Positions 1 through 64,000 of a DNA stretch of 64,000 nt are shown here, in pieces; within the stretch, counting starts at the first letter, position 1; each line of letters starts with the position of its first letter. Source of the DNA: Candidatus Scatomonas pullistercoris (GTDB lineage: Bacteria; Bacillota; Clostridia; Lachnospirales; Lachnospiraceae); assembly GCA_018713515.1 (NCBI GenBank), contig DVOO01000011.1, positions 62,001 through 126,000 of the forward strand, in the 5' to 3' direction. The notes under the pieces were generated by a model. That model had not been told where the DNA came from, ran no database searches, and saw only the letters and a program-made list of their open reading frames with translations. The translations under genes were made by a program, and so were the position numbers.

Positions 1-1
1 C

Positions 2-472
2 TGCGTTATGCGGGGGACTGCGCTCTCAGAGGGAATCGGTGAAATTCTGACGCCGCTTCCGCCCATGCCGGACTGCTATATTCTGGTGGGAAAACCGCCG
101 GTGAGCGTTTCCACCCGGTTTGTTTACGGAAAACTGAACGCCGCCGGACTGGAGCGCCATCCGGATGTGGACGGAATGGTGGAAGCCCTGCAGAAGGAAT
201 CTCTTCCGGGAATAACTTCCCGCATGGAGAATGTGCTGGAAACGGTGACGGTGCCGGCGTATCCGGTGATCCGGGAGATTAAGCGGCACATGAAAGAAAA
301 CGGAGCGGAAAACGCGCTGATGAGCGGGAGCGGCCCCACTGTATTCGGAATTTTTACGGACAGGGAGACGGCACGCGCAGCATGTCGGAAACTGAAGACA
401 AGCGGCCTGGCGCGCCAGGTGTTTCTGACCAGGCCTTTTGGAAACGGAGGTTACAGAAATGGCAAAAGATGA
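2..472 (+). CDS. ispE: 4-diphosphocytidyl-2-C-methyl-D-erythritol kinase, C-terminal part (truncated by window edge)
   Basis: GHMP-kinase C-terminal motifs (GTALSEGIGEILTPLP, SGSGPTVFGIF); frame open to window start. Confidence 0.85.
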   Translation, partial: CVMRGTALSEGIGEILTPLPPMPDCYILVGKPPVSVSTRFVYGKLNAAGLERHPDVDGMVEALQKESLPGITSRMENVLETVTVPAYPVIREIKRHMKENGAENALMSGSGPTVFGIFTDRETARAACRKLKTSGLARQVFLTRPFGNGGYRNGKR

Positions 473-1154
473 CTTGGCCAGTATTATGAAGGAATATCCA
501 TATATGCCCCTGCGGGATGTGGTTTTCCACACACTGCGGCGGGCCATCATGCAGGGAGATCTGAAGCCCGGCGAGCGGCTGATGGAAATTAAGCTGGCCA
601 ACAGGCTGGGAGTGAGCCGCACGCCGATCCGGGAGGCCATCCGGATGCTGGAGCTGGAGGGCCTGGTGACCATGGTTCCCAGAAAGGGGGCCCAGGTGGC
701 GGAGATTACGGAGAAGGATCTGAAGGATGTTCTGGAAGTGCGGATCGGGCTGGAGGAGCTGGCTGTGAAGTTTGTCTGTCAGCGGATCAACGATGAGCAG
801 CTGGAGGAGCTGCGCCGGGCCGCCGGAAGTTTTGAGGACGCGGTGAGAAGCGAGGATCTCACGCGGCTGGCGGAGGCGGATGTGGATTTCCACGATCTCA
901 TCTACAAGGCCACGGGCAATGAGAGACTGGTGCAGCTTCTCAACAATATCCGGGAACAGATGTACCGCTACCGGGTGGAATATCTGAAGGATGAGGAGAT
1001 CCGCAGCTCTCTGATTCAGGAGCATAATCAGCTGTGGCAGGCGCTGAAGGACAGGGACGAGAAAAAAGCAGCCAGGATCACCCAGGAGCATATCGAGCGG
1101 CAGCAGGAATACATCCTGGACAATATTATGGGTTCCGAGAAAAAAAGTGAATAA
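459..1154 (+). CDS. GntR family transcriptional regulator (FCD-type effector domain)
   Basis: wHTH 'LRRAIMQGDLKPGERLMEIKLANRLGVSRTPIREAIRMLELEGLV' plus FCD-like C-terminus; internal start at MAKDDLAS favoured. Confidence 0.9.
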   Translation: MAKDDLASIMKEYPYMPLRDVVFHTLRRAIMQGDLKPGERLMEIKLANRLGVSRTPIREAIRMLELEGLVTMVPRKGAQVAEITEKDLKDVLEVRIGLEELAVKFVCQRINDEQLEELRRAAGSFEDAVRSEDLTRLAEADVDFHDLIYKATGNERLVQLLNNIREQMYRYRVEYLKDEEIRSSLIQEHNQLWQALKDRDEKKAARITQEHIERQQEYILDNIMGSEKKSE

Positions 1155-1176
1155 GAACGGAAAAAATGAACAAGCT

Positions 1177-1206
1177 AAAAGAGACGTCTCCGGATGTCTC
1201 TTTTTT
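1177..1206 (+). terminator. Intrinsic terminator after gntR
   Basis: AAAAGAGAC-gtctccggat-GTCTCTTTTTT hairpin with U-tract. Confidence 0.8.
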
Positions 1207-1247
1207 GTATGTACTTATTTTTGGAGAAAGGCAGTGAGTGCGCATAT

Positions 1248-2744
1248 ATGAAAGTTTCGGAAAGACTTCAGGAAAATGAACAGTATCTCCGGGAAAGATG
1301 CAGAAACTGCGATGATATTATTTTCCGTTCCATGAAGCTGGGAAACGAAGGCCGGATCGGCTGTTTTCTGGTTTATATTGAGGTGGCGGCCGGAAATGAG
1401 CTGATGGAGACTTCACTGATCGGACGTTTTCTGGACCGGCTGTATGATATGCCGGACGGGGATATCCGGGAATTTGTAGCGGAGAACGGGGCGGGACTTT
1501 CGGGCACCGGCACCTTTATGACGCTGGAGGAGGCGGAGGCCTCCCTGCTGTCCGGAAATGCCGTGTTTTTTCTGGATGGCTATGACCGGGCCGTCAAGAT
1601 AGCCAGTAAAGGCTATCCCGGTATGGGCGTTCTGAAGGCAGAATCAGAAAAAACCCTCAGAGGATCCAAGGAAGGATTTTCCGAATCTGTAAAAGTGAAT
1701 ACAGCCCTGATCCGCAAACGGGTCCGGAGCACCGGTCTGAAGGTGGAGGAAATTACGCTGGGAGTCCGTTCTGAGACGGTGGCGGCTCTGGTCTATATGG
1801 AAGAGCTGATTTATCCGGAGCTGCTCCGGGATATTAAGAGACGCCTGGAAGCCTGGGAGATTGACGGGGTGCTGGATACGGGAATGCTGGAGCAGCTGGC
1901 CGAGGAGCACTGGCTGTCCCCTTTTCCGCAGTTTGAGAGCACAGAGCGCCCGGACCGGGCCGCCATGGAAGCGCTCAACGGACGGATTATCCTGCTGTGC
2001 GACAATTCTCCCATGGCAGTCATGCTCCCCACCACCTTCAACAGCTTTCTGAAATCCACAGAAGACCGTTACAACCGGTTTGAAATGGTATGCTTTCAGA
2101 GACTGATCCGCTATGGGGCCGTGCTGGCTACGCTGTTGTTTTCGGGGCTGTATCTGGCGGTGATCAATTTTCATACCCAGACTCTGCCCACAAATCTGAT
2201 CCTTTCCTTTGCCGAAGCAAGAAAAGGTGTTCCCTTTCCGAGCATGGTGGAAATCCTGCTGATGGAGCTGGCCTTTGAACTGATCCGGGAGGCGGGTGTG
2301 CGGATGCCGGGGCCTCTGGGCGGCACCATAGGCATCGTGGGAGGACTGATCATCGGGGACGCGGCTGTCAGCGCCAACCTGGTCAGTCCCATGACGGTAG
2401 TGGTGGTGGCCGTCAGCGCCCTAAGTTCCCTGGCTATTCCCAATGAAGAATTTTCAACGGCCTTCCGCCTGCTGAAGTATGGATTTATTCTGCTGGGCGG
2501 CCTCGCCGGATGCTTTGGCCTGGTGCTGGGGATTTTTCTGCTGGCCGGCCATCTGTCCGGACTTGAAAGTTTCCGGATTCCTTATCTGATGCCCTTTGTG
2601 GGGAAGGGGCTGGAGGGTTTCCACGATGAAAAAGACAATCTTCTCCGGGGGCCCTTTCATCTGCTGAAGAGCCGTCCTGTCTATGCCAGGAGAGATCAGA
2701 GAATCCGCATGAAGAAGAAGGAGGCGCATGATGTTCGCAGATAA
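1248..2744 (+). CDS. GerA-family spore germination protein (A subunit)
   Basis: GerA-like soluble N-domain and TM C-domain (PFPSMVEILLMELAFELIREAGVRMPGPLGGTIGIVGGLIIGDAAV). Confidence 0.93.
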   Translation: MKVSERLQENEQYLRERCRNCDDIIFRSMKLGNEGRIGCFLVYIEVAAGNELMETSLIGRFLDRLYDMPDGDIREFVAENGAGLSGTGTFMTLEEAEASLLSGNAVFFLDGYDRAVKIASKGYPGMGVLKAESEKTLRGSKEGFSESVKVNTALIRKRVRSTGLKVEEITLGVRSETVAALVYMEELIYPELLRDIKRRLEAWEIDGVLDTGMLEQLAEEHWLSPFPQFESTERPDRAAMEALNGRIILLCDNSPMAVMLPTTFNSFLKSTEDRYNRFEMVCFQRLIRYGAVLATLLFSGLYLAVINFHTQTLPTNLILSFAEARKGVPFPSMVEILLMELAFELIREAGVRMPGPLGGTIGIVGGLIIGDAAVSANLVSPMTVVVVAVSALSSLAIPNEEFSTAFRLLKYGFILLGGLAGCFGLVLGIFLLAGHLSGLESFRIPYLMPFVGKGLEGFHDEKDNLLRGPFHLLKSRPVYARRDQRIRMKKKEAHDVRR

Positions 2745-3819
2745 TGACCGGATTTCCCTGAGACAGATGAAACGCCAGATGGTCATCAGCTTTCTGGGGG
2801 TTCTTCTTCTGTTTCAGAGCGGAGATACCGCGGCCGGAGGGATCCATGCCATTCTGGGTCTGATCCTGGGAACGCTGCTTCTTCTGGTCTACCTGTTTCT
2901 TTTGGTACGGACTGCGGATGTATATGGAAATCTGGAAGAATATCTGGGTGCCGCGGGAAAATGGGCGGTGACGGCTGTCTACCTTTCCTTCCTGATTCTT
3001 GGCGGCAGCGTGCTTCTGGAAAAGACGGTCCGTGTAATTCAGAGCTGTCTTCTGGCATCCCTGCCCCAGCCGGTGATCGGCGGCATGTTTCTGGCGGCGG
3101 CCTTTCTGGGCATGGGACAGAATATCCAGAGAAGAGGGCGGCTGGCGGAATTGTGTTATCCCTGGATTCTGGGATTTTTCGCGGTTCTGCTCCTCCTGGC
3201 GGCACTGCATATCCGGAATCCCGGCCTGGAGAACATGGGTACGGTCCAGCTTGGCCGAATAAGCGGAGAAACGGTAAAGGTTCTGACAGCCGGAACGGCG
3301 CTCTGTCTTCTTCCCTTTTCACTGGTACGGGTGCGGCCCCAGAAGAAGAATTTTGCGGTCCTGCGCCGGGGTGTCTGGATTCTGCTGCTGTTTACGCTGG
3401 GGGCGGCGGGAATCCTGATCGGCGTATATGGATGGGAAGGTGTTCGAAAGCTGGAATACCCGATTCTGAATCTGATGACCGGAACCGGTATTCCGGGCGG
3501 ATTTCTCGGACGGTTTGACATAATCTGGCTGGCCGTTCTCCTGTTTGCACTGCTGTTTTCCATGGGAAGCCTTCTGTTTTACGGAGGCCGTATCTGCGGC
3601 AGGGAGGCGGCGGCAAACTGCCGGGTACGGCTGATTCTGGCAGCCGCCATCTGGCTGGGAAGTTTCCTTAAATGGGACGAAGCGGCGCTTTCGGATTTTT
3701 ATTTCCGGCTGCTCCGGGATATTTACCTTCCGGTACTTCTGGTGATTGCGCTGCTGACGGTCTGGGCGAAAAGGAGGTTTCAGAATGAGAACAGGGAGCG
3801 GGAGAAAAAAGAAGAGTAA
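2728..3819 (+). CDS. GerB-family spore germination permease
   Basis: Multi-TM protein directly after the gerA-like gene, overlapping it; APC-like GerB topology. Confidence 0.85.
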   Translation: MMFADNDRISLRQMKRQMVISFLGVLLLFQSGDTAAGGIHAILGLILGTLLLLVYLFLLVRTADVYGNLEEYLGAAGKWAVTAVYLSFLILGGSVLLEKTVRVIQSCLLASLPQPVIGGMFLAAAFLGMGQNIQRRGRLAELCYPWILGFFAVLLLLAALHIRNPGLENMGTVQLGRISGETVKVLTAGTALCLLPFSLVRVRPQKKNFAVLRRGVWILLLFTLGAAGILIGVYGWEGVRKLEYPILNLMTGTGIPGGFLGRFDIIWLAVLLFALLFSMGSLLFYGGRICGREAAANCRVRLILAAAIWLGSFLKWDEAALSDFYFRLLRDIYLPVLLVIALLTVWAKRRFQNENREREKKEE

Positions 3820-4438
3820 AAAATATGTTCTGTGCCTTCTGGGAAGCCTGGTGCTGCTGGCCGGCTGCGGAGGAACAGAGCCGGAGAAGCGGGCATACCC
3901 GCTGGCGGTCTCTGTGGATCTGGAGGAGGGACAGTATGTGGTGGCGTATGCGATGGCAAATCTTCCGCTGATGACCGGCCAGAACAAGGATCAGGAAGAA
4001 GGCGGAGAGGAGCAGAATACGGGAAGCGTCTTCCGGGGCAATTCCTTTGGGGAGATCCGCCAGAAATATGAGGCCAGCCAGGAGTATATGCTGGATCTGG
4101 GTCACGTAAAGGCGCTGATTCTGGGGGAAACCCTGTTGGCGGATCCGGGCCGTCGGGAAGAGCTGATGGAGGAAATCGGAAAAAGTATGGTGCTGGGAAA
4201 AAACCTGTATCTGTTCCGTACGGCATCTACGGAGGAGGTGATGGAGCAGAACGGGAAGGAAAAGGATTCCATCGGGGAATTTCTGGCAGGTTTTTATGAG
4301 AACCGGACCGCAGAAGAGCGCAGGCCGGTGACCCTGGAAGATTTTTTCTATACCTGGGCCAACACGGAAGAAATCCGGGAACTTCCGGAGCTGCTCTGCG
4401 CGGAAGGCCAAATATATTTGACCGGGCTGTCTGAATAA
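3785..4438 (+). CDS. Short Ger(x)C-like germination lipoprotein
   Basis: Lipobox LLAGCGG; N-terminal Ger(x)C-like features (DLGHVKALILGETLL); overlaps the gerB-like gene; only 217 aa. Confidence 0.75.
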   Translation: MRTGSGRKKKSKKYVLCLLGSLVLLAGCGGTEPEKRAYPLAVSVDLEEGQYVVAYAMANLPLMTGQNKDQEEGGEEQNTGSVFRGNSFGEIRQKYEASQEYMLDLGHVKALILGETLLADPGRREELMEEIGKSMVLGKNLYLFRTASTEEVMEQNGKEKDSIGEFLAGFYENRTAEERRPVTLEDFFYTWANTEEIRELPELLCAEGQIYLTGLSE

Positions 4439-4489
4439 AAGCAGTGATTTCCGGCAAAACTCTGAAAAAGCAGACAGAGGAGGCAGAGC

Positions 4490-5167
4490 ATGCTTTGGAA
4501 AAAAAGAAAAAAACGGACGGGAGAGGCGGCAAGAAGAGCCGCAGCGGTTTTGGGGAAGGGCCAGTTCTGGCTGAAAAATATGGCCGTTATGGCGGCTGTG
4601 ACCGTCTGCGGAGCCGCGGCTCTGCGGGCCCACAGATCCTGGATGGAAGAGAAGGCGGCCCAGCAGGAGCTGGCCGCATCGGTCATTCGTTTCCATGTGC
4701 TGGCCGACAGTGACCGGCAGAGAGATCAGCAGGTGAAACTGGAGGTGAGGGATGCCCTTCTGGAACGGATGGAAAAACTGCTGGAAGGCGCGGAGAGTCT
4801 GGAAACTGCCCGGAAGCGGCTGGGAGACAATCTGGAGACGCTTCGGGAGGAGGCGGAGACAGTGGTCCGGGAGGCCGGGAGCAGCGTGCCGGTGAACGTA
4901 GAGCTGACCCGGGAGGATTTCCCGGTGAGGACTTACAGCAGATACCGGTTCCCGGCCGGAGAGTACGAAACGCTGCAGGTAACCCTGGGGAGCGGGGAGG
5001 GACATAACTGGTGGTGCCTGATTTTCCCGTCTCTCTGTTTTCGGGATTCTCTGCATCCGGTTCTATCTGAGGATGGAGAGCGTAAACTGAAATATGTTCT
5101 CAGCGATGAGACGTATGACCGCATTTTGCAAAAAGAGAAGGTTTCCATAGGATTTCTCTGGTTTTAG
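4490..5167 (+). CDS. spoIIR: Stage II sporulation protein R
   Basis: SpoIIR signatures RFHVLADSD...DQQVKLEVRDALLE and GHNWWCLIFPSLCF. Confidence 0.93.
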   Translation: MLWKKRKKRTGEAARRAAAVLGKGQFWLKNMAVMAAVTVCGAAALRAHRSWMEEKAAQQELAASVIRFHVLADSDRQRDQQVKLEVRDALLERMEKLLEGAESLETARKRLGDNLETLREEAETVVREAGSSVPVNVELTREDFPVRTYSRYRFPAGEYETLQVTLGSGEGHNWWCLIFPSLCFRDSLHPVLSEDGERKLKYVLSDETYDRILQKEKVSIGFLWF

Positions 5168-5211
5168 GATCAAAAGTGTGGTAAGCTATTAGCATCTGCG
5201 AGGAGGCAAGT

Positions 5212-6027
5212 ATGAGCTTAGATAGAAATGCACCCATTGGGGTGTTTGATTCAGGTGTGGGCGGGCTTACGGTGGTGAGAGAGATCATGCGGAACCTGCC
5301 GGGCGAGAGAATCGTATATTTTGGCGATACAGCGCGGGTGCCCTACGGAAGCAAGTCAAAAGCCACAGTGCTCCGCTATTCCCGCCAGATTGTGCGCTTT
5401 TTAAAGACACAGGAAGTAAAGGCAATTGTAGTGGCCTGCAATACGGCCAGCGCCCTGGCGCTGGATACCATAGAGACAGAGGTAGAGCTGCCGATTCTGG
5501 GCGTGGTGAAGCCCGGTGCCAGCGTGGCGGTGCATACCACCCGGAATAAGCGGGTGGGTGTGATTGCCACGGAAAGTACGATACATAGTCATCTGTACCG
5601 GACGCTGATCCAGGCAGAAGATCCGGAGATTACCGTGCTGGGGAAAGCCTGCCCGCTGTTCGTGCCGCTGGTGGAGGAGGGATGGACGAAGGATCCCATA
5701 ACCCGGGAGGTGGCCCGCCGGTATCTGCGGGAGCTGCTGGAGAAGGATATCGACACGCTGATTATGGGATGTACCCATTATCCGCTGCTGCGGTCCCTGC
5801 TGCGGGATATTGTAGGGGAGCAGGTAACCCTGGTGAATCCGGCCTATGAGACAGCGCAGGTGCTGAAGCGGATGCTTTCGGACACGGGACTTGAGAATCC
5901 GGGAGGATCCGGAGAAAAATACCGCTTTTATACCAGCGACGCTGCGGAGAATTTCGATGCGTTTGCACGCTCGATTCTGCCGGGCCGGGTACCGGCGGCA
6001 GAGCAGATACCAATTGAAGAATACTGA
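5212..6027 (+). CDS. murI: Glutamate racemase
   Basis: IGVFDSGVGGLTVVREI, VACNTASA, MGCTHYPLL. Confidence 0.97.
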   Translation: MSLDRNAPIGVFDSGVGGLTVVREIMRNLPGERIVYFGDTARVPYGSKSKATVLRYSRQIVRFLKTQEVKAIVVACNTASALALDTIETEVELPILGVVKPGASVAVHTTRNKRVGVIATESTIHSHLYRTLIQAEDPEITVLGKACPLFVPLVEEGWTKDPITREVARRYLRELLEKDIDTLIMGCTHYPLLRSLLRDIVGEQVTLVNPAYETAQVLKRMLSDTGLENPGGSGEKYRFYTSDAAENFDAFARSILPGRVPAAEQIPIEEY

Positions 6028-6041
6028 TGAGGACCGGTGAG

Positions 6042-6494
6042 ATGGAAAAAAATGTGATTATAACCATCCGGGGGCTCCAGTTCGTGCAGAACGATGAAGA
6101 GGTGGAGCCGGTGGAGGTAGTGACACCCGGAGAATATTATAAGAAGAACGGACAGCATTATCTGCTGTTTGAAGAAAGCGTGGAAGGTTTCGGAGAAACC
6201 ACCCACAACCTGATGAAATTCCGGAAGGACCATCTGGAGGTACGGAAGAAGGGCCTTGTGAATGTGCACATGGTGTTTGAAGAAAATAAGAAGACCCTTT
6301 CTTATTATCAGACGCCGTACGGGATTATGAATATGGGGATAGCGGCCACCAGGATCCAGATGGACGAGCAGAAGGACAACATCGATGTCAGAGTGGACTA
6401 TGCTTTGAATCTGAACGAAAATTATGTGGCGGACTGCACCATTTATATGAATGTAAAATCCAGGGATTCCGGGAATTTCAGCCTGGAATCCTGA
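6042..6494 (+). CDS. DUF1934-like beta-barrel protein
   Basis: MEKNVIITIRGLQ... and calycin-like pattern ending DCTIYMNVKSRD; follows murI directly. Confidence 0.75.
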   Translation: MEKNVIITIRGLQFVQNDEEVEPVEVVTPGEYYKKNGQHYLLFEESVEGFGETTHNLMKFRKDHLEVRKKGLVNVHMVFEENKKTLSYYQTPYGIMNMGIAATRIQMDEQKDNIDVRVDYALNLNENYVADCTIYMNVKSRDSGNFSLES

Positions 6495-6510
6495 AAGATC
6501 CGGGCAGAAA

Positions 6511-6555
6511 GAGAGACGCCGGACCGGATTGCCCGGCCGGCGTCTCTCGATTTTT
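6511..6555. terminator. Terminator between convergent genes
   Basis: GAGAGACGCCGG...CCGGCGTCTCTC 12-bp stem followed by gattttt. Confidence 0.8.
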
Positions 6556-7012
6556 ACAGCTCTCCGCGTCCCTTCCGCAGAAGGCGGTTGAAAGCGCTCT
6601 CTTTTTTCTTTTTCTTTTTCGGAGGAACCTCCAGGGGTCCCCGGATCCCCTTGGCGCCTACAATGTACAGTCCGCTGACCGTGGCCTTAATCTCCTTCTT
6701 GACGGGGAGGATTTCGAAGACCTTCGGATCGGCGATGAAGGTCATGATTTTCGGTCCGACCTTTGCCTTGACGATGGGGAGCTTTGATCTGCGCATAAGC
6801 TTGGGAGTCTGGTCAATAACCATCTGGGGCAGACCTGATTCCTTGACCCGGAGTTTCTTTTTATCAATGACCAGCATGGATAGGACCTGCTTGGACGCTT
6901 CTATCTGCTCTTCCTGCTCAGCCTGCCTTTTCTTGGCTTTCTTGCCAAGAACAACCAGCACAATGATTACCGCTACAATAACGGCAAGAATAATGAGCCA
7001 AATCCACCACAT
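6554..7012 (-). CDS. Membrane-anchored basic protein of unknown function
   Basis: Single N-terminal TM (MWWIWLIILAVIVAVIIVLVVLGKKAKKR) followed by a soluble Lys-rich domain; poly-Lys near C-terminus. Confidence 0.7.
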   Translation of the reverse strand: MWWIWLIILAVIVAVIIVLVVLGKKAKKRQAEQEEQIEASKQVLSMLVIDKKKLRVKESGLPQMVIDQTPKLMRRSKLPIVKAKVGPKIMTFIADPKVFEILPVKKEIKATVSGLYIVGAKGIRGPLEVPPKKKKKKESAFNRLLRKGRGEL

Positions 7013-7227
7013 GTTACAACCTCCTATGTGTTTTCCTTCCATATTCTATCACCTCCTGCTGCAAAAGGCAAACAGAAAATCGTAAATTCCAGGATGACAG
7101 GATGCAGAAAGATGCGCGGAGGGGAAGCGGCGGGACAGTATTGCTTCCCGGCGGGCCGGCGTGGTATAATAATCGAATGTGAAACAGACGCATGCATAAA
7201 CGCGAATGAGAATAGAGAGGAAACAGT

Positions 7228-8397
7228 ATGTCGGAAAAGAAGCTTTCAGAGGCGGAGCGGAGAAGACGGCAGAAGGCCCGCAAAGAGAGAGAACGCAGGC
7301 GGCGGGAAATGCTCCGGCGCAGACGGAGAAAAGTCCTGCTGCTGCGCGCCGCGCTGGTGCTGGCCTGTGTGCTGGCGGCGGTTCTGATTGCCGTGGGAAT
7401 TGCGGATGCCCGCCGGAAAGAGGGGGATTCCGCCCAGACCTCCGGACAAACCCAGGGACAGACACAAGGCGCTGCCTCGCAGGTGCGCCATTTGTCCTTT
7501 CCCACCCTGCTGGCTGATGCGGACCGGGCGCCGGAAGGGACGAATCCCCTGACTGTGGAGGAGTTCAACCGGATTTTGGAGGACCTGTATCAGCGCGGCT
7601 ACATTCTGGTGGATATTCATGATCTGGCCGGGGAGAACGAGGAGGGGAATCTGGTGATGCAGAATCTGGAGCTGCCGGAGGGAAAGATCCCTTTTGTACT
7701 GTCCCAGAGGGATGTCAGCTATTCCTTTGACAAGGCGGACTCCGGCTACGCCTCCCGGCTGATCCTGGACAGTGAGGGAAAGCTTACGAACGAGTATGTG
7801 CAGGCGGACGGCACAACGGTGACAGGGGATTACGATGTGGTGACCTGTCTGGAAACCTTTATCGCCGCGCATCCGGACTTTTCCTGGAACGGGGCCCGGG
7901 GAATCCTGGGTCTGACCGGCTATAACGGTATCCTGGGCTACCGCACCAGTCCGGAGCTGGCCCTTGACGCGGCGGAGGGCAATACGTACGCGGACGCCTA
8001 CGGAACCTTTGATACGGCCGAAGAAACGGAAGCCTGCAAAACAGTAGTTCAGGCCCTGAAGGATGCGGGCTGGAGTTTTGCCAGCTACGGCTATAATTAT
8101 GTAAGCTATGGAAGCGAGCTGTCCATGGTGCAGGCGGATGCGGAGCAGTGGGAGGCCAATGTGGAATCCATTGTGGGTGAAACAGATATACTGATTTTTC
8201 CGTGGCAGACGGATCTGGGAAGCTGGAGCAGCTATGGTACGGAAAATGAAAAGTATACGTATCTCAGAGGACTGGGATTCCGCTATTTCTGTGTGGAAAA
8301 TCAGAATCCGTATTTCGTGCAGGTGGGAGAAGACTATGTCCACCAGGGCATCCATGAGATAGACAGTTATCAGGAATATACAGAGCTGATGGATTGA
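7228..8397 (+). CDS. Membrane-anchored polysaccharide-deacetylase-like protein, probably with degenerate metal site
   Basis: Basic N-tail plus TM anchor; LTVEEFNRILEDLYQRGYILVDIHDLAG and LPEGKIPFVLS patterns; expected HxxxH motif appears as YGYNY. Confidence 0.65.
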   Translation: MSEKKLSEAERRRRQKARKERERRRREMLRRRRRKVLLLRAALVLACVLAAVLIAVGIADARRKEGDSAQTSGQTQGQTQGAASQVRHLSFPTLLADADRAPEGTNPLTVEEFNRILEDLYQRGYILVDIHDLAGENEEGNLVMQNLELPEGKIPFVLSQRDVSYSFDKADSGYASRLILDSEGKLTNEYVQADGTTVTGDYDVVTCLETFIAAHPDFSWNGARGILGLTGYNGILGYRTSPELALDAAEGNTYADAYGTFDTAEETEACKTVVQALKDAGWSFASYGYNYVSYGSELSMVQADAEQWEANVESIVGETDILIFPWQTDLGSWSSYGTENEKYTYLRGLGFRYFCVENQNPYFVQVGEDYVHQGIHEIDSYQEYTELMD

Positions 8398-8494
8398 AAA
8401 TGCCCCTTTTCTTTTTGAAAAGATTGTGCTATGATATATAAGGTTCTAAATTTCAGCCTGTGCCGGTGAAACGGACGGGCGGGGAGAAGGAGAC

Positions 8495-9658
8495 ATGAAC
8501 AGAAAGAGACTGGCAGCGTTCCTCTGTCTGGCAGCGGCGGTTCTTCTGACCGGCTGCAGCGGAAGCAGTCCTTCGGCGGCAGAGAACGGAAGTAATACTG
8601 TTTCCGAGTCCGGATCACAGAACGAAGATGTCTCTTCCGATCTTTCCACATCGGAGGATTCTGCAGATGAGGCACTGCTTTCGCTGCCTCTGGCAGAGGA
8701 CGGATATGACCTGAATGATTGTATCGTGCTCGGCGAATACCGGGGTCTGAAGCTGGAGCGGGCTTCTGTGGAAGTAACGGATGAAGAGGTGGACAGTTAT
8801 ATTGCGAGTACCATGAGTCTGGAAGAAGTGACGGATCCGGAGGCCCAGGCCCTGGAAGGGGATACAGTCAATATTGCCTTTGAGGGAAGCATAGACGGAG
8901 AGACATTTGAGGGAGGAAGCAGCGACAGCTACGATGTGTCCCTCGGCTCCGGACGGATGATTGAAGGCTTTGAGGATGGTATTGTGGGCATGAAGGCCGG
9001 AGAGACCAGAGAACTGGATCTTGTGTTTCCGGAGGACTATCAGGAGGAGAGCCTGCAGGGGCAGCCTGTGGTTTTCTCTGTTACGCTGAATTCTATCCGC
9101 AGGGCTCCCGAGCTGACGGATGCCTGGGTAAAGGAGAATACGGGAGGGGAATTTGATACGGCGGATACGTATCGTGCCTCTGTCCGGGAGCAGCTCCTGC
9201 AGTACCAGGAGAGCAATGCGGAATATACTATGCAGCAGGATGCCTGGAATCAGATTCAGGAAACTTCAGAATTCCTGAAGCTTCCCAGAGCCTACGTGGA
9301 AGCTGCCGCAGAGCAGTACGACACGGATGCGGAGAATGCGGCTGCTGCCTACGGCATGGAGCTTTCCGATTACCTGGAGGCTCTGGATATGACGGAAGAG
9401 TCGTATCAGGAGCAGAGAGAATGGTACGGCAGATCAGCGGCCCAGAGCCGGCTGATGCTGGAGGCACTGGCCCGCGCGGAGGAGATTACCGAGGACAGCG
9501 AAGAATACCGTGCGGAGGTTGCCGGTCTGACAGAGACCTACGGTATGGATGAGGAAGCACTGGTATCCGCCTACGGAGAGGATGCGGTGCGTGAGTATGC
9601 TCTGATGCAGGCCGTGCTGGATCGGATTCTGGATCTGGCGGTAATTACAGAAGCATAA
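8495..9658 (+). CDS. Lipoprotein with trigger-factor-like/FKBP peptidyl-prolyl isomerase domain
   Basis: Lipobox LLTGCSG; GDTVNIAFEGSIDGETFEGGSSDSYDVSLGSGRMIEGFEDGIVGMKAGETRELDLVFPEDY is FKBP/trigger-factor-like. Confidence 0.88.
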   Translation: MNRKRLAAFLCLAAAVLLTGCSGSSPSAAENGSNTVSESGSQNEDVSSDLSTSEDSADEALLSLPLAEDGYDLNDCIVLGEYRGLKLERASVEVTDEEVDSYIASTMSLEEVTDPEAQALEGDTVNIAFEGSIDGETFEGGSSDSYDVSLGSGRMIEGFEDGIVGMKAGETRELDLVFPEDYQEESLQGQPVVFSVTLNSIRRAPELTDAWVKENTGGEFDTADTYRASVREQLLQYQESNAEYTMQQDAWNQIQETSEFLKLPRAYVEAAAEQYDTDAENAAAAYGMELSDYLEALDMTEESYQEQREWYGRSAAQSRLMLEALARAEEITEDSEEYRAEVAGLTETYGMDEEALVSAYGEDAVREYALMQAVLDRILDLAVITEA

Positions 9659-9719
9659 AGGAGACAGACAGACCTGCGGGGCCCGGGAAGGGGCCTGCAG
9701 GCTGCAGATAAAAGAATAT

Positions 9720-9792
9720 GGGCTCATAGCTCAGCTGGGAGAGCGTTCGGTTCGCATCCGAGAGGTCGAGGGTTCGAGTCCCTTTGGGTCCA
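9720..9792 (+). tRNA. tRNA-Ala (anticodon CGC)
   Basis: Cloverleaf by eye: acceptor GGGCTCA/TGGGTCC with G3:U70 identity pair, D-arm GCTCAGCTGGGAGAGC, anticodon loop TTCGCAT, T-arm GAGGGTTCGAGTCCC; CCA not encoded. Confidence 0.93.
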
Positions 9793-9804
9793 CGGAAAAA
9801 GAGG

Positions 9805-9846
9805 GGTATCCATTTCACGGAAAGTTGTGGAATGGATACCTTTTTG
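9805..9846 (+). terminator. Terminator downstream of tRNA-Ala
   Basis: GGTATCCATT...AATGGATACC followed by TTTTT. Confidence 0.85.
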
Positions 9847-9921
9847 TACAGGGCTGAAATTGACGCTTCCGCAGTTTTATGATAAGGTTGGAGTGATAAA
9901 TTTGGGGAGAAAGGAATCGAG

Positions 9922-10488
9922 ATGGACATTTTAAGCAGAGCGATACAGTTTGCGTCGGAGGCCTTTGATGGAATGTGCCGGAAAGGCGCGGGAGAGCCGG
10001 CGGTCCTCCACTCCATGGAGGCTGCGGTGATCGCCGGAACCCTGACGGAAGACCAGGAAGTACTTGCGGCCGCGGCGCTTCACGATACGGTAGAAGACGC
10101 GGAGGTGGAGCTGGCAGAGATCGAGAGGCAGTTTGGAGCGCGGGTGGCCGCGCTGGTTGAATCGGAGACCGAGAATAAGAGGAAAGAGATGCCACCGGAG
10201 AAATCCTGGAGGATCCGGAAGGAGGAGGCGCTTGAGAAGCTTAAGGCTTCTTCCGATCCGGGTGTCAAGATTTTGTATCTGGGAGACAAGCTGTCGAATC
10301 TGCGGTCTCTGTACAGAATGCAGGTCCGGCAGGGTGACGGGATGTGGGAAATCTTTCATGAAAAGAATCCGGAAGCTCATCACTGGTACTACCGGGCTGT
10401 TGCAGAGATTCTCACGGAGCTGAACGAATCTGCTGCCTGGAAAGAATACGATCAGCTGATCCGGATTGTTTTTAAGGAGAAAGGGTGA
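9922..10488 (+). CDS. Small HD-domain protein, SpoT/Mesh1-like alarmone hydrolase candidate
   Basis: LHSMEAAVIA...LAAAALHDTVEDAEV (HD motif), KILYLGDKLSNLRSL; RelA/SpoT hydrolase-like, no synthetase domain. Confidence 0.8.
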   Translation: MDILSRAIQFASEAFDGMCRKGAGEPAVLHSMEAAVIAGTLTEDQEVLAAAALHDTVEDAEVELAEIERQFGARVAALVESETENKRKEMPPEKSWRIRKEEALEKLKASSDPGVKILYLGDKLSNLRSLYRMQVRQGDGMWEIFHEKNPEAHHWYYRAVAEILTELNESAAWKEYDQLIRIVFKEKG

Positions 10489-11669
10489 AAAGCATGGTAC
10501 AGGTATCTTGTAAAGACAACGTTCTGCAGCTGGGGCTTGAGGGGCGGATTGATTCTTCCAATGCTCCGGCCGCCGAAAAGGAAATTATGGAGTTTGCCGG
10601 GAGTCATCCCCACACAGCCGTGGTGATTGACGCCGAAGGGCTGGAATATATTTCCAGCGCTGGGCTGCGGGTAATCCTCCGGATCCGAAAAAATGATCCG
10701 GAGCTTAAGATCATCAATGTCTCTTCCGAGGTATATGAAATTCTGGAGATGACAGGTTTTACGGAGATGATGCCTGTGGAGAAGGCATACCGCCGTCTGT
10801 CGGTGGAGGGCTGCGAGATTCTGGGGCAGGGCTCCAACGGTGTGGTTTACCGGTATGATCCGGATACCGTGGTAAAGGTATATCGGAATGCGGATGCGCT
10901 GCCGGAGATACGCAGGGAGAGAGAACTGGCCCGCAGGGCTCTGATTCTGGGCATTCCCACGGCCATCCCCTATGATGTGGTACGGGTGGGAGACGGATAC
11001 GGCTCTGTCTTTGAGCTTCTGAACGCCAAGTCCTTTTCCAAACTGATCGCCGCGGAGCCGGACAAGCTGGATACATACGTGGAACAGTTCGTGGATCTGC
11101 TGAAAAAGATCCACAGTACCGAGGTTTCTCCGGAGGACATGACGGATATGAAAGCGGTGGCCCTGGACTGGGCTGAGTTCCTGGGGGAATATCTTCCCGC
11201 GGAGCAGGGAGAGAAGCTGACCGCACTGATCCGGGCAGTGCCGGAATGCCGCACAATGATCCACGGGGATTACCATACCAACAATGTGGAAGTGCAGGAC
11301 GGAGAGGTGCTGCTGATTGACATGGACACCCTGTCCTTTGGCCATCCCATCTTTGAACTGGCCTCCATGTATCTGGGCTTCGTGGGCTTCGGCGAGATGA
11401 ACCGGGAGTCTGCGGAGAAGTTTATGAAACTGTCCTATGAGACCATGTGCAGGATCTGGAAGAAGTCCCTGGCTCTGTACCTGGAGACGGAAGATCCCGG
11501 GAGAATCGCCGAGGTGGAGAAAAAGGCCATGGTAGTGGGATACGCCCGGCTGATGCGCCGTACGATCCGCCGCATGGGGCTGGGCAGCGAAGAAGGAAAA
11601 ACAACTGTGGAAAAATGCCGCGGTCACCTGGAGAAGCTGCTGGCAGAAGTAGACAGTCTCGTATTTTGA
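10485..11669 (+). CDS. Fusion of N-terminal STAS (anti-sigma antagonist-like) domain and C-terminal APH-like phosphotransferase (TIGR02172-like)
   Basis: STAS: AVVIDAEGLEYISSAGLRVIL; kinase: LGQGSNGVVYRYDPDTVVKVYR, MIHGDYHTNNVEV, LLIDMDTLSFG. Confidence 0.85.
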   Translation: MKSMVQVSCKDNVLQLGLEGRIDSSNAPAAEKEIMEFAGSHPHTAVVIDAEGLEYISSAGLRVILRIRKNDPELKIINVSSEVYEILEMTGFTEMMPVEKAYRRLSVEGCEILGQGSNGVVYRYDPDTVVKVYRNADALPEIRRERELARRALILGIPTAIPYDVVRVGDGYGSVFELLNAKSFSKLIAAEPDKLDTYVEQFVDLLKKIHSTEVSPEDMTDMKAVALDWAEFLGEYLPAEQGEKLTALIRAVPECRTMIHGDYHTNNVEVQDGEVLLIDMDTLSFGHPIFELASMYLGFVGFGEMNRESAEKFMKLSYETMCRIWKKSLALYLETEDPGRIAEVEKKAMVVGYARLMRRTIRRMGLGSEEGKTTVEKCRGHLEKLLAEVDSLVF

Positions 11670-11682
11670 AAAGAGGCAGAGC

Positions 11683-12234
11683 ATGAAAAAACTGGCTGTA
11701 TTTTTTCCCGGAATCGGTTACCACTGCGACAAGCCCCTTCTGTATTACAGCAAGAAGCTGGCCGCCGCCTGCGGATACGGGATCCGGGAAGTTCCCTACG
11801 GGGGATTTGAGAGCGGGATCAAGGGAAATCCGGAAAAGATGGAGGCAGCCTTCCGCCTGGCGCTGGCCCAGGCAGAAGAGCTCCTGGGGGATGTGGAATG
11901 GAAAGAGTTTGAGGAGCTCCTCTTTGTGTCAAAGAGTGTGGGGACAGTTGTGGCCGCTGCCTTTGAGGAAAAGTACGGGCTGAAGGCCAAAAATATATTT
12001 TTTACTCCGGTGGAGCAGACCTTTCTGTTTGTCAGGCAGCCGGGAATTGTTTTTCACGGAAATGCAGATCCCTGGGCTTCCACAGCGATGGTGCGGCGGG
12101 CCTGCGAAGAAATGCAGCTTCCCCTCTTTCTCACGGAGGGAGCCAATCATTCCCTGGAAACGGGAGATGTGCAGGCAGATCTCTGTATACTGCAGGGTGC
12201 TATGGAACGGTGCAGGCTGTATATGGAAGCTTAA
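11683..12234 (+). CDS. Alpha/beta-hydrolase-like protein
   Basis: FPGIGYHCDKPLLYY..., FVSKSVGTVVAA (nucleophile-elbow-like), GANHSLE (His). Confidence 0.7.
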   Translation: MKKLAVFFPGIGYHCDKPLLYYSKKLAAACGYGIREVPYGGFESGIKGNPEKMEAAFRLALAQAEELLGDVEWKEFEELLFVSKSVGTVVAAAFEEKYGLKAKNIFFTPVEQTFLFVRQPGIVFHGNADPWASTAMVRRACEEMQLPLFLTEGANHSLETGDVQADLCILQGAMERCRLYMEA

Positions 12235-12277
12235 CAAAAGACCTCCCTCTGTCATAGGATAGATGGGAGGTAAATTT

Positions 12278-13153
12278 ATGGGAAGAGATATTGCGCAGCT
12301 GCACCCGAGACTGCAGAATGCGGTCCGGCAGCTGCAGAAGCTTTGTGCCCGAGAGGGGCTGACGCTGGGAATCGGGGAGTGCTTCCGCTCGGTGGCGGAG
12401 CAGGATGCCCTGTACGCCCAGGGACGGACAGCGCCGGGCTCCATTGTTACCAATGCGCCCGGCCGAAGCTATTCCAGCCAGCATCAGTGGGGAATTGCCT
12501 TCGATTTTTTCAAAAATGTATCCGGGCATGCCTACGACGATGACGGGTTTTTCAGCCGTGTGGGCGCCCTGGGAAAGTCCCTGGGTCTGGGCTGGGGAGG
12601 CGACTGGAAGGATTTTCCGGACCGGCCCCATCTGTATCTGCCGGACTGGGGCAGCACGCCGGCACTGCTGAAGCAGAGGTATGGAACTTTTGAAAGATTC
12701 AGAGCCTCCTGGAATGCCGGGGAAGGGGATGAAAAGCCGGGGGCCTTTTCCGGCTCTCCGCTGATACGGGATGGGCAGATTCATTTGAATAATTATGTGA
12801 ATGCCGGGCTGGAAACAGACGGTTTCCGGGGAAGCGCCACAAAAAAGGCGGGTGTGAAGGCTGTCCAGCAGGCCATGAATATGGATTACGGAGCCGGACT
12901 GGCCGTGGACGGGATCTGGGGATCCAGATCCGAGAACGCCCTGAAGGGTCATTATGTAGAACACGGAGAAAACCAGGAGCTGGTGAGGACCGTGCAGATA
13001 CTTCTTCTGCTCCGGGATACAGATCCCGGAGGCGTGGACGGAAGCTTTGGAGACGGAATGCTGGCGGCGGTAAAAAAGTACCAGAGCGTGGCCGGGCTGA
13101 TGGTGGACGGAGTGGCCGGATACAATACCATCAGGTCGCTGGCAGAAGTATAA
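12278..13153 (+). CDS. M15-type peptidase (endolysin-like) with C-terminal peptidoglycan-binding-like repeat
   Basis: ECFRSVAEQDALYAQGRT...SSQHQWGIAFDF...RPHLYLPDWG; C-terminal VDGSFGDGMLAAVKKYQSVAGLMVDGVAG. Confidence 0.85.
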   Translation: MGRDIAQLHPRLQNAVRQLQKLCAREGLTLGIGECFRSVAEQDALYAQGRTAPGSIVTNAPGRSYSSQHQWGIAFDFFKNVSGHAYDDDGFFSRVGALGKSLGLGWGGDWKDFPDRPHLYLPDWGSTPALLKQRYGTFERFRASWNAGEGDEKPGAFSGSPLIRDGQIHLNNYVNAGLETDGFRGSATKKAGVKAVQQAMNMDYGAGLAVDGIWGSRSENALKGHYVEHGENQELVRTVQILLLLRDTDPGGVDGSFGDGMLAAVKKYQSVAGLMVDGVAGYNTIRSLAEV

Positions 13154-13174
13154 AGGACGGAGGCGAAGAAAAAA

Positions 13175-13204
13175 GGAGGGCGCCGGATTTTTCCGGCGCC
13201 CTCC
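13175..13204 (-). terminator. Terminator for the minus-strand glycosyltransferase gene
   Basis: GGAGGGCGCCGGA/TCCGGCGCCCTCC 13-bp stem; T-tract on minus strand. Confidence 0.7.
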
Positions 13205-13223
13205 GGCGTCTGAAACAGACAGA

Positions 13224-14489
13224 TTATTTTTTGCTGCAGATCTGATCTGCGGAGCAGAGAATCGTGTGAGGAATTCGGGTCCAGGTTACTTTCCTGCGCA
13301 GCGCGGCCACCGCCATGGGAATATAGGTAAAAATAAACACCGGGAAGGTGAACAGATAAAGAATCTGTTTCCATTTGGGGCAGTAGATCCGTTTCTGTTC
13401 GGCCAGCAGTGTGACTGTTCCAAAGAGGAACAGGGACGCGTAGATACTGATCAGGCAGCCTCCCAGAGAAGCGGCAGCCGTCTCTGCCATGATCAGATTC
13501 TCTGTCAGAAGACCGGTCAGGGCGAAGACCAGATTGGCGCTCAGGGAGGTCAGCGTGATCAGGGTAGCCGGAGCGATCACCATCAGCATGTCGTAGCACT
13601 GAAAGCTGCGGCGTTTGAAAATTCCGCTGACCAGACCTTTTCCGTAACGAGCAAACACCTGGTAGAAACCCTTGGTCCAGCGGAGCCGCTGATTCCAGGA
13701 GGCCCGGAAGGTGACCGGCTGTTCATCGTAGAGAATGGCATCTTTGCAGTAACCGATATTGTAACCGCGGATGATGTGGTCCGTGGAAAATTCGATATCC
13801 TCCGTCAGCAGATGGTACTTCCATCCGCCGTCCTCCCGGATGACCTTTGTGGATACAAGAAACCCGGTTCCGGAAATTGCGCAGCTGGTTCCGGCCTTCA
13901 TGCGCGCGCCGTTTAAGAAGCGGGATTCTCGGATAAACCACAGGCCATAGCCGGCGGTCAGCCAGTTGGTGCCGTAATTTTTTGAATTGCGGTAGCTGGT
14001 GATAATTTCATAACCCTGGGAAAAGGTTTTGTTCATGGCTGTAAAATAATGAGAATCCAGGACGTTGTCAGCGTCGAATACAAGAAAACCGTCGTAGGAA
14101 TCGATGCCCTGTTCCTCATCAATCCGTTTCAGCGCATAATCCAGGGCGTATCCCTTACCCACCTGAACATGATTAAATCTCCGGATTACTTTTGCGCCGT
14201 ACTGTTCCGCGCACTCTGCCGTTCCGTCGGTGCAGTTGTCCGCGATTACATAGACGGAAATCAGTTCCTGGGGATAATCCTGTTTCCGGATGCTTTCCAG
14301 GAGACCGCCGATGACCGTCTCCTCATTTCTGGCCGGGATCAGCACCGCGTATTTGTGCATTTCCGCGTGGGCGGGTGCCTCTCTGTCTTTTTTAAACAGG
14401 CCGATAAATACGTACACTACCTGGTACAGGTAGCAGCCGCTGAACAGCAGCAGAAGGATAAAGTTAAAAATTTGAATAAATCCAACCAT
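13224..14489 (-). CDS. Membrane glycosyltransferase family 2
   Basis: AVLIPARNEETVIGGLLESI, FDADNVLD, TEDIEFS, QRLRWTKGF; flanking TM segments. Confidence 0.9.
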   Translation of the reverse strand: MVGFIQIFNFILLLLFSGCYLYQVVYVFIGLFKKDREAPAHAEMHKYAVLIPARNEETVIGGLLESIRKQDYPQELISVYVIADNCTDGTAECAEQYGAKVIRRFNHVQVGKGYALDYALKRIDEEQGIDSYDGFLVFDADNVLDSHYFTAMNKTFSQGYEIITSYRNSKNYGTNWLTAGYGLWFIRESRFLNGARMKAGTSCAISGTGFLVSTKVIREDGGWKYHLLTEDIEFSTDHIIRGYNIGYCKDAILYDEQPVTFRASWNQRLRWTKGFYQVFARYGKGLVSGIFKRRSFQCYDMLMVIAPATLITLTSLSANLVFALTGLLTENLIMAETAAASLGGCLISIYASLFLFGTVTLLAEQKRIYCPKWKQILYLFTFPVFIFTYIPMAVAALRRKVTWTRIPHTILCSADQICSKK

Positions 14490-14689
14490 TGTACACTCCT
14501 TTACATACTCTTTTTTCATACAGCCTGCCAGGCAGGCCTTCTCCTCAGGCCGGCAGAGAAGGAACTCTGCTCTCTGCCTCTAACCGCGTCTTATTATACT
14601 ACGAAATTGTGAAGAATTTCCGAAAATCATGAAGGTTTTAAGAAAAATTATGTTTTTTAAGAAAATAATAAGAATTAGGAGGGAATATA

Positions 14690-14839
14690 ATGGGAATGGG
14701 AGACAATATATACAAAAATACGGCCTTAAATCGTAATAAAATTGTAATATTTAACGGAAGACAGAGAGGGCAGACTGGCAGTATGCACAGAATCGGTTAC
14801 CCGAAATCCAGAACCGGAACCGGGCGGGAGAAATGTTGA
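14690..14839 (+). CDS. Candidate 49-aa small ORF upstream of the merR-type gene
   Basis: ATG preceded by AGGAGGG; ORF MGMGDNIYKNTALNRNKIVIFNGRQRGQTGSMHRIGYPKSRTGTGREKC; below ORF-track length cutoff. Confidence 0.25.
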   Translation: MGMGDNIYKNTALNRNKIVIFNGRQRGQTGSMHRIGYPKSRTGTGREKC

Positions 14840-14893
14840 AAAAGTCCGCAGCAGATGGTAGGATAATACCATTACGGGGAGTGAGGTGAAAAT

Positions 14894-15724
14894 GTGGCTT
14901 ACCGGATCGGAACCATTGCGCGCCTTCTCGGCATGTCTGCCGAGGGGATCCGCCTGTATGAGCGGTCGGGCATCCTGAGAGCGCAGAGAGAAAATGAAGA
15001 AAATGAATACAGATCCTATGACCATCTGGATATAACAGCCCTCATACGGGCCAGAGGATACCATTACTGCGGATTCAGCACCCGGGAGATTGAACGGCTG
15101 ATCAATTCTTCCGATACAGGAGAGGTGACCCGTCTTTACGCGGAGAAAGAGAAGGAGCTGCGGAGGGAGATTGCGCGGAAGCAGAGGCAGATCGAATGCC
15201 TGGAGGAGTTCCGGCATCTGACGGAGGAGGCAGAGAAGCAGCTTTTCCGAATCCGCTGGGGAGAACGGCCCGCCCTGTACCGTTTTGAATTTATGAGAGA
15301 TGGAGAACTTCTGCTGAGAGGCAGAGAGGAGACGGTATTCCGGACGTGGGTGCAGAATACGCCCATGGTTTTTCTGTCACAGATGAACAGTTGGGAAGAG
15401 CTTGTGCAGGGACGCGCCCAGGTGACAGCCGCCCTGGGGGTTCTGGCCGGGGATGCAGAACGGCTGCAGCTGGACACCGAGTATGCCGTCTATTATGAAT
15501 CCTGTCCCTGTCTCTGTACTATCGTCAGAGAACAGGGAAATCAGCTGCAGCCGCCCAAGTGCCTGGCACATGTGATCCGGTATGTCAGAGAAAAGAAAAT
15601 CCGGGTGACGGGAAATCCCATCGCACGGACGTTCCTGTCCCTGAACAAAAAAGAAGATTATACCAGATACCGGCAGGTCTGGATACCGGCAGAAGAAAAA
15701 AGTGCCGGAAGCGGAGGACTATGA
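14894..15724 (+). CDS. MerR family transcriptional regulator (GTG start)
   Basis: YRIGTIARLLGMSAEGIRLYERSGILRAQRENENEYRSYDHLDI. Confidence 0.92.
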   Translation: MAYRIGTIARLLGMSAEGIRLYERSGILRAQRENEENEYRSYDHLDITALIRARGYHYCGFSTREIERLINSSDTGEVTRLYAEKEKELRREIARKQRQIECLEEFRHLTEEAEKQLFRIRWGERPALYRFEFMRDGELLLRGREETVFRTWVQNTPMVFLSQMNSWEELVQGRAQVTAALGVLAGDAERLQLDTEYAVYYESCPCLCTIVREQGNQLQPPKCLAHVIRYVREKKIRVTGNPIARTFLSLNKKEDYTRYRQVWIPAEEKSAGSGGL

Positions 15725-17566
15725 CAGCTCCCGCATGCCATGGTACAGCTGGTAATATTCCCCTTTCAGGGCCAGAAGCTCTTCGTGGGTGCCACGCTCT
15801 ATGACAGCGCCCTGTTCCAGCACCAGGATCGCGTTGCACCGGCGGACAGTGGAAAGGCGGTGGGCGATGACGAAGACGGTTCTGCCCTCCATCAGCCGGT
15901 CCATGCCCTTCTCGATCAGAGCCTCGGTGCGCGTATCAATGCTGCTGGTGGCTTCATCCAGGATCAGCACCGGCGGGTCGGCCACAGCCGCTCTGGCAAT
16001 GGCCAGCAGCTGACGCTGCCCCTGGGACAGATTGCTTCCGTCGCCGGTGACCATGGTGTCGTATCCCTGAGGGAGGCGGGTGATGAAGGAATCTGCGTTG
16101 GCCAGACGGGCCGCGGCGCGGATTTCCTCCATATTTGCGTCCAGTTTTCCAAAGCGGATATTATCCGCAATGGTTCCGGTAAAGAGGTGGGTGTCCTGGA
16201 GAACAATGGCCAGGGAGCGGCGGAGGGAATCTTTCTGAATGTCCCTTACATCTATGCCGTCGTAGGTGATGGAGCCGCTGTCCACCTCGTAAAAACGGTT
16301 GATCAGATTGGTGACGGTGGTTTTGCCGGCACCTGTGGAGCCCACGAAGGCGATTTTCTGCCCAGGCTTGGCGTACAGGCTGATGTGGCGGAGGATTGTT
16401 TTGTCCGGCGTATAGCCAAAAGTCACATCGTGGAATCGCACATCCCCCCGCAGCCGTGTGAGCGTATGGGTTTCCAGGTTTTCCCAGGCCCAGCAGCCGG
16501 TTCTTCTGCGGCTTTTTTTCAAAGTGCCGTCCGCTGCCTCTTCTGCGCCGGTCAGGACTGTATTTCCCAGATCTGTCTCAGGAGCTTCCTTCATCATGCG
16601 GAAGATCCTCTCCGCGCCGGCCATGGCTGCCAGAAGGAAATTAGACTGCTGGGTAAACTGGTTGATGGGCATGGCAGCCTGGCGGACAAATACCAGATAA
16701 CTGGCCAGGCTCCCCACATCCGTCATTCCCCGGATGGCCATGATGGCGCCCAGGATTGCCACAACCGCATAATTGATATAGGAGATGCTTACCACCATGG
16801 GGATCATTGTGCCTGAATAGCCCACAGCCTTGGTCCCCGCCCGGCGGAGCATCTCATTTTTCTGCCGGAATGTCCGCATGTTGGCGCCCTCATGGTTGAA
16901 AGCTTTGACAACCTTCTGGCCGGCGATCATTTCTTCCATATATCCGTCCAGTTCCCCCAGATAGGACTGCTGCTGATTAAAATAAAATTTACTTTTTCTG
17001 CTGCTGTAGCGGATGTAGAGGAACATGGCGGCATAGCCGAAAATCACCAGAAAAGAAAGCTGCCAGTTCAGAATAAAGAGGAGAACCAGGGTTCCCACCA
17101 CCTGGATGAAGCTCTGGATTACCAGGGCAAAACTGTTGTTCAGGGCATCGGAAACGGTATCCACATCGTTGGTGTAGCGGCTCATGATATCCCCGTGGGG
17201 ATGGGAGTCAAAGTAGCGCAGGGGAAGGCGCTCCATAGTATGGAAAAGATCCTTTCGGATATCAAAGATAACCTTCTGGGCAGCACGCACCATGGTCTGG
17301 GTATAGCCCAGAGCTGAGAGAGCGCCGGTTCCGTAGATGGCGGCGGTGACGGCTACGCCAAAGAGCAGACCCTTCATATCGCCGGGAACGATGTAGCGGT
17401 TGATGATGGGCTTGAGCATATAAGTGCCCAGAAGATTGGCCAGAGCGCTGACGGAGGTCAGAATCCCCACCAGAATCAGAAGAATTTTATGGCGGCCCAT
17501 GTAGGCCAGAAGCGTGCGCAGGGTTCCCTTCAGATTGTCAGGCCTTTTCCCGGTTATCTGCGGCAT
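15719..17566 (-). CDS. ABC exporter ATPase/permease (half-transporter 2)
   Basis: TMD plus NBD: GSTGAGKTT, LSQGQRQ, VLILDEATSSID. Confidence 0.93.
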   Translation of the reverse strand: MPQITGKRPDNLKGTLRTLLAYMGRHKILLILVGILTSVSALANLLGTYMLKPIINRYIVPGDMKGLLFGVAVTAAIYGTGALSALGYTQTMVRAAQKVIFDIRKDLFHTMERLPLRYFDSHPHGDIMSRYTNDVDTVSDALNNSFALVIQSFIQVVGTLVLLFILNWQLSFLVIFGYAAMFLYIRYSSRKSKFYFNQQQSYLGELDGYMEEMIAGQKVVKAFNHEGANMRTFRQKNEMLRRAGTKAVGYSGTMIPMVVSISYINYAVVAILGAIMAIRGMTDVGSLASYLVFVRQAAMPINQFTQQSNFLLAAMAGAERIFRMMKEAPETDLGNTVLTGAEEAADGTLKKSRRRTGCWAWENLETHTLTRLRGDVRFHDVTFGYTPDKTILRHISLYAKPGQKIAFVGSTGAGKTTVTNLINRFYEVDSGSITYDGIDVRDIQKDSLRRSLAIVLQDTHLFTGTIADNIRFGKLDANMEEIRAAARLANADSFITRLPQGYDTMVTGDGSNLSQGQRQLLAIARAAVADPPVLILDEATSSIDTRTEALIEKGMDRLMEGRTVFVIAHRLSTVRRCNAILVLEQGAVIERGTHEELLALKGEYYQLYHGMRELS

Positions 17567-19331
17567 ATCCGTCGCCTCCTTTCTGTACGGTATCCTCCCG
17601 TATTTCTCCGGCTGTATGAATCTGTGAATGATAGATTTCCTGATAGATCTTATCCGTCTTTAAAAGCGTATCGTGGCTGCCTGCGGCGTGTACTTTTCCG
17701 TCGTCCAGAATTATAATCTGATCCGCGTGCATTACGGAGGTGATCCGTTGGGCAATGATGATCTTTGTCATATCCGGAATGGCTTTCAGTTCCCTCCAGA
17801 TATGCGCCTCTGTGGCTGTGTCCACAGCGCTGGTGGAATCATCGAAGATCAGGACTTTCGGATGCTTCAGCAGCGTCCGCGCAATGCAGAGCCGCTGCTT
17901 CTGACCGCCGGAGAGGTTCTGGGCGCCCTGATCCAGCACAGTGTCCAGACCGCCCGGCATCCGTTTCAGAAATTCGTCTGCGCCGGCCCTCCGGCAGGCC
18001 GCCCACATTTCTTCTTCGCTGGCCTGTTCGTTTCCCCACCGGAGATTTTCCCGGACAGTTCCGGAAAACAGAACGTTTTTCTGCAGTACAATGCCGATGG
18101 CGTCCCGGAGCACCGGCAGACGGTATTCCCGTACATCATGACCGCCTACCCGTACGCTGCCGGAGGTGACGTCGTAGAGGCGGGGGATCAGCTGGATCAG
18201 CGTGCTCTTGGAGGAACCGGTGCCGCCGATGATCCCCACGGTCTGGCCGGATTCAAATTTCAGGCTGACATCCGAGAGGGCAGGCCGCCTGGCGGCAGAA
18301 CTGTATTTGAAGTCCACATTCCGGAATTCCACAGAACCGTCCGGCACCCGCCCGAGTCCCTCCGGGACATCGGTCAGGTCCGGAACTTCCGCGAATACTT
18401 CGCCGATCCGGGTGATGCTGGCCAGAGAACGGGTCAGCATGAGAAATACGTTGGAGATCATCATCAGAGAATTGATGATCTGCATCACATAGCTGAGGAA
18501 ACCGGTCAGGGAACCCACCTCCAGTGTTCCGGCATGGATAAAGTTGCCCCCGAACCAGAGAATCAGGACGGTTGCCGTGTACATGACAAACTGAAAGGCG
18601 GGAAGATTCAGCACGGCAATGCGGAAGGTATTCCGGCTGTTTTCTGTCAGCGTCCGGTTGGCCTGCCCGAAATTGGCTTCCTCATAGTCGCCGCGCACGT
18701 AGGCCTTGACCGCCCGGATGGCGTTCAGATTTTCCTGCACTACAAGGTTGACCTTATCCACGGATGCCTGGAGTTTTCCGTACATGGGCGCAGTCTTCCG
18801 GACGATCAGAAACAGAATGCAGCCCAGAAGGGGAGTGCATACCAGAAAGACCAGGGCCAGGCGCACGTTCATGTAGAAGGCCAGAATCAGCCCCATTACC
18901 AGGAGGACAGGGCCGCGGACCAGAGGACGCAGGCCGTTGACCACCGTATTCTGCAGAACGGTAACATCGGTGGTCATGCGGGTGATCAGCGAGGACGTTT
19001 CAAAATGATCCAGATTGGCAAAGGAATAGTCCTGGAGCCGGGCATACTCTGCCTCCCGGATGCAGGTACCGAAGCCCAGGGCGGTCCGGGCCGCGTAGCG
19101 GGCAAAGAGCAGTCCGCAGAACAGGGACAGGAGGGCGCAGACGGCCATCTGTATTCCCTGCTGCAGAATGTAGCGGATGTCCCGGCCGGCAACGCCCACA
19201 TCAATAATATCTGACATGACCAGCGGGATGAAAAGCTCGAAAATACTCTCCGCTGTGACAAAAAGCACGGCCAGAAAAAATTCTTTTCTGCAGGGCCGAA
19301 GATACGGGAGAAGCTGTTTAAAATTCTTCAC
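17538..19331 (-). CDS. ABC exporter ATPase/permease (half-transporter 1, degenerate Walker B glutamate)
   Basis: TMD plus NBD: GGTGSSKST, LSGGQKQR, VLIFDDSTSAVD. Confidence 0.93.
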   Translation of the reverse strand: MKNFKQLLPYLRPCRKEFFLAVLFVTAESIFELFIPLVMSDIIDVGVAGRDIRYILQQGIQMAVCALLSLFCGLLFARYAARTALGFGTCIREAEYARLQDYSFANLDHFETSSLITRMTTDVTVLQNTVVNGLRPLVRGPVLLVMGLILAFYMNVRLALVFLVCTPLLGCILFLIVRKTAPMYGKLQASVDKVNLVVQENLNAIRAVKAYVRGDYEEANFGQANRTLTENSRNTFRIAVLNLPAFQFVMYTATVLILWFGGNFIHAGTLEVGSLTGFLSYVMQIINSLMMISNVFLMLTRSLASITRIGEVFAEVPDLTDVPEGLGRVPDGSVEFRNVDFKYSSAARRPALSDVSLKFESGQTVGIIGGTGSSKSTLIQLIPRLYDVTSGSVRVGGHDVREYRLPVLRDAIGIVLQKNVLFSGTVRENLRWGNEQASEEEMWAACRRAGADEFLKRMPGGLDTVLDQGAQNLSGGQKQRLCIARTLLKHPKVLIFDDSTSAVDTATEAHIWRELKAIPDMTKIIIAQRITSVMHADQIIILDDGKVHAAGSHDTLLKTDKIYQEIYHSQIHTAGEIREDTVQKGGDGYAADNREKA

Positions 19332-19421
19332 GGAAAATCATCCCTTTCTTTTATTATGCTGCTTTCTGTATGATAAACCTTAAACACGGTGTAAAGTCAA
19401 GAAAAAGTATGCGGAAAGGAC

Positions 19422-19450
19422 TTGTAAAATGCGCCGGTTTGATGTATTTT
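19422..19450 (+). promoter_or_regulatory. Promoter of ECF S-component gene
   Basis: TTGTAA-N17-TATTTT. Confidence 0.5.
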
Positions 19451-19621
19451 TAACATACCTGCCGGGAAATGGACATCCAGGGAAAGGCGGACTACGGAAT
19501 GACGGGTCGAGCCGGTTCCCGCGGGCATGGATATCCGGATTCCCCCAGGAATTATGTATTGTATCCCGCAAAGCGCAGGGCTGCTTCCGGCGGCAGGCGG
19601 GAATAATAACAGGAGGAATTT

Positions 19622-20215
19622 ATGAGAAACAAAAAAACACTGACGATGGTGCAGATCGCCATTCTGATTGCGGTACTGCTGGTTATGTCTTTTACCCCGC
19701 TGGGATATCTGCGGATCGGAGTTCTGGCTATTTCGCTGCTGACGATACCGGTGGTAATCGGGGCGATGCTGATCGGCCCGGAGGCGGGAGCGCTGCTGGG
19801 ACTGATATTCGGACTCACAAGCTTTGCCCAGTGCTTCGGGGCGGACGCCTTTGGGACCACGCTGCTGAACCTGAACCCCTTCGGAGCCTTTTTCATGTGT
19901 GTACCCACCCGGATGCTGATGGGATATCTGGCCGGAGTCATATTTAAGGGAGTGCACAGGGTTGACCGGACCAGGACGGTATCCTACTTTGTGGGCGGCC
20001 TCGCGGGAGCGGTTCTGAATACCGTATTTTTTATGGGAGCTCTGCTGGTATTTTTCTGGAACACACCGTATATTCAGGAAATGAGCGGAGGAAAGGGAAT
20101 CTGGGCGTTCCTGCTGGTCATGGTGGGCGTGAACGGCGTGGTGGAGGCGCTGGTCTGCTGCGCGGCCGGGGGCGCCATCAGCAAGGCGGTCAGCAAAGCG
20201 CTGAAAAGAGAATAG
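19622..20215 (+). CDS. ECF transporter S component (substrate unassigned)
   Basis: Six-TM-like protein with S-component features (PVVIGAMLIGPEAGALLGLIFGLTSF). Confidence 0.8.
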   Translation: MRNKKTLTMVQIAILIAVLLVMSFTPLGYLRIGVLAISLLTIPVVIGAMLIGPEAGALLGLIFGLTSFAQCFGADAFGTTLLNLNPFGAFFMCVPTRMLMGYLAGVIFKGVHRVDRTRTVSYFVGGLAGAVLNTVFFMGALLVFFWNTPYIQEMSGGKGIWAFLLVMVGVNGVVEALVCCAAGGAISKAVSKALKRE

Positions 20216-20232
20216 AGAGAGTCGGATGGCCC

Positions 20233-20287
20233 GTCCGGCTTTGGTAAGCAGGCGGCGGCATCTTTCGGGATCCGCCGCCTGCCGGAC
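20233..20287 (+). terminator. Strong nested hairpin after ECF gene / upstream of RNR promoter
   Basis: GCAGGCGGCGG/CCGCCGCCTGC 11-bp stem plus GTCCGG/CCGGAC outer arms; no clear U-tract. Confidence 0.5.
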
Positions 20288-20330
20288 TGTATGGTAAAAA
20301 ATACCAGGAAGATTTTGGCGAGATTTTACC

Positions 20331-20359
20331 TTGCCACGTTCTATATATTGTGCTAAGAT
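20331..20359 (+). promoter_or_regulatory. RNR promoter with NrdR-box core in spacer
   Basis: TTGCCA-N17-TAAGAT; spacer contains CTATATATTG (20341-20350), matching NrdR-box core CWATATATWG. Confidence 0.6.
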
Positions 20360-20405
20360 TAGGAACATACGCAAAATCTGGAACTTTATGAGATGGGAGA
20401 GAAAT

Positions 20406-22679
20406 ATGGAACTACAAGAATGGCTTGGACAGGATAATCAGCTGGGCTGCGATATATGGAAAAAAAAATACCGGTACGGTGACGAAAGCTTTGAACACTG
20501 GCTTTCCCGGATCAGCGGCGGCAATGAGAAAATCGCGCAGCTGATCCGGGAGAAAAAGTTTCTGTTTGGAGGGCGGATTCTCTCCAACCGGGGGCTGGAG
20601 TACGAGGGGCGGAAAATCACGCTGTCGAACTGCTATGTCATTGAACCGCCCCGGGATGAGATCGAGAGTATTTTTGAGTGCGCCAAAAAGCTGGCGCGCA
20701 CCTACAGCTACGGCGGCGGATGCGGCGTAGATATCTCGGGATTAAGTCCGCGGGGCGCCCGCATCAACAATGCGGCCAAAGAGACAACCGGGGCAGTATC
20801 CTTTATGGAGCTGTACTCTCTGGTTACGAATCTCATCGGACAGAACGGCCGGCGGGGAGCACTGATGATCTCCATCGACTGCGAACATCCGGATGTGGAA
20901 GAGTTTATTGATCTGAAGACGGATTTAAACAAAGTGACCAAAGCAAATCTGTCCGTCCGTCTCAGTGAAAAGTTCATGGAAGCTGTTAAGAACCAGGAAA
21001 CCTTCCGGCTCCATTACACCCGGGAGGCTACCGGGGAGAAGATTGAGAAGGAGGTTGACGCCAAGGCGCTGTTTCATCACATCGCGGAGACCAACTGGGA
21101 TTACGGGGAGCCGGGCGCCCTCTTCTGGGACCGAATTTCCAGCTGGAACCTGCTGGCCAATACAGAGGAATTCTCCTATGCGGGCGTGAATCCCTGCGCA
21201 GAGGAACCGCTTCCGGCGGGGGGGAGCTGCCTGCTCGGTAGCATCAATTTGTCGGAGTTCGTGAAGAATCCGTTTACCTCCGGCGCGGTCTTTGATATCG
21301 ACAGCTTTAAAAGCTGTGTCAGAGAAAGCGTCCGGGCGCTGAATGAAGTGCTGGAGGAAGGGCTGCCCCTGCATCCGCTGGAGGAGCAGCGGGAAAGCGT
21401 GCAGCAGTGGAAGCAGATCGGTCTTGGCATTATGGGCCTGGCGGATATGCTGATGAAGATGGAGCTGACCTACGGGGAAGAGGAGGCCATTGAACTCTGC
21501 GATAAAATCGGCTTCGCCATGGCGGACACGGCCATCGCGGCTTCAGCGGGGCTGGCCAGGGAGAAGGGAGCGTATCCGGCCTGCAGGGCAGAGGAGGTCA
21601 TGGAGACACCGTTCTTCCTGCAGAATACCACAGAGGCTACCCGGGAACTGGTGAAAAAATATGGCCTGAGAAATTCACAGCTGCTGACCATTGCGCCCAC
21701 AGGCACGCTGTCCACCATGCTTGGAATTTCCGGAGGCATCGAGCCGGTTTATGCCAACTATTATGAAAGAAAGACGGAATCCCTGCACGGGTCGGATGTG
21801 TATTATAAGGTCTACACAAAGATTGTAGAAAATTATATGAAGGAGCACAAGCTGACGGATGACAGCATGCTTCCGGATTATTTTGTGACGGCCATGACGC
21901 TGGATTACCGGCAGAGAATCGATATGCAGGCCGTGTGGCAGATGCACATTGACGCCTCCATCAGCTCTACGGTGAATGTCCCCAATCAGTTTACAGTGGA
22001 GGAGACGGAAAATCTGTACCTGTACGCTTATGAAAAGGGTCTCAAAGGTGTTACCCTCTTCCGGGACGGCTGCCGGCGTGTGGGGGTGCTGAACGCGGAG
22101 AGCCAGGAGGAAAAGAAGCACTCTCCGGTGGCCGGCGAAGGACTGGCCCGCGGAGAGATTGTAGAGATCAACGATGATGTCATAGGAAAGAAAAGAAAGC
22201 TGGTGACAGGCTGCGGAAGCCTGCACTGTATCGCCCTTTTCGATCCGTACACGGGCGCGCTGCTGGAGACGTATCTCAGCAAGGGCTCCACCGGCGGCTG
22301 CAACAATTTTATGATCGGTCTCTCCCGCATGATCTCCATCAGTGCCAGAGGAGGGATCGACATTGATACAATTATCGATCAGCTGAACTCCACCGGCTCC
22401 TGTCCCTCCTATTCTGTGCGCCGGGCTACCAGAAAGGACACCAGCAAGGGCAGCTGCTGCCCCATGGCTGTGGGGAATGCCCTGATGGATATGTACCGGG
22501 AAGTGCAGGAGGAGCTTTTTGGAGGCGAGAAAAAGAAGCATGTTCCCCCCAAGGCGCCGAAGCCGAAGGCGGTGAAGAAAGTGGAGACTACCGTCTGCTG
22601 CCCGGAATGCGGGGAACCGCTGATCTTTGAGGGCGGCTGCAACATCTGCAAAAGCTGCGGGTGGAGCAAATGTTTATAA
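20406..22679 (+). CDS. nrdJ: Adenosylcobalamin-dependent (class II) ribonucleotide reductase
   Basis: GGRILSNRGLE, LSNCYVIEPP, PCAEEPLPAGGSCLLGSINLS; C-terminal Cys-rich CCPECGEPLIFEGGCNICKSCGWSKC. Confidence 0.9.
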   Translation: MELQEWLGQDNQLGCDIWKKKYRYGDESFEHWLSRISGGNEKIAQLIREKKFLFGGRILSNRGLEYEGRKITLSNCYVIEPPRDEIESIFECAKKLARTYSYGGGCGVDISGLSPRGARINNAAKETTGAVSFMELYSLVTNLIGQNGRRGALMISIDCEHPDVEEFIDLKTDLNKVTKANLSVRLSEKFMEAVKNQETFRLHYTREATGEKIEKEVDAKALFHHIAETNWDYGEPGALFWDRISSWNLLANTEEFSYAGVNPCAEEPLPAGGSCLLGSINLSEFVKNPFTSGAVFDIDSFKSCVRESVRALNEVLEEGLPLHPLEEQRESVQQWKQIGLGIMGLADMLMKMELTYGEEEAIELCDKIGFAMADTAIAASAGLAREKGAYPACRAEEVMETPFFLQNTTEATRELVKKYGLRNSQLLTIAPTGTLSTMLGISGGIEPVYANYYERKTESLHGSDVYYKVYTKIVENYMKEHKLTDDSMLPDYFVTAMTLDYRQRIDMQAVWQMHIDASISSTVNVPNQFTVEETENLYLYAYEKGLKGVTLFRDGCRRVGVLNAESQEEKKHSPVAGEGLARGEIVEINDDVIGKKRKLVTGCGSLHCIALFDPYTGALLETYLSKGSTGGCNNFMIGLSRMISISARGGIDIDTIIDQLNSTGSCPSYSVRRATRKDTSKGSCCPMAVGNALMDMYREVQEELFGGEKKKHVPPKAPKPKAVKKVETTVCCPECGEPLIFEGGCNICKSCGWSKCL

Positions 22680-22706
22680 GTGTTTATACTGTGAGGTAAA
22701 CAAATT

Positions 22707-23303
22707 ATGGGAGATATCATACATTCCATCCAAGGAATGACAGAGGGTATCGGCCAGATCATGCTGGCCTTTACCCTGCTGTTTGCAGTTCTGCAGTGTT
22801 TCTTTGGCTATAAGCTGCTGCGGGCTTGGATCGCGCTGATCGGATTCCTGATTGGCTTTGTCCTGGGCTTCGTAATTACACGTTCCCTGATCGATGGAGA
22901 AGCGTATCTGCCGGCAGTGATCGGCATTGCGGCCGGCTTTATTCTGGCGTTCGTTGCCTTCCGGATTTATTTGATCGGCGTATTTCTGTACTGCGGGGCC
23001 ATCGCCGCCGGAGCGGTCAACAGTCTTGCCTTTCCGTCAGGGGACGGCTGGCGGGTTCTGTCCATCGTGCTCTGTGTGCTGGCATTTATTCTGGTGGGGC
23101 TTCTGGCCATAAAGTTTGCGCGACCCTGTATTATAGCCGTCACCGCGGCTACAGGAGCCGTAAACGCCGCGGATGCCCTGCGTCAGATGTTTGAGGAACT
23201 GGCACGGAACCGTATGCTGGTGTGGGGAATCATTATTGCTCTGGCCGCGGCCGGAATGCTGGTGCAGTTTTACACCACCCGCGGGGCCGGAAGAAGACGG
23301 TAA
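22707..23303 (+). CDS. Multi-TM membrane protein (DUF4203/TMEM198-like)
   Basis: Seven-TM-like hydrophobic pattern, FFGYKLLRAWIALIGFLIGFVLGF. Confidence 0.6.
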   Translation: MGDIIHSIQGMTEGIGQIMLAFTLLFAVLQCFFGYKLLRAWIALIGFLIGFVLGFVITRSLIDGEAYLPAVIGIAAGFILAFVAFRIYLIGVFLYCGAIAAGAVNSLAFPSGDGWRVLSIVLCVLAFILVGLLAIKFARPCIIAVTAATGAVNAADALRQMFEELARNRMLVWGIIIALAAAGMLVQFYTTRGAGRRR

Positions 23304-23509
23304 TCCTTTCTGCGGCTGCTCATGTTCCGGATTATTCTGTTTCCGGCCGGCGCCGGAAGTGTGATAAAATTTCCGGAAAAAACTGAAAAAAACCGAAAAG
23401 CCTGTGGACTTCTGCGGAAAATTTGCTATACTAAAAAGAGTGGCAGATGAATTCAGAAGGGCATCCCATCTGCCCTGAAGAGCGGCGGAGAAAAGGGAGG
23501 ATTACCTGC

Positions 23510-23971
23510 ATGGACAGTATAGATTATAAGATCCTGAAGATTCTGCAGAAAAATGCCCGGGAGACGGCATCTAATATCAGCAAGGAAATACATCTGTCAG
23601 TGTCCGCGGTCATTGAGAGGATACGGAAGCTGGAGGAGAGCAGGGTTATTCAGGAATATACGATTATTGTAGATGAGAAGCGCACGGGAAACGGCATGAC
23701 GGCACTGATGGAGGTGAGTCTGGAACATCCCCGGTATTTTGATTCGTTCGCGGAGGCCATTCGCCGGATGGATACTATTGTATCCTGCTATTATCAGACA
23801 GGGGACTTTGATCTTCTTTTGAAGCTGGCCTGCCGGTCTTCCGATGAACTTGAAGAGATTCACCGGGAAATCATGAGCCTGGACGGTGTTTCCGATACCA
23901 GAACCCATGTGGTGCTGAAAACAGTAAAGAATATATATTCGGCCATCAGAAAGCCGGAGAAAGAAAAGTAG
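23510..23971 (+). CDS. Lrp/AsnC family transcriptional regulator
   Basis: MDSIDYKILKILQKNARETASNISKEIHLSVSAVIERIRKLEESRVI plus RAM domain. Confidence 0.93.
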   Translation: MDSIDYKILKILQKNARETASNISKEIHLSVSAVIERIRKLEESRVIQEYTIIVDEKRTGNGMTALMEVSLEHPRYFDSFAEAIRRMDTIVSCYYQTGDFDLLLKLACRSSDELEEIHREIMSLDGVSDTRTHVVLKTVKNIYSAIRKPEKEK

Positions 23972-24024
23972 GTGAGGAAGCGGGTCTGCCGCTTCCTCAC
24001 TTTACAGGGAAAGAAGGAAGAGGA

Positions 24025-25155
24025 ATGAGCGATTATCTCAGATGCTATGCAGAAGTATCGCTTTCGGCCATCGGGCACAATATAGCGGAAGTAAAGAAGC
24101 GGTTAGAGCCCGGTGTCAGGCTGTTGGCGGTGATCAAGGCAGATGCCTACGGGCACGGAGCAGTGCGGGTGGGAAAGTATCTGGAGGAGCAGGTGGATTA
24201 TTTTGCTGTGGCCACGGCTGAGGAGGCGGTGGAACTGCGGGAAAACAGGATCCGGCTTCCGATCCTGATTCTGGGATACGTGTCCCCGAAGCAGTACGAG
24301 GAGCTTCTGGATTATGATCTGACCTATACCATTTACAGTATGGATATGGCAGAGAAGCTTTCAGAGACTGCCCGGAGAGCCGGCTGCCGGGCAAAGATTC
24401 ACGCGGCTCTGGATACGGGAATGACCCGGATCGGTTTCCACATTACCGGGGAAGAGGCGGACCGGATTGCGGCGGTAAGCCGGCTGCCGGGAATCGAACT
24501 GGAGGGCATGTATACCCATTTTTCCTGTGCGGATCAGAAAGATAAGACCTACTGCGGCATGCAGCTGGACAAATTTGCGCGTATGGTGGATATGCTGGAG
24601 GAAAGAGGTGTGCGGATTCCCATAAAACACATCTGCAACAGTGCAGGTATTATGGAGTTTGACGACTGCCGGTTTGATATGGTACGCTCCGGCATCGTTA
24701 CATACGGTCTGTACCCCTCCGAAGAGGTGGATAAAAGCCGGCTGTCTCTGATTCCTGCCCTGTCCTGGAAGAGTCATGTGATCCATGTGCAGGAGGTGGA
24801 GCCGGGGCTGGGCGTCAGCTACGGAGCCACCTATGTAACAGAGAGAAAAGGCACCAGGATTGCCACGGTGTCGGCCGGCTATGCGGACGGCTATCCGAGA
24901 GCGCTCTCCAACCGGGGCCGGGTACTGATCCACGGAGAATATGCGCCTATTGTGGGCCGGGTATGTATGGATCAGCTGATGGTGGATGTAAGCCGCATCC
25001 CGGGAGTTGCGGTGGAAGATACAGTGACGCTGATTGGTCGGGACGGAGAGAAGCGGATTACCATGGAAGAGGTGGCTGACCCTGCCGCCAGATTCAATTA
25101 TGAGATGGCCTGCGGAATCAGCCGGAGGGTGCGGCGTATTTACACAAATGAATAA
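24025..25155 (+). CDS. alr: Alanine racemase
   Basis: AVIKADAYGHGAVRVGKYLE; GYADGYPRALSNRG; VGRVCMDQLMVDV. Confidence 0.96.
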   Translation: MSDYLRCYAEVSLSAIGHNIAEVKKRLEPGVRLLAVIKADAYGHGAVRVGKYLEEQVDYFAVATAEEAVELRENRIRLPILILGYVSPKQYEELLDYDLTYTIYSMDMAEKLSETARRAGCRAKIHAALDTGMTRIGFHITGEEADRIAAVSRLPGIELEGMYTHFSCADQKDKTYCGMQLDKFARMVDMLEERGVRIPIKHICNSAGIMEFDDCRFDMVRSGIVTYGLYPSEEVDKSRLSLIPALSWKSHVIHVQEVEPGLGVSYGATYVTERKGTRIATVSAGYADGYPRALSNRGRVLIHGEYAPIVGRVCMDQLMVDVSRIPGVAVEDTVTLIGRDGEKRITMEEVADPAARFNYEMACGISRRVRRIYTNE

Positions 25156-25166
25156 GAAGAAAAGAA

Positions 25167-25195
25167 TTGCAAAGACAGAAGTTCTCACTTATACT
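25167..25195 (+). promoter_or_regulatory. Promoter of bacteriohemerythrin gene
   Basis: TTGCAA-N17-TATACT. Confidence 0.6.
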
Positions 25196-25226
25196 AAAAA
25201 GAAAGAAAAGACAGGAGGCTGCAAAG

Positions 25227-25631
25227 ATGAGTATTGTATTTGATAAGAATCTGGAAACAGGAAATGAAACCATTGATACCCAGCACAAAGAGCTGATTGC
25301 CCGTGTCAACAAGCTTACAGAGGACTGCGCCGTGGGAAAAGAAAAGAATGTTGCCGTACAGACACTGGATTTTCTTCTGGACTACACGGAATTTCATTTC
25401 CGTGATGAGGAAAAACTGCAGGAGGAGAAGGGCTATCCACTTATGGCAGCCCACAAAGATCAGCACGGCAAGTTTGTGAAGGCAGTGGGAGAGCTCCGGG
25501 AGATGCTGGAGGAGGAAGAAGGTCCCACGGAAGCCTTCGTAGAAGCCGTGAAGAAGAATATTGTAGACTGGCTGGTAAATCATATCCTGGTGTGGGACAA
25601 GCAGCTGGCGCTTTATGTGAAAGAATACTGA
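25227..25631 (+). CDS. Bacteriohemerythrin
   Basis: TIDTQHKELIARVN, FHFRDEEKLQEEKGYP, HKDQHGKF, WLVNHILVWDKQL. Confidence 0.92.
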   Translation: MSIVFDKNLETGNETIDTQHKELIARVNKLTEDCAVGKEKNVAVQTLDFLLDYTEFHFRDEEKLQEEKGYPLMAAHKDQHGKFVKAVGELREMLEEEEGPTEAFVEAVKKNIVDWLVNHILVWDKQLALYVKEY

Positions 25632-25650
25632 TTTTTGCTGTCAGGAGGGG

Positions 25651-25681
25651 GCTCGGAACGAAAGTTCCGGGCCGTTTTTGC
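25651..25681 (+). terminator. Intrinsic terminator after bacteriohemerythrin gene
   Basis: GGCTCGGAAC-gaaa-GTTCCGGGCC followed by GTTTTTT. Confidence 0.85.
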
Positions 25682-25821
25682 ACGGGCAGATATTTACAGG
25701 ACTTATCGCGGCGGATATTGGTTGACAGAGCCGCTCCGGTTATGATAGTATAAGTCCGTCGATAATTTAGCATGGTAGAGTGACTACGTGATACTAGAAT
25801 GAAAACGAGGAGGAGAATACA

Positions 25822-26721
25822 ATGAAAAAGAGAGTAATCAGCTGTCTGCTGGCCGGCATGATGGCGGTTTCCATGGCTGCCTGCGGAAGCAGTGAGGAAA
25901 GCAGCACAGGCACCACATCCGGGGGAAGCGGGGAAAGTGTTTCCGGCAGCAGTGCCGGCAGTACTTCCGGCAGTACGACTTCTTCCTCTGCAGCCGCAGA
26001 GAGCGGCATTGAGGACGGTGTTCTGACGGTGGGCTTTGACGCGGAATATCCGCCCTACGGATATATGGGCGAGGACGGCGAGTACACGGGATTTGATCTG
26101 GAGCTGGCTCAGGCGGTCTGCGACCTGGAGGGATGGGAGCTGGAAAAGAAGCCGATCAGCTGGGACGCCAAGGACATGGAGCTGGATTCCGGTTCCATTG
26201 ACTGCATCTGGAACGGATTTACCATGACGGGCCGCGAAAGCGAGTACACCTTCTCCGTGCCCTATGTGGATAACAGCCAGGTGATTGTGGTGGCGGAGAA
26301 TTCCGGCATTGAGACCCTGGCGGACCTGGCCGGAAAGGTTGTGGGCGTGCAGGCGGCGTCCGCGGCCCTGGAGGTGCTGCAGGACGAGGAGGGCCAGAAA
26401 GCGCTGGCAGATACCTTTGCCTCCCTGAACGAGTTCGCGGATTACAACACTGCCTTTACGGAGCTGCAGGCGGGAGCACTGGACGCCCTGGCCATCGATA
26501 TCGGAGTAGCCCAGTACCAGCTGGAATCCCGGGGCGAGGGATTCAAGATGCTGGATGAGACCCTGAATTCCGAGGAGTATGCCATCGCCTTTAAGCTGGG
26601 CAATGAGACTCTGCGGGATATGATCGATAAAGACCTGCAGGAGCTGACCAACGACGGTACCGTACAGGAGCTGGCCGAGAAGTACGGAATCGCGGATATG
26701 ATCATCCTGGAAGCGGAATAA
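25822..26721 (+). CDS. Amino-acid ABC transporter substrate-binding lipoprotein
   Basis: Signal/lipobox SMAACGS; GFDAEYPPYGYMGEDGEYTGFDLELAQAV. Confidence 0.94.
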   Translation: MKKRVISCLLAGMMAVSMAACGSSEESSTGTTSGGSGESVSGSSAGSTSGSTTSSSAAAESGIEDGVLTVGFDAEYPPYGYMGEDGEYTGFDLELAQAVCDLEGWELEKKPISWDAKDMELDSGSIDCIWNGFTMTGRESEYTFSVPYVDNSQVIVVAENSGIETLADLAGKVVGVQAASAALEVLQDEEGQKALADTFASLNEFADYNTAFTELQAGALDALAIDIGVAQYQLESRGEGFKMLDETLNSEEYAIAFKLGNETLRDMIDKDLQELTNDGTVQELAEKYGIADMIILEAE

Positions 26722-26769
26722 GCAAAAAAGAAAGCAGAAACCGGACGGACAGAGAGACGGTCACAGCAA

Positions 26770-26795
26770 ACCCCGCGGGAGCGCTCCCGTGGGGT
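26770..26795 (+). terminator. Intercistronic hairpin between SBP and permease genes
   Basis: ACCCCgCGGGAGCGCTCCCGtGGGGT inverted repeat. Confidence 0.5.
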
Positions 26796-26838
26796 GCGCT
26801 TGTTTCAGGAAACCGCTCCGGATATGGGAGGAACACGT

Positions 26839-27486
26839 ATGAGTTTTGAGGTGATACTGCGCCAGCTGGCGCAGGGTTTCGGACAGACCTGCCTGATTTT
26901 TATCCTGACCCTGGCCTTTTCCATGCCGCTGGGGCTTTTAGTTTACTTTGGACGGGTCAGCCGGATCCGGCCGGTCAGCTGGGCGGTTAAGTTTTTTATT
27001 TCCGTCATGCGGGGAACGCCGCTGATGCTCCAGCTTCTGATCTGGTATTTCGGCCCCTATTATCTGTGGGGGATGAATATCGGCGGCTACAAATTTACGG
27101 CCGTCATCCTGGGATGCGCGGTAAATTACGCGGCGTACTTCGCGGAGATCTACCGCTCCGGCATCGAATCCATTCCCAGAGGACAGTATGAGGCGGCTCA
27201 GCTTCTGGGATATGATAAAGGGCAGACCTTCATGAAGATCATTCTGCCTCAGATGATCAAGAATGTCCTTCCGGCCGTAACGAATGAAGTGATCACACTG
27301 GTGAAGGATACGTCTCTGGTCTACTCCGTTTCCTATATTGAGCTGTTTGCCACGGCCCGGCAGATCGCGGCGGCGGAGACGACGGTGGTTCCGCTCCTCG
27401 TGGCGGGCGTGTTCTACTATGTGTTCAACTGCGTAGTGGCCTGGATCATGGAACGGTTTGAGAAAAAGCTGAGCTATTATCATTAG
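26839..27486 (+). CDS. Amino-acid ABC transporter permease
   Basis: HisMQ-type: RGTPLMLQLLIWYF, EIYRSGIESIPRGQYEAAQLLGY. Confidence 0.94.
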   Translation: MSFEVILRQLAQGFGQTCLIFILTLAFSMPLGLLVYFGRVSRIRPVSWAVKFFISVMRGTPLMLQLLIWYFGPYYLWGMNIGGYKFTAVILGCAVNYAAYFAEIYRSGIESIPRGQYEAAQLLGYDKGQTFMKIILPQMIKNVLPAVTNEVITLVKDTSLVYSVSYIELFATARQIAAAETTVVPLLVAGVFYYVFNCVVAWIMERFEKKLSYYH

Positions 27487-27498
27487 GAGGAAGCCGGA

Positions 27499-28266
27499 AT
27501 GAAGTTGCTGGAAATGAACCATATACAGAAATCCTTTGATGATCTGGAGGTACTGAAGGATATTTCCCTCTCTGTGGAGGAGGGAGAGATCCTTTCCATT
27601 ATCGGGCCCTCCGGTTCCGGAAAGTCAACCCTGCTCCGGTGCGCCACCATGCTGGAGACTATCGGCGGCGGGGAGATCCGCTACCTGGAGAAGCAGGTGG
27701 CCTCTGCCCGGGACGGCAGGGCGGTTTACGTAAAGGGAGCGGAAATGAAGAGAGTGCGCAGCTACTTTGGCCTGGTATTCCAGAGCTTTAATCTGTTTCC
27801 CCATTACTCTGTTCTGAAAAATATCACGGATGCTCCCATCCATGTGCAGAAGAGAGACAGGGAACAGGTTTATGCGGAGGCCAGAGAACTTCTGAAAAAA
27901 ATGGGCCTGGAGGACAAGGAAAACGCGTATCCCTGCCAGCTGTCGGGAGGCCAGTGCCAGCGGGTGGCCATTGCCAGGGCCCTGGCGCTGAACCCCAAGA
28001 TTCTGTTTTTTGATGAGCCCACCTCCGCTCTGGATCCGGAGCTGACAGGGGAAGTCCTGAAGGTGATCCGCTCTCTGGCGGATCTGGATATTGCCATGGT
28101 CATCGTTACCCATGAGATGCAGTTTGCCAGGGATATTTCCCACCGGGTGATCTTTATGGATCAGGGCGTGATTGTGGAGGAGGGAAGCCCTGAGAGGGTA
28201 TTCTCTTCTGAAAATGCACGAATGCGGGAATTCCTGGGACATTTTCATCAGTCAGAGAAGGCGTAG
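27499..28266 (+). CDS. Amino-acid ABC transporter ATP-binding protein
   Basis: GPSGSGKSTLLRC, LSGGQCQRVAIARAL, LFFDEPTSALDPE. Confidence 0.96.
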   Translation: MKLLEMNHIQKSFDDLEVLKDISLSVEEGEILSIIGPSGSGKSTLLRCATMLETIGGGEIRYLEKQVASARDGRAVYVKGAEMKRVRSYFGLVFQSFNLFPHYSVLKNITDAPIHVQKRDREQVYAEARELLKKMGLEDKENAYPCQLSGGQCQRVAIARALALNPKILFFDEPTSALDPELTGEVLKVIRSLADLDIAMVIVTHEMQFARDISHRVIFMDQGVIVEEGSPERVFSSENARMREFLGHFHQSEKA

Positions 28267-28281
28267 GGCGCGAACTTTGGA

Positions 28282-28310
28282 TTGCTTTTGCGTATGCAAT
28301 GCTATATAAT
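28282..28310 (+). promoter_or_regulatory. Promoter upstream of purB
   Basis: TTGCTT-N17-TATAAT. Confidence 0.7.
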
Positions 28311-28424
28311 CAACAATGGAACCAGGCCCTGGAGCGTCCTGCTTTCCGGGGGTTCAGGCTGATGCGTGCAGGATCCGGAGTCTGTCCGCGATCCTGACAC
28401 AGGATGAGAATAAAGGAGAAGAAT

Positions 28425-29861
28425 ATGAGCGCAACGGACAGATACGCAAGCCCGCTTTCCCAGCGGTACGCCAGCCGGGAGATGCAGTATATTTTTTCAC
28501 AGGATATGAAATTTACTACCTGGAGAAGGCTCTGGGTTGCTCTGGCGGAGACGGAGATGGAGCTGGGGCTCCCCATTACCCAGGAGCAGATCGACGAGCT
28601 GAAAAGCCATATTTCCGATATCAACTATGAGGTGGCCCAGGCCCGCGAGAAGGAGGTCCGCCACGATGTCATGTCCCATGTGTACGCCTACGGCGTCCAG
28701 TGCCCCAAGGCAAAGGGAATTATCCATCTGGGAGCTACATCCTGCTACGTGGGAGATAACACGGATATTATTATCATGAACGAAGCCCTGAAGCTTGTGA
28801 AAAAGAAGCTTCTGAATGTAATCGCGGAGCTGGCGAAGTTCGCGGCGGACAACAAGGCGCTGCCCACCCTGGCGTTTACACATTTTCAGCCGGCACAGCC
28901 CACGACTCTGGGCAAGCGCGCAACTCTGTGGATGAATGAGTTTGTTATGGATCTGGAGGATCTGGAGTACGTACAGAGCACCTTAAAGCTTCTGGGGTCC
29001 AAGGGAACCACCGGTACCCAGGCCAGCTTTCTGGAACTATTCGAGGGAGATCAGGAGAAGGTGGATAAGCTGGATCCCATGATCGCCAGAAAGATGGGCT
29101 TCCAGTCCTGCTATCCCGTTTCCGGGCAGACCTATTCCCGGAAAGTAGATACCCGGGTACTCAACGTACTGGCGGGCATTGCGGCCAGCGCGCACAAGTT
29201 TTCCAACGACATCCGTCTTCTGCAGCATCTGAAGGAAGTGGAGGAGCCCTTTGAGAAGAGCCAGATCGGATCCTCGGCCATGGCCTACAAGAGAAATCCC
29301 ATGCGCAGCGAGCGTATCGCCTCCCTGTCCCGTTATGTGATGATTGATGCGCTGAATCCGGCTATCACCTCTGCTACCCAGTGGTTTGAGCGGACCCTGG
29401 ATGACTCGGCCAATAAACGGCTGTCCGTTCCGGAAGGATTCCTGGCTGTGGACGGGATTCTGGATCTGATGCTGAACGTGGTGGACGGACTGGTGGTATA
29501 TCCCAAGGTAATTGAGAAGCATCTGATGGCCGAGCTGCCCTTTATGGCCACAGAGAATATTATGATGGATGCGGTGAAGGCAGGCGGAGACCGGCAGGAG
29601 CTGCATGAGAGGATCCGTGAGCTGTCCATGGAGGCAGGACGAACCGTGAAGGTGGAGGGAAAAGAAAATGATCTGCTGGAGCGGATCGCCGCAGATCCGG
29701 CTTTCCGGCTTTCCCTGGATGATCTGAAGAAATCCATGGATCCTTCCAGATATACCGGCTGCGCGGAGACGCAGGTGGAAAAATATCTGAAAAATATCAT
29801 CCGGCCCATTCTGGATGCAAACCGGGATCTGTTGGGAATGAAGGCGGAGATTAACGTCTGA
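28425..29861 (+). CDS. purB: Adenylosuccinate lyase
   Basis: LGATSCYVGDNTD, THFQPAQPTTLGKR, GSSAMAYKRNPMRSE. Confidence 0.96.
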   Translation: MSATDRYASPLSQRYASREMQYIFSQDMKFTTWRRLWVALAETEMELGLPITQEQIDELKSHISDINYEVAQAREKEVRHDVMSHVYAYGVQCPKAKGIIHLGATSCYVGDNTDIIIMNEALKLVKKKLLNVIAELAKFAADNKALPTLAFTHFQPAQPTTLGKRATLWMNEFVMDLEDLEYVQSTLKLLGSKGTTGTQASFLELFEGDQEKVDKLDPMIARKMGFQSCYPVSGQTYSRKVDTRVLNVLAGIAASAHKFSNDIRLLQHLKEVEEPFEKSQIGSSAMAYKRNPMRSERIASLSRYVMIDALNPAITSATQWFERTLDDSANKRLSVPEGFLAVDGILDLMLNVVDGLVVYPKVIEKHLMAELPFMATENIMMDAVKAGGDRQELHERIRELSMEAGRTVKVEGKENDLLERIAADPAFRLSLDDLKKSMDPSRYTGCAETQVEKYLKNIIRPILDANRDLLGMKAEINV

Positions 29862-29920
29862 AGCCCGGTGTTTTATAATTGAGGGTTATAAAATTAGCTG
29901 TCTTTATTAGTAATAATAAG

Positions 29921-29949
29921 TTTAACTAATGAAGGCGCTGTGCTATAAT
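29921..29949 (+). promoter_or_regulatory. Promoter upstream of purA
   Basis: TTTAAC-N17-TATAAT. Confidence 0.6.
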
Positions 29950-29959
29950 GAATCATGCG

Positions 29960-30030
29960 GCGGGGCGCGTGTGTCAGACTGCTTTTTTCCTGCGGGGTGT
30001 CTGAAACCGCCCCGCGGGATTTTTATTTTT
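29960..30030 (+). promoter_or_regulatory. Structured purA leader ending in U-rich tail (attenuator candidate)
   Basis: GCGGGGCG (29960-29967)/CGCCCCGC (30008-30015) and TCAGAC/GTCTGA stems, then gggATTTTTATTTTT. Confidence 0.5.
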
Positions 30031-30045
30031 AGGAGGAAATGCAAG

Positions 30046-31326
30046 ATGATTAAGGCAGTAGTCGGAGCCAACTGGGGAGACGAGGGAAAGGGTAAGATTA
30101 CGGATATGCTTGCCCAGAAAGCGGACATTATTGTGCGTTTTCAGGGAGGCGCCAATGCGGGCCATACCATTGTAAACAATTACGGAAAATTTGCTCTGCA
30201 CACGCTCCCTTCCGGTGTGTTCTACGATCATACAACCAGTATTATCGGAAACGGTGTGGCTTTGAATATTCCGGTTCTGAAAAAAGAGGTGGATGATATT
30301 ACGTCCAAGGGAGTTCCCATGCCGAAGATCCTGATTTCTGACCGGGCACAGATGGTGATGCCTTATCACATCTTATTTGATCAGTACGAGGAGGAGCGCC
30401 TGGGAGGCCGTTCCTTCGGCTCCACAAAGTCGGGGATTGCGCCCTTCTATTCTGATAAATACGCGAAGACCGGTTTTCAGGTCAATGAGCTTTTCCACGA
30501 GGAGACGCTGCGGGAGAAGCTGAAAAATACGTGCGAAGTTAAGAATGTTCTTCTGGAGCATCTGTACCACAAGCCGCTTCTGGATCCGGAGACCCTTTTT
30601 GAGGAGCTGATGACCTGGAGAGAGATGGTGGCTCCCTTTGTGTGTGATGTATCCGCCTATCTCTGGAAAGCACTGAAGGAAGGCAAGGAGATTCTTCTGG
30701 AGGGACAGCTGGGTTCCATGAAGGATCCAGATCACGGCATCTATCCCATGGTTACCTCTTCCTCAACGCTGGCCGGTTACGGTGCGGTGGGAGCCGGTGT
30801 GCCGCCCTATGAGATCAAGGAAATCATTACTGTGACGAAAGCTTATTCCAGCGCAGTGGGAGCGGGGGCCTTTGTTTCCGAACTTTTCGGTGACGAGGCG
30901 GAAGAACTGCGGCGCCGGGGCGGCGACGGCGGAGAGTACGGAGCCACCACCGGACGGCCCAGAAGAGTGGGCTGGTATGACTGCGTAGCTTCCCGGTACG
31001 GCTGCCGGATCCAGGGGACTACAGATGTGGCCTTTACTGTGCTGGATGTACTGGGATACCTGGACGAGATTCCCGTCTGTGTGGCCTATGATATTGACGG
31101 GGAGATTACCACGGAATTCCCCACTACAGGTCTTCTTGAAAAAGCAAGGCCGGTATATGAGACGCTGCCGGGATGGAAATGCGAGATCCGCGGCATCCGG
31201 AAATACGAGGATCTTCCGGAAAACTGCCGGAAATATATTGAATTCATTGAGGAGAAGATAGGCTTCCCCATTACGATGATCTCCAACGGACCGGGAAGGG
31301 ATGATATTATATATCGGGAGAAATAA
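30046..31326 (+). CDS. purA: Adenylosuccinate synthetase
   Basis: VGANWGDEGKGKITDMLA, GGANAGHTIV; SD AGGAGG upstream. Confidence 0.97.
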   Translation: MIKAVVGANWGDEGKGKITDMLAQKADIIVRFQGGANAGHTIVNNYGKFALHTLPSGVFYDHTTSIIGNGVALNIPVLKKEVDDITSKGVPMPKILISDRAQMVMPYHILFDQYEEERLGGRSFGSTKSGIAPFYSDKYAKTGFQVNELFHEETLREKLKNTCEVKNVLLEHLYHKPLLDPETLFEELMTWREMVAPFVCDVSAYLWKALKEGKEILLEGQLGSMKDPDHGIYPMVTSSSTLAGYGAVGAGVPPYEIKEIITVTKAYSSAVGAGAFVSELFGDEAEELRRRGGDGGEYGATTGRPRRVGWYDCVASRYGCRIQGTTDVAFTVLDVLGYLDEIPVCVAYDIDGEITTEFPTTGLLEKARPVYETLPGWKCEIRGIRKYEDLPENCRKYIEFIEEKIGFPITMISNGPGRDDIIYREK

Positions 31327-31327
31327 T

Positions 31328-31924
31328 ATGAATCATTTTGGGCGTGTATTTCTGGGAATTCTGGCGGCGGCCGCTCTGACATGGAGCGGCTGCGCGGGAA
31401 CACAGGATGCAGAAGCGACAACTCTGTACGTGGATGAGGACGGCATGCTGGAACAGGTGATTGTGGAGACAGTGGAAGAGGATGCCTTCACCCAGGAGGA
31501 ACTGCGGAACTATATCCGGGATGACCTGGCAGAATATGCGGAGACGGCGGGCTCGGAGGCAGTGACGCTGGAATCCTGCAGGCTTTCTGGGAATACCGCA
31601 AGAATCACGCTGAACTATGCATCGGCGGGAGATTACGCCGCTTATAACCAGGTGGAATGTTTTCTGGGAACAGAGCAGGAAGCCCGGGATGCCGGGTACA
31701 ATTTTGACGGAAGTTTTCTGGACGGCAGCGGCAATGCTGTGGATATGAATTCTGTTCAGATACCGGAAGAGGCCCATGTGCTGATCCTGGAAGAAGTCAT
31801 AAACGTCCGGCTGCCGGAAGAAGTTCTGTACACAACCTCCAATGCCTCGGTTTCGGACGGACAGACGGTAACGGTGGAGGGGGAGACGGGCTTTACGGAT
31901 ACGCCTGTGTATATCATTTATTAG
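31328..31924 (+). CDS. Uncharacterised lipoprotein
   Basis: Signal peptide with lipobox WSGCAG; SD-associated start. Confidence 0.7.
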   Translation: MNHFGRVFLGILAAAALTWSGCAGTQDAEATTLYVDEDGMLEQVIVETVEEDAFTQEELRNYIRDDLAEYAETAGSEAVTLESCRLSGNTARITLNYASAGDYAAYNQVECFLGTEQEARDAGYNFDGSFLDGSGNAVDMNSVQIPEEAHVLILEEVINVRLPEEVLYTTSNASVSDGQTVTVEGETGFTDTPVYIIY

Positions 31925-31943
31925 AAAATAGGAGAGAGAAGTC

Positions 31944-33341
31944 ATGGAAAAGACAATGGACAAGATCGTAGCTCTGGCAAAGTCCAGAGGGTTTGTATAT
32001 CCGGGCTCCGAGATTTACGGAGGGCTGGCCAATACCTGGGATTACGGTCCGCTGGGTGTGGAGCTGAAGAACAATGTGAAAAAAGCCTGGTGGCAGAAAT
32101 TTGTCATCGAGGATCCCCACAATGTGGGTGTGGACTGTGCGATTCTCATGAATCCCCAGACCTGGGTGGCTTCCGGACATCTGGGCGGTTTTTCGGATCC
32201 TCTGATGGATTGCAGGGAATGCCATGAGCGCTTCCGGGCCGACAAGCTGATCGAAGATTTCTGCGCGGAGAAAGGGATGGAGATTCCCGGAGGAAGTGTG
32301 GACGGCTGGAGCCAGGAGCAGATGGAGAACTTTGTGCGGGAACATGAGATTCCCTGCCCAAGCTGCGGCAAGCACAACTTTACAGACATCCGCCAGTTTA
32401 ACCTGATGTTCAAGACCTTCCAGGGGGTTACCGAGGATGCCAAGAATACGGTATATCTGCGCCCGGAAACGGCCCAGGGTATTTTTGTAAACTTCAAGAA
32501 TGTGGCCAGAACCAGCCGCAAGAAGATTCCCTTCGGCATCGGACAGATCGGGAAGTCCTTCCGGAACGAGATTACGCCCGGAAATTTCACCTTCCGGACC
32601 AGAGAATTCGAGCAGATGGAGCTGGAATTTTTCTGTGAGCCGGGCACGGATCTGGAGTGGTTCGCCTACTGGCGGCAGTTCTGCATCGACTGGCTGAAGA
32701 GCCTGGGCATGAAGGAGGATGAGATGCGGGCCAGAGATCATTCGCCGGAGGAACTCTGCTTCTACAGCAAGGGAACCACAGATATTGAATTCCTTTTCCC
32801 CTTTGGCTGGGGTGAGCTGTGGGGAATCGCGGACCGCACCGATTACGATCTGACCCAGCATCAGAATGTGTCAGGCCAGGATATGACATATTTTGACGAT
32901 ACGAAGAATGAGAAATATATTCCCTACGTCATTGAGCCCTCTCTGGGAGCAGACCGGGTGGTTCTGGCCTTCCTCTGCAGCGCCTATGATGAGGAAGTTC
33001 TGGACGCGGAAAAGAATGATGTGAGAACGGTTCTGCACTTCCATCCGGCCCTGGCTCCGGTGAAAATTGCCGTGCTGCCCCTCTCCAAGAAACTGAACGA
33101 GGGGGCGGAGAAAATTTTTGCCGAGCTTTCCAAAAAGTATAACTGTGAGTACGACGACAGAGGCAATATCGGCAAGCGCTACCGCCGTCAGGACGAGATC
33201 GGCACCCCCTTCTGCGTCACCTATGATTTTGATTCTGAGACGGACGGGGCAGTAACCGTCCGTGACCGCGACACCATGGAGCAGGTGAGAATACCGATTG
33301 GGGAGCTGGCGGCATATTTCGAGGATAAGTTTGTCTTTTAA
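31944..33341 (+). CDS. glyQS: Glycyl-tRNA synthetase (single-chain, eukaryal/archaeal type)
   Basis: [37 protein letters not shown]; class II motifs. Confidence 0.95.
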
Positions 33342-33396
33342 GCAGGCGGAGAACTCTTTCTGAAAAATCCCATATGGTATAGGGGAGGTTTCAGAT

Positions 33397-33690
33397 GTGG
33401 AACAGATTATAGAGTATATAAAGCCGGAACTTCTGGTTCTGTCGGTTGCCCTGTATTTTCTGGGCAGAGCATTTGAAAAGACAGGATGGCTGTCCGGCCG
33501 GTATCTGCCGCTGGTTCTGTCGGGAATCGGAATACTCCTAAGCGCTGTCTGGGTGCTGGCAAATTCCAGCCTGCAGAGCTTTCAGGAGAAGGCAATGGCT
33601 CTCTTTACCGCCGTAGTGCAGGGAATTCTGGTGTCCGGGCTGGCTGTCTGGATTCTGCACCGCCGGTCCGGAGAAGAAGAGAAGAAATAG
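33397..33690 (+). CDS. Holin-like small membrane protein (Hol44-like)
   Basis: EYIKPELLVLSVALYFLGRAFEKTG...RYLPLVLSGIGILLSAVWVLA...ALFTAVVQGIL: phage holin pattern; GTG start. Confidence 0.65.
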   Translation: MEQIIEYIKPELLVLSVALYFLGRAFEKTGWLSGRYLPLVLSGIGILLSAVWVLANSSLQSFQEKAMALFTAVVQGILVSGLAVWILHRRSGEEEKK

Positions 33691-33705
33691 AACAGGGAAA
33701 GATGG

Positions 33706-33757
33706 CAGACGCCGGAGAGCAGAGAACAGAGAACAGCATATTGCTCTCCGGCGTCTG
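33706..33757. repeat. 15-bp perfect inverted repeat between convergent genes
   Basis: CAGACGCCGGAGAGC / GCTCTCCGGCGTCTG; no clear U-tract on either side. Confidence 0.8.
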
Positions 33758-33801
33758 TATCGGGAAAAGTCAGAGAAATCTGCCGGTATCAGAGATCCGG
33801 A

Positions 33802-34128
33802 CTAAGCTGTTTCGGCAAGATGCCGGGAAAGTATTTCGATAAGCTCCCCGACTGTGGGAAGCGCGCAGAATGCGCATCCGCTGATCTCTTCCAGAAAAGC
33901 TTTTCCTCCGTTCTGCCAGGCGTAATCTCTGGCGGTGCGGATATCCCGCTCGATACTCCGGTAGGGCACCTGGTATTTGCTGGCAACCGGTCCGTAGATT
34001 TCTTTGACCAGGGCGCACAGGCGGCTGTCATCCTCAGCGGCCAGTTCCACACAGAGGGCCAGATACTGAAAGCCCTGGTAGCGTTTGGAAAAGCCTGATT
34101 TGAGCAGCAGATCCTTTGAATTTTTCAT
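33802..34128 (-). CDS. Stand-alone Spo0A C-terminal-domain-like DNA-binding protein
   Basis: LVKEIYGPVASKYQVPYRSIERDIRTARDYAWQNGGKAFLEEI resembles Spo0A effector domain (ERxIRxAxxxAWxxG); no receiver domain. ORF track start is 34158. Confidence 0.7.
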   Translation of the reverse strand: MKNSKDLLLKSGFSKRYQGFQYLALCVELAAEDDSRLCALVKEIYGPVASKYQVPYRSIERDIRTARDYAWQNGGKAFLEEISGCAFCALPTVGELIEILSRHLAETA

Positions 34129-34202
34129 TGGCCGTCCCTCCTCTGCAGTTTCTGTCATAAATTGTAAAATATTTTGTGGGAAATTTAAGAAAAAGGAGAT
34201 AA

Positions 34203-34211
34203 ATCGACAAA
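34203..34211 (-). promoter_or_regulatory. Putative 0A box
   Basis: TTTGTCGAT on minus strand vs consensus TTTGTCRAA (8/9). Confidence 0.35.
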
Positions 34212-34227
34212 GTTAGACATAAAAGCA

Positions 34228-34258
34228 GCGCCGCCGGAATCGTTCTTTCCGGCGGCGC
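34228..34258 (-). terminator. Terminator of minus-strand carbamate kinase gene
   Basis: GCGCCGCCGGAA/TTCCGGCGGCGC 12-bp stem with minus-strand T-rich tail. Confidence 0.65.
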
Positions 34259-34275
34259 CTGTCTGTCTGAATGCC

Positions 34276-35202
34276 TTATTCAATGATGGTGCCGGTACGG
34301 CCGAGATAGCCCTCTCTGGCCTTGTCAATGGAGGTAATAACCGCGCGCTTGCCGCCTTTTTTCAGGAATGAAACGGAAGCTTCGATCTTCGGAAGCATGG
34401 TGCCGGCCTCAAACTGGCCCTGCTCCATATACTGCTCTGCCTCTGTGACTGTCAGCCGGCCCAGGGGAGTGGGATTCCCGCTCTCATAAGCCAGGGACAC
34501 ATGTTCCACGCTGGTGAGGATCAAGAGCTCATCCGCATGAAGCTTTTCGGCCAGCAGACCGCTCAGCAGATCCTTCTCGATGACGGCACTGGCACCCTTC
34601 AGAGCTTCGTTCTGCTCCAGAACCGGGATGCCGCCCCCGCCGCCGGCGATGACGATCTGGCCTGCATCCAGCATCAGCCGGATCGTATCCAGTTCAATAA
34701 TATCTACAGGTTTGGGCGCTGCCACGATTCTGCGGTACCCGCCCTCCACAGGCGTTACATAATTTCCTTTTGCCTCTTCGAGATCCGCCTCCTCGCGGTT
34801 CAGGATCCGGCCGATGATTTTGGAGGGCTGATGGAAAGCCTCATCGTAGGGGTCTACGGTAACCTGCGTAAGGACAGTGGCAACCGGTTTATAGATGCCT
34901 CTCCGCAGCAGCTCCTCCCGCAGAGCATTCTGGATATCGTATCCGATATAGCCCTGGCTCATGGCTGAGCAGACAGACATGGGTGCCACCGTATAATCGG
35001 TGTGTGCCTTCTGAAATTCGTTCATGGCCGTGTGGATCATGCCGACCTGGGGCGCATTGCTGTGCGTAATTGCAATATCAGCTCCGGCCTCCACCAGATC
35101 CGCCAGAGATTTGGCTGTCCGCTTTGCGGCGGTCTGCTGTTCCGGAAGCGTATTGCCTAAAGCCCGGTGTCCCAAGGCCACAACTATCTTTTTTCTCTGC
35201 AT
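34276..35202 (-). CDS. arcC: Carbamate kinase
   Basis: KIVVALGHRALGNTLPEQ..., ITHSNAPQVGM, VIAGGGGGIPV; start at MQRKKIVVALG. Confidence 0.93.
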   Translation of the reverse strand: MQRKKIVVALGHRALGNTLPEQQTAAKRTAKSLADLVEAGADIAITHSNAPQVGMIHTAMNEFQKAHTDYTVAPMSVCSAMSQGYIGYDIQNALREELLRRGIYKPVATVLTQVTVDPYDEAFHQPSKIIGRILNREEADLEEAKGNYVTPVEGGYRRIVAAPKPVDIIELDTIRLMLDAGQIVIAGGGGGIPVLEQNEALKGASAVIEKDLLSGLLAEKLHADELLILTSVEHVSLAYESGNPTPLGRLTVTEAEQYMEQGQFEAGTMLPKIEASVSFLKKGGKRAVITSIDKAREGYLGRTGTIIE

Positions 35203-35294
35203 GGAAATATTCCTTTCTTCCATTATTTGATATTTCCCATTATAAGTTCTCAGGAGGGAAAAAGCAAGTCCGTGCAGAAGATGAGTAACCAGAT

Positions 35295-35368
35295 AAAAAA
35301 CAGCGGCCCGCTTCCGGGCCGCTGCTTTTAATGAGGGGGGAGATAGTGAGTGGTTAATCAACTATCCG
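35295..35368 (-). ncRNA. Candidate small RNA, copy 1 (about 74 nt)
   Basis: Minus-strand TATAAT (35375-35380), 5' hairpin GATAGT/ACTATC, C-rich TCTCCCCCCTC, terminator CAGCGGCCCG-gaag-CGGGCCGCTG-TTTTTT. Confidence 0.6.
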
Positions 35369-35382
35369 AGATTTATTATAGG
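35328..35382. repeat. 55-bp direct repeat, copy 1
   Basis: ttaatgaggggggagatagtgagtggttaatcaactatccgagatttattatagg, identical to 35526-35580. Confidence 0.97.
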
Positions 35383-35459
35383 AAAAAAATGTGTTCAAAA
35401 TATGACCACATTCTAAAAGAATTTTAAATTTCATAAAGAAAAGGTGAAGGAATGAGCCG

Positions 35460-35566
35460 GAGAAAAAGAAAGAGCACCGTAAAATGGTTCGCTAAAACGC
35501 CGTCCATTTTATCAGTGCCCATTTCTTAATGAGGGGGGAGATAGTGAGTGGTTAATCAACTATCCG
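35460..35566 (-). ncRNA. Candidate small RNA, copy 2 (about 107 nt)
   Basis: Minus-strand TATAAT (35573-35578), same 5' domain, different terminator GGGCAC..TAAAATGG/CCATTTTA..GTGCTC-TTTCTTTTTC. Confidence 0.6.
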
Positions 35567-35580
35567 AGATTTATTATAGG
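35526..35580. repeat. 55-bp direct repeat, copy 2
   Basis: Identical to 35328-35382; imperfect similarity continues about 65 bp to the right in both copies. Confidence 0.97.
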
Positions 35581-35746
35581 GACAATATGTGTTCAAAGTA
35601 TGTCCGGAATATGAAAGAATTCTGAAATTCCTTAAGAAAAGGTAAAAACCGGCGTTTTTTGCGGACGAAGGGAACCAAGTGTGCGTTGAAAACTGCCCTC
35701 CGGTATGGTATGCTAATACTTGCACGGTATCATGAAGGAGAAGTCT

Positions 35747-37231
35747 ATGCTGTTATCATCATTACTTGAGGATTTGCAGTATACGTGTCTGAATGGAAGT
35801 ACGGATGTGGAGATAAAGGGGGTGGCCTATGATTCCAGAAATGTGGAACCGGGCTCTCTTTTTGTTTGTATCCGGGGAACCGCAAGAGACGGCGGCGCCT
35901 ATGCGGAGGAAGCTGTGAAAAAGGGAGCCGCCGCATTGGTGGCGGAGAAACCGGTGAAGATGCCGGGCAGCGTTCCCTGTATCCAGGTGGCGAACGCGCG
36001 CAGCGCGCTGGCGCACATAGCGGCAGCCTGGTTCGGCCATCCGGCCCGGCGGCTGATAACCATCGGGATAACAGGGACAAAGGGAAAAACAACCACAGCC
36101 CATATGATCCGGGAGATTCTGGAGGGGGCGGGCTGGAGGACGGGGATGCTGGGGACGGTCAGCCACATGACCGGGAAACGGACATTCCCCGCGGAGAATA
36201 CAACGCCTGAATCCTATCTTGTGCAGAAATATCTGGCAGAGATGGTGGAGGCGGGGCTGCAGTGTGCAGTCATGGAGGTTTCCTCCCAGGCTCTGAAGCA
36301 GAGCCGGGTGGAGGGGATACAATTTGATTACGGAGTATTTACCAATATTGAACCGGATCACATTGCCCCGGGCGAGCATGCGGATTTTACAGAATATCTG
36401 GAGTGCAAAAAGAAACTGTTCAGGCAGTGCCGGGTGGGAATTGCCAACCGGGATGACCGGCATTTTGAGGAATTTACAGGGGGACGGACCTGTGTGCTGG
36501 AGACTTTTGGCCTCTCGGCGGAGGCAGAGCTGCGGGCGGAAAAACTGCGGCTGATATCCGGAGGAGGAAGGCTGGGAATTTCTTTTGAGACGAGCGGCCT
36601 TCTGGAATTTCAGGCGGAGCTGTCTCTGCCCGGAAGATTTTCCGTATATAATGCGCTGGCTGCCATTGCCGTCTGCCGACGTCTGGGCGTGACAAAGGCG
36701 TCCATGCGGCAGGCGCTCCGGCGCGTAAAGGTGCGGGGAAGAGTGGAGACGGTTCCTGTTTCTGAACGGTATACGCTTCTTATCGATTACGCGCACAATG
36801 CCATGAGTCTGAAGAGCCTGCTGCAGACCCTGCGGGAGTACAGGCCGGCCCGCCTGATCTGTCTATTTGGCTGCGGAGGCAACCGGGACAGGAACCGGAG
36901 ATTTGAGATGGGGGAAATTTCCGGCCAGCTGGCGGATCTGACTGTGATTACCTCGGATAATCCGCGGGATGAAGAGCCGGAGGCCATTATGGCGGATATT
37001 CGGGAAGGGATCCGGAAAACAGAAGGAAGGTACGTGGAGATCCCCGACCGGAAGGCGGCTGTGGCCTGGGCCATGGAGCAGGGAGAGCCGGGGGATATCA
37101 TTGTGCTGGCCGGGAAAGGCCATGAAGACTATCAGCTGATAAAGGGGAAAAAGTATCCCATGGATGAACGGGTCTTAGTTCGGGAAATTTTTGCTTCGCG
37201 TAAGAAATGTGCAGACTCACGGAAAAGATAG
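35747..37231 (+). CDS. murE: UDP-N-acetylmuramyl-tripeptide synthetase
   Basis: GITGTKGKTTTAHMIREIL, NTTPESYLVQKYLAEMV, DYAHNAMSL; SD AAGGAG. Confidence 0.92.
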   Translation: MLLSSLLEDLQYTCLNGSTDVEIKGVAYDSRNVEPGSLFVCIRGTARDGGAYAEEAVKKGAAALVAEKPVKMPGSVPCIQVANARSALAHIAAAWFGHPARRLITIGITGTKGKTTTAHMIREILEGAGWRTGMLGTVSHMTGKRTFPAENTTPESYLVQKYLAEMVEAGLQCAVMEVSSQALKQSRVEGIQFDYGVFTNIEPDHIAPGEHADFTEYLECKKKLFRQCRVGIANRDDRHFEEFTGGRTCVLETFGLSAEAELRAEKLRLISGGGRLGISFETSGLLEFQAELSLPGRFSVYNALAAIAVCRRLGVTKASMRQALRRVKVRGRVETVPVSERYTLLIDYAHNAMSLKSLLQTLREYRPARLICLFGCGGNRDRNRRFEMGEISGQLADLTVITSDNPRDEEPEAIMADIREGIRKTEGRYVEIPDRKAAVAWAMEQGEPGDIIVLAGKGHEDYQLIKGKKYPMDERVLVREIFASRKKCADSRKR

Positions 37232-37241
37232 CAGGGAGAAT

Positions 37242-39461
37242 ATGAACGAAAGATATGCGGATGTAGTCGTGGATATATCTCACGAGAAGCTGGACCGTAG
37301 TTTTCAGTACCGGATACCGCTGGAACTGGAGGAGAAGGTTTGTGTGGGAAGCCGGGTATGGATTCCCTTCGGAAACGGAAACCGGCTGATTGAGGGCTAC
37401 GTAATCGGACTGGGGAGCAGTCCGAAATATGAGCCGGCCAAACTGAAAAATATACAGGGGCTGGTGGAGGGCGGAATCACCGTGGAGACGAAGCTGATCG
37501 CGCTGGCCGCCTGGATGAGGGAGACTTACGGCTCCACCATGATCCAGGCGCTTAAGACGGTGCTGCCCGTGAAGGAGAAGAAGCGTATAAAGACTGTGCG
37601 CAGAATCTCTCTGTGCGCAGAGCGCGGCCAGGCGGAAGAGGCGCTGGAAGAATCCAGAAGAAGGCATTTTGCCGCGAAGGAACGGCTTCTGGAACGGCTT
37701 CTGGAGACTCCGGAGATAGACAGCCGGGAAGCGTCCGGGGAGCTGAAGATTCCGGCGGCCACGCTGAAGTCTCTCTGCCGGCAGGGCCTGATCCGGATCG
37801 AGGAGAGACCGGAAGAGATGGAAGTGCCGGCAGAAATACAGACAGAACCGCCGGTGCCGCTGACGGAGATGCAGCAGGCGGCTGTCAGCGGTATTCTGAG
37901 AGAGTGGGCAGAGGCGGACCGCCCTTCCCTGCTCTACGGCGTAACGGGGAGCGGGAAGACACTGGTGTACATGGAGCTGATCCAGAAAACGCTGGAGGAG
38001 GGAAGGCAGGCGATTGTTCTGATCCCGGAAATAGCTTTGACATGGCAGACGGTGCGGCGGTTTTACCGGCGTTTTGGGAAAAGGGTGGCGGTACTCCATT
38101 CCCGGATGACACCGGCCCAGCGCTATGAGCAGCTGGAACGGGTGCGCAGCCAGAAGGCAGATATTGTGGTGGGGCCGAGATCGGCGCTTTTTACGCCCTT
38201 CCCCAGGCTTGGCCTGATTGTTGTGGATGAGGAACATGAAAATTCCTATAAAAGTGAGGGAACTCCCCGCTACCACGCCCGTGAGACGGCCGTGGAGCGG
38301 GGCCGTCTGGAGGGAGCTCATGTGATTCTTGGATCCGCTACGCCCTCTGTGGATGCTTATTATGCCTGCGAGACAGGGGAATACGCCCTGTTTACGCTGA
38401 AGCAGCGGTACGGGGAGGCGGTTCTGCCCCGGGTATGCACGGCAGATATGCGGGAGGAACTGAAGGCCGGAAATCGTTCCATTTTCAGCCGGAAGCTGCA
38501 GGAAGCGCTGGAGGAGCGGCTGCGGGCGGGGGAGCAGGCCATGCTGTTTCTGAACCGGCGGGGATTTGCGGGATTTATTACCTGCCGTTCCTGCGGCCAC
38601 GTGATTCAGTGCCCACACTGCGACGTTTCGCTGACCTACCACAGCAGCGGGAGGCTGATCTGCCATTACTGCGGCTACAGTACGGAAGCCGTTTCCCGGT
38701 GTCCCGCCTGCGGTTCTCCTTATATCGGGGGATTTCGGGCAGGGACCCAGCAGATTGAACAGACAGTACGGCGGCTGTTCCCCGGGGTTCGGACGCTGCG
38801 GATGGACGCGGACACAACCCGGGAAAAGGAGGGCTATGAAAAGATTCTGAAAGCCTTTCTGGAGGGGAAGGCGGATGTGCTCATCGGCACCCAGATGATC
38901 GTGAAGGGACATGATTTTCCAAGAGTTACACTGGTGGGAGTTGTCATGGCGGATCTGTCTCTGTTTGCCAGCGATTACCGGGCGCCGGAACGGACGTATC
39001 AGCTGCTGGTGCAGGCGGTGGGCAGAGCCGGCCGGGGGAAGCTGCCGGGAGAGGCGGTGATACAGACCTACCACCCGGAACATTACAGCATCCGCGCGGC
39101 TCTGAACCAGAATTATGAGGAATTCTACCGAGAGGAGATAGGCTTCCGCCGCATGATGGGTTATCCTCCGGCCAGCAGCCTGCTGGCTGTGCACGGCGCC
39201 TGCGACAGCGAAGAGCAGCTGGAGCGGGCCATGGAATATATCAGAAAATACCTGATCCGGATCCGGCGGGGCAGGCAGATGCAGCTGATCGGTCCGGCGC
39301 CGGAGAGTATTTCCAGGATACAGGATTTGTACCGGCAGGTTATTTATGTGAAAAGCCCGGAGAAGCAGGAACTTTTCCGGATACGGGATCAGCTGGAACA
39401 GTACGTGGAAATAAACAGCGGATTTAAAACTGTGTATATACAATATGATTTTAATGCATAA
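37242..39461 (+). CDS. priA: Primosomal protein N' (replication restart helicase)
   Basis: LLYGVTGSGKTLVYMELI, VDEEHENSYK, CRSCGHVIQCPHCDVSLTYH Zn motifs. Confidence 0.96.
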   Translation: MNERYADVVVDISHEKLDRSFQYRIPLELEEKVCVGSRVWIPFGNGNRLIEGYVIGLGSSPKYEPAKLKNIQGLVEGGITVETKLIALAAWMRETYGSTMIQALKTVLPVKEKKRIKTVRRISLCAERGQAEEALEESRRRHFAAKERLLERLLETPEIDSREASGELKIPAATLKSLCRQGLIRIEERPEEMEVPAEIQTEPPVPLTEMQQAAVSGILREWAEADRPSLLYGVTGSGKTLVYMELIQKTLEEGRQAIVLIPEIALTWQTVRRFYRRFGKRVAVLHSRMTPAQRYEQLERVRSQKADIVVGPRSALFTPFPRLGLIVVDEEHENSYKSEGTPRYHARETAVERGRLEGAHVILGSATPSVDAYYACETGEYALFTLKQRYGEAVLPRVCTADMREELKAGNRSIFSRKLQEALEERLRAGEQAMLFLNRRGFAGFITCRSCGHVIQCPHCDVSLTYHSSGRLICHYCGYSTEAVSRCPACGSPYIGGFRAGTQQIEQTVRRLFPGVRTLRMDADTTREKEGYEKILKAFLEGKADVLIGTQMIVKGHDFPRVTLVGVVMADLSLFASDYRAPERTYQLLVQAVGRAGRGKLPGEAVIQTYHPEHYSIRAALNQNYEEFYREEIGFRRMMGYPPASSLLAVHGACDSEEQLERAMEYIRKYLIRIRRGRQMQLIGPAPESISRIQDLYRQVIYVKSPEKQELFRIRDQLEQYVEINSGFKTVYIQYDFNA

Positions 39462-39479
39462 ATAAAAGGAGAGAGAACA

Positions 39480-39965
39480 ATGGCGATACGAAATATTCGG
39501 ATCATGGGAGACAAGGTGCTGGAAAAAAAGTGCAGAACGGTGGAGGCGGTAACCCCCAGGATCCGCCAGCTGGCGGAGGACATGCTGGAAACCATGTACG
39601 ATGCCTACGGTGTGGGTCTTGCGGCGCCCCAGGTGGGAATTCTGAAACGCCTGGTGGTGATCGATGTGGACGGTGAGCATCCCTATATTCTCATCAATCC
39701 GGAGATTCTGGAGACCTCCGGGGAGGTAACCGCCTACGAGGGCTGTTTAAGCCTTCCGGGGAAAAGCGGGCTGGTAACCCGGCCGGAAAAAGTAAAGGTG
39801 CGGGCCTTTGATCTGGATATGAATCCCTTCGAGCTGGAGGCAGAGGGGCTGCTGGCCCGGGCGGTCTGCCATGAATGTGATCATCTGGACGGCATTATGT
39901 ATACGGAGCATGTGGAAGGTCCCCTGCGGGACAATGATTACCAGGAGGATGAAGAGGAAGAATGA
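39480..39965 (+). CDS. def: Peptide deformylase
   Basis: GVGLAAPQVG, EGCLSLPG, CHECDHLDG. Confidence 0.97.
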   Translation: MAIRNIRIMGDKVLEKKCRTVEAVTPRIRQLAEDMLETMYDAYGVGLAAPQVGILKRLVVIDVDGEHPYILINPEILETSGEVTAYEGCLSLPGKSGLVTRPEKVKVRAFDLDMNPFELEAEGLLARAVCHECDHLDGIMYTEHVEGPLRDNDYQEDEEEE

Positions 39966-40894
39966 GAATTGTATTCATGGGAACGCCGGATTTTGCTGTG
40001 GGAGCGCTGGAAGCGCTGGCGCAGTCCGGCCATGAGATCGCTGCGGTGGTGACGCAGCCGGATAAACCGAAGGGAAGAGGAAAGATGCAGCAGATGACGC
40101 CGGTAAAGGAGACGGCTCTGCGGCTTGGGCTGCCCGTTTTTCAGCCCGTGCGGGTGCGGGAGGAGGATTTTGTCGAGCAGATGCGGGAGCTGGCTCCGGA
40201 CGTTATCGTGGTGTCCGCTTTCGGGCAGATTATTCCCGGGGCGCTTCTGGAGCTTCCCAAATATGGATGCATCAATATCCACGCCTCCCTTCTGCCCAGA
40301 TACCGGGGAGCGGCGCCCATCCAGTGGGCGGTGATTGACGGAGAGGCTGTTTCCGGCGTGACAATTATGCGGATGGACGCCGGCCTGGATACGGGCGATA
40401 TGCTGGCCAGAACGGAGGTGCCGCTGACCCCGGATGAGACAGGCGGAAGCCTGTTTGAGAAGCTCTGCCGGGCCGGGGCAGAGCTTCTGACGGAAACTCT
40501 GCCGAAGCTGGAGGCGGGCACGCTGGTGCCGGAGAAACAGCCGGAGGAAAGCCCGACGCCCTATGCCAGGATGATACGGAAGGAAGACGGAAGGCTGGAC
40601 TGGACCATGGACGCCGCGGCGCTGGAGAGACGGATCCGGGGCTTCAATCCCTGGCCCAGCGCCTATACATCCATCAACGGAAAAACGCTGAAAATCTGGA
40701 AGGCAGAAACCGCTGACGGCGGCAGCGAAAAAGAGCCGGGCACAGTGACCGCCGCGGATAAAAAAGGATTTTGCGTACAGACAGGAGAGGGGATCTTAAA
40801 GGTTCTGGAGGTACAGCTTCAGGGAAAGAAGCGGATGGATGCCGCGGCTTTTCTCCGGGGCTTTCAGGTGAAACCGGGCACGCGTCTGGGATAG
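39962..40894 (+). CDS. fmt: Methionyl-tRNA formyltransferase
   Basis: MRIVFMGTPDFAVGALEAL, SLLPRYRGAAPIQWAVIDGE. Confidence 0.97.
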   Translation: MRIVFMGTPDFAVGALEALAQSGHEIAAVVTQPDKPKGRGKMQQMTPVKETALRLGLPVFQPVRVREEDFVEQMRELAPDVIVVSAFGQIIPGALLELPKYGCINIHASLLPRYRGAAPIQWAVIDGEAVSGVTIMRMDAGLDTGDMLARTEVPLTPDETGGSLFEKLCRAGAELLTETLPKLEAGTLVPEKQPEESPTPYARMIRKEDGRLDWTMDAAALERRIRGFNPWPSAYTSINGKTLKIWKAETADGGSEKEPGTVTAADKKGFCVQTGEGILKVLEVQLQGKKRMDAAAFLRGFQVKPGTRLG

Positions 40895-40934
40895 GGGACG
40901 CGGCAGCCGGAACAATCCATAAGGAGGAAATTTT

Positions 40935-41630
40935 ATGCCATATTATTTCTGGGGATTTGACTGGACTTATATACTGGTGATTTTGGCTTTTTGCCTTTCC
41001 CTGCTGGTACAGGCAAACATGAACCGCACTTTTCAGAAATACAGTCAGGTGCGGAGCTTTTCCGGGCTTACCGGTGCGGAGACCGCGGAGCGGATCCTGC
41101 GGAACGCGGGAATCTATAACGTCAGAGTAGAGCATATCCGCGGAAATCTCAACGATCACTACGATCCCCGGACAAAGGTTCTGAAGCTGTCGGATCCCAT
41201 CTATGGAAGCAGTTCCCTGGCAGCGGTGGGGGTGGCTGCCCATGAGTGCGGCCATGCCATACAGGATGCCATTGGATACGCGCCGCTGAAAGTCCGCAGC
41301 GCTCTGGTGCCGGCGGCGAATTTCGGAGCGCAGCTGTCCTGGCCCCTCTTCATTTTCGGCCTGATCTTTTCCCTGCGGCCGCTGCTGATGGCGGGTATCA
41401 TCCTGTTCTGCGCGGCTCTGCTGTTTCAGGTGGTCACGCTGCCGGTGGAGTTTAACGCATCGGGACGCGCTCTGCGGATGCTGGAAGGAACCGGAATCAT
41501 GGGGCGGGAGGAACTGGCAGGTACAAGAAAGGTGCTGGGGGCGGCGGCCATGACCTACGTGGCCGCTGTGGCATCTTCTCTGCTGCAGCTTCTGCGGCTG
41601 CTTCTGCTGGCAAGGAGACGAGATGACTGA
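40935..41630 (+). CDS. Membrane zinc metallopeptidase (YugP-like)
   Basis: VAAHECGHAIQDA, DHYDPRTKVLKLSDPIY. Confidence 0.92.
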   Translation: MPYYFWGFDWTYILVILAFCLSLLVQANMNRTFQKYSQVRSFSGLTGAETAERILRNAGIYNVRVEHIRGNLNDHYDPRTKVLKLSDPIYGSSSLAAVGVAAHECGHAIQDAIGYAPLKVRSALVPAANFGAQLSWPLFIFGLIFSLRPLLMAGIILFCAALLFQVVTLPVEFNASGRALRMLEGTGIMGREELAGTRKVLGAAAMTYVAAVASSLLQLLRLLLLARRRDD

Positions 41631-42990
41631 GAAAATAAATATCCGGGAGCTTGCCCTGGCTGTGCTGCTGGAGGCAGGAAAGAAGGAACAGAAGAGCAGC
41701 CAGCTGATTCACAGCGTGCTGGAAAAATATCAGTATCTGCCCCGGCAGGACCGGGCATTTTTTACCAGGCTCTGTCAGGGAACACTGGAATACCGGCTCC
41801 AGCTGGATTATATCCTGGACGTTTACTCCAGAGTTCCGGCGCGGAAAATGAAGCCGGTGGTCAGAGAAATTCTGCGCATGGCGGTTTATCAGCTGAAATA
41901 TATGGACAGCATTCCGGATTCCGCGGCGGTGAATGAGGCGGTAAAGCTTGCGGGCAGAAAGGGGCTTCCTCAGCTGAAGGGCTTTATAAACGGAGTGCTG
42001 CGTGCCGCAGCCCGGGGTCTGCAGGAATGTCCCTGGCCGGAAAAAACGGATCCGGTACGTTTCCTTTCCGTCCGCTATTCCATGCCGGAGTATCTGGTGG
42101 AAAAATGGCTGAAGGAACTGGGGGCGGAGGCTACGGAAAACATGCTCCGGGCATTTCTGCTGGAGGAGCCCCTGACGGTCCGGATCCGGGGCGGAAGTAC
42201 AGAAAGAGAGAATGCCCTGGAGGAACTGCGGGAGCAGGGCGTCCTGGCGGAGAAGGCTCCCTATGTACAGTCTGCATACTATTTGAAAAAATATGATAAA
42301 CTGGAGAAATTGACGGCTTTCCGGAGGGGAAGGCTCCAGGTGCAGGATGTAAGCTCCATGCTGGCAGCGGAAGCCGCGGCTCCGGGGGAGGGAAGCCTGA
42401 TTCTGGATCTCTGCGCGGCTCCGGGCGGAAAGAGCCTGTATCTGGCGGATCTGGCCGGGGAGGGCAGTCTGGTTATCGCCAGAGATCTGACTCCCGGCAA
42501 GGTGCAGCTGATCCGGGAAAATGCGGATCGCTGCGGAGCCGGTCAGGTAAGACCGGAGCAGTGGGATGCCTGCGAAACCGATCCTGAAATGATCGAAAAA
42601 GCAGATACCGTGCTGGCAGACGTCCCCTGCTCCGGCTACGGGGTAATTGGAAGAAAGCCGGATATCAAATACAGAGCTTCGGCGGAAAGAGAAGACGCCC
42701 TGGTGGAGCTGCAGCGAAAAATTCTGACAAACGCGGTAGCCTATGTGAAGCCGGGAGGCGTGCTGCTGTACAGCACCTGTACGGTGAATTACGCGGAGAA
42801 CCAGGGGAACGCCAAATGGCTGGCCGGGAATTTTCCGCTGGAACCGGAAAGTCTGGATCCTTTTCTTCCGCAGGAGCTGCGGACGGAGAACACCGGCAGA
42901 GGATTTCTTCAGCTGCTTCCGGGGGCGCACAGCTGCGACGGCTTTTTTATGGCGCGCTTCAGAAAAAAGAAAATGGACGGTGAGAGATGA
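41623..42990 (+). CDS. rsmB: 16S rRNA (cytosine-C5)-methyltransferase RsmB
   Basis: NusB-like N-domain; DLCAAPGGKSLYLADL; VPCSGYGVIGRKPDIKY; YSTCTVNYAENQ. Confidence 0.94.
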   Translation: MTEKINIRELALAVLLEAGKKEQKSSQLIHSVLEKYQYLPRQDRAFFTRLCQGTLEYRLQLDYILDVYSRVPARKMKPVVREILRMAVYQLKYMDSIPDSAAVNEAVKLAGRKGLPQLKGFINGVLRAAARGLQECPWPEKTDPVRFLSVRYSMPEYLVEKWLKELGAEATENMLRAFLLEEPLTVRIRGGSTERENALEELREQGVLAEKAPYVQSAYYLKKYDKLEKLTAFRRGRLQVQDVSSMLAAEAAAPGEGSLILDLCAAPGGKSLYLADLAGEGSLVIARDLTPGKVQLIRENADRCGAGQVRPEQWDACETDPEMIEKADTVLADVPCSGYGVIGRKPDIKYRASAEREDALVELQRKILTNAVAYVKPGGVLLYSTCTVNYAENQGNAKWLAGNFPLEPESLDPFLPQELRTENTGRGFLQLLPGAHSCDGFFMARFRKKKMDGER

Positions 42991-44054
42991 AGGTGGATGA
43001 CGCGCGGGAAGGACTGGATATTCAGTCGCTGTATCCGGAGGAACTGAAGACGAAACTGCAGGCCATGGGGGAAAAACCTTTCCGGGCCGCGCAGCTTTTC
43101 GCATGGCTTCACCAGAAACAGGCAGAGACCTATCGGGAGATGACGAATCTGCCGGAGGGTCTCCGGGAAAGACTGTCGAAGGAAGAACCGCTGACGGTTC
43201 TGGAGCCTGTGGATATGCGGGAATCCAGGATCGACGGCACCCGGAAATACCTGTTCCGGCTGCCGGATGGAAATGTAATTGAAAGCGTCTGGATGAAATA
43301 TCACCATGGGAATTCTGTGTGTATTTCCTCTCAGGTGGGCTGCCGGATGGGTTGCCGGTTCTGCGCCTCCACCCTGGGAGGACTTACCCGGTCCTTAAGA
43401 GCTTCAGAGATGCTGGGACAGGTGTACAGGATTCAGAAGCTCACCGGGGAACGGGTATCTAATGTGGTGGTCATGGGCACAGGAGAACCCCTGGATAATT
43501 ACGAGCAGCTGGTGCGGTTTCTGCGCCTGATCAGCTCCGAACAGGGAATACACATAAGCCAGAGAAATCTGACGGTATCTACCTGCGGGCTGGTTCCCGA
43601 AATGTACAGGCTGGCAGAGGAGAAGCTGCAGATTACGCTGGCCCTGTCTCTACATGCGCCGAACGATGAAAAAAGGCAGGCCCTGATGCCCATAGCCAGC
43701 CGGTACCCTCTGAGGGAGGTGCTGGCGGCCTGCGGTAATTATTTTGAGAAAACAGGCAGAAGGATCACCTTTGAATATGCCCTGGCGGCAGGGGAAAATG
43801 ACGGTGGGAAGGATGCGGAAGAGCTGGCCGGGCTTCTGAAAGGGTACAACTGCCATGTGAATCTGATTCCCATCAATCCCGTAAAAGAGCGACAATTCAG
43901 GCGTTCCGGCAAAAAAATGGTGCTGGATTTTCAAAATAAACTTGAAAAATGCGGAATAAATGTTACTATTAGAAGAGAAATGGGCGGCGATATCGACGGC
44001 GCCTGTGGACAATTACGAAAAAGCTATATGGACAACCAGGAGAAGAATTTATGA
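42987..44054 (+). CDS. rlmN: 23S rRNA (adenine-C2)-methyltransferase RlmN
   Basis: SSQVGCRMGCRFCAST, VVMGTGEPLDNY. Confidence 0.95.
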   Translation: MKVDDAREGLDIQSLYPEELKTKLQAMGEKPFRAAQLFAWLHQKQAETYREMTNLPEGLRERLSKEEPLTVLEPVDMRESRIDGTRKYLFRLPDGNVIESVWMKYHHGNSVCISSQVGCRMGCRFCASTLGGLTRSLRASEMLGQVYRIQKLTGERVSNVVVMGTGEPLDNYEQLVRFLRLISSEQGIHISQRNLTVSTCGLVPEMYRLAEEKLQITLALSLHAPNDEKRQALMPIASRYPLREVLAACGNYFEKTGRRITFEYALAAGENDGGKDAEELAGLLKGYNCHVNLIPINPVKERQFRRSGKKMVLDFQNKLEKCGINVTIRREMGGDIDGACGQLRKSYMDNQEKNL

Positions 44055-44788
44055 AGGTATTTTCTGCAACCGACATCGGACAGAAACGACAGATGAATCA
44101 GGACTATATATATACTTCCTCTGAGCCGGTGGGAAATCTGCCGAACCTTTTCGTTGTTGCTGACGGAATGGGAGGCCATAATGCGGGGGACTTTGCCTCG
44201 CGGTACGGTGTTTCTGTTCTGGTGGAGACGATAAAAAAGGACAAGAACTTCAATCCCGTGAAGATCATCCGTAACGGGATTGAGGAGGCAAACCGGGAAA
44301 TTCTGGAACAGGCCATGGAAAACGAGACCATGTCAGGTATGGGCACCACCATGGTGGCCGCCACGGTGGTGGGGGGATACGCCTATGTAGCCAATGTAGG
44401 AGACAGCCGGCTGTATCTGGCCGGCAGTTCCTTAAGACAGATCACGCAGGATCATTCCCTGGTGGCGGAGATGGTGAGGCTGGGAGAGCTGAAGCCGGAG
44501 GAGGCAGTCAATCATCCGGATAAAAACATTATTACCCGGGCAGTAGGAACCGGGGAGGATGTGAAGATAGATTTCTTCGATGTAAAGCTGGAATCCGGCG
44601 ATCAGATTCTGATCTGTTCAGACGGTCTGACCAATATGGTTTCAGACAGGGATATTTATGAAATACTCCGCTCCGGCCCGGGGGAGAACAGGGCGCAGGA
44701 GCTGGTGGACCAGGCAAATGCAAATGGCGGAAAGGATAACATTGCGGTGATTGTCATCGAACCATTTACAGATGAGGTGAGAGAATGA
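44051..44788 (+). CDS. prpC: PP2C-family Ser/Thr phosphatase
   Basis: MNQDYIYT, VVADGMGGHNAGDFAS, VGDSRLYL, ICSDGLTNMV. Confidence 0.94.
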   Translation: MKVFSATDIGQKRQMNQDYIYTSSEPVGNLPNLFVVADGMGGHNAGDFASRYGVSVLVETIKKDKNFNPVKIIRNGIEEANREILEQAMENETMSGMGTTMVAATVVGGYAYVANVGDSRLYLAGSSLRQITQDHSLVAEMVRLGELKPEEAVNHPDKNIITRAVGTGEDVKIDFFDVKLESGDQILICSDGLTNMVSDRDIYEILRSGPGENRAQELVDQANANGGKDNIAVIVIEPFTDEVRE

Positions 44789-46878
44789 TTAAAGAGGGAA
44801 TTGTGCTAGGGGAACGGTATGAGATCATGTCCCGGATCGGTTCCGGCGGAATGGCGGATGTTTACAAAGCCAGAGACCAGAAGCTGGACCGGCTGGTGGC
44901 GGTGAAGGTACTGAAGCCGGAATTCCGGGAAGACGCCAATTTTATTGTGAAGTTCCGGAAAGAAGCTCAGGCGGCTGCCGGGCTGGCTCATCCGAATGTC
45001 GTGAACGTATTCGATGTGGGTGAGGACAGAGGTCTCTACTATATTGTAATGGAGCTGGTGGAGGGAATTACTCTGAAGGCTTACATTACCAGGAAGGGTA
45101 AATTAAGTGTCAAGGAATCTACCAGCATTGCCATCCAGGTTTCGCTGGGGCTGGAGGCGGCGCATAACCGGGGGATTGTTCACCGGGATGTGAAGCCTCA
45201 GAATATTATCATTTCCACGGACGGCAAAGTAAAGCTGTCCGATTTCGGAATTGCCAAGGCCACGAATTCCAATACAATTACAGCCAATGTCATGGGTTCT
45301 GTCCATTACAGCTCCCCGGAGCAGGTCCGCGGCGGCGCTTCTGATGCAAGAAGTGATATCTATTCACTGGGAATTACCATGTACGAGATGGTAACGGGAA
45401 GAGTGCCCTATGACGGGGACAGCACTGTCTCTGTGGCCATTAAGCATCTTCAGGAGGAGATGGTTCCGCCGTCCCGCTATACGCCGGACCTTCCGTATTC
45501 CCTGGAACAGATCATTCTGAAATGTACCCAGAAGAATCCGGACCGGCGGTATCAGAATATGGGAGAGCTGGTGGAGGATCTGAAGCGTTCACTCCTGGAT
45601 CCCCAGGGGAATTTTGTGAACCTTTCGCCCTTAAGCGCCCATGCACAGACCGCCACCATGGCGGGAAGCCCCGGGCAGACCACCCGGGTGGTGCAGTCGG
45701 TGCGGCAGACGGACACGCGGCAGTACGAGGACTATGAAGAATTTGACGGGGATCCGGACCGGAACGGTTACGGCGGAGACGAGGATGAGGACGAGGATGA
45801 CGCCGTAAGCTCCAAGCTGGAGAAGGCCATTACGATCGGAGGCATTCTTATCGGGGCAGTAATCGTGGTGATCCTGGTAATTGTCATTGGAAATATGGCG
45901 GGACTGTTTAACCGGAGCAGCTCCTCCAGTTCTGACAGTACTGCGAACAGCAGTTCCATCAGCAGCTCAAGCACCGCAGAGCAGGGAATTGAGGTGCCGG
46001 ACTTCCGCGGAAAGACAGTAGCGGAAGCTACCACCGAGGCGAATGCGATGAGTCTGGGCGTTACACAGGCTGGAACAGCGGCTTCCGATACGTATGCGGA
46101 AGGCCAGATTATTTCCCAGGATCCCGAAGCGGGCACGCAGGTGGACGAAAATACCACGATCCGCGTGACGGTAAGTTCGGGACCGGAGACTACGATGGTA
46201 AATGTGCCCACCGGCCTTGTGGGAGCCTCCCAGAGCGCGGCGGAAGCGGCGATTACGGCTGCCGGCCTGCAGGTAAACGCGGAGCTGGCATACAGTGACA
46301 GTGTATCTATCGGAAATGTCATCTCCGTATCTCCCAACGAGGGAACCTCTGTGGAGGAGGGTTCTACGGTAACCATCACAGTGAGCCAGGGGCCGGAGGA
46401 GACTACCAGCACAGTTATCCTGCGGGATCTGCGGGGCCTGGATGAGGCAACAGCCAGACAGGTGCTGGATTCCAGCGGCCTGAACTACACATCTGTCAGC
46501 GGATATGATAACAGCTATAATATCGGCGATGTAATCGCCATGGATCCGGCTCCCGGAACGGAGGTGCCGGAGGGAACGCTGGTTACTCTGACGATCAATA
46601 CAGAGCAGGAGACGTCCAGCGGAGAATGGGTCTGCCAGAATACGCTGCCCCAGCCTCCGGGCTTTACGGGTGCCTCACGTATCACACTGGTTCTGGTGCA
46701 GGGGGATTACACCTCGACCTTTTATGACGGAGCAGACCCCTGGGCGGACGGAGGCGAGTATACAGACACAATCTACGGCCAGGAGGGCGTGAGCACCGGC
46801 GTTATCTATGTGTATATTGACGGGGCCGAGAACGCGTCCTACCGATTCGATGTGACGTTCGCGCAGGAAAATTTATGA
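44785..46878 (+). CDS. prkC: Ser/Thr protein kinase with extracellular PASTA domains
   Basis: GSGGMADVYKA, HRDVKPQNIII, DFGIAKA; TM; PASTA repeats; extra C-terminal module. Confidence 0.94.
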   Translation: MIKEGIVLGERYEIMSRIGSGGMADVYKARDQKLDRLVAVKVLKPEFREDANFIVKFRKEAQAAAGLAHPNVVNVFDVGEDRGLYYIVMELVEGITLKAYITRKGKLSVKESTSIAIQVSLGLEAAHNRGIVHRDVKPQNIIISTDGKVKLSDFGIAKATNSNTITANVMGSVHYSSPEQVRGGASDARSDIYSLGITMYEMVTGRVPYDGDSTVSVAIKHLQEEMVPPSRYTPDLPYSLEQIILKCTQKNPDRRYQNMGELVEDLKRSLLDPQGNFVNLSPLSAHAQTATMAGSPGQTTRVVQSVRQTDTRQYEDYEEFDGDPDRNGYGGDEDEDEDDAVSSKLEKAITIGGILIGAVIVVILVIVIGNMAGLFNRSSSSSSDSTANSSSISSSSTAEQGIEVPDFRGKTVAEATTEANAMSLGVTQAGTAASDTYAEGQIISQDPEAGTQVDENTTIRVTVSSGPETTMVNVPTGLVGASQSAAEAAITAAGLQVNAELAYSDSVSIGNVISVSPNEGTSVEEGSTVTITVSQGPEETTSTVILRDLRGLDEATARQVLDSSGLNYTSVSGYDNSYNIGDVIAMDPAPGTEVPEGTLVTLTINTEQETSSGEWVCQNTLPQPPGFTGASRITLVLVQGDYTSTFYDGADPWADGGEYTDTIYGQEGVSTGVIYVYIDGAENASYRFDVTFAQENL

Positions 46879-47759
46879 CAGGGAAGATTGTAAAGGGGAT
46901 TGCCGGATTCTACTACGTATACGTGGCGGGATCCGGCATCTATGAATGTAAGGCAAAGGGAATATTCAGAAAGGAGGGGCGGAAGCCCCTGGTTGGCGAC
47001 CTGGCGGAAATCCGGATCCTGGATGAAAGGGAGATGGAGGGCAGCCTGGTGGAGATCCTTCCAAGAAAAAACGAGCTGATCCGTCCGGCCGTTGCAAATG
47101 TGGATCAGGCCATGGTGTTTTTTGCCCTGGAAAGCCCAAGCCCCAGTGCCGCTCTGCTGGACCGGTTCCTCATCATGATGGAAAAGCAGGATATTCCCGT
47201 GTTTATCTGCTTTAATAAAGAAGACCTGGTCAGTCGGGAGGCGGCGGAAGAATGGAAAAGTCTGTATGAAAACTGCGGGTATGAGGTTCTGCTGCTGGCG
47301 GCCGGGGCAGGCAGAGGGATTGAGACGGTGCGGGAGAGGCTTGCAGGCAGGACGACGGTGGTGGCCGGCCCTTCCGGCGCCGGAAAGTCCACGGTGGCCA
47401 ACCGGCTGCAGTCGGAGATTTCCATGGAAACCGGAGAAATCAGCCGGAAGCTGAAACGGGGACGCCATACCACCCGGCACAGCCAGCTGATTCCGCTGGA
47501 CGCGGATACGTATCTGTGTGATACGCCGGGCTTTACGTCGCTCTATACTGTGGGAATGGAGAAGGAAGAGCTGCAGGATTATTTTCCGGAATTCCGGACG
47601 TATAAGGGAACATGTCGTTTTCAGGGCTGCGCGCACATCCATGAGCCCGACTGCGCCGTCAAGCGGGCACTGGCGGAAGGAAAAATCAGCCGGAGCCGTT
47701 ATGGCAACTATGTTTTATTTTATAACGAACTGAAGGAAAACGAGAAAAGGAGATATTAG
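46875..47759 (+). CDS. rsgA: Ribosome small-subunit-dependent GTPase A
   Basis: FNKEDLV, GPSGAGKSTVANRL, DTPGFTSL; C-terminal Cys/His Zn motif. Confidence 0.95.
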   Translation: MTGKIVKGIAGFYYVYVAGSGIYECKAKGIFRKEGRKPLVGDLAEIRILDEREMEGSLVEILPRKNELIRPAVANVDQAMVFFALESPSPSAALLDRFLIMMEKQDIPVFICFNKEDLVSREAAEEWKSLYENCGYEVLLLAAGAGRGIETVRERLAGRTTVVAGPSGAGKSTVANRLQSEISMETGEISRKLKRGRHTTRHSQLIPLDADTYLCDTPGFTSLYTVGMEKEELQDYFPEFRTYKGTCRFQGCAHIHEPDCAVKRALAEGKISRSRYGNYVLFYNELKENEKRRY

Positions 47760-47762
47760 ACA

Positions 47763-48437
47763 ATGTATGAACTGGCTCCCTCGATGCTGTCCGCGGATTT
47801 TAACCGACTGGGTGAACAGCTGAATTTTCTGGAGCGGCAGGGGTGCCGCTGGCTGCATATTGATGTAATGGATGGAGATTTTGTGCCCTCTATTTCTTTT
47901 GGAATGCCGGTGATCCAGTCGATCCGCAGGGAGAGTCATCTGTTTTTTGATGTACATATGATGGTCGAATATCCGGAGAAATATGTGGAAACCATGAAGC
48001 AGTGCGGTGCGGATCAGCTGACCGTCCATGCGGAGGCCTGCCGTCATCTGGACCGGACGCTGGCATCTATCCGGGAGGCGGGCATGCGCGCGGGTGTAGC
48101 TTTAAATCCGGCGACGCCGCTGGAAAACATCCAGTATGTGTATGACAGGCTGGATATGGTGCTGCTGATGACAGTAAACCCGGGATACGGCGGCCAGAGC
48201 TATCTGCCGGCCATGACGGAAAAGATCCGGGAGCTGAGAAAACGTCTGGATGCGGCCGGATACGAAAAGGTGGATATTGAAGTGGACGGCGGCATTAACC
48301 GGGATACAGCGGATACGGTGCTGGAAGCAGGCGCCAGTATTCTGGTGGCAGGGTCTGCCGTATTCCAGGGAGATATGGAGGATAATCTGCGCTTCTTCCG
48401 GGAACGTCTGGAGGCGTACAGCGGTGGAGGCCGGTAA
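47763..48437 (+). CDS. rpe: Ribulose-phosphate 3-epimerase
   Basis: LAPSMLSADFNRLGEQL, HIDVMDGDFVPSISFG, VNPGYGGQSY. Confidence 0.97.
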   Translation: MYELAPSMLSADFNRLGEQLNFLERQGCRWLHIDVMDGDFVPSISFGMPVIQSIRRESHLFFDVHMMVEYPEKYVETMKQCGADQLTVHAEACRHLDRTLASIREAGMRAGVALNPATPLENIQYVYDRLDMVLLMTVNPGYGGQSYLPAMTEKIRELRKRLDAAGYEKVDIEVDGGINRDTADTVLEAGASILVAGSAVFQGDMEDNLRFFRERLEAYSGGGR

Positions 48438-49092
48438 GGTGCGGGCGGCAGTTCTGTCCGGGGGGACGCTGGAGGATGATTTTGTGCTTCCGTATCTGCG
48501 GGAATACAGCCCGGATGTGATCCTGGCTGCGGACCGGGGACTGGAATTCTGCAGCAGAAACCGGATCCGCCCGGATATGATTCTGGGAGATTTCGACAGT
48601 ATTTCTCCGGAGGTAATCGAAGCGTATGAGCGGCGGCAGGAGATTCCCATCCGCCGGTTTAACCCGGTAAAGGACGCCACAGATACGGCTATTGCCATGG
48701 ATACGGCAATTTCCCTGGGAGCGGAGGAGATCTGTTTTCTGGGGGCTACGGGCACACGGCTGGACCATACGCTCAGCAATATTTACAATCTGTATCTCCT
48801 GTGGAAAAAGGGTCTGCGGGGAAGCCTGGTGGATGCCCACAACCGGATTACCATGCCGGTGGAAAAAGAGATCCGCATCCGGAAGGAGGAGCAGTTTGGC
48901 AGATATGTTTCCTATTTTCCTTTCCGGGGTGAAGTGAGGGGATTGACGCTGGAAGGCTTTCAGTATCCGCTCCGGGATTATACACTGGTACTGGGAGACG
49001 GTGGCCTGTCGGTAAGCAATGAGATTCTGGATGAGGAAGCGCGGATCTCCTACCGGGAGGGAATTCTGGTGCTGGTGGAGAGCCGGGACTGA
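48424..49092 (+). CDS. thiN: Thiamine diphosphokinase (GTG start, overlaps rpe)
   Basis: AADRGLEF, PDMILGDFDS, FNPVKDATDTAIAM; start chosen inside longer ORF 48250-49092. Confidence 0.88.
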   Translation: MEAGKVRAAVLSGGTLEDDFVLPYLREYSPDVILAADRGLEFCSRNRIRPDMILGDFDSISPEVIEAYERRQEIPIRRFNPVKDATDTAIAMDTAISLGAEEICFLGATGTRLDHTLSNIYNLYLLWKKGLRGSLVDAHNRITMPVEKEIRIRKEEQFGRYVSYFPFRGEVRGLTLEGFQYPLRDYTLVLGDGGLSVSNEILDEEARISYREGILVLVESRD

Positions 49093-49162
49093 CGCTTGCC
49101 ACAGCGGAGAACCTGTGCTAGAATAGCGGAAGGCAAAAGAAAGAAGAGGTTGAAAAAATCAT

Positions 49163-50260
49163 ATGAAATTAGGAATCGTGGGACTCCCGAATGTGGGAAA
49201 GAGCACGCTGTTTAATTCTCTGACAAAGGCAGGGGCCGAATCCGCCAACTATCCTTTCTGCACCATCGATCCCAACGTGGGAATTGTGCCTGTACCTGAT
49301 GAGCGGATCCGCCTGCTGGGAGATTTTTATCATTCTAAAAAGGTAACGCCGGCCACGGTGGAGTTTGTGGATATTGCCGGGCTGGTAAAGGGCGCTTCCA
49401 GGGGAGAGGGATTGGGCAACCAGTTCCTGGCCAATATCCGGGAGGTGGATGCCATTGTGCATGTGGTGCGCTGCTTTGAGGACGCCAATGTGGTGCATGT
49501 GGACGGCAGTGTGGACCCCTTAAGGGATATTGAAACCATTGATCTGGAGCTGATCTTTGCGGATCTGGAGGTTCTGGAGCGGAGAATGTCCAAGACAGGC
49601 AAAAGCGCCAGGATGGATAAAACGGCAGCCAAGGAATTTGCCATGCAGGAACGGCTGAAAAAGCATCTGGAGGACGGCCGGGACGCCATTCTCTTTGAGC
49701 TGGAGAATGAAGATGAGGAAAAATGGTTTGCGGAGTACAATCTTCTGACGGCCAAGCCGGTTATCTATGCGGCTAATGTGGCGGAGGAGGATCTGCAGGA
49801 TGACGGGAATTCCAATGCTCATGTACAGGCGGTCCGGAAGTACGCCGGAGAGCACAGCAGCGAGGTCTTTGTAATCTGTGCGGAGATTGAGGCGGAGCTC
49901 TCCGAGCTGGATGATGAAGAAAAGAAGGATTTTCTGGAGGATCTGGGCCTTACGGAGTCAGGGCTGGACAAGCTGATTGAGGCCAGCTACCGGACGCTGG
50001 GGCTTATGAGCTTCCTGACGGCCGGGGAGGATGAGACCCGTGCCTGGACCATCAAAGTCGGCACCAAGGCCCCCCAGGCGGCCGGAAAGATCCACACGGA
50101 CTTTGAGAGGGGCTTTATTAAGGCAGAGGTAGTCAATTATCAGGATCTGCTGAACAGCGGGTCCTATGCCGGGGCCAGAGAAAAGGGACTGGTCCGCATG
50201 GAGGGAAAGGATTATGTGGTCCGGGACGGGGATGTGATTCTGTTCCGCTTTAATGTATAA
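49163..50260 (+). CDS. ychF: Redox-regulated ATPase YchF
   Basis: GIVGLPNVGKSTLFNSLTKAGAESANYPFCTIDPNVGIV. Confidence 0.97.
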   Translation: MKLGIVGLPNVGKSTLFNSLTKAGAESANYPFCTIDPNVGIVPVPDERIRLLGDFYHSKKVTPATVEFVDIAGLVKGASRGEGLGNQFLANIREVDAIVHVVRCFEDANVVHVDGSVDPLRDIETIDLELIFADLEVLERRMSKTGKSARMDKTAAKEFAMQERLKKHLEDGRDAILFELENEDEEKWFAEYNLLTAKPVIYAANVAEEDLQDDGNSNAHVQAVRKYAGEHSSEVFVICAEIEAELSELDDEEKKDFLEDLGLTESGLDKLIEASYRTLGLMSFLTAGEDETRAWTIKVGTKAPQAAGKIHTDFERGFIKAEVVNYQDLLNSGSYAGAREKGLVRMEGKDYVVRDGDVILFRFNV

Positions 50261-50320
50261 GCTGAAAAGCAGATATACCACATATTGTGGATGGGAAAAA
50301 CATATCTACAAAGTCTTGTT

Positions 50321-50356
50321 GGAGAGAAGGAAAATATAGCCTTCTCTCCTTTTTAA
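50321..50356 (+). terminator. Intrinsic terminator after ychF
   Basis: GGAGAGAAGG...CCTTCTCTCC followed by TTTTT. Confidence 0.88.
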
Positions 50357-50425
50357 TGTCCGAAAACCCGCATAAAATGGGGATTTTTGACATATGAGCA
50401 AAGTGTGAAATTTTAGAAAAACTAT

Positions 50426-50454
50426 TGAAATTTTCCCTGCCATGCGCTAGAATG
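50426..50454 (+). promoter_or_regulatory. Promoter of dcw cluster (mraZ)
   Basis: TTGAAA-N17-TAGAAT. Confidence 0.7.
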
Positions 50455-50462
50455 GACACATA

Positions 50463-50498
50463 AGTGGTAGAAAGTGGTGAATAGTGGTGACAAATGGA
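50463..50498 (+). promoter_or_regulatory. MraZ-box-like tandem direct repeats
   Basis: AGTGGT at 50463, 50473, 50483 and AATGGA at 50493: exact 10-bp period. Confidence 0.65.
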
Positions 50499-50576
50499 GG
50501 GAATGTGGCAGTTCCCTCCAGCCACGGAAAAGTGAAGGAGGGGAGACCTTCACTTTTGCTAAAGAGGTAAACGTTT

Positions 50577-51008
50577 ATGTTCATGGGAGAGTATAGTCAT
50601 TCGATTGACACCAAGGGGAGGCTGATTATTCCATCCAGGTTCAGAGAAGAGCTCGGCGAAGAGTTCGTCCTGACGAAGGGACTGGATGGATGTCTCTCCA
50701 TCTATCCCGGGAAGGAATGGGAGGCCTTTGAACAGAAACTCAGCCAGTTACCACTTACAAACAAAAATGCAAGAGCGATTACCCGTTTCTTTGTAGCAGG
50801 AGCCGCGCCGTGTGAACTGGACAAGCAGGGGAGAATTCTCGTACCGGCAACGCTGCGGGAATATGCAGGTCTGGAGAAGGATGTGGTCCTGACAGGAAAT
50901 CTGAATCGGATCGAAATCTGGAGTAAGCAGAGATGGGCAGAGAACAGCAACTATGATGATATGGATGCCATTGCAGAGGGACTGCAGGATATGGGCATCA
51001 GCATCTGA
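50577..51008 (+). CDS. mraZ: Transcriptional regulator MraZ
   Basis: [24 protein letters not shown]. Confidence 0.97.
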
Positions 51009-51043
51009 GGGCTGGGACAGAAGACTCAGGGAGCGGAGAACAG

Positions 51044-51988
51044 ATGGAATTTAGACACAGATCCGTGTTGCTGGAAGAGACGATTGAGAACTTAAGGGTA
51101 AAGCCGGAGGGGATTTACGTGGACGGTACGCTGGGAGGCGCCGGACACGCCCTGGAAGTTTGCAAAAGACTATCTGCCACGGGGAGATTTATAGGAATAG
51201 ATCAGGATGAAGATGCAATTGCTGCTGCGGAAGACCGTCTGAGGGAGTATAAAGATCGTGTGACGGTCCTACGCAGCAACTATTGCTATATGGTTCCTGA
51301 GCTGAAAAAGAGGGGTATTACCGCTGCGGACGGTATCCTGCTGGATCTGGGAGTGTCTTCCTATCAGCTGGATCAGGCCGAGCGGGGCTTCACTTACCGG
51401 GTAGACGCGCCGCTGGATATGCGGATGGACAGGCGGCAGGAGCTGACTGCCGCGGCTGTGGTCAATACCTACAGTGAAGAAAAATTGTATCAGGTCATAC
51501 GGGACTACGGGGAAGAGAGATTCGCAAAGAATATTGCGAAGCATATCTGCCGGAGACGGAGCGAGAAGGAGATCCGCACCACTGGGGAGCTGGTGGAGAT
51601 TATCCGGGCATCCATACCGGCGAAGATGCGCATGACAGGAGGCCATCCGGCCAAGAGAACTTTTCAGGCGATCCGGATCGAGGTAAACCAGGAACTTCAG
51701 GTTCTGGCGGACTCTCTGGATGATATGATCCATTTTCTGAGAGATGGCGGACGTCTCTGTGTGATCACGTTTCACTCTCTGGAGGACAGGATCGTTAAGA
51801 ACATTTTCCGGAAGAATGAAAATCCCTGTACCTGCCCGCCGGAATTTCCGGTATGCGTGTGCGGGAAAAAGCCTGCGGGCTTTGTCGTAACCAGAAAACC
51901 TGTAGTGCCTACAGAAGAAGAGATGAACGCCAACAGCCGTTCCAAGAGCGCAAAGCTGAGGGTCTTTGAGCGGAGGATCGAGGCGTAA
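51044..51988 (+). CDS. rsmH: 16S rRNA (cytosine(1402)-N(4))-methyltransferase
   Basis: [40 protein letters not shown]. Confidence 0.97.
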
Positions 51989-52006
51989 GGCAGACGGGAG
52001 TTATCA

Positions 52007-52513
52007 ATGGCTGGAACAGCAAGAAGGGTAAATTCACGAGCGGATAAATATAAAACATACAGTACGTATGAAGATGGAAGCGCGGTACGGGAGCTGGAAG
52101 TCTATCCGGAGGAGCGGGAGCGGAGAAAAAAGCGTGTCCGGAGACATCAGGCCAGCGGACAGGTCCAGAAAAACCGGCAGCGGGCCAGAAACCTGAGCCC
52201 GGGGTATCTGGTTTTTCTGAGCGCGGTGTGCGCTGCTACCTTGTTTCTGTGCGTACACTATCTGCAGCTGAAATCAGCGTACACGGAACAGATGGAAAAT
52301 GTCGCTGCTCTGGAAAGTGAACTGAGTCAGCTGAAAGCGGATAATGACGCTTATTATAATCAGGTGCAGACCTCTGTGAATCTCAATGAGATTAAGGAGA
52401 AGGCGCTCTCGGAGCTTGGAATGCACTATGCCGATGAGTCGCAGATCCGTTATTACAGCGCGAAGGACAACAGTTATATGAGACAGTACCAGGATGTGCC
52501 TGGAGCCAAATAA
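52007..52513 (+). CDS. FtsL-like cell division protein
   Basis: Basic cytoplasmic N-tail, single TM, short coiled-coil; position between rsmH and PBP. Confidence 0.75.
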   Translation: MAGTARRVNSRADKYKTYSTYEDGSAVRELEVYPEERERRKKRVRRHQASGQVQKNRQRARNLSPGYLVFLSAVCAATLFLCVHYLQLKSAYTEQMENVAALESELSQLKADNDAYYNQVQTSVNLNEIKEKALSELGMHYADESQIRYYSAKDNSYMRQYQDVPGAK

Positions 52514-52516
52514 CAG

Positions 52517-54607
52517 GTGATTTCATTGAAAAAGAAAGAAAAAAGAGTCCAGGCAGGGATGCCCGGACGGAGAATAAACGGAAAAATGAGCAAAAAGCTG
52601 GTAGGGCTGTTTCTGGCAGTCATACTGGCTTTAGTTGCTTTAGCTGTCCGGATTACGTATATCAATGCCACCAGCGGCGCGCAGTATGAGCGCATTGTGC
52701 TGAGCCAGACCCAGCAGCAGTATGAAAACAGGGTGATCCCCTTTAAGAGAGGAGATATTCTGGACCGGAACGGAACGATTCTGGCTACCAGCGAACGGGT
52801 CTACAGCGTGATTCTGGACTGTAAGGTGACCAACACAGTCTCCACGGATGCGGCGGGGAATGAGGTGCAGAATTATGTGGAGCCCACCATCGATGCCCTT
52901 GTGAATGTTCTGGGACTGGACGAAGAGGATATCCGCGGAAGGCTGACTTCAGAGGATACGAAAGACAGCCAGTATCAGGTTTTGAAAACGGGGATCTCCA
53001 TTGACGAAAGACAGGCCTTTGAAGATTATCTCGATACGGAAAGCGAAGAAAATGCGGATCTATCGGATGAGGAAAAAGAGGCCAGGGGGAATGTCAGAGG
53101 TGTCTGGTTTGAGGAAAATTATGAGCGGGTTTACCCGATGAATTCCCAGGCCTGTGATCTGATTGGCTTTACGTACGATGGTACCACGGCAGACTGGGGC
53201 ATTGAAGGCTACTATTCCAGCCTGCTGAACGGCGTGGACGGGCGGCAGTACGGCTATTATAACGAAGATTCGGATGTAGAGCAGAATATTGTGGAACCGG
53301 TGGATGGGAAGAATGTGGTTTCCACCATCGACATCAATATACAGCAGATCATACGCACGGCCATTGAGAATTATAACGGACGGATGGCAGGGGGACCAAA
53401 CGGGGAGGATTCCGCTGAAAATGTGGGCGTGATCGTCATGGACCCGGATACAGGAGAGATTCTGGGCATGGATTCTTCGGACTGGTATGATCTGAACAAT
53501 CCCAGAGATCTGACAGCCTTTTACACGGAGGAGGAGATTGCCGCCATGGACAATGAGACCATGCTGGACAACCTCAACAGCATCTGGAGAAATTTCTGTA
53601 TTTCCGATACGTATGAGCCGGGTTCCACTTTCAAGCCTCTGACGGTGGCGGCAGCGCTGGAGAGCGGCTCCATCAGCCAGAACGACAGTTTTTACTGTGA
53701 GGGGTATTACACCGTTTCAGGACAGATGATCCGCTGCGCCGTTTATCCGGGCGCTCATTATGAACTGTCCGTGGCACAGGCGCTGGCCCAGTCCTGCAAT
53801 GCCTGCCTGATGCAGATCGGAGAACAGATCGGCATTTCAGATTTTGTCCGCTATCAGAAAATTTTCAATTCCGGCAGCAAGACGGGCATTGACCTGCCGG
53901 GAGAGAGCAGCGGAGTTCTGTTTACAGAAGACGAGATGGGGCCTGTGGAACTGGCCACCAGCACCTTCGGACAGGGCTTTAACTGTACGATGATCCAGGA
54001 GGCGGCTGCTTTCTGTTCGCTGATCAACGGGGGATATTATTATACGCCTCATGTGGTCAGCGCCGTGACCGACAGCAGCGGTTCAGTCGTTCAGACAATG
54101 GACAGCATGCTGAAGAGCCAGACTGTATCCCAGGAGACCAGCGATTTTATCCGGGAAGCCCTGGCGGGAAGCGTAAATGGAGGTTCCGGCTCTTCGGCCA
54201 AGGTAGAGGGCTATTCCATGGGAGGAAAAACGGGAACCGCCCAGAAGTTCCCGAGGTCAGAGGGAAAGTACCTGGTATCCTTCATTGGCTTCGCGCCTCT
54301 GGATGATCCGGAAGTGGTGGTCTATGTGGTTGTGGACGAGCCCAATGCGGCAAATCAGGCGGACAGTACCTACGCCCAGCTGATTGCCAAGGAGATCTTC
54401 ACGGAGCTTCTGCCGTATCTGAATATTTATCCCGACGAGACCGGAGATGCGGAGGAAACGCCGGCCGGCGCCGCCGAGCAGGGAGCGGATAATGAAAACC
54501 TTCCTGCGCCTGCGGAAACGCCGGAGGATGAAAGTGTGGAGAACGGGGGCAACAGCCTGCTGGATGAGGGAATCAGCAACAGCGAACAGGAGCTCCTGGA
54601 AGAATAA
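52517..54607 (+). CDS. Class B penicillin-binding protein (FtsI/PBP2-like) with acidic C-terminal tail
   Basis: YEPGSTFKPLTVAAALE (SxxK), SCN motif, GKTGTAQ. Confidence 0.92.
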   Translation: MISLKKKEKRVQAGMPGRRINGKMSKKLVGLFLAVILALVALAVRITYINATSGAQYERIVLSQTQQQYENRVIPFKRGDILDRNGTILATSERVYSVILDCKVTNTVSTDAAGNEVQNYVEPTIDALVNVLGLDEEDIRGRLTSEDTKDSQYQVLKTGISIDERQAFEDYLDTESEENADLSDEEKEARGNVRGVWFEENYERVYPMNSQACDLIGFTYDGTTADWGIEGYYSSLLNGVDGRQYGYYNEDSDVEQNIVEPVDGKNVVSTIDINIQQIIRTAIENYNGRMAGGPNGEDSAENVGVIVMDPDTGEILGMDSSDWYDLNNPRDLTAFYTEEEIAAMDNETMLDNLNSIWRNFCISDTYEPGSTFKPLTVAAALESGSISQNDSFYCEGYYTVSGQMIRCAVYPGAHYELSVAQALAQSCNACLMQIGEQIGISDFVRYQKIFNSGSKTGIDLPGESSGVLFTEDEMGPVELATSTFGQGFNCTMIQEAAAFCSLINGGYYYTPHVVSAVTDSSGSVVQTMDSMLKSQTVSQETSDFIREALAGSVNGGSGSSAKVEGYSMGGKTGTAQKFPRSEGKYLVSFIGFAPLDDPEVVVYVVVDEPNAANQADSTYAQLIAKEIFTELLPYLNIYPDETGDAEETPAGAAEQGADNENLPAPAETPEDESVENGGNSLLDEGISNSEQELLEE

Positions 54608-54615
54608 ATCAGGAC

Positions 54616-54645
54616 GCATATTCCCTCCGGAAACTGCCATATATA
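54616..54645 (+). promoter_or_regulatory. SigE-like promoter in PBP intergenic hairpin
   Basis: GCATATT-N15-CATATATA vs B. subtilis SigE KMATATT-N14/15-CATACAHT. Confidence 0.45.
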
Positions 54646-54672
54646 TAGATGACAGTTTCCGGAGGAATTTTT
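54621..54672 (+). terminator. Terminator-like hairpin containing the SD of the next gene
   Basis: TTCCCTCCGGAAACTG/CAGTTTCCGGAGGAA (15 bp, one C bulge) followed by TTTTT and ATG at 54673. Confidence 0.75.
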
Positions 54673-56406
54673 ATGCGGAAAAATACAATGTCCAGTAAGA
54701 AGAAAGTGACGGTGGTCTTCTTTCTCTGCGCCGGTCTGCTGCTGGTATTGGCCGGCCGCCTTTTCTATCTTATGGTCTTCTGCTCACAGTATTATTCTGA
54801 AAAAGCAGACGATCTCCATGAGCGGGAGAGAGATATCAAAGCGGCACGGGGAAAGATTCTGGATGCGAACGGGACGGTGCTGGCGGCCAACCGGACCGTC
54901 TGTACTATTTCCGTGATCCACAGCCAGATCCAGGAGCCGGAGGCGGTGATTGCCATGCTGGTAAAAGAGCTGGGGATCAGCGAAGAGACTGCCCGGACAA
55001 GGGTGGAGAAAAATTCCTCTATTGAAAGAGTTAAGACGAATGTGGATAAGGAGATTGGAGACCGGATTCGGGCGTACGGATATGCCGGCGTAAAGGTGGA
55101 TGAAGATTTTAAAAGGTACTATCCGTACGATGAGCTGGCTTCCAAGGTTCTGGGCTTTACCGGCGGGGACAACCAGGGGATCATCGGCCTGGAGGTAGAG
55201 TATGAGGAAGTCATGAAAGGGATCGACGGGAAAATACTCACTACCACCGATGCCCGGGGGATTGAGCTTTCGGAGATCGGCGAAAGCCGGGTGGAGCCGG
55301 TGCCCGGGTATAACCTGAAGATCAGCCTGGATTTGAATATTCAGGAATACTGCCAGCAGGCCGCGCGCAAGGTTATGGAAGAGAAGCAGGCGGACGCGGT
55401 TTCTATTCTTCTGATGAATCCGCAGAACGGGGAAATTTACGCCTGTGTCAATGTACCGGAATTTAATCTGAATGATCCCTTTACTCTGAATACAGAGGCG
55501 GATACAGAGGGGCTTGGAGAGGAGGAGCTTCTGGAGCTGCAGAATCAGATGTGGAGAAATCCCTGCGTCAGCGATACGTACGAGCCGGGTTCCACCTTTA
55601 AAATCATAACCATGTCAGCGGGTCTGGAGGAGGGCGTGGTGACGCCGGAGGATTCTTTTTTCTGTCCGGGATACAAGATTGTGGAGGACCGGAGGATCCG
55701 GTGCCATAACCGGACGGGACATGGGGCGGAAACCTTTACGGAGGGCGCCCAGAATTCCTGCAACCCCGTATTTATTGAAGTGGGTCTCCGTCTGGGCATC
55801 GATAATTATTACCGGTATTTTGAACAGTTCGGCCTGTTCCGGAGCACAGGTATCGATCTTCCCGGAGAGGCCTCTACGATTATGCATCAGAAAGAGAATA
55901 TGGGACAGGTAGAGCTGGCGACACTTTCCTTCGGCCAGGGCTTCCAGATCACGCCGGTTCAGCTGGCGGCTACGGTCAGTTCCCTGGTGAATGGGGGAAG
56001 AAGAGTTACGCCGCATTTTGGCGTGGAGGTTCTGGATGCGGAGGGAAATCTGGTGGAAACGCTTCAATATGAAAGTGAAGAGGGTATTATATCCGGGGAA
56101 ACTTCCGAAACAGTCCGGCAGATTCTGGAAAGCGTTGTTTCAGAGGGCTCCGGGATCAATGCCTATATAGAAGGATACACGATCGGGGGCAAGACGGCCA
56201 CCTCTCAGACGCTGCCCCGGAGCGCCAACCGGTACATCTCCTCATTCCTGGGGTTCGCGCCGGCGGAGGATCCGAAGGTTCTGGGATTGTGCATTATCTA
56301 CAACCCGCAGGGGATCTATTACGGAGGGACCATTGCCGCTCCGGTCATACGGGATATCTACGCCAACGTACTTCCTTATCTGGGAATAAACAAGGAAAAC
56401 GGTTGA
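54673..56406 (+). CDS. Class B penicillin-binding protein (SpoVD-like candidate)
   Basis: YEPGSTFKIITMSAGLEEG, SCN motif, GKTATSQ; start chosen after SD GGAGGA (ORF track start 54649). Confidence 0.9.
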   Translation: MRKNTMSSKKKVTVVFFLCAGLLLVLAGRLFYLMVFCSQYYSEKADDLHERERDIKAARGKILDANGTVLAANRTVCTISVIHSQIQEPEAVIAMLVKELGISEETARTRVEKNSSIERVKTNVDKEIGDRIRAYGYAGVKVDEDFKRYYPYDELASKVLGFTGGDNQGIIGLEVEYEEVMKGIDGKILTTTDARGIELSEIGESRVEPVPGYNLKISLDLNIQEYCQQAARKVMEEKQADAVSILLMNPQNGEIYACVNVPEFNLNDPFTLNTEADTEGLGEEELLELQNQMWRNPCVSDTYEPGSTFKIITMSAGLEEGVVTPEDSFFCPGYKIVEDRRIRCHNRTGHGAETFTEGAQNSCNPVFIEVGLRLGIDNYYRYFEQFGLFRSTGIDLPGEASTIMHQKENMGQVELATLSFGQGFQITPVQLAATVSSLVNGGRRVTPHFGVEVLDAEGNLVETLQYESEEGIISGETSETVRQILESVVSEGSGINAYIEGYTIGGKTATSQTLPRSANRYISSFLGFAPAEDPKVLGLCIIYNPQGIYYGGTIAAPVIRDIYANVLPYLGINKENG

Positions 56407-56488
56407 TTCTTGGCGGGAAAAGCTATATACTGATAAACGGCCGGGGGAAGCCTTGCGTCTGCCGGCAATACATTGGAAGAGGTGAAGT

Positions 56489-57445
56489 ATGAGTTTAACA
56501 GTCGTAATTCCGGTGATCGTCTCCTTTGCGATCAGTGTGCTCCTGGGTCCTATTGTCATTCCCTTTCTCCGCAGGCTGAAGGTAGACCAGACGGAGAGGG
56601 AGGAGGGAGTGAAATCCCATCTGAAGAAGGCGGGAACGCCTACCATGGGAGGAGTGATCTTTCTGATCGCCACTACCGTGACCTCCCTTTTTTTTGTGGG
56701 CAGCCATCCGCAGATTGCTCCGGTGCTGTTTCTGATGCTGGGCTTCGGCCTCATCGGATTCCTGGACGACTATCTGAAGGTGGTGCTGCACCGGTCAGAC
56801 GGCCTTCTGCCCTGGCAGAAGATGCTGTGCCAGATTATAGTCACCGGAATTTTTGCTTTTTATATGATACGTTTTTCGGATGTTTCCCTGAAGCTGCTGC
56901 TTCCGTTCTCCGGCGGACTGGCAGTGGATATCGGCTGGCTGGCTGTTCCCCTGCTCTTTATCGCTGTGATCGGAACGGTGAATGCCGTAAACTTTACGGA
57001 CGGGCTGGACGGTCTGGCTTCCAGCGTCACCGTCATTGTAGCGGTGTTCTTCAGCGTAGTAGCCGTGGGACGGAATACAGGCCTGGAGCCGATTACCTGC
57101 GCAGTGGTGGGAAGTCTCATGGGATTTCTGGTATTTAATGTGTTCCCGGCCAAGATATTTATGGGAGATACGGGGTCCCTGGCCCTGGGAGGCTTTGTGG
57201 CCGGTGCGGCTTATATGATGAACATGCCGCTGTTCATCCTTATTGTGGGACTGATCTACGTGGTGGAGCTTCTCTCCGTCATGCTTCAGGTTACATATTT
57301 TAAAGTTACCCACGGGAAGCGTCTGTTTAAGATGTCGCCTATCCACCATCATTTTGAACTGTGCGGCTGGTCGGAGACGCGGATTGTAGCTGTCTTTTCC
57401 ATTATCACCGCCATACTCTGTCTGATCGCTCTGGCGGGTGTGTGA
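56489..57445 (+). CDS. mraY: Phospho-N-acetylmuramoyl-pentapeptide-transferase
   Basis: KKAGTPTMGGVIFL, NFTDGLDGLA, MGDTGSLALGG, PIHHHFE. Confidence 0.97.
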   Translation: MSLTVVIPVIVSFAISVLLGPIVIPFLRRLKVDQTEREEGVKSHLKKAGTPTMGGVIFLIATTVTSLFFVGSHPQIAPVLFLMLGFGLIGFLDDYLKVVLHRSDGLLPWQKMLCQIIVTGIFAFYMIRFSDVSLKLLLPFSGGLAVDIGWLAVPLLFIAVIGTVNAVNFTDGLDGLASSVTVIVAVFFSVVAVGRNTGLEPITCAVVGSLMGFLVFNVFPAKIFMGDTGSLALGGFVAGAAYMMNMPLFILIVGLIYVVELLSVMLQVTYFKVTHGKRLFKMSPIHHHFELCGWSETRIVAVFSIITAILCLIALAGV

Positions 57446-57475
57446 CGGCGGCTGTGAAGAGCAGGAGGAGATAAA

Positions 57476-58831
57476 ATGGATTGGAAAGATAAGAAGGTTC
57501 TGGTTTTCGGATCGGGAAAGAGCGGAATGGGAGCAGCCGGGCTTCTCAGCAGCCTGGAGGCCTGCCCGATTATTTTTGACAGTAATGAGAAAGTGGACAG
57601 GCAGGCCATAGAGAAGAAGCTGTGCGGCCGGGGGCAGATCTGCCTGGGCCATGTTCCGGAGGAGATTATGGATGCCCTGGATCTGGTGGTCATGAGTCCG
57701 GGAGTTCCCTGCGATCAGCCGCTGGTGGAAGAATTCCGGAAGAGAGGAATACCGGTCTGGGGAGAGGTGGAGCTGGCCTTCCGCCTGGGAAAAGGCAGAG
57801 TGCTGGCTGTTACCGGTACGAATGGGAAAACTACGACCACGGCCCTGCTGGGCGAGATTATGAAGGCAGCCTGCCCGGAGGTGTACGTGGTGGGAAATAT
57901 CGGAAATCCCTATACGGACGTTGTGCTGGAGCAGAGCGAAGAGGCGGTGACCGTGGCAGAGATCAGCAGCTTTCAGCTGGAAACCATCGATACCTTTCAT
58001 CCCTGCGTCAGCGCTATCACGAACATTACAGAGGATCACCTGAACCGGCACCATACCATGGAGGAATATATCCGTGTAAAGGAGCTGATTGCCGTGAATC
58101 AGTCAGGGGAGGATGTCTGCGTGCTGAATTATGAGGATCCGGTACTGCGGGCCTTCGGAGAGAAGCTTTCCTGCAGGACGGTTTACTTTTCCAGCAGAAG
58201 GGAGCTGGCCCGGGGCATTTTCCTGAAGAACGGAGCCATTATCCTGCGGGAGGGCGGCAGGGAGGTCCCCATTGTCCGGACAGAGGAGCTGAAGCTTCTG
58301 GGGCTCCACAACTATGAAAACGTTATGACTGCCGCCGCTATGGCCTGGTATGCCGGGGTGCCCGCAGATACGATCCGCAGGGCGGCCTGCGGATTTGCCG
58401 GGGTGGAGCACCGCATTGAGTATGTGGCGGAGAAAAACGGAGTAAAATATTACAATGATTCCAAAGGTACCAACCCGGATGCGGCCATCAAGGGGATTCA
58501 GGCCATGGTGCGGCCTACCCTGCTCATCGGAGGCGGATACGACAAGCAGTCCACCTACGGGGAGTGGATCGACAGCTTTGAGGGAAAAGTAAAGTACCTG
58601 GTGCTGATCGGAGAAACCCGCGAAAAGATTGCCCGGGAAGCCCGGGAACATGGATTCCCCGGGGAGGCGATCCTGTTCTGCGAAGATCTGGCGGAGGCGG
58701 TGCGCGTCTGCGCGGCCCGCGCCGTTTCGGGAGACGCGGTGCTTCTGTCCCCGGCCTGCGCCAGCTGGGATCAGTTTAAGAGCTATGAGGAGAGAGGAGA
58801 TTTATTTAAAAAGTATGTAAGGGCGCTGTAG
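57476..58831 (+). CDS. murD: UDP-N-acetylmuramoylalanine-D-glutamate ligase
   Basis: VTGTNGKTTTTALLGEI, NITEDHLNRH, YNDSKGTNPDA. Confidence 0.97.
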   Translation: MDWKDKKVLVFGSGKSGMGAAGLLSSLEACPIIFDSNEKVDRQAIEKKLCGRGQICLGHVPEEIMDALDLVVMSPGVPCDQPLVEEFRKRGIPVWGEVELAFRLGKGRVLAVTGTNGKTTTTALLGEIMKAACPEVYVVGNIGNPYTDVVLEQSEEAVTVAEISSFQLETIDTFHPCVSAITNITEDHLNRHHTMEEYIRVKELIAVNQSGEDVCVLNYEDPVLRAFGEKLSCRTVYFSSRRELARGIFLKNGAIILREGGREVPIVRTEELKLLGLHNYENVMTAAAMAWYAGVPADTIRRAACGFAGVEHRIEYVAEKNGVKYYNDSKGTNPDAAIKGIQAMVRPTLLIGGGYDKQSTYGEWIDSFEGKVKYLVLIGETREKIAREAREHGFPGEAILFCEDLAEAVRVCAARAVSGDAVLLSPACASWDQFKSYEERGDLFKKYVRAL

Positions 58832-58858
58832 AACGCCGCCCGGCAGTTTCAGGCATAA

Positions 58859-60022
58859 ATGAAAGATGGGCCAAATAAGATAGAAGAAAAGAAGACAGGT
58901 CGGTCGGCCATGGGACAGTCGGAAAAGAAGAAAATGGATACTGCGTTATTTGTGCTGGTGCTGATCCTGGCAGTCTGCGGACTGCTGCTTCTGTACAGCA
59001 CCAGCGCGTATAATGGCCGGGTGAAATTTCATGACCCGGCTTATTATTTTAAAAAACAGCTGTTTGCCACGGCTCTGGGTATTCTGGGAATGTGCATGGT
59101 TTCCCGGATGGACTACAGGGCTCTTTTGCGTTTTGCGCCTGTTCTGTATCTGGCATCGCTGGGATTGTCCGCCGCAGTGCTGTTCGTGGGAGAAGAGATC
59201 AACGGATCCAGGCGGTGGCTGTCTCTGGGACCTTTGTCCTTCCAGCCTTCAGAATTTGCCAAGGTGGCAGTGATCCTTTTTCTGGCCTGGGTGATTCAGA
59301 AGACCAGAAGCAGAACTACCAGCTTCCGCTTCATGGCCCTGGTCATTGTAAGCATTCTGCCGGTGGCCGCCCTGGTGGGCTCCAACAATCTGAGCACGGC
59401 GGTTATCATTCTGGCCGTGGGGATGATCACCGTCTTCGTATCCAATCCCAGATATCTTCCCTTTCTCTGGATCGGGGCGGCGGCCGTCTGTTTTATTGCC
59501 GTATTTCTCAGCGTGGAGAGCTACCGGCTGGAACGGCTTGCTATCTGGAGAAATCCGGAAGCTTATGAGAAGGGCTTCCAGACCATCCAGGGGCTGTACG
59601 CCATCGGCAGCGGAGGGATTTTCGGAAAAGGGCTTGGGAATTCGCTGCAGAAGCTGGGATTTGTGCCGGAAGCCCAGAACGATATGATTTTTTCCATTAT
59701 CTGCGAGGAAACAGGTCTGGTGGGAGCGCTGCTCCTGATGCTGGTGTTTGGCCTTGTGATCTGGCGGCTGATGGTCATTTCCACCCATGCCCGGGATCTG
59801 ACGGGGGCCCTGATCGCGGCAGGCATTATGGGTCACATTGCGGTGCAGGTAATCCTGAATATTGCGGTTGTCACCAACACCATTCCCAACACAGGGATTA
59901 CGCTGCCCTTTATCAGCTACGGCGGAACCTCCGTGGTATTTTTGCTGGCCGAGATGGGGCTGGCCCTGTCGGTGTCGCGGACCGCCAATTTCTACGGGCA
60001 GATTGCGGCAAAGAGCATATGA
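58859..60022 (+). CDS. FtsW/RodA/SpoVE-family SEDS protein
   Basis: LLYSTSAYNG, GSRRWLSLGPLSFQPSEFAKVAVILFLAW, TGITLPFISYGGTSV. Confidence 0.94.
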   Translation: MKDGPNKIEEKKTGRSAMGQSEKKKMDTALFVLVLILAVCGLLLLYSTSAYNGRVKFHDPAYYFKKQLFATALGILGMCMVSRMDYRALLRFAPVLYLASLGLSAAVLFVGEEINGSRRWLSLGPLSFQPSEFAKVAVILFLAWVIQKTRSRTTSFRFMALVIVSILPVAALVGSNNLSTAVIILAVGMITVFVSNPRYLPFLWIGAAAVCFIAVFLSVESYRLERLAIWRNPEAYEKGFQTIQGLYAIGSGGIFGKGLGNSLQKLGFVPEAQNDMIFSIICEETGLVGALLLMLVFGLVIWRLMVISTHARDLTGALIAAGIMGHIAVQVILNIAVVTNTIPNTGITLPFISYGGTSVVFLLAEMGLALSVSRTANFYGQIAAKSI

Positions 60023-60055
60023 TATTATGAGAAGGTCTATACAGGAGCAACGGCC

Positions 60056-61342
60056 GTGGGACGATATCGAATAGAGGGAGGGCACAGGCTGGAGGGCCGT
60101 GTCCGGGTGCAGGGCTCAAAAAATGCGGTGCTGCCCATGATGGCAGCTTCCCTGCTGCAGAAGGGAACGGTGATTTTAAGACACTGCCCTAGAATAGACG
60201 ATGTGCGGTGCATGGAAGAAATCCTGCGGTACACCGGCGCCAGAACCTGGTGGCAGAAGGGGGATCTCTTTCTGGACTGCAGAGATATTGTCACAGGGAA
60301 AATTCCGGGGGCGTATGCGGATAAAATGCGCTCCTCTGTTTTTTTACTGGGCGGCCTGCTGCCGCGGCTGGGATCTGCCTTTGTCAGTTATCCGGGAGGC
60401 TGTACCATCGGACAGCGCCCGGTGGATCTGCATCTGTCCGTTCTGCGGGCGCTGGGAGCGAAATTGACGGAGACGGGGGAGGGAATATCTGCCTCTGCCG
60501 GCAGATTAAGGGGATGCAGCCATCATTTTCCGAAGATCAGCGTGGGCGCGACAGAAAATGGAGTGCTGGCCGCTGTCCTGGCCGAAGGAAAAACCTGTCT
60601 GTACAACTGTGCCAGAGAACCGGAGATCCTGCATCTGTGCCGTTTTCTGCGCCGGATGGGAGCCGTGATACAGGGGGAGGAAAGCGGGACGATCCGGATA
60701 CGGGGCGTGTCCGGCCTTCACTCTGCGGAGATGGAAGTACCTGCGGACCGGATCGCGGCAGGAACCTATCTTCTGGCGGGGGCCGCCACAAGGGGAGAGG
60801 TGGCGCTGGAGGGAGCGCCGGTGGCAGAAATCCGTTCGCTGCTGGAGCTGTATGGGAAAATGGGTGGACAATACGAAGTAAAAGGTGGTACACTGTTTAC
60901 GGACAGCAGGGGAATTGGAAACAGGCCGGTGCAGGTTGCCACCGGCTGCTATCCGGGTTTCCCCACGGATCTGCAGTCTCCTCTGGCAGCCGTGTGTGCC
61001 ACCATAGAGGGGATCAGCAGAATCCGGGAGACGATTTTTGAAGACCGGTATCAGGCAGCTCTGGAGCTGCGGAAAATGGGCGCGGATATATCTGTGCGGG
61101 ACGGGGAACTGCAGATCTGCGGAGGCAGGCTGCGGGGCGCGGCTCTGCGGGCAGGAGATCTGCGGGGAGGCGCGGCCCTGATTCTGGCCGGCCTGGCGGC
61201 CTCCGGAGTGACACAGATAGAGAATTCCTGTTATGTGGAGCGGGGATATGAACAGATAGAGAAAGATCTCCGCCAGCTGGGAGGCGCGGTCAGATATGAG
61301 AAGACATCCCGGATGCCGGTTTATGCAGATACAGAGGAGTGA
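60056..61342 (+). CDS. murA: UDP-N-acetylglucosamine 1-carboxyvinyltransferase (GTG start)
   Basis: QGSKNAVLPMMAASLL, RSSVFLLGGLLPRLGSAFVSYPGGCTIGQRPVDLH (catalytic Cys loop). Confidence 0.95.
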   Translation: MGRYRIEGGHRLEGRVRVQGSKNAVLPMMAASLLQKGTVILRHCPRIDDVRCMEEILRYTGARTWWQKGDLFLDCRDIVTGKIPGAYADKMRSSVFLLGGLLPRLGSAFVSYPGGCTIGQRPVDLHLSVLRALGAKLTETGEGISASAGRLRGCSHHFPKISVGATENGVLAAVLAEGKTCLYNCAREPEILHLCRFLRRMGAVIQGEESGTIRIRGVSGLHSAEMEVPADRIAAGTYLLAGAATRGEVALEGAPVAEIRSLLELYGKMGGQYEVKGGTLFTDSRGIGNRPVQVATGCYPGFPTDLQSPLAAVCATIEGISRIRETIFEDRYQAALELRKMGADISVRDGELQICGGRLRGAALRAGDLRGGAALILAGLAASGVTQIENSCYVERGYEQIEKDLRQLGGAVRYEKTSRMPVYADTEE

Positions 61343-61344
61343 GA

Positions 61345-62232
61345 ATGAGCAGAAAAAAGAAAAAGAAACGTTCCAGGAAAACCAGAAAAATCATACTGTG
61401 TTCAGTTTTGGGGGCAGCAGCTGCTGCTGTTCTGCTTTTCTGGGGACTGTTTTATATTCGGGAAGTGGAAGTGGTGGGAAATACCCGCTATACAGCAGAG
61501 GAAGTGGAGGATATGGTGATCAGCGGTTTTCTGGATCACAATTCCGTATGGCTTTCGGTGTTTCGCAGACAGATTAATCTGGAGGATGTGCCCTTTATGG
61601 AGTCTGTAGAGGTGGAATATCTGAACCGCGGCAGCGTCCGTCTGTTTGTGACGGAAAAACATCCCATCGGATATGTGAACCTGAACGGGATACGGTATTA
61701 TTTTGACCAGGAAGGCCTTGTGCTGGAGGCAGTCCACGACTCGGAAACTCTGGAACCGGGCGGGACGGCGCTGGCCGGCAATGCAGAGGAGAATACTTCT
61801 TCCTCCGTCTCTTCAGGCTCCGTTTCCTCCTCCGCGGAAAGAAGCGGAACGGACAGTACAGAGGAACAGAAAGCGGAGGGATATTCTCCGGCTCTGACCG
61901 ATCTGCCTCTGGTGACCGGACTGTCTGTGGATACGGCGGCGGTGGGCGAGAAGCTTCAGGTGGAGGATGCGTCTGTATTCAACACCATTCAGGCTCTGGT
62001 GCGCATGATGGAGAAGTACAGCATACAGCCGGACAGTATTGAATTTGCGGAAGATCTGACGGTGACGCTTCACTATGGAGATGTGCAGGTGAGGCTTGGG
62101 GCGGACACGGATCTGGAAGAAAAAATGACCAGGGTGGCCGCAATTCTGCCGGAACTGGAGGGAATGTCCGGGGTGCTGCATCTGGAGGACTTTACAGAGG
62201 ATACCCCGAATATTGTGTTTGGCCAGGAGTAG
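61345..62232 (+). CDS. FtsQ/DivIB-type division protein (POTRA domain)
   Basis: Basic N-tail, TM, VVGNTRYTAEEVEDMV; position before ftsZ. Confidence 0.82.
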   Translation: MSRKKKKKRSRKTRKIILCSVLGAAAAAVLLFWGLFYIREVEVVGNTRYTAEEVEDMVISGFLDHNSVWLSVFRRQINLEDVPFMESVEVEYLNRGSVRLFVTEKHPIGYVNLNGIRYYFDQEGLVLEAVHDSETLEPGGTALAGNAEENTSSSVSSGSVSSSAERSGTDSTEEQKAEGYSPALTDLPLVTGLSVDTAAVGEKLQVEDASVFNTIQALVRMMEKYSIQPDSIEFAEDLTVTLHYGDVQVRLGADTDLEEKMTRVAAILPELEGMSGVLHLEDFTEDTPNIVFGQE

Positions 62233-62305
62233 GGACACGGCGGATTTTTCTGTTTTACATCCCGGACAGGGAGCGGAAAAAATTGAGGAAAAATCGAAAA
62301 AGAGG

Positions 62306-62334
62306 TTGATAATTTTTTGGAATAATACTATTAT
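62306..62334 (+). promoter_or_regulatory. ftsZ promoter
   Basis: TTGATA-N17-TATTAT. Confidence 0.65.
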
Positions 62335-62492
62335 ATATCTATATGCTGCTCACCCTGTCGGTGCGCGCAGAAGAATCCAGAGACAATGAGGCAAGAGGAA
62401 TACGGAAGGATATTTTCAGGAATACCTTCTGTCAGAGAATACTTTTCGAGGAGATTATAAATAGGCAGAGCTGCCGTAAAGGAGGAAGTACT

Positions 62493-63671
62493 TTGTTAGA
62501 GATCATGACAAATGAAGCGGAATCTTCCGCAAAGATCATCGTAATCGGTGTTGGCGGAGCCGGAAATAATGCTGTCAACAGAATGGTGGAGGAATCCATC
62601 GGCGGAGTGGAGTTCGTCGGTGTCAATACAGATAAACAGGCTTTGACGCTGTGCAAGGCCCCCACAGTTCTTCAGATCGGGGAGAAAGTGACGAAGGGAC
62701 TGGGAGCCGGAGCAAAGCCGGAAGTAGGAGAGAAGGCAGCGGAAGAGAGCGTGGACGATCTGAAGCAGCTGATGGAAGGCGCGGACATGGTATTCGTCAC
62801 CTGCGGCATGGGCGGCGGAACCGGAACGGGAGCTGCTCCCGTAGTGGCAGGACTGGCCAAGGAGATGGGGATCCTGACCGTCGGCGTTGTGACCAAGCCC
62901 TTCCGTTTTGAGGCAAAGACCCGCATGAGCAACGCGCTCATGGGCATTGAGAAACTGAAACAGAATGTGGATACACTGATCGTGATCCCCAACGATAAGC
63001 TGCTGGAAATCGTGGACCGCAGGACCACCATGCCGGAGGCACTGCGCAAGGCCGATGAGGTGCTGCAGCAGGCCGTGCAGGGCATTACCGATCTGATCAA
63101 CCTGCCGGCACTGATCAATCTGGATTTCGCCGATGTGCAGACAGTTATGACCGACAAGGGAATCGCTCATATCGGTATCGGCGAAGCCAAGGGAGACGAC
63201 AAGGCGCTGGAGGCTGTACAGCAGGCTGTGGCCAGCCCGCTGCTGGAGACAACGATCCAGGGCGCTTCCCACGTAATCATCAATATTTCCGGAGACATCT
63301 CCCTGATGGATGCCAACGATGCGGCAAGCTACGTGCAGAATCTGGCCGGAGAGGAAGCCAATATCATCTTTGGTGCTATGTACGATGATTCGATTCCGGA
63401 TACGGCAAAGATTACTGTGATTGCCACCGGGCTGGATGACGCCACCGCCCGACAGGCCAGCGTGGCGGATGCCAAGAAGGCCGCGGAGGCTTCCAAGAAG
63501 GCGGCATTTAATAACGCGGGCTTTAAGATGCCCACTTTCCAGATGCCGCAGCAGCAGGTACAGCCCCAGCAGCAGGCACCTTCCTACACGATTCCGAAGT
63601 CCGGGCCTATTACCAGCAATGTGCCGAAGAAGGACATTCAGATTCCGGATTTCCTGAAGAACAGAAAATAA
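62493..63671 (+). CDS. ftsZ: Cell division GTPase FtsZ (TTG start)
   Basis: [30 protein letters not shown]; start after GGAGG; C-terminal [11 protein letters not shown]. Confidence 0.97.
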
Positions 63672-63743
63672 GAGCTGAAACAGCAGAAACCGGCAGGCGC
63701 CTGAGACGTCTGCCGGTTCTTTTGCTTGTGCAGGATGCAGGTT

Positions 63744-64000
63744 TCAGCGGAAGTATTTGTCCCTTATGGTGTCCACAGGCATATCCATCCCGGTCCAGAG
63801 CCGGAAGGCCTCCGCGCCCTGGTATAGCAGCATGTACATGCCGTTGAAGGTTTTGTGGCCGGATTCACGGGCCAGCCGAAGAAGCCGGGTTTCCCTGGGA
63901 TTATAGATGATGTCGGCCACCGTCAGAGAGGGGGGCAGCAGAGACATATCCTCGATCAGAGAATGCTCTGTATCCGGTGCCATGCCCACGGAGGTGGCGT
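63744..64000 (-). CDS. aroE: Shikimate dehydrogenase, C-terminal part (truncated by window edge)
   Basis: NATSVGMAPDTEHS-type motif, VADIIYNPRETRLL, GMYMLLYQGAEAFRLWTG. Confidence 0.88.
   Translation of the reverse strand, partial: ATSVGMAPDTEHSLIEDMSLLPPSLTVADIIYNPRETRLLRLARESGHKTFNGMYMLLYQGAEAFRLWTGMDMPVDTIRDKYFR

Follow-up and report, generated by a model that had tools for sequence, protein, structure and literature searches.

Between an arcC-like gene and murE, the stretch of Candidatus Scatomonas pullistercoris DNA analysed here (64,000 nucleotides, hereafter the window) contains a sequence that occurs twice. This raises the question whether the two copies encode small RNAs (sRNAs) and, if so, how these are controlled and what they act upon. 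A first-pass annotation had proposed two tandem, paralogous sRNA genes on the minus strand. The 55-bp perfect repeat on which it was based (35328-35382 and 35526-35580, offset 198) was recovered with all 55 bp the same, and the minus-strand TATAAT that it assigned to each copy is present at 35380-35375 (copy 1) and 35578-35573 (copy 2). The repeat unit is larger than was reported, namely a direct repeat of 121 bp with the same offset of 198, in which 105 of the 121 positions (87%) are identical. As it extends beyond the 55-bp core, the upstream promoter region is conserved too. A genome-wide search with the 55-mer returned the two window copies only, and the combined pattern of promoter and box was found at two places in the 64-kb window, which are these same copies, and not once in 100 shuffles. 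According to Pfam, the flanking genes are those named before, an amino-acid-kinase-family gene that reads as arcC and a Mur ligase that reads as murE (Table 1).

Table 1. Features of the repeat region and its flanking genes (window coordinates).
Feature	Position	Strand	Basis and remarks
Copy 1 promoter: half-sites phased by about 11 bp ending TCATATTTTGAACACATTT, then TATAAT; no -35	35375..35428	-	R2 match, E 3.0e-9
Copy 1 sRNA, about 74 nt (predicted)	35295..35368	-	R1 model, 81.6 bits; fold; 5' end inferred from -10 position
Copy 1 conserved hairpin GGATAGT...ACTATCT	35341..35366	-	Homologue alignment, pair counts
Copy 1 unpaired tract UCCCCCCUCAU, proposed antisense seed	35331..35341	-	Invariant in alignment; unpaired in fold
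Copy 1 intrinsic terminator CAGCGGCCCG/CGGGCCGCTG-T6	35295..35324	-	Sequence, fold
Copy 2 promoter: GGACATACTTTGAACACATAT box and -10 TATAAT	35573..35627	-	R2 match, E 5.6e-11
Copy 2 sRNA, about 104 nt (predicted)	35463..35566	-	R1 model, 81 bits; fold
Copy 2 conserved hairpin	35539..35564	-	Fold, alignment, pair counts
Copy 2 unpaired tract UCCCCCCUCAU	35529..35539	-	Fold, alignment, C-run counts
Copy 2 intrinsic terminator GGGCAC..TAAAATGG/CCATTTTA..GTGCTC-TTTCTTTTT	35463..35521	-	Sequence, fold
arcC-like carbamate kinase gene	34276..35202	-	Downstream of copy 1; Pfam AA_kinase; neighbour not conserved in most homologues
murE, divergent neighbour	35747..37231	+	Pfam Mur_ligase domains; recurrent beside homologues

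The stem GATAGT/ACTATC and the unpaired C-tract that had been described were both found in the minimum-energy fold of the two predicted transcripts, with z-scores of -5.3 and -5.8 against shuffles. Each copy ends in a strong terminator of its own that is unrelated to the other. The predicted 5' ends, at about 35368 and 35566, and the sizes of the transcripts (Table 1) agree with the first estimate. In each unit an activated promoter is followed by the GATAG/CTATC hairpin, then by the UCUCCCCCCUCAU tract, which is unpaired, and lastly by an intrinsic terminator that is specific to the copy. The repeat might instead encode a small peptide, such as MRGEIV... from the plus strand (which reads ATGAGGGGGGAGATAGTGAGTGGTTAA) or the product of a short open reading frame within the RNA. 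However, the C-run ranges from 4 to 8 nt between homologues, which shifts the frame, the loop length varies widely and the promoter lies on the opposite strand. A peptide gene is for these reasons highly improbable.

When copy 2 was compared by BLASTN with 299 genomes of the family, nearly all of them from different genera, 100 matched at E<=0.01, of which about 73 also passed E<=1e-5, and a genome was often hit twice; roughly one in every three to four of the sampled genera thus has a homologue. In total 163 distinct homologous sequences were collected, of which the named ones are nearly all from Lachnospiraceae and often come in 2-3 copies. A pattern scan of the GTDB species genomes gave at least 120 stretches with the pattern; among the matches listed the named records are nearly all Lachnospiraceae and include Blautia, Dorea, Mediterraneibacter, Fusicatenibacter, Eisenbergiella, Acetatifactor and others, while a single match in Mesorhizobium was taken as chance. 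The covariance model search of other families of the class gave no credible match, the weak hits L037-L039 being judged not real. A promoter search within the order did detect, in one further family, RNAs with a C-tract that follow the same promoter (L426, L428, L429 and L432) and contain ACUCCCUCAU or CUCUCCCCCUCAU. This implies that the system extends beyond the main family. Four pattern matches were obtained in viral contigs; two of them (L161, L162) are true copies of the gene, and L163 and L164 fall within coding sequence and seem to match by chance. The L161 copy adjoins an integrase-like gene and lies at a probable prophage/host junction. The number of RNA-gene copies per locus varies from one to three among homologues, with two in the window, and tandem arrays of two or three were also seen in L092 (at 5978, 6207 and 6436), L042, L093, L111 and L117.

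The RNA of this family (C6 RNA) has no match in Rfam at the gathering cut-off and nothing credible at E<=10, so that the comparison proposed with the annotation did not place it in a known family. Our literature searches yielded no published sRNA family of the Lachnospiraceae and no description of a conserved trans-acting sRNA regulon in them. The repeat does not behave as a mobile element (IS/MITE) either, since there are only two copies in the genome, a recurrent place beside murE and a conserved promoter and terminator.

The core that stays constant across the 163 homologues reads RGATAGWTGA...CTATCTCCCCCCTCA. Among 170 copies anchored on the promoter, the run of C measures 6 nt in 110, 5 in 40 and 7 in 13, and the next pair inward from GATAG/CTATC is U-A in 141, A-U in 14 and neither in 15. 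Covariation of the stem, for which the annotation had suggested a search, is present in part: the innermost pair swaps between U-A and A-U and a few members have a wholly replaced stem, whereas the other pairs hardly vary. It is limited because most of the stem sequence is invariant. In some members the C-tract is kept behind a different stem, as in L036 (GATAGATGAAATCTATC), L057, L202 (ATCGTTAAA..TTTAACGAT) and L421 (GTAAGTAAT..ATTACTTAC). Terminators were detected in 115 of 158 homologues, against 15 of 158 shuffled sequences. Most of the 43 without a detected terminator (33) represent an extended class, TAAAGTA-hairpin-CACTTTACTCTCATTCCTTTAGATAACTATA, several members of which have a further terminator-like hairpin past the scanned stretch. 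An extended subclass of the C6 RNA (L018, L021, L024, L026, L032 and about 35 others) has a second conserved unpaired stretch, ACUCUCAUUCCUUUAGAUAACUAUAA, after a second hairpin.

The genes beside the homologues bear on another explanation, according to which the element is a cis-acting attenuator or leader of a downstream gene (arcC here, murE elsewhere) that works by terminator read-through. In the window both copies do precede arcC in the same orientation, and each ends in a terminator. However, the downstream genes vary: arcC was found near 16 of 115 homologue loci only and murE beside 43 of 115, in both orientations and most often divergent. This argues that the element is not the leader of a fixed gene. 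Moreover, no conserved alternative antiterminator fold was seen and the terminators are unrelated in sequence, and we consider a leader very unlikely. With 163 homologues, frequent terminators, variable neighbours and no Rfam counterpart, the combination of a conserved 5' module with diverged terminators fits, as first proposed, a multicopy regulatory-RNA family.

The most informative part was missing from the annotation, namely the conserved activated promoter and the regulon that it defines. Alignment of 161 homologue promoters on the -10 revealed no -35 element. Instead, six half-sites are present at about -68, -57, -47, -36, -24 and -13 from the -10, the first four of the type TTWA/TTAAG/TTT and the two proximal ones (-24 and -13) of the type ACAYA, ACACA. 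A phasing of about 11 bp is typical of binding sites for regulators of the OmpR/PhoB family. The phased half-sites together with the lack of a -35 lead one to expect an OmpR-family response regulator as activator.

A promoter model built from sequence alone (R2), which covers 56 nt ending with the -10 and contains nothing of the RNA, was used to search 40 genomes and the sites were inspected. In 10 genomes, including that of the window (G000:C31:84505), R2 matched ahead of genes for HtrA/DegP-type proteases; Pfam Trypsin_2 and PDZ domains were present in both such genes tested, and four more htrA genes were found behind the promoter in further genomes. R2 also found the C6 RNAs, a second and a third RNA class and one gene for an OmpR-family response regulator. 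The promoter of the C6 RNA is thus common to htrA genes and further sRNA genes, which points to a regulon of the two-component system (TCS) type that includes htrA. The response regulator (G000:C24:41005-41676 in the window's own genome) has orthologs in 38 of the 40 genomes with 68-77% identity, and Pfam identifies a HAMP-HisKA-HATPase histidine kinase gene downstream of it in the own genome. Its upstream regions also carry the site: 14 of the 20 that were readable scored above PWM -12, compared with 2.4% of 330 control genes (P=2.6e-8), the own-genome site being weak (PWM -11.9, level with its best shuffle). It is neither PhoB nor WalR (YycF) as judged by the NCBIfam equivalogs, with scores of 211.9 against a cut-off of 296.2 and 205.4 against 340, respectively. 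This conserved regulator with its HAMP kinase is the best candidate for the activator that would bind the promoters directly, a candidate assignment based on autoregulation and co-occurrence.

A promoter of this kind could also mean that the repeat amounts to no more than a group of binding sites for the regulator, and that the short RNA made from it is a functionless by-product. The promoter is indeed conserved as much as the RNA and protein genes stand under the same regulator. On the other hand, the spacer around the hairpin and C-tract is less conserved than these two elements, the stem has been preserved by compensatory changes or by replacement as a whole (the four members with a different stem mentioned above) and the terminators are largely retained. 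Such a by-product is in our opinion quite unlikely.

The second RNA class behind the same promoter has the arrangement hairpin-CUUUUUCAUA-hairpin-CUCCUU/CCCCC. Its motif occurs at 28 sites, several of them in the own genome (G000:C11:101874-101927, L167; G000:C24:51457, L174; G000:C26:38122, L176) and many in relatives, and it has no match in Rfam. The antisense of this class corresponds to a whole translation start, consisting of the Shine-Dalgarno (SD) sequence AGGAG, a spacer and (U)AUGAAAAA. Among mRNAs that start with AUGAAAAA, those for exported proteins are overrepresented 6.2-fold (P=2.7e-8), which is consistent with, and does not prove, a regulon aimed at the synthesis of exported proteins. 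The exact antisense 11-mer of the second class (type B), TTATGAAAAAG, gave only one convincing exported-protein start in the own genome, so that generic targeting is not evident there. The third class is longer and structured, with the motif GGCUUCGCCAAACAA at about 6-7 sites (L195, L196, L208, L216, L227, L231 and L237), and it likewise has no Rfam match. In L198, L210 and L419 apparent hybrids occur, UUUUCAUAUAUUU followed by CUCUCCCCUCAU, that link the first and second classes.

As for the C6 RNA itself, its unpaired UCUCCCCCCUCAU tract, placed between the 5' hairpin and the terminator, would most likely pair with G-rich SD regions. Candidate SDs exist, as 80 genes with AGGGGGGA SDs were recovered from 20 carriers and the own genome. 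Among the AGGGGGGA-SD genes of the 20 sRNA-bearing genomes there was no widely recurrent family, and no target emerged as conserved. V-ATPase subunits (3) and ParB (2) were too few to be accepted as recurrent targets (AGGGGGG SDs in the own genome, AGGGGGGA SDs in the 20 relatives). Membrane proteins are mildly enriched among the AGGGGGGA-SD genes (30% vs 16%, P about 0.01-0.03). The UCAU end of the tract would place an AUG 5' of the G-run, unlike the usual order of SD and start codon. At two sites about 1.8 kb apart (G000:C8:2938 and C8:4760; L251, L261) the start of a lipoprotein gene matches the second RNA class and the AGGGGGGA SD of an ABC ATPase gene matches the C6 RNA; this coincidence may be due to chance.

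That the hairpin and C-tract are extremely conserved and no recurrent mRNA target was found would also fit an RNA that acts mainly as a decoy, titrating a protein that binds the C-tract or hairpin, and does not base-pair with mRNAs. However, unpaired C-rich tracts of Gram-positive sRNAs with known targets bind SD regions (PMC4132741) and the other RNA classes of the regulon also have CUCCU or CCCCC tracts. A decoy function is therefore regarded as unlikely. The two copies in the window are probably paralogous genes for trans-acting, C-rich, anti-SD sRNAs of an envelope-stress two-component regulon in Lachnospiraceae.

These RNAs can be compared with several known systems. The 6C RNA of Actinobacteria also has a run of six cytosines, but its C-runs sit in hairpin loops, whereas the run in the window RNA is unpaired and Rfam gave no match. 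The csRNAs of Streptococcus, which is another host group, are multicopy RNAs of about 50-200 nt with two stem-loops and an unpaired SD-complementary stretch, and their promoters have phased repeats for the OmpR-family regulator CiaR next to the -10, CiaRH also controlling htrA (PMC3091779, PMC12826053). They thus resemble the present family in copy number, OmpR-type phased promoter, htrA under the same regulator and, as judged from the fold, an unpaired region between two stem-loops, the C6 tract of the window being complementary to G-rich SDs. However, the csRNA nonamer [A/C]UCCUAAA[A/C] after the first stem-loop (PMC3091779) is absent from the window RNAs, which have UCCCCCCUCAU with the core UCUCCCCCCUCAU instead. 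The promoters also lack a CiaR repeat (NTTAAG-N5-TTTAAG) at ten bases before the -10; the proximal element here is RRACAYA-N-TTTGRACACATTT, and TTAAG-like half-sites occur only further upstream, at -68/-57. The recognition helix also differs, RTIDTHVKKLR in the candidate regulator against VVEVYVSKVRKKL in CiaR (PMC3091779). LhrC1-5 of Listeria are multicopy C-rich sRNAs induced by envelope stress via the TCS LisRK, for which SD pairing by UCCC sites has been shown and LisR has no defined consensus box (PMC4132741); LisRK also affects htrA (PMC12826053). They have three UCCC sites, where the present family, which matches no family in Rfam, has a single C6 tract. CssRS of Bacillus subtilis is an autoregulated TCS that activates htrA genes, as is proposed here, but no sRNA arm has been described for it (PMC12826053, which reviews the control of htrA by CiaRH, LisRK and CssRS). 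The analogy with csRNA and LhrC drawn in the annotation therefore stands at the level of the regulon and finds no support at that of sequence. Without the csRNA nonamer, the CiaR repeat, the CiaR helix or an Rfam family, the C6 RNA is a new RNA family, a variant of the csRNA/LhrC kind and not a member of it. Judged from sequence, with its paralogous copies and the htrA-regulon promoter, it would belong to the functional kind of TCS-controlled, multicopy, C-rich Gram-positive sRNAs.

As the same promoter drives htrA/degP and other sRNAs, the C6 RNAs are probably made under cell-envelope or secretion stress. Such stress would activate the kinase and the OmpR-family response regulator, which would switch on the sRNA promoters and raise the levels of HtrA and the sRNAs; pairing of these with SD regions would then lower the translation of a set of mRNAs. 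That the promoter is common with an envelope quality-control protease suggests that the sRNAs turn down protein production under cell-surface stress. More tentatively, and on balance doubtful, a single autoregulated TCS of the Lachnospiraceae might govern the response to envelope stress, with sRNAs of several unrelated classes (C6; UUUUUCAUA-hairpin-CUCCUU/CCCCC) as one of its arms. Together these classes would reduce the output of exported proteins, and HtrA would meanwhile remove those that are misfolded. If true, Gram-positive bacteria would here have an equivalent of the sigma-E/Cpx sRNA strategy. The Lachnospiraceae rank with the most abundant bacteria of the gut. This RNA family is widespread among them and its promoter box is defined, and with a candidate regulator and a co-regulated protease that is already known, these ideas are testable in cultivable commensals. 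The association of htrA with C-rich anti-SD sRNAs under one TCS, as in streptococci and Listeria, may have recurred in a third group, where both the RNA and the box are different.
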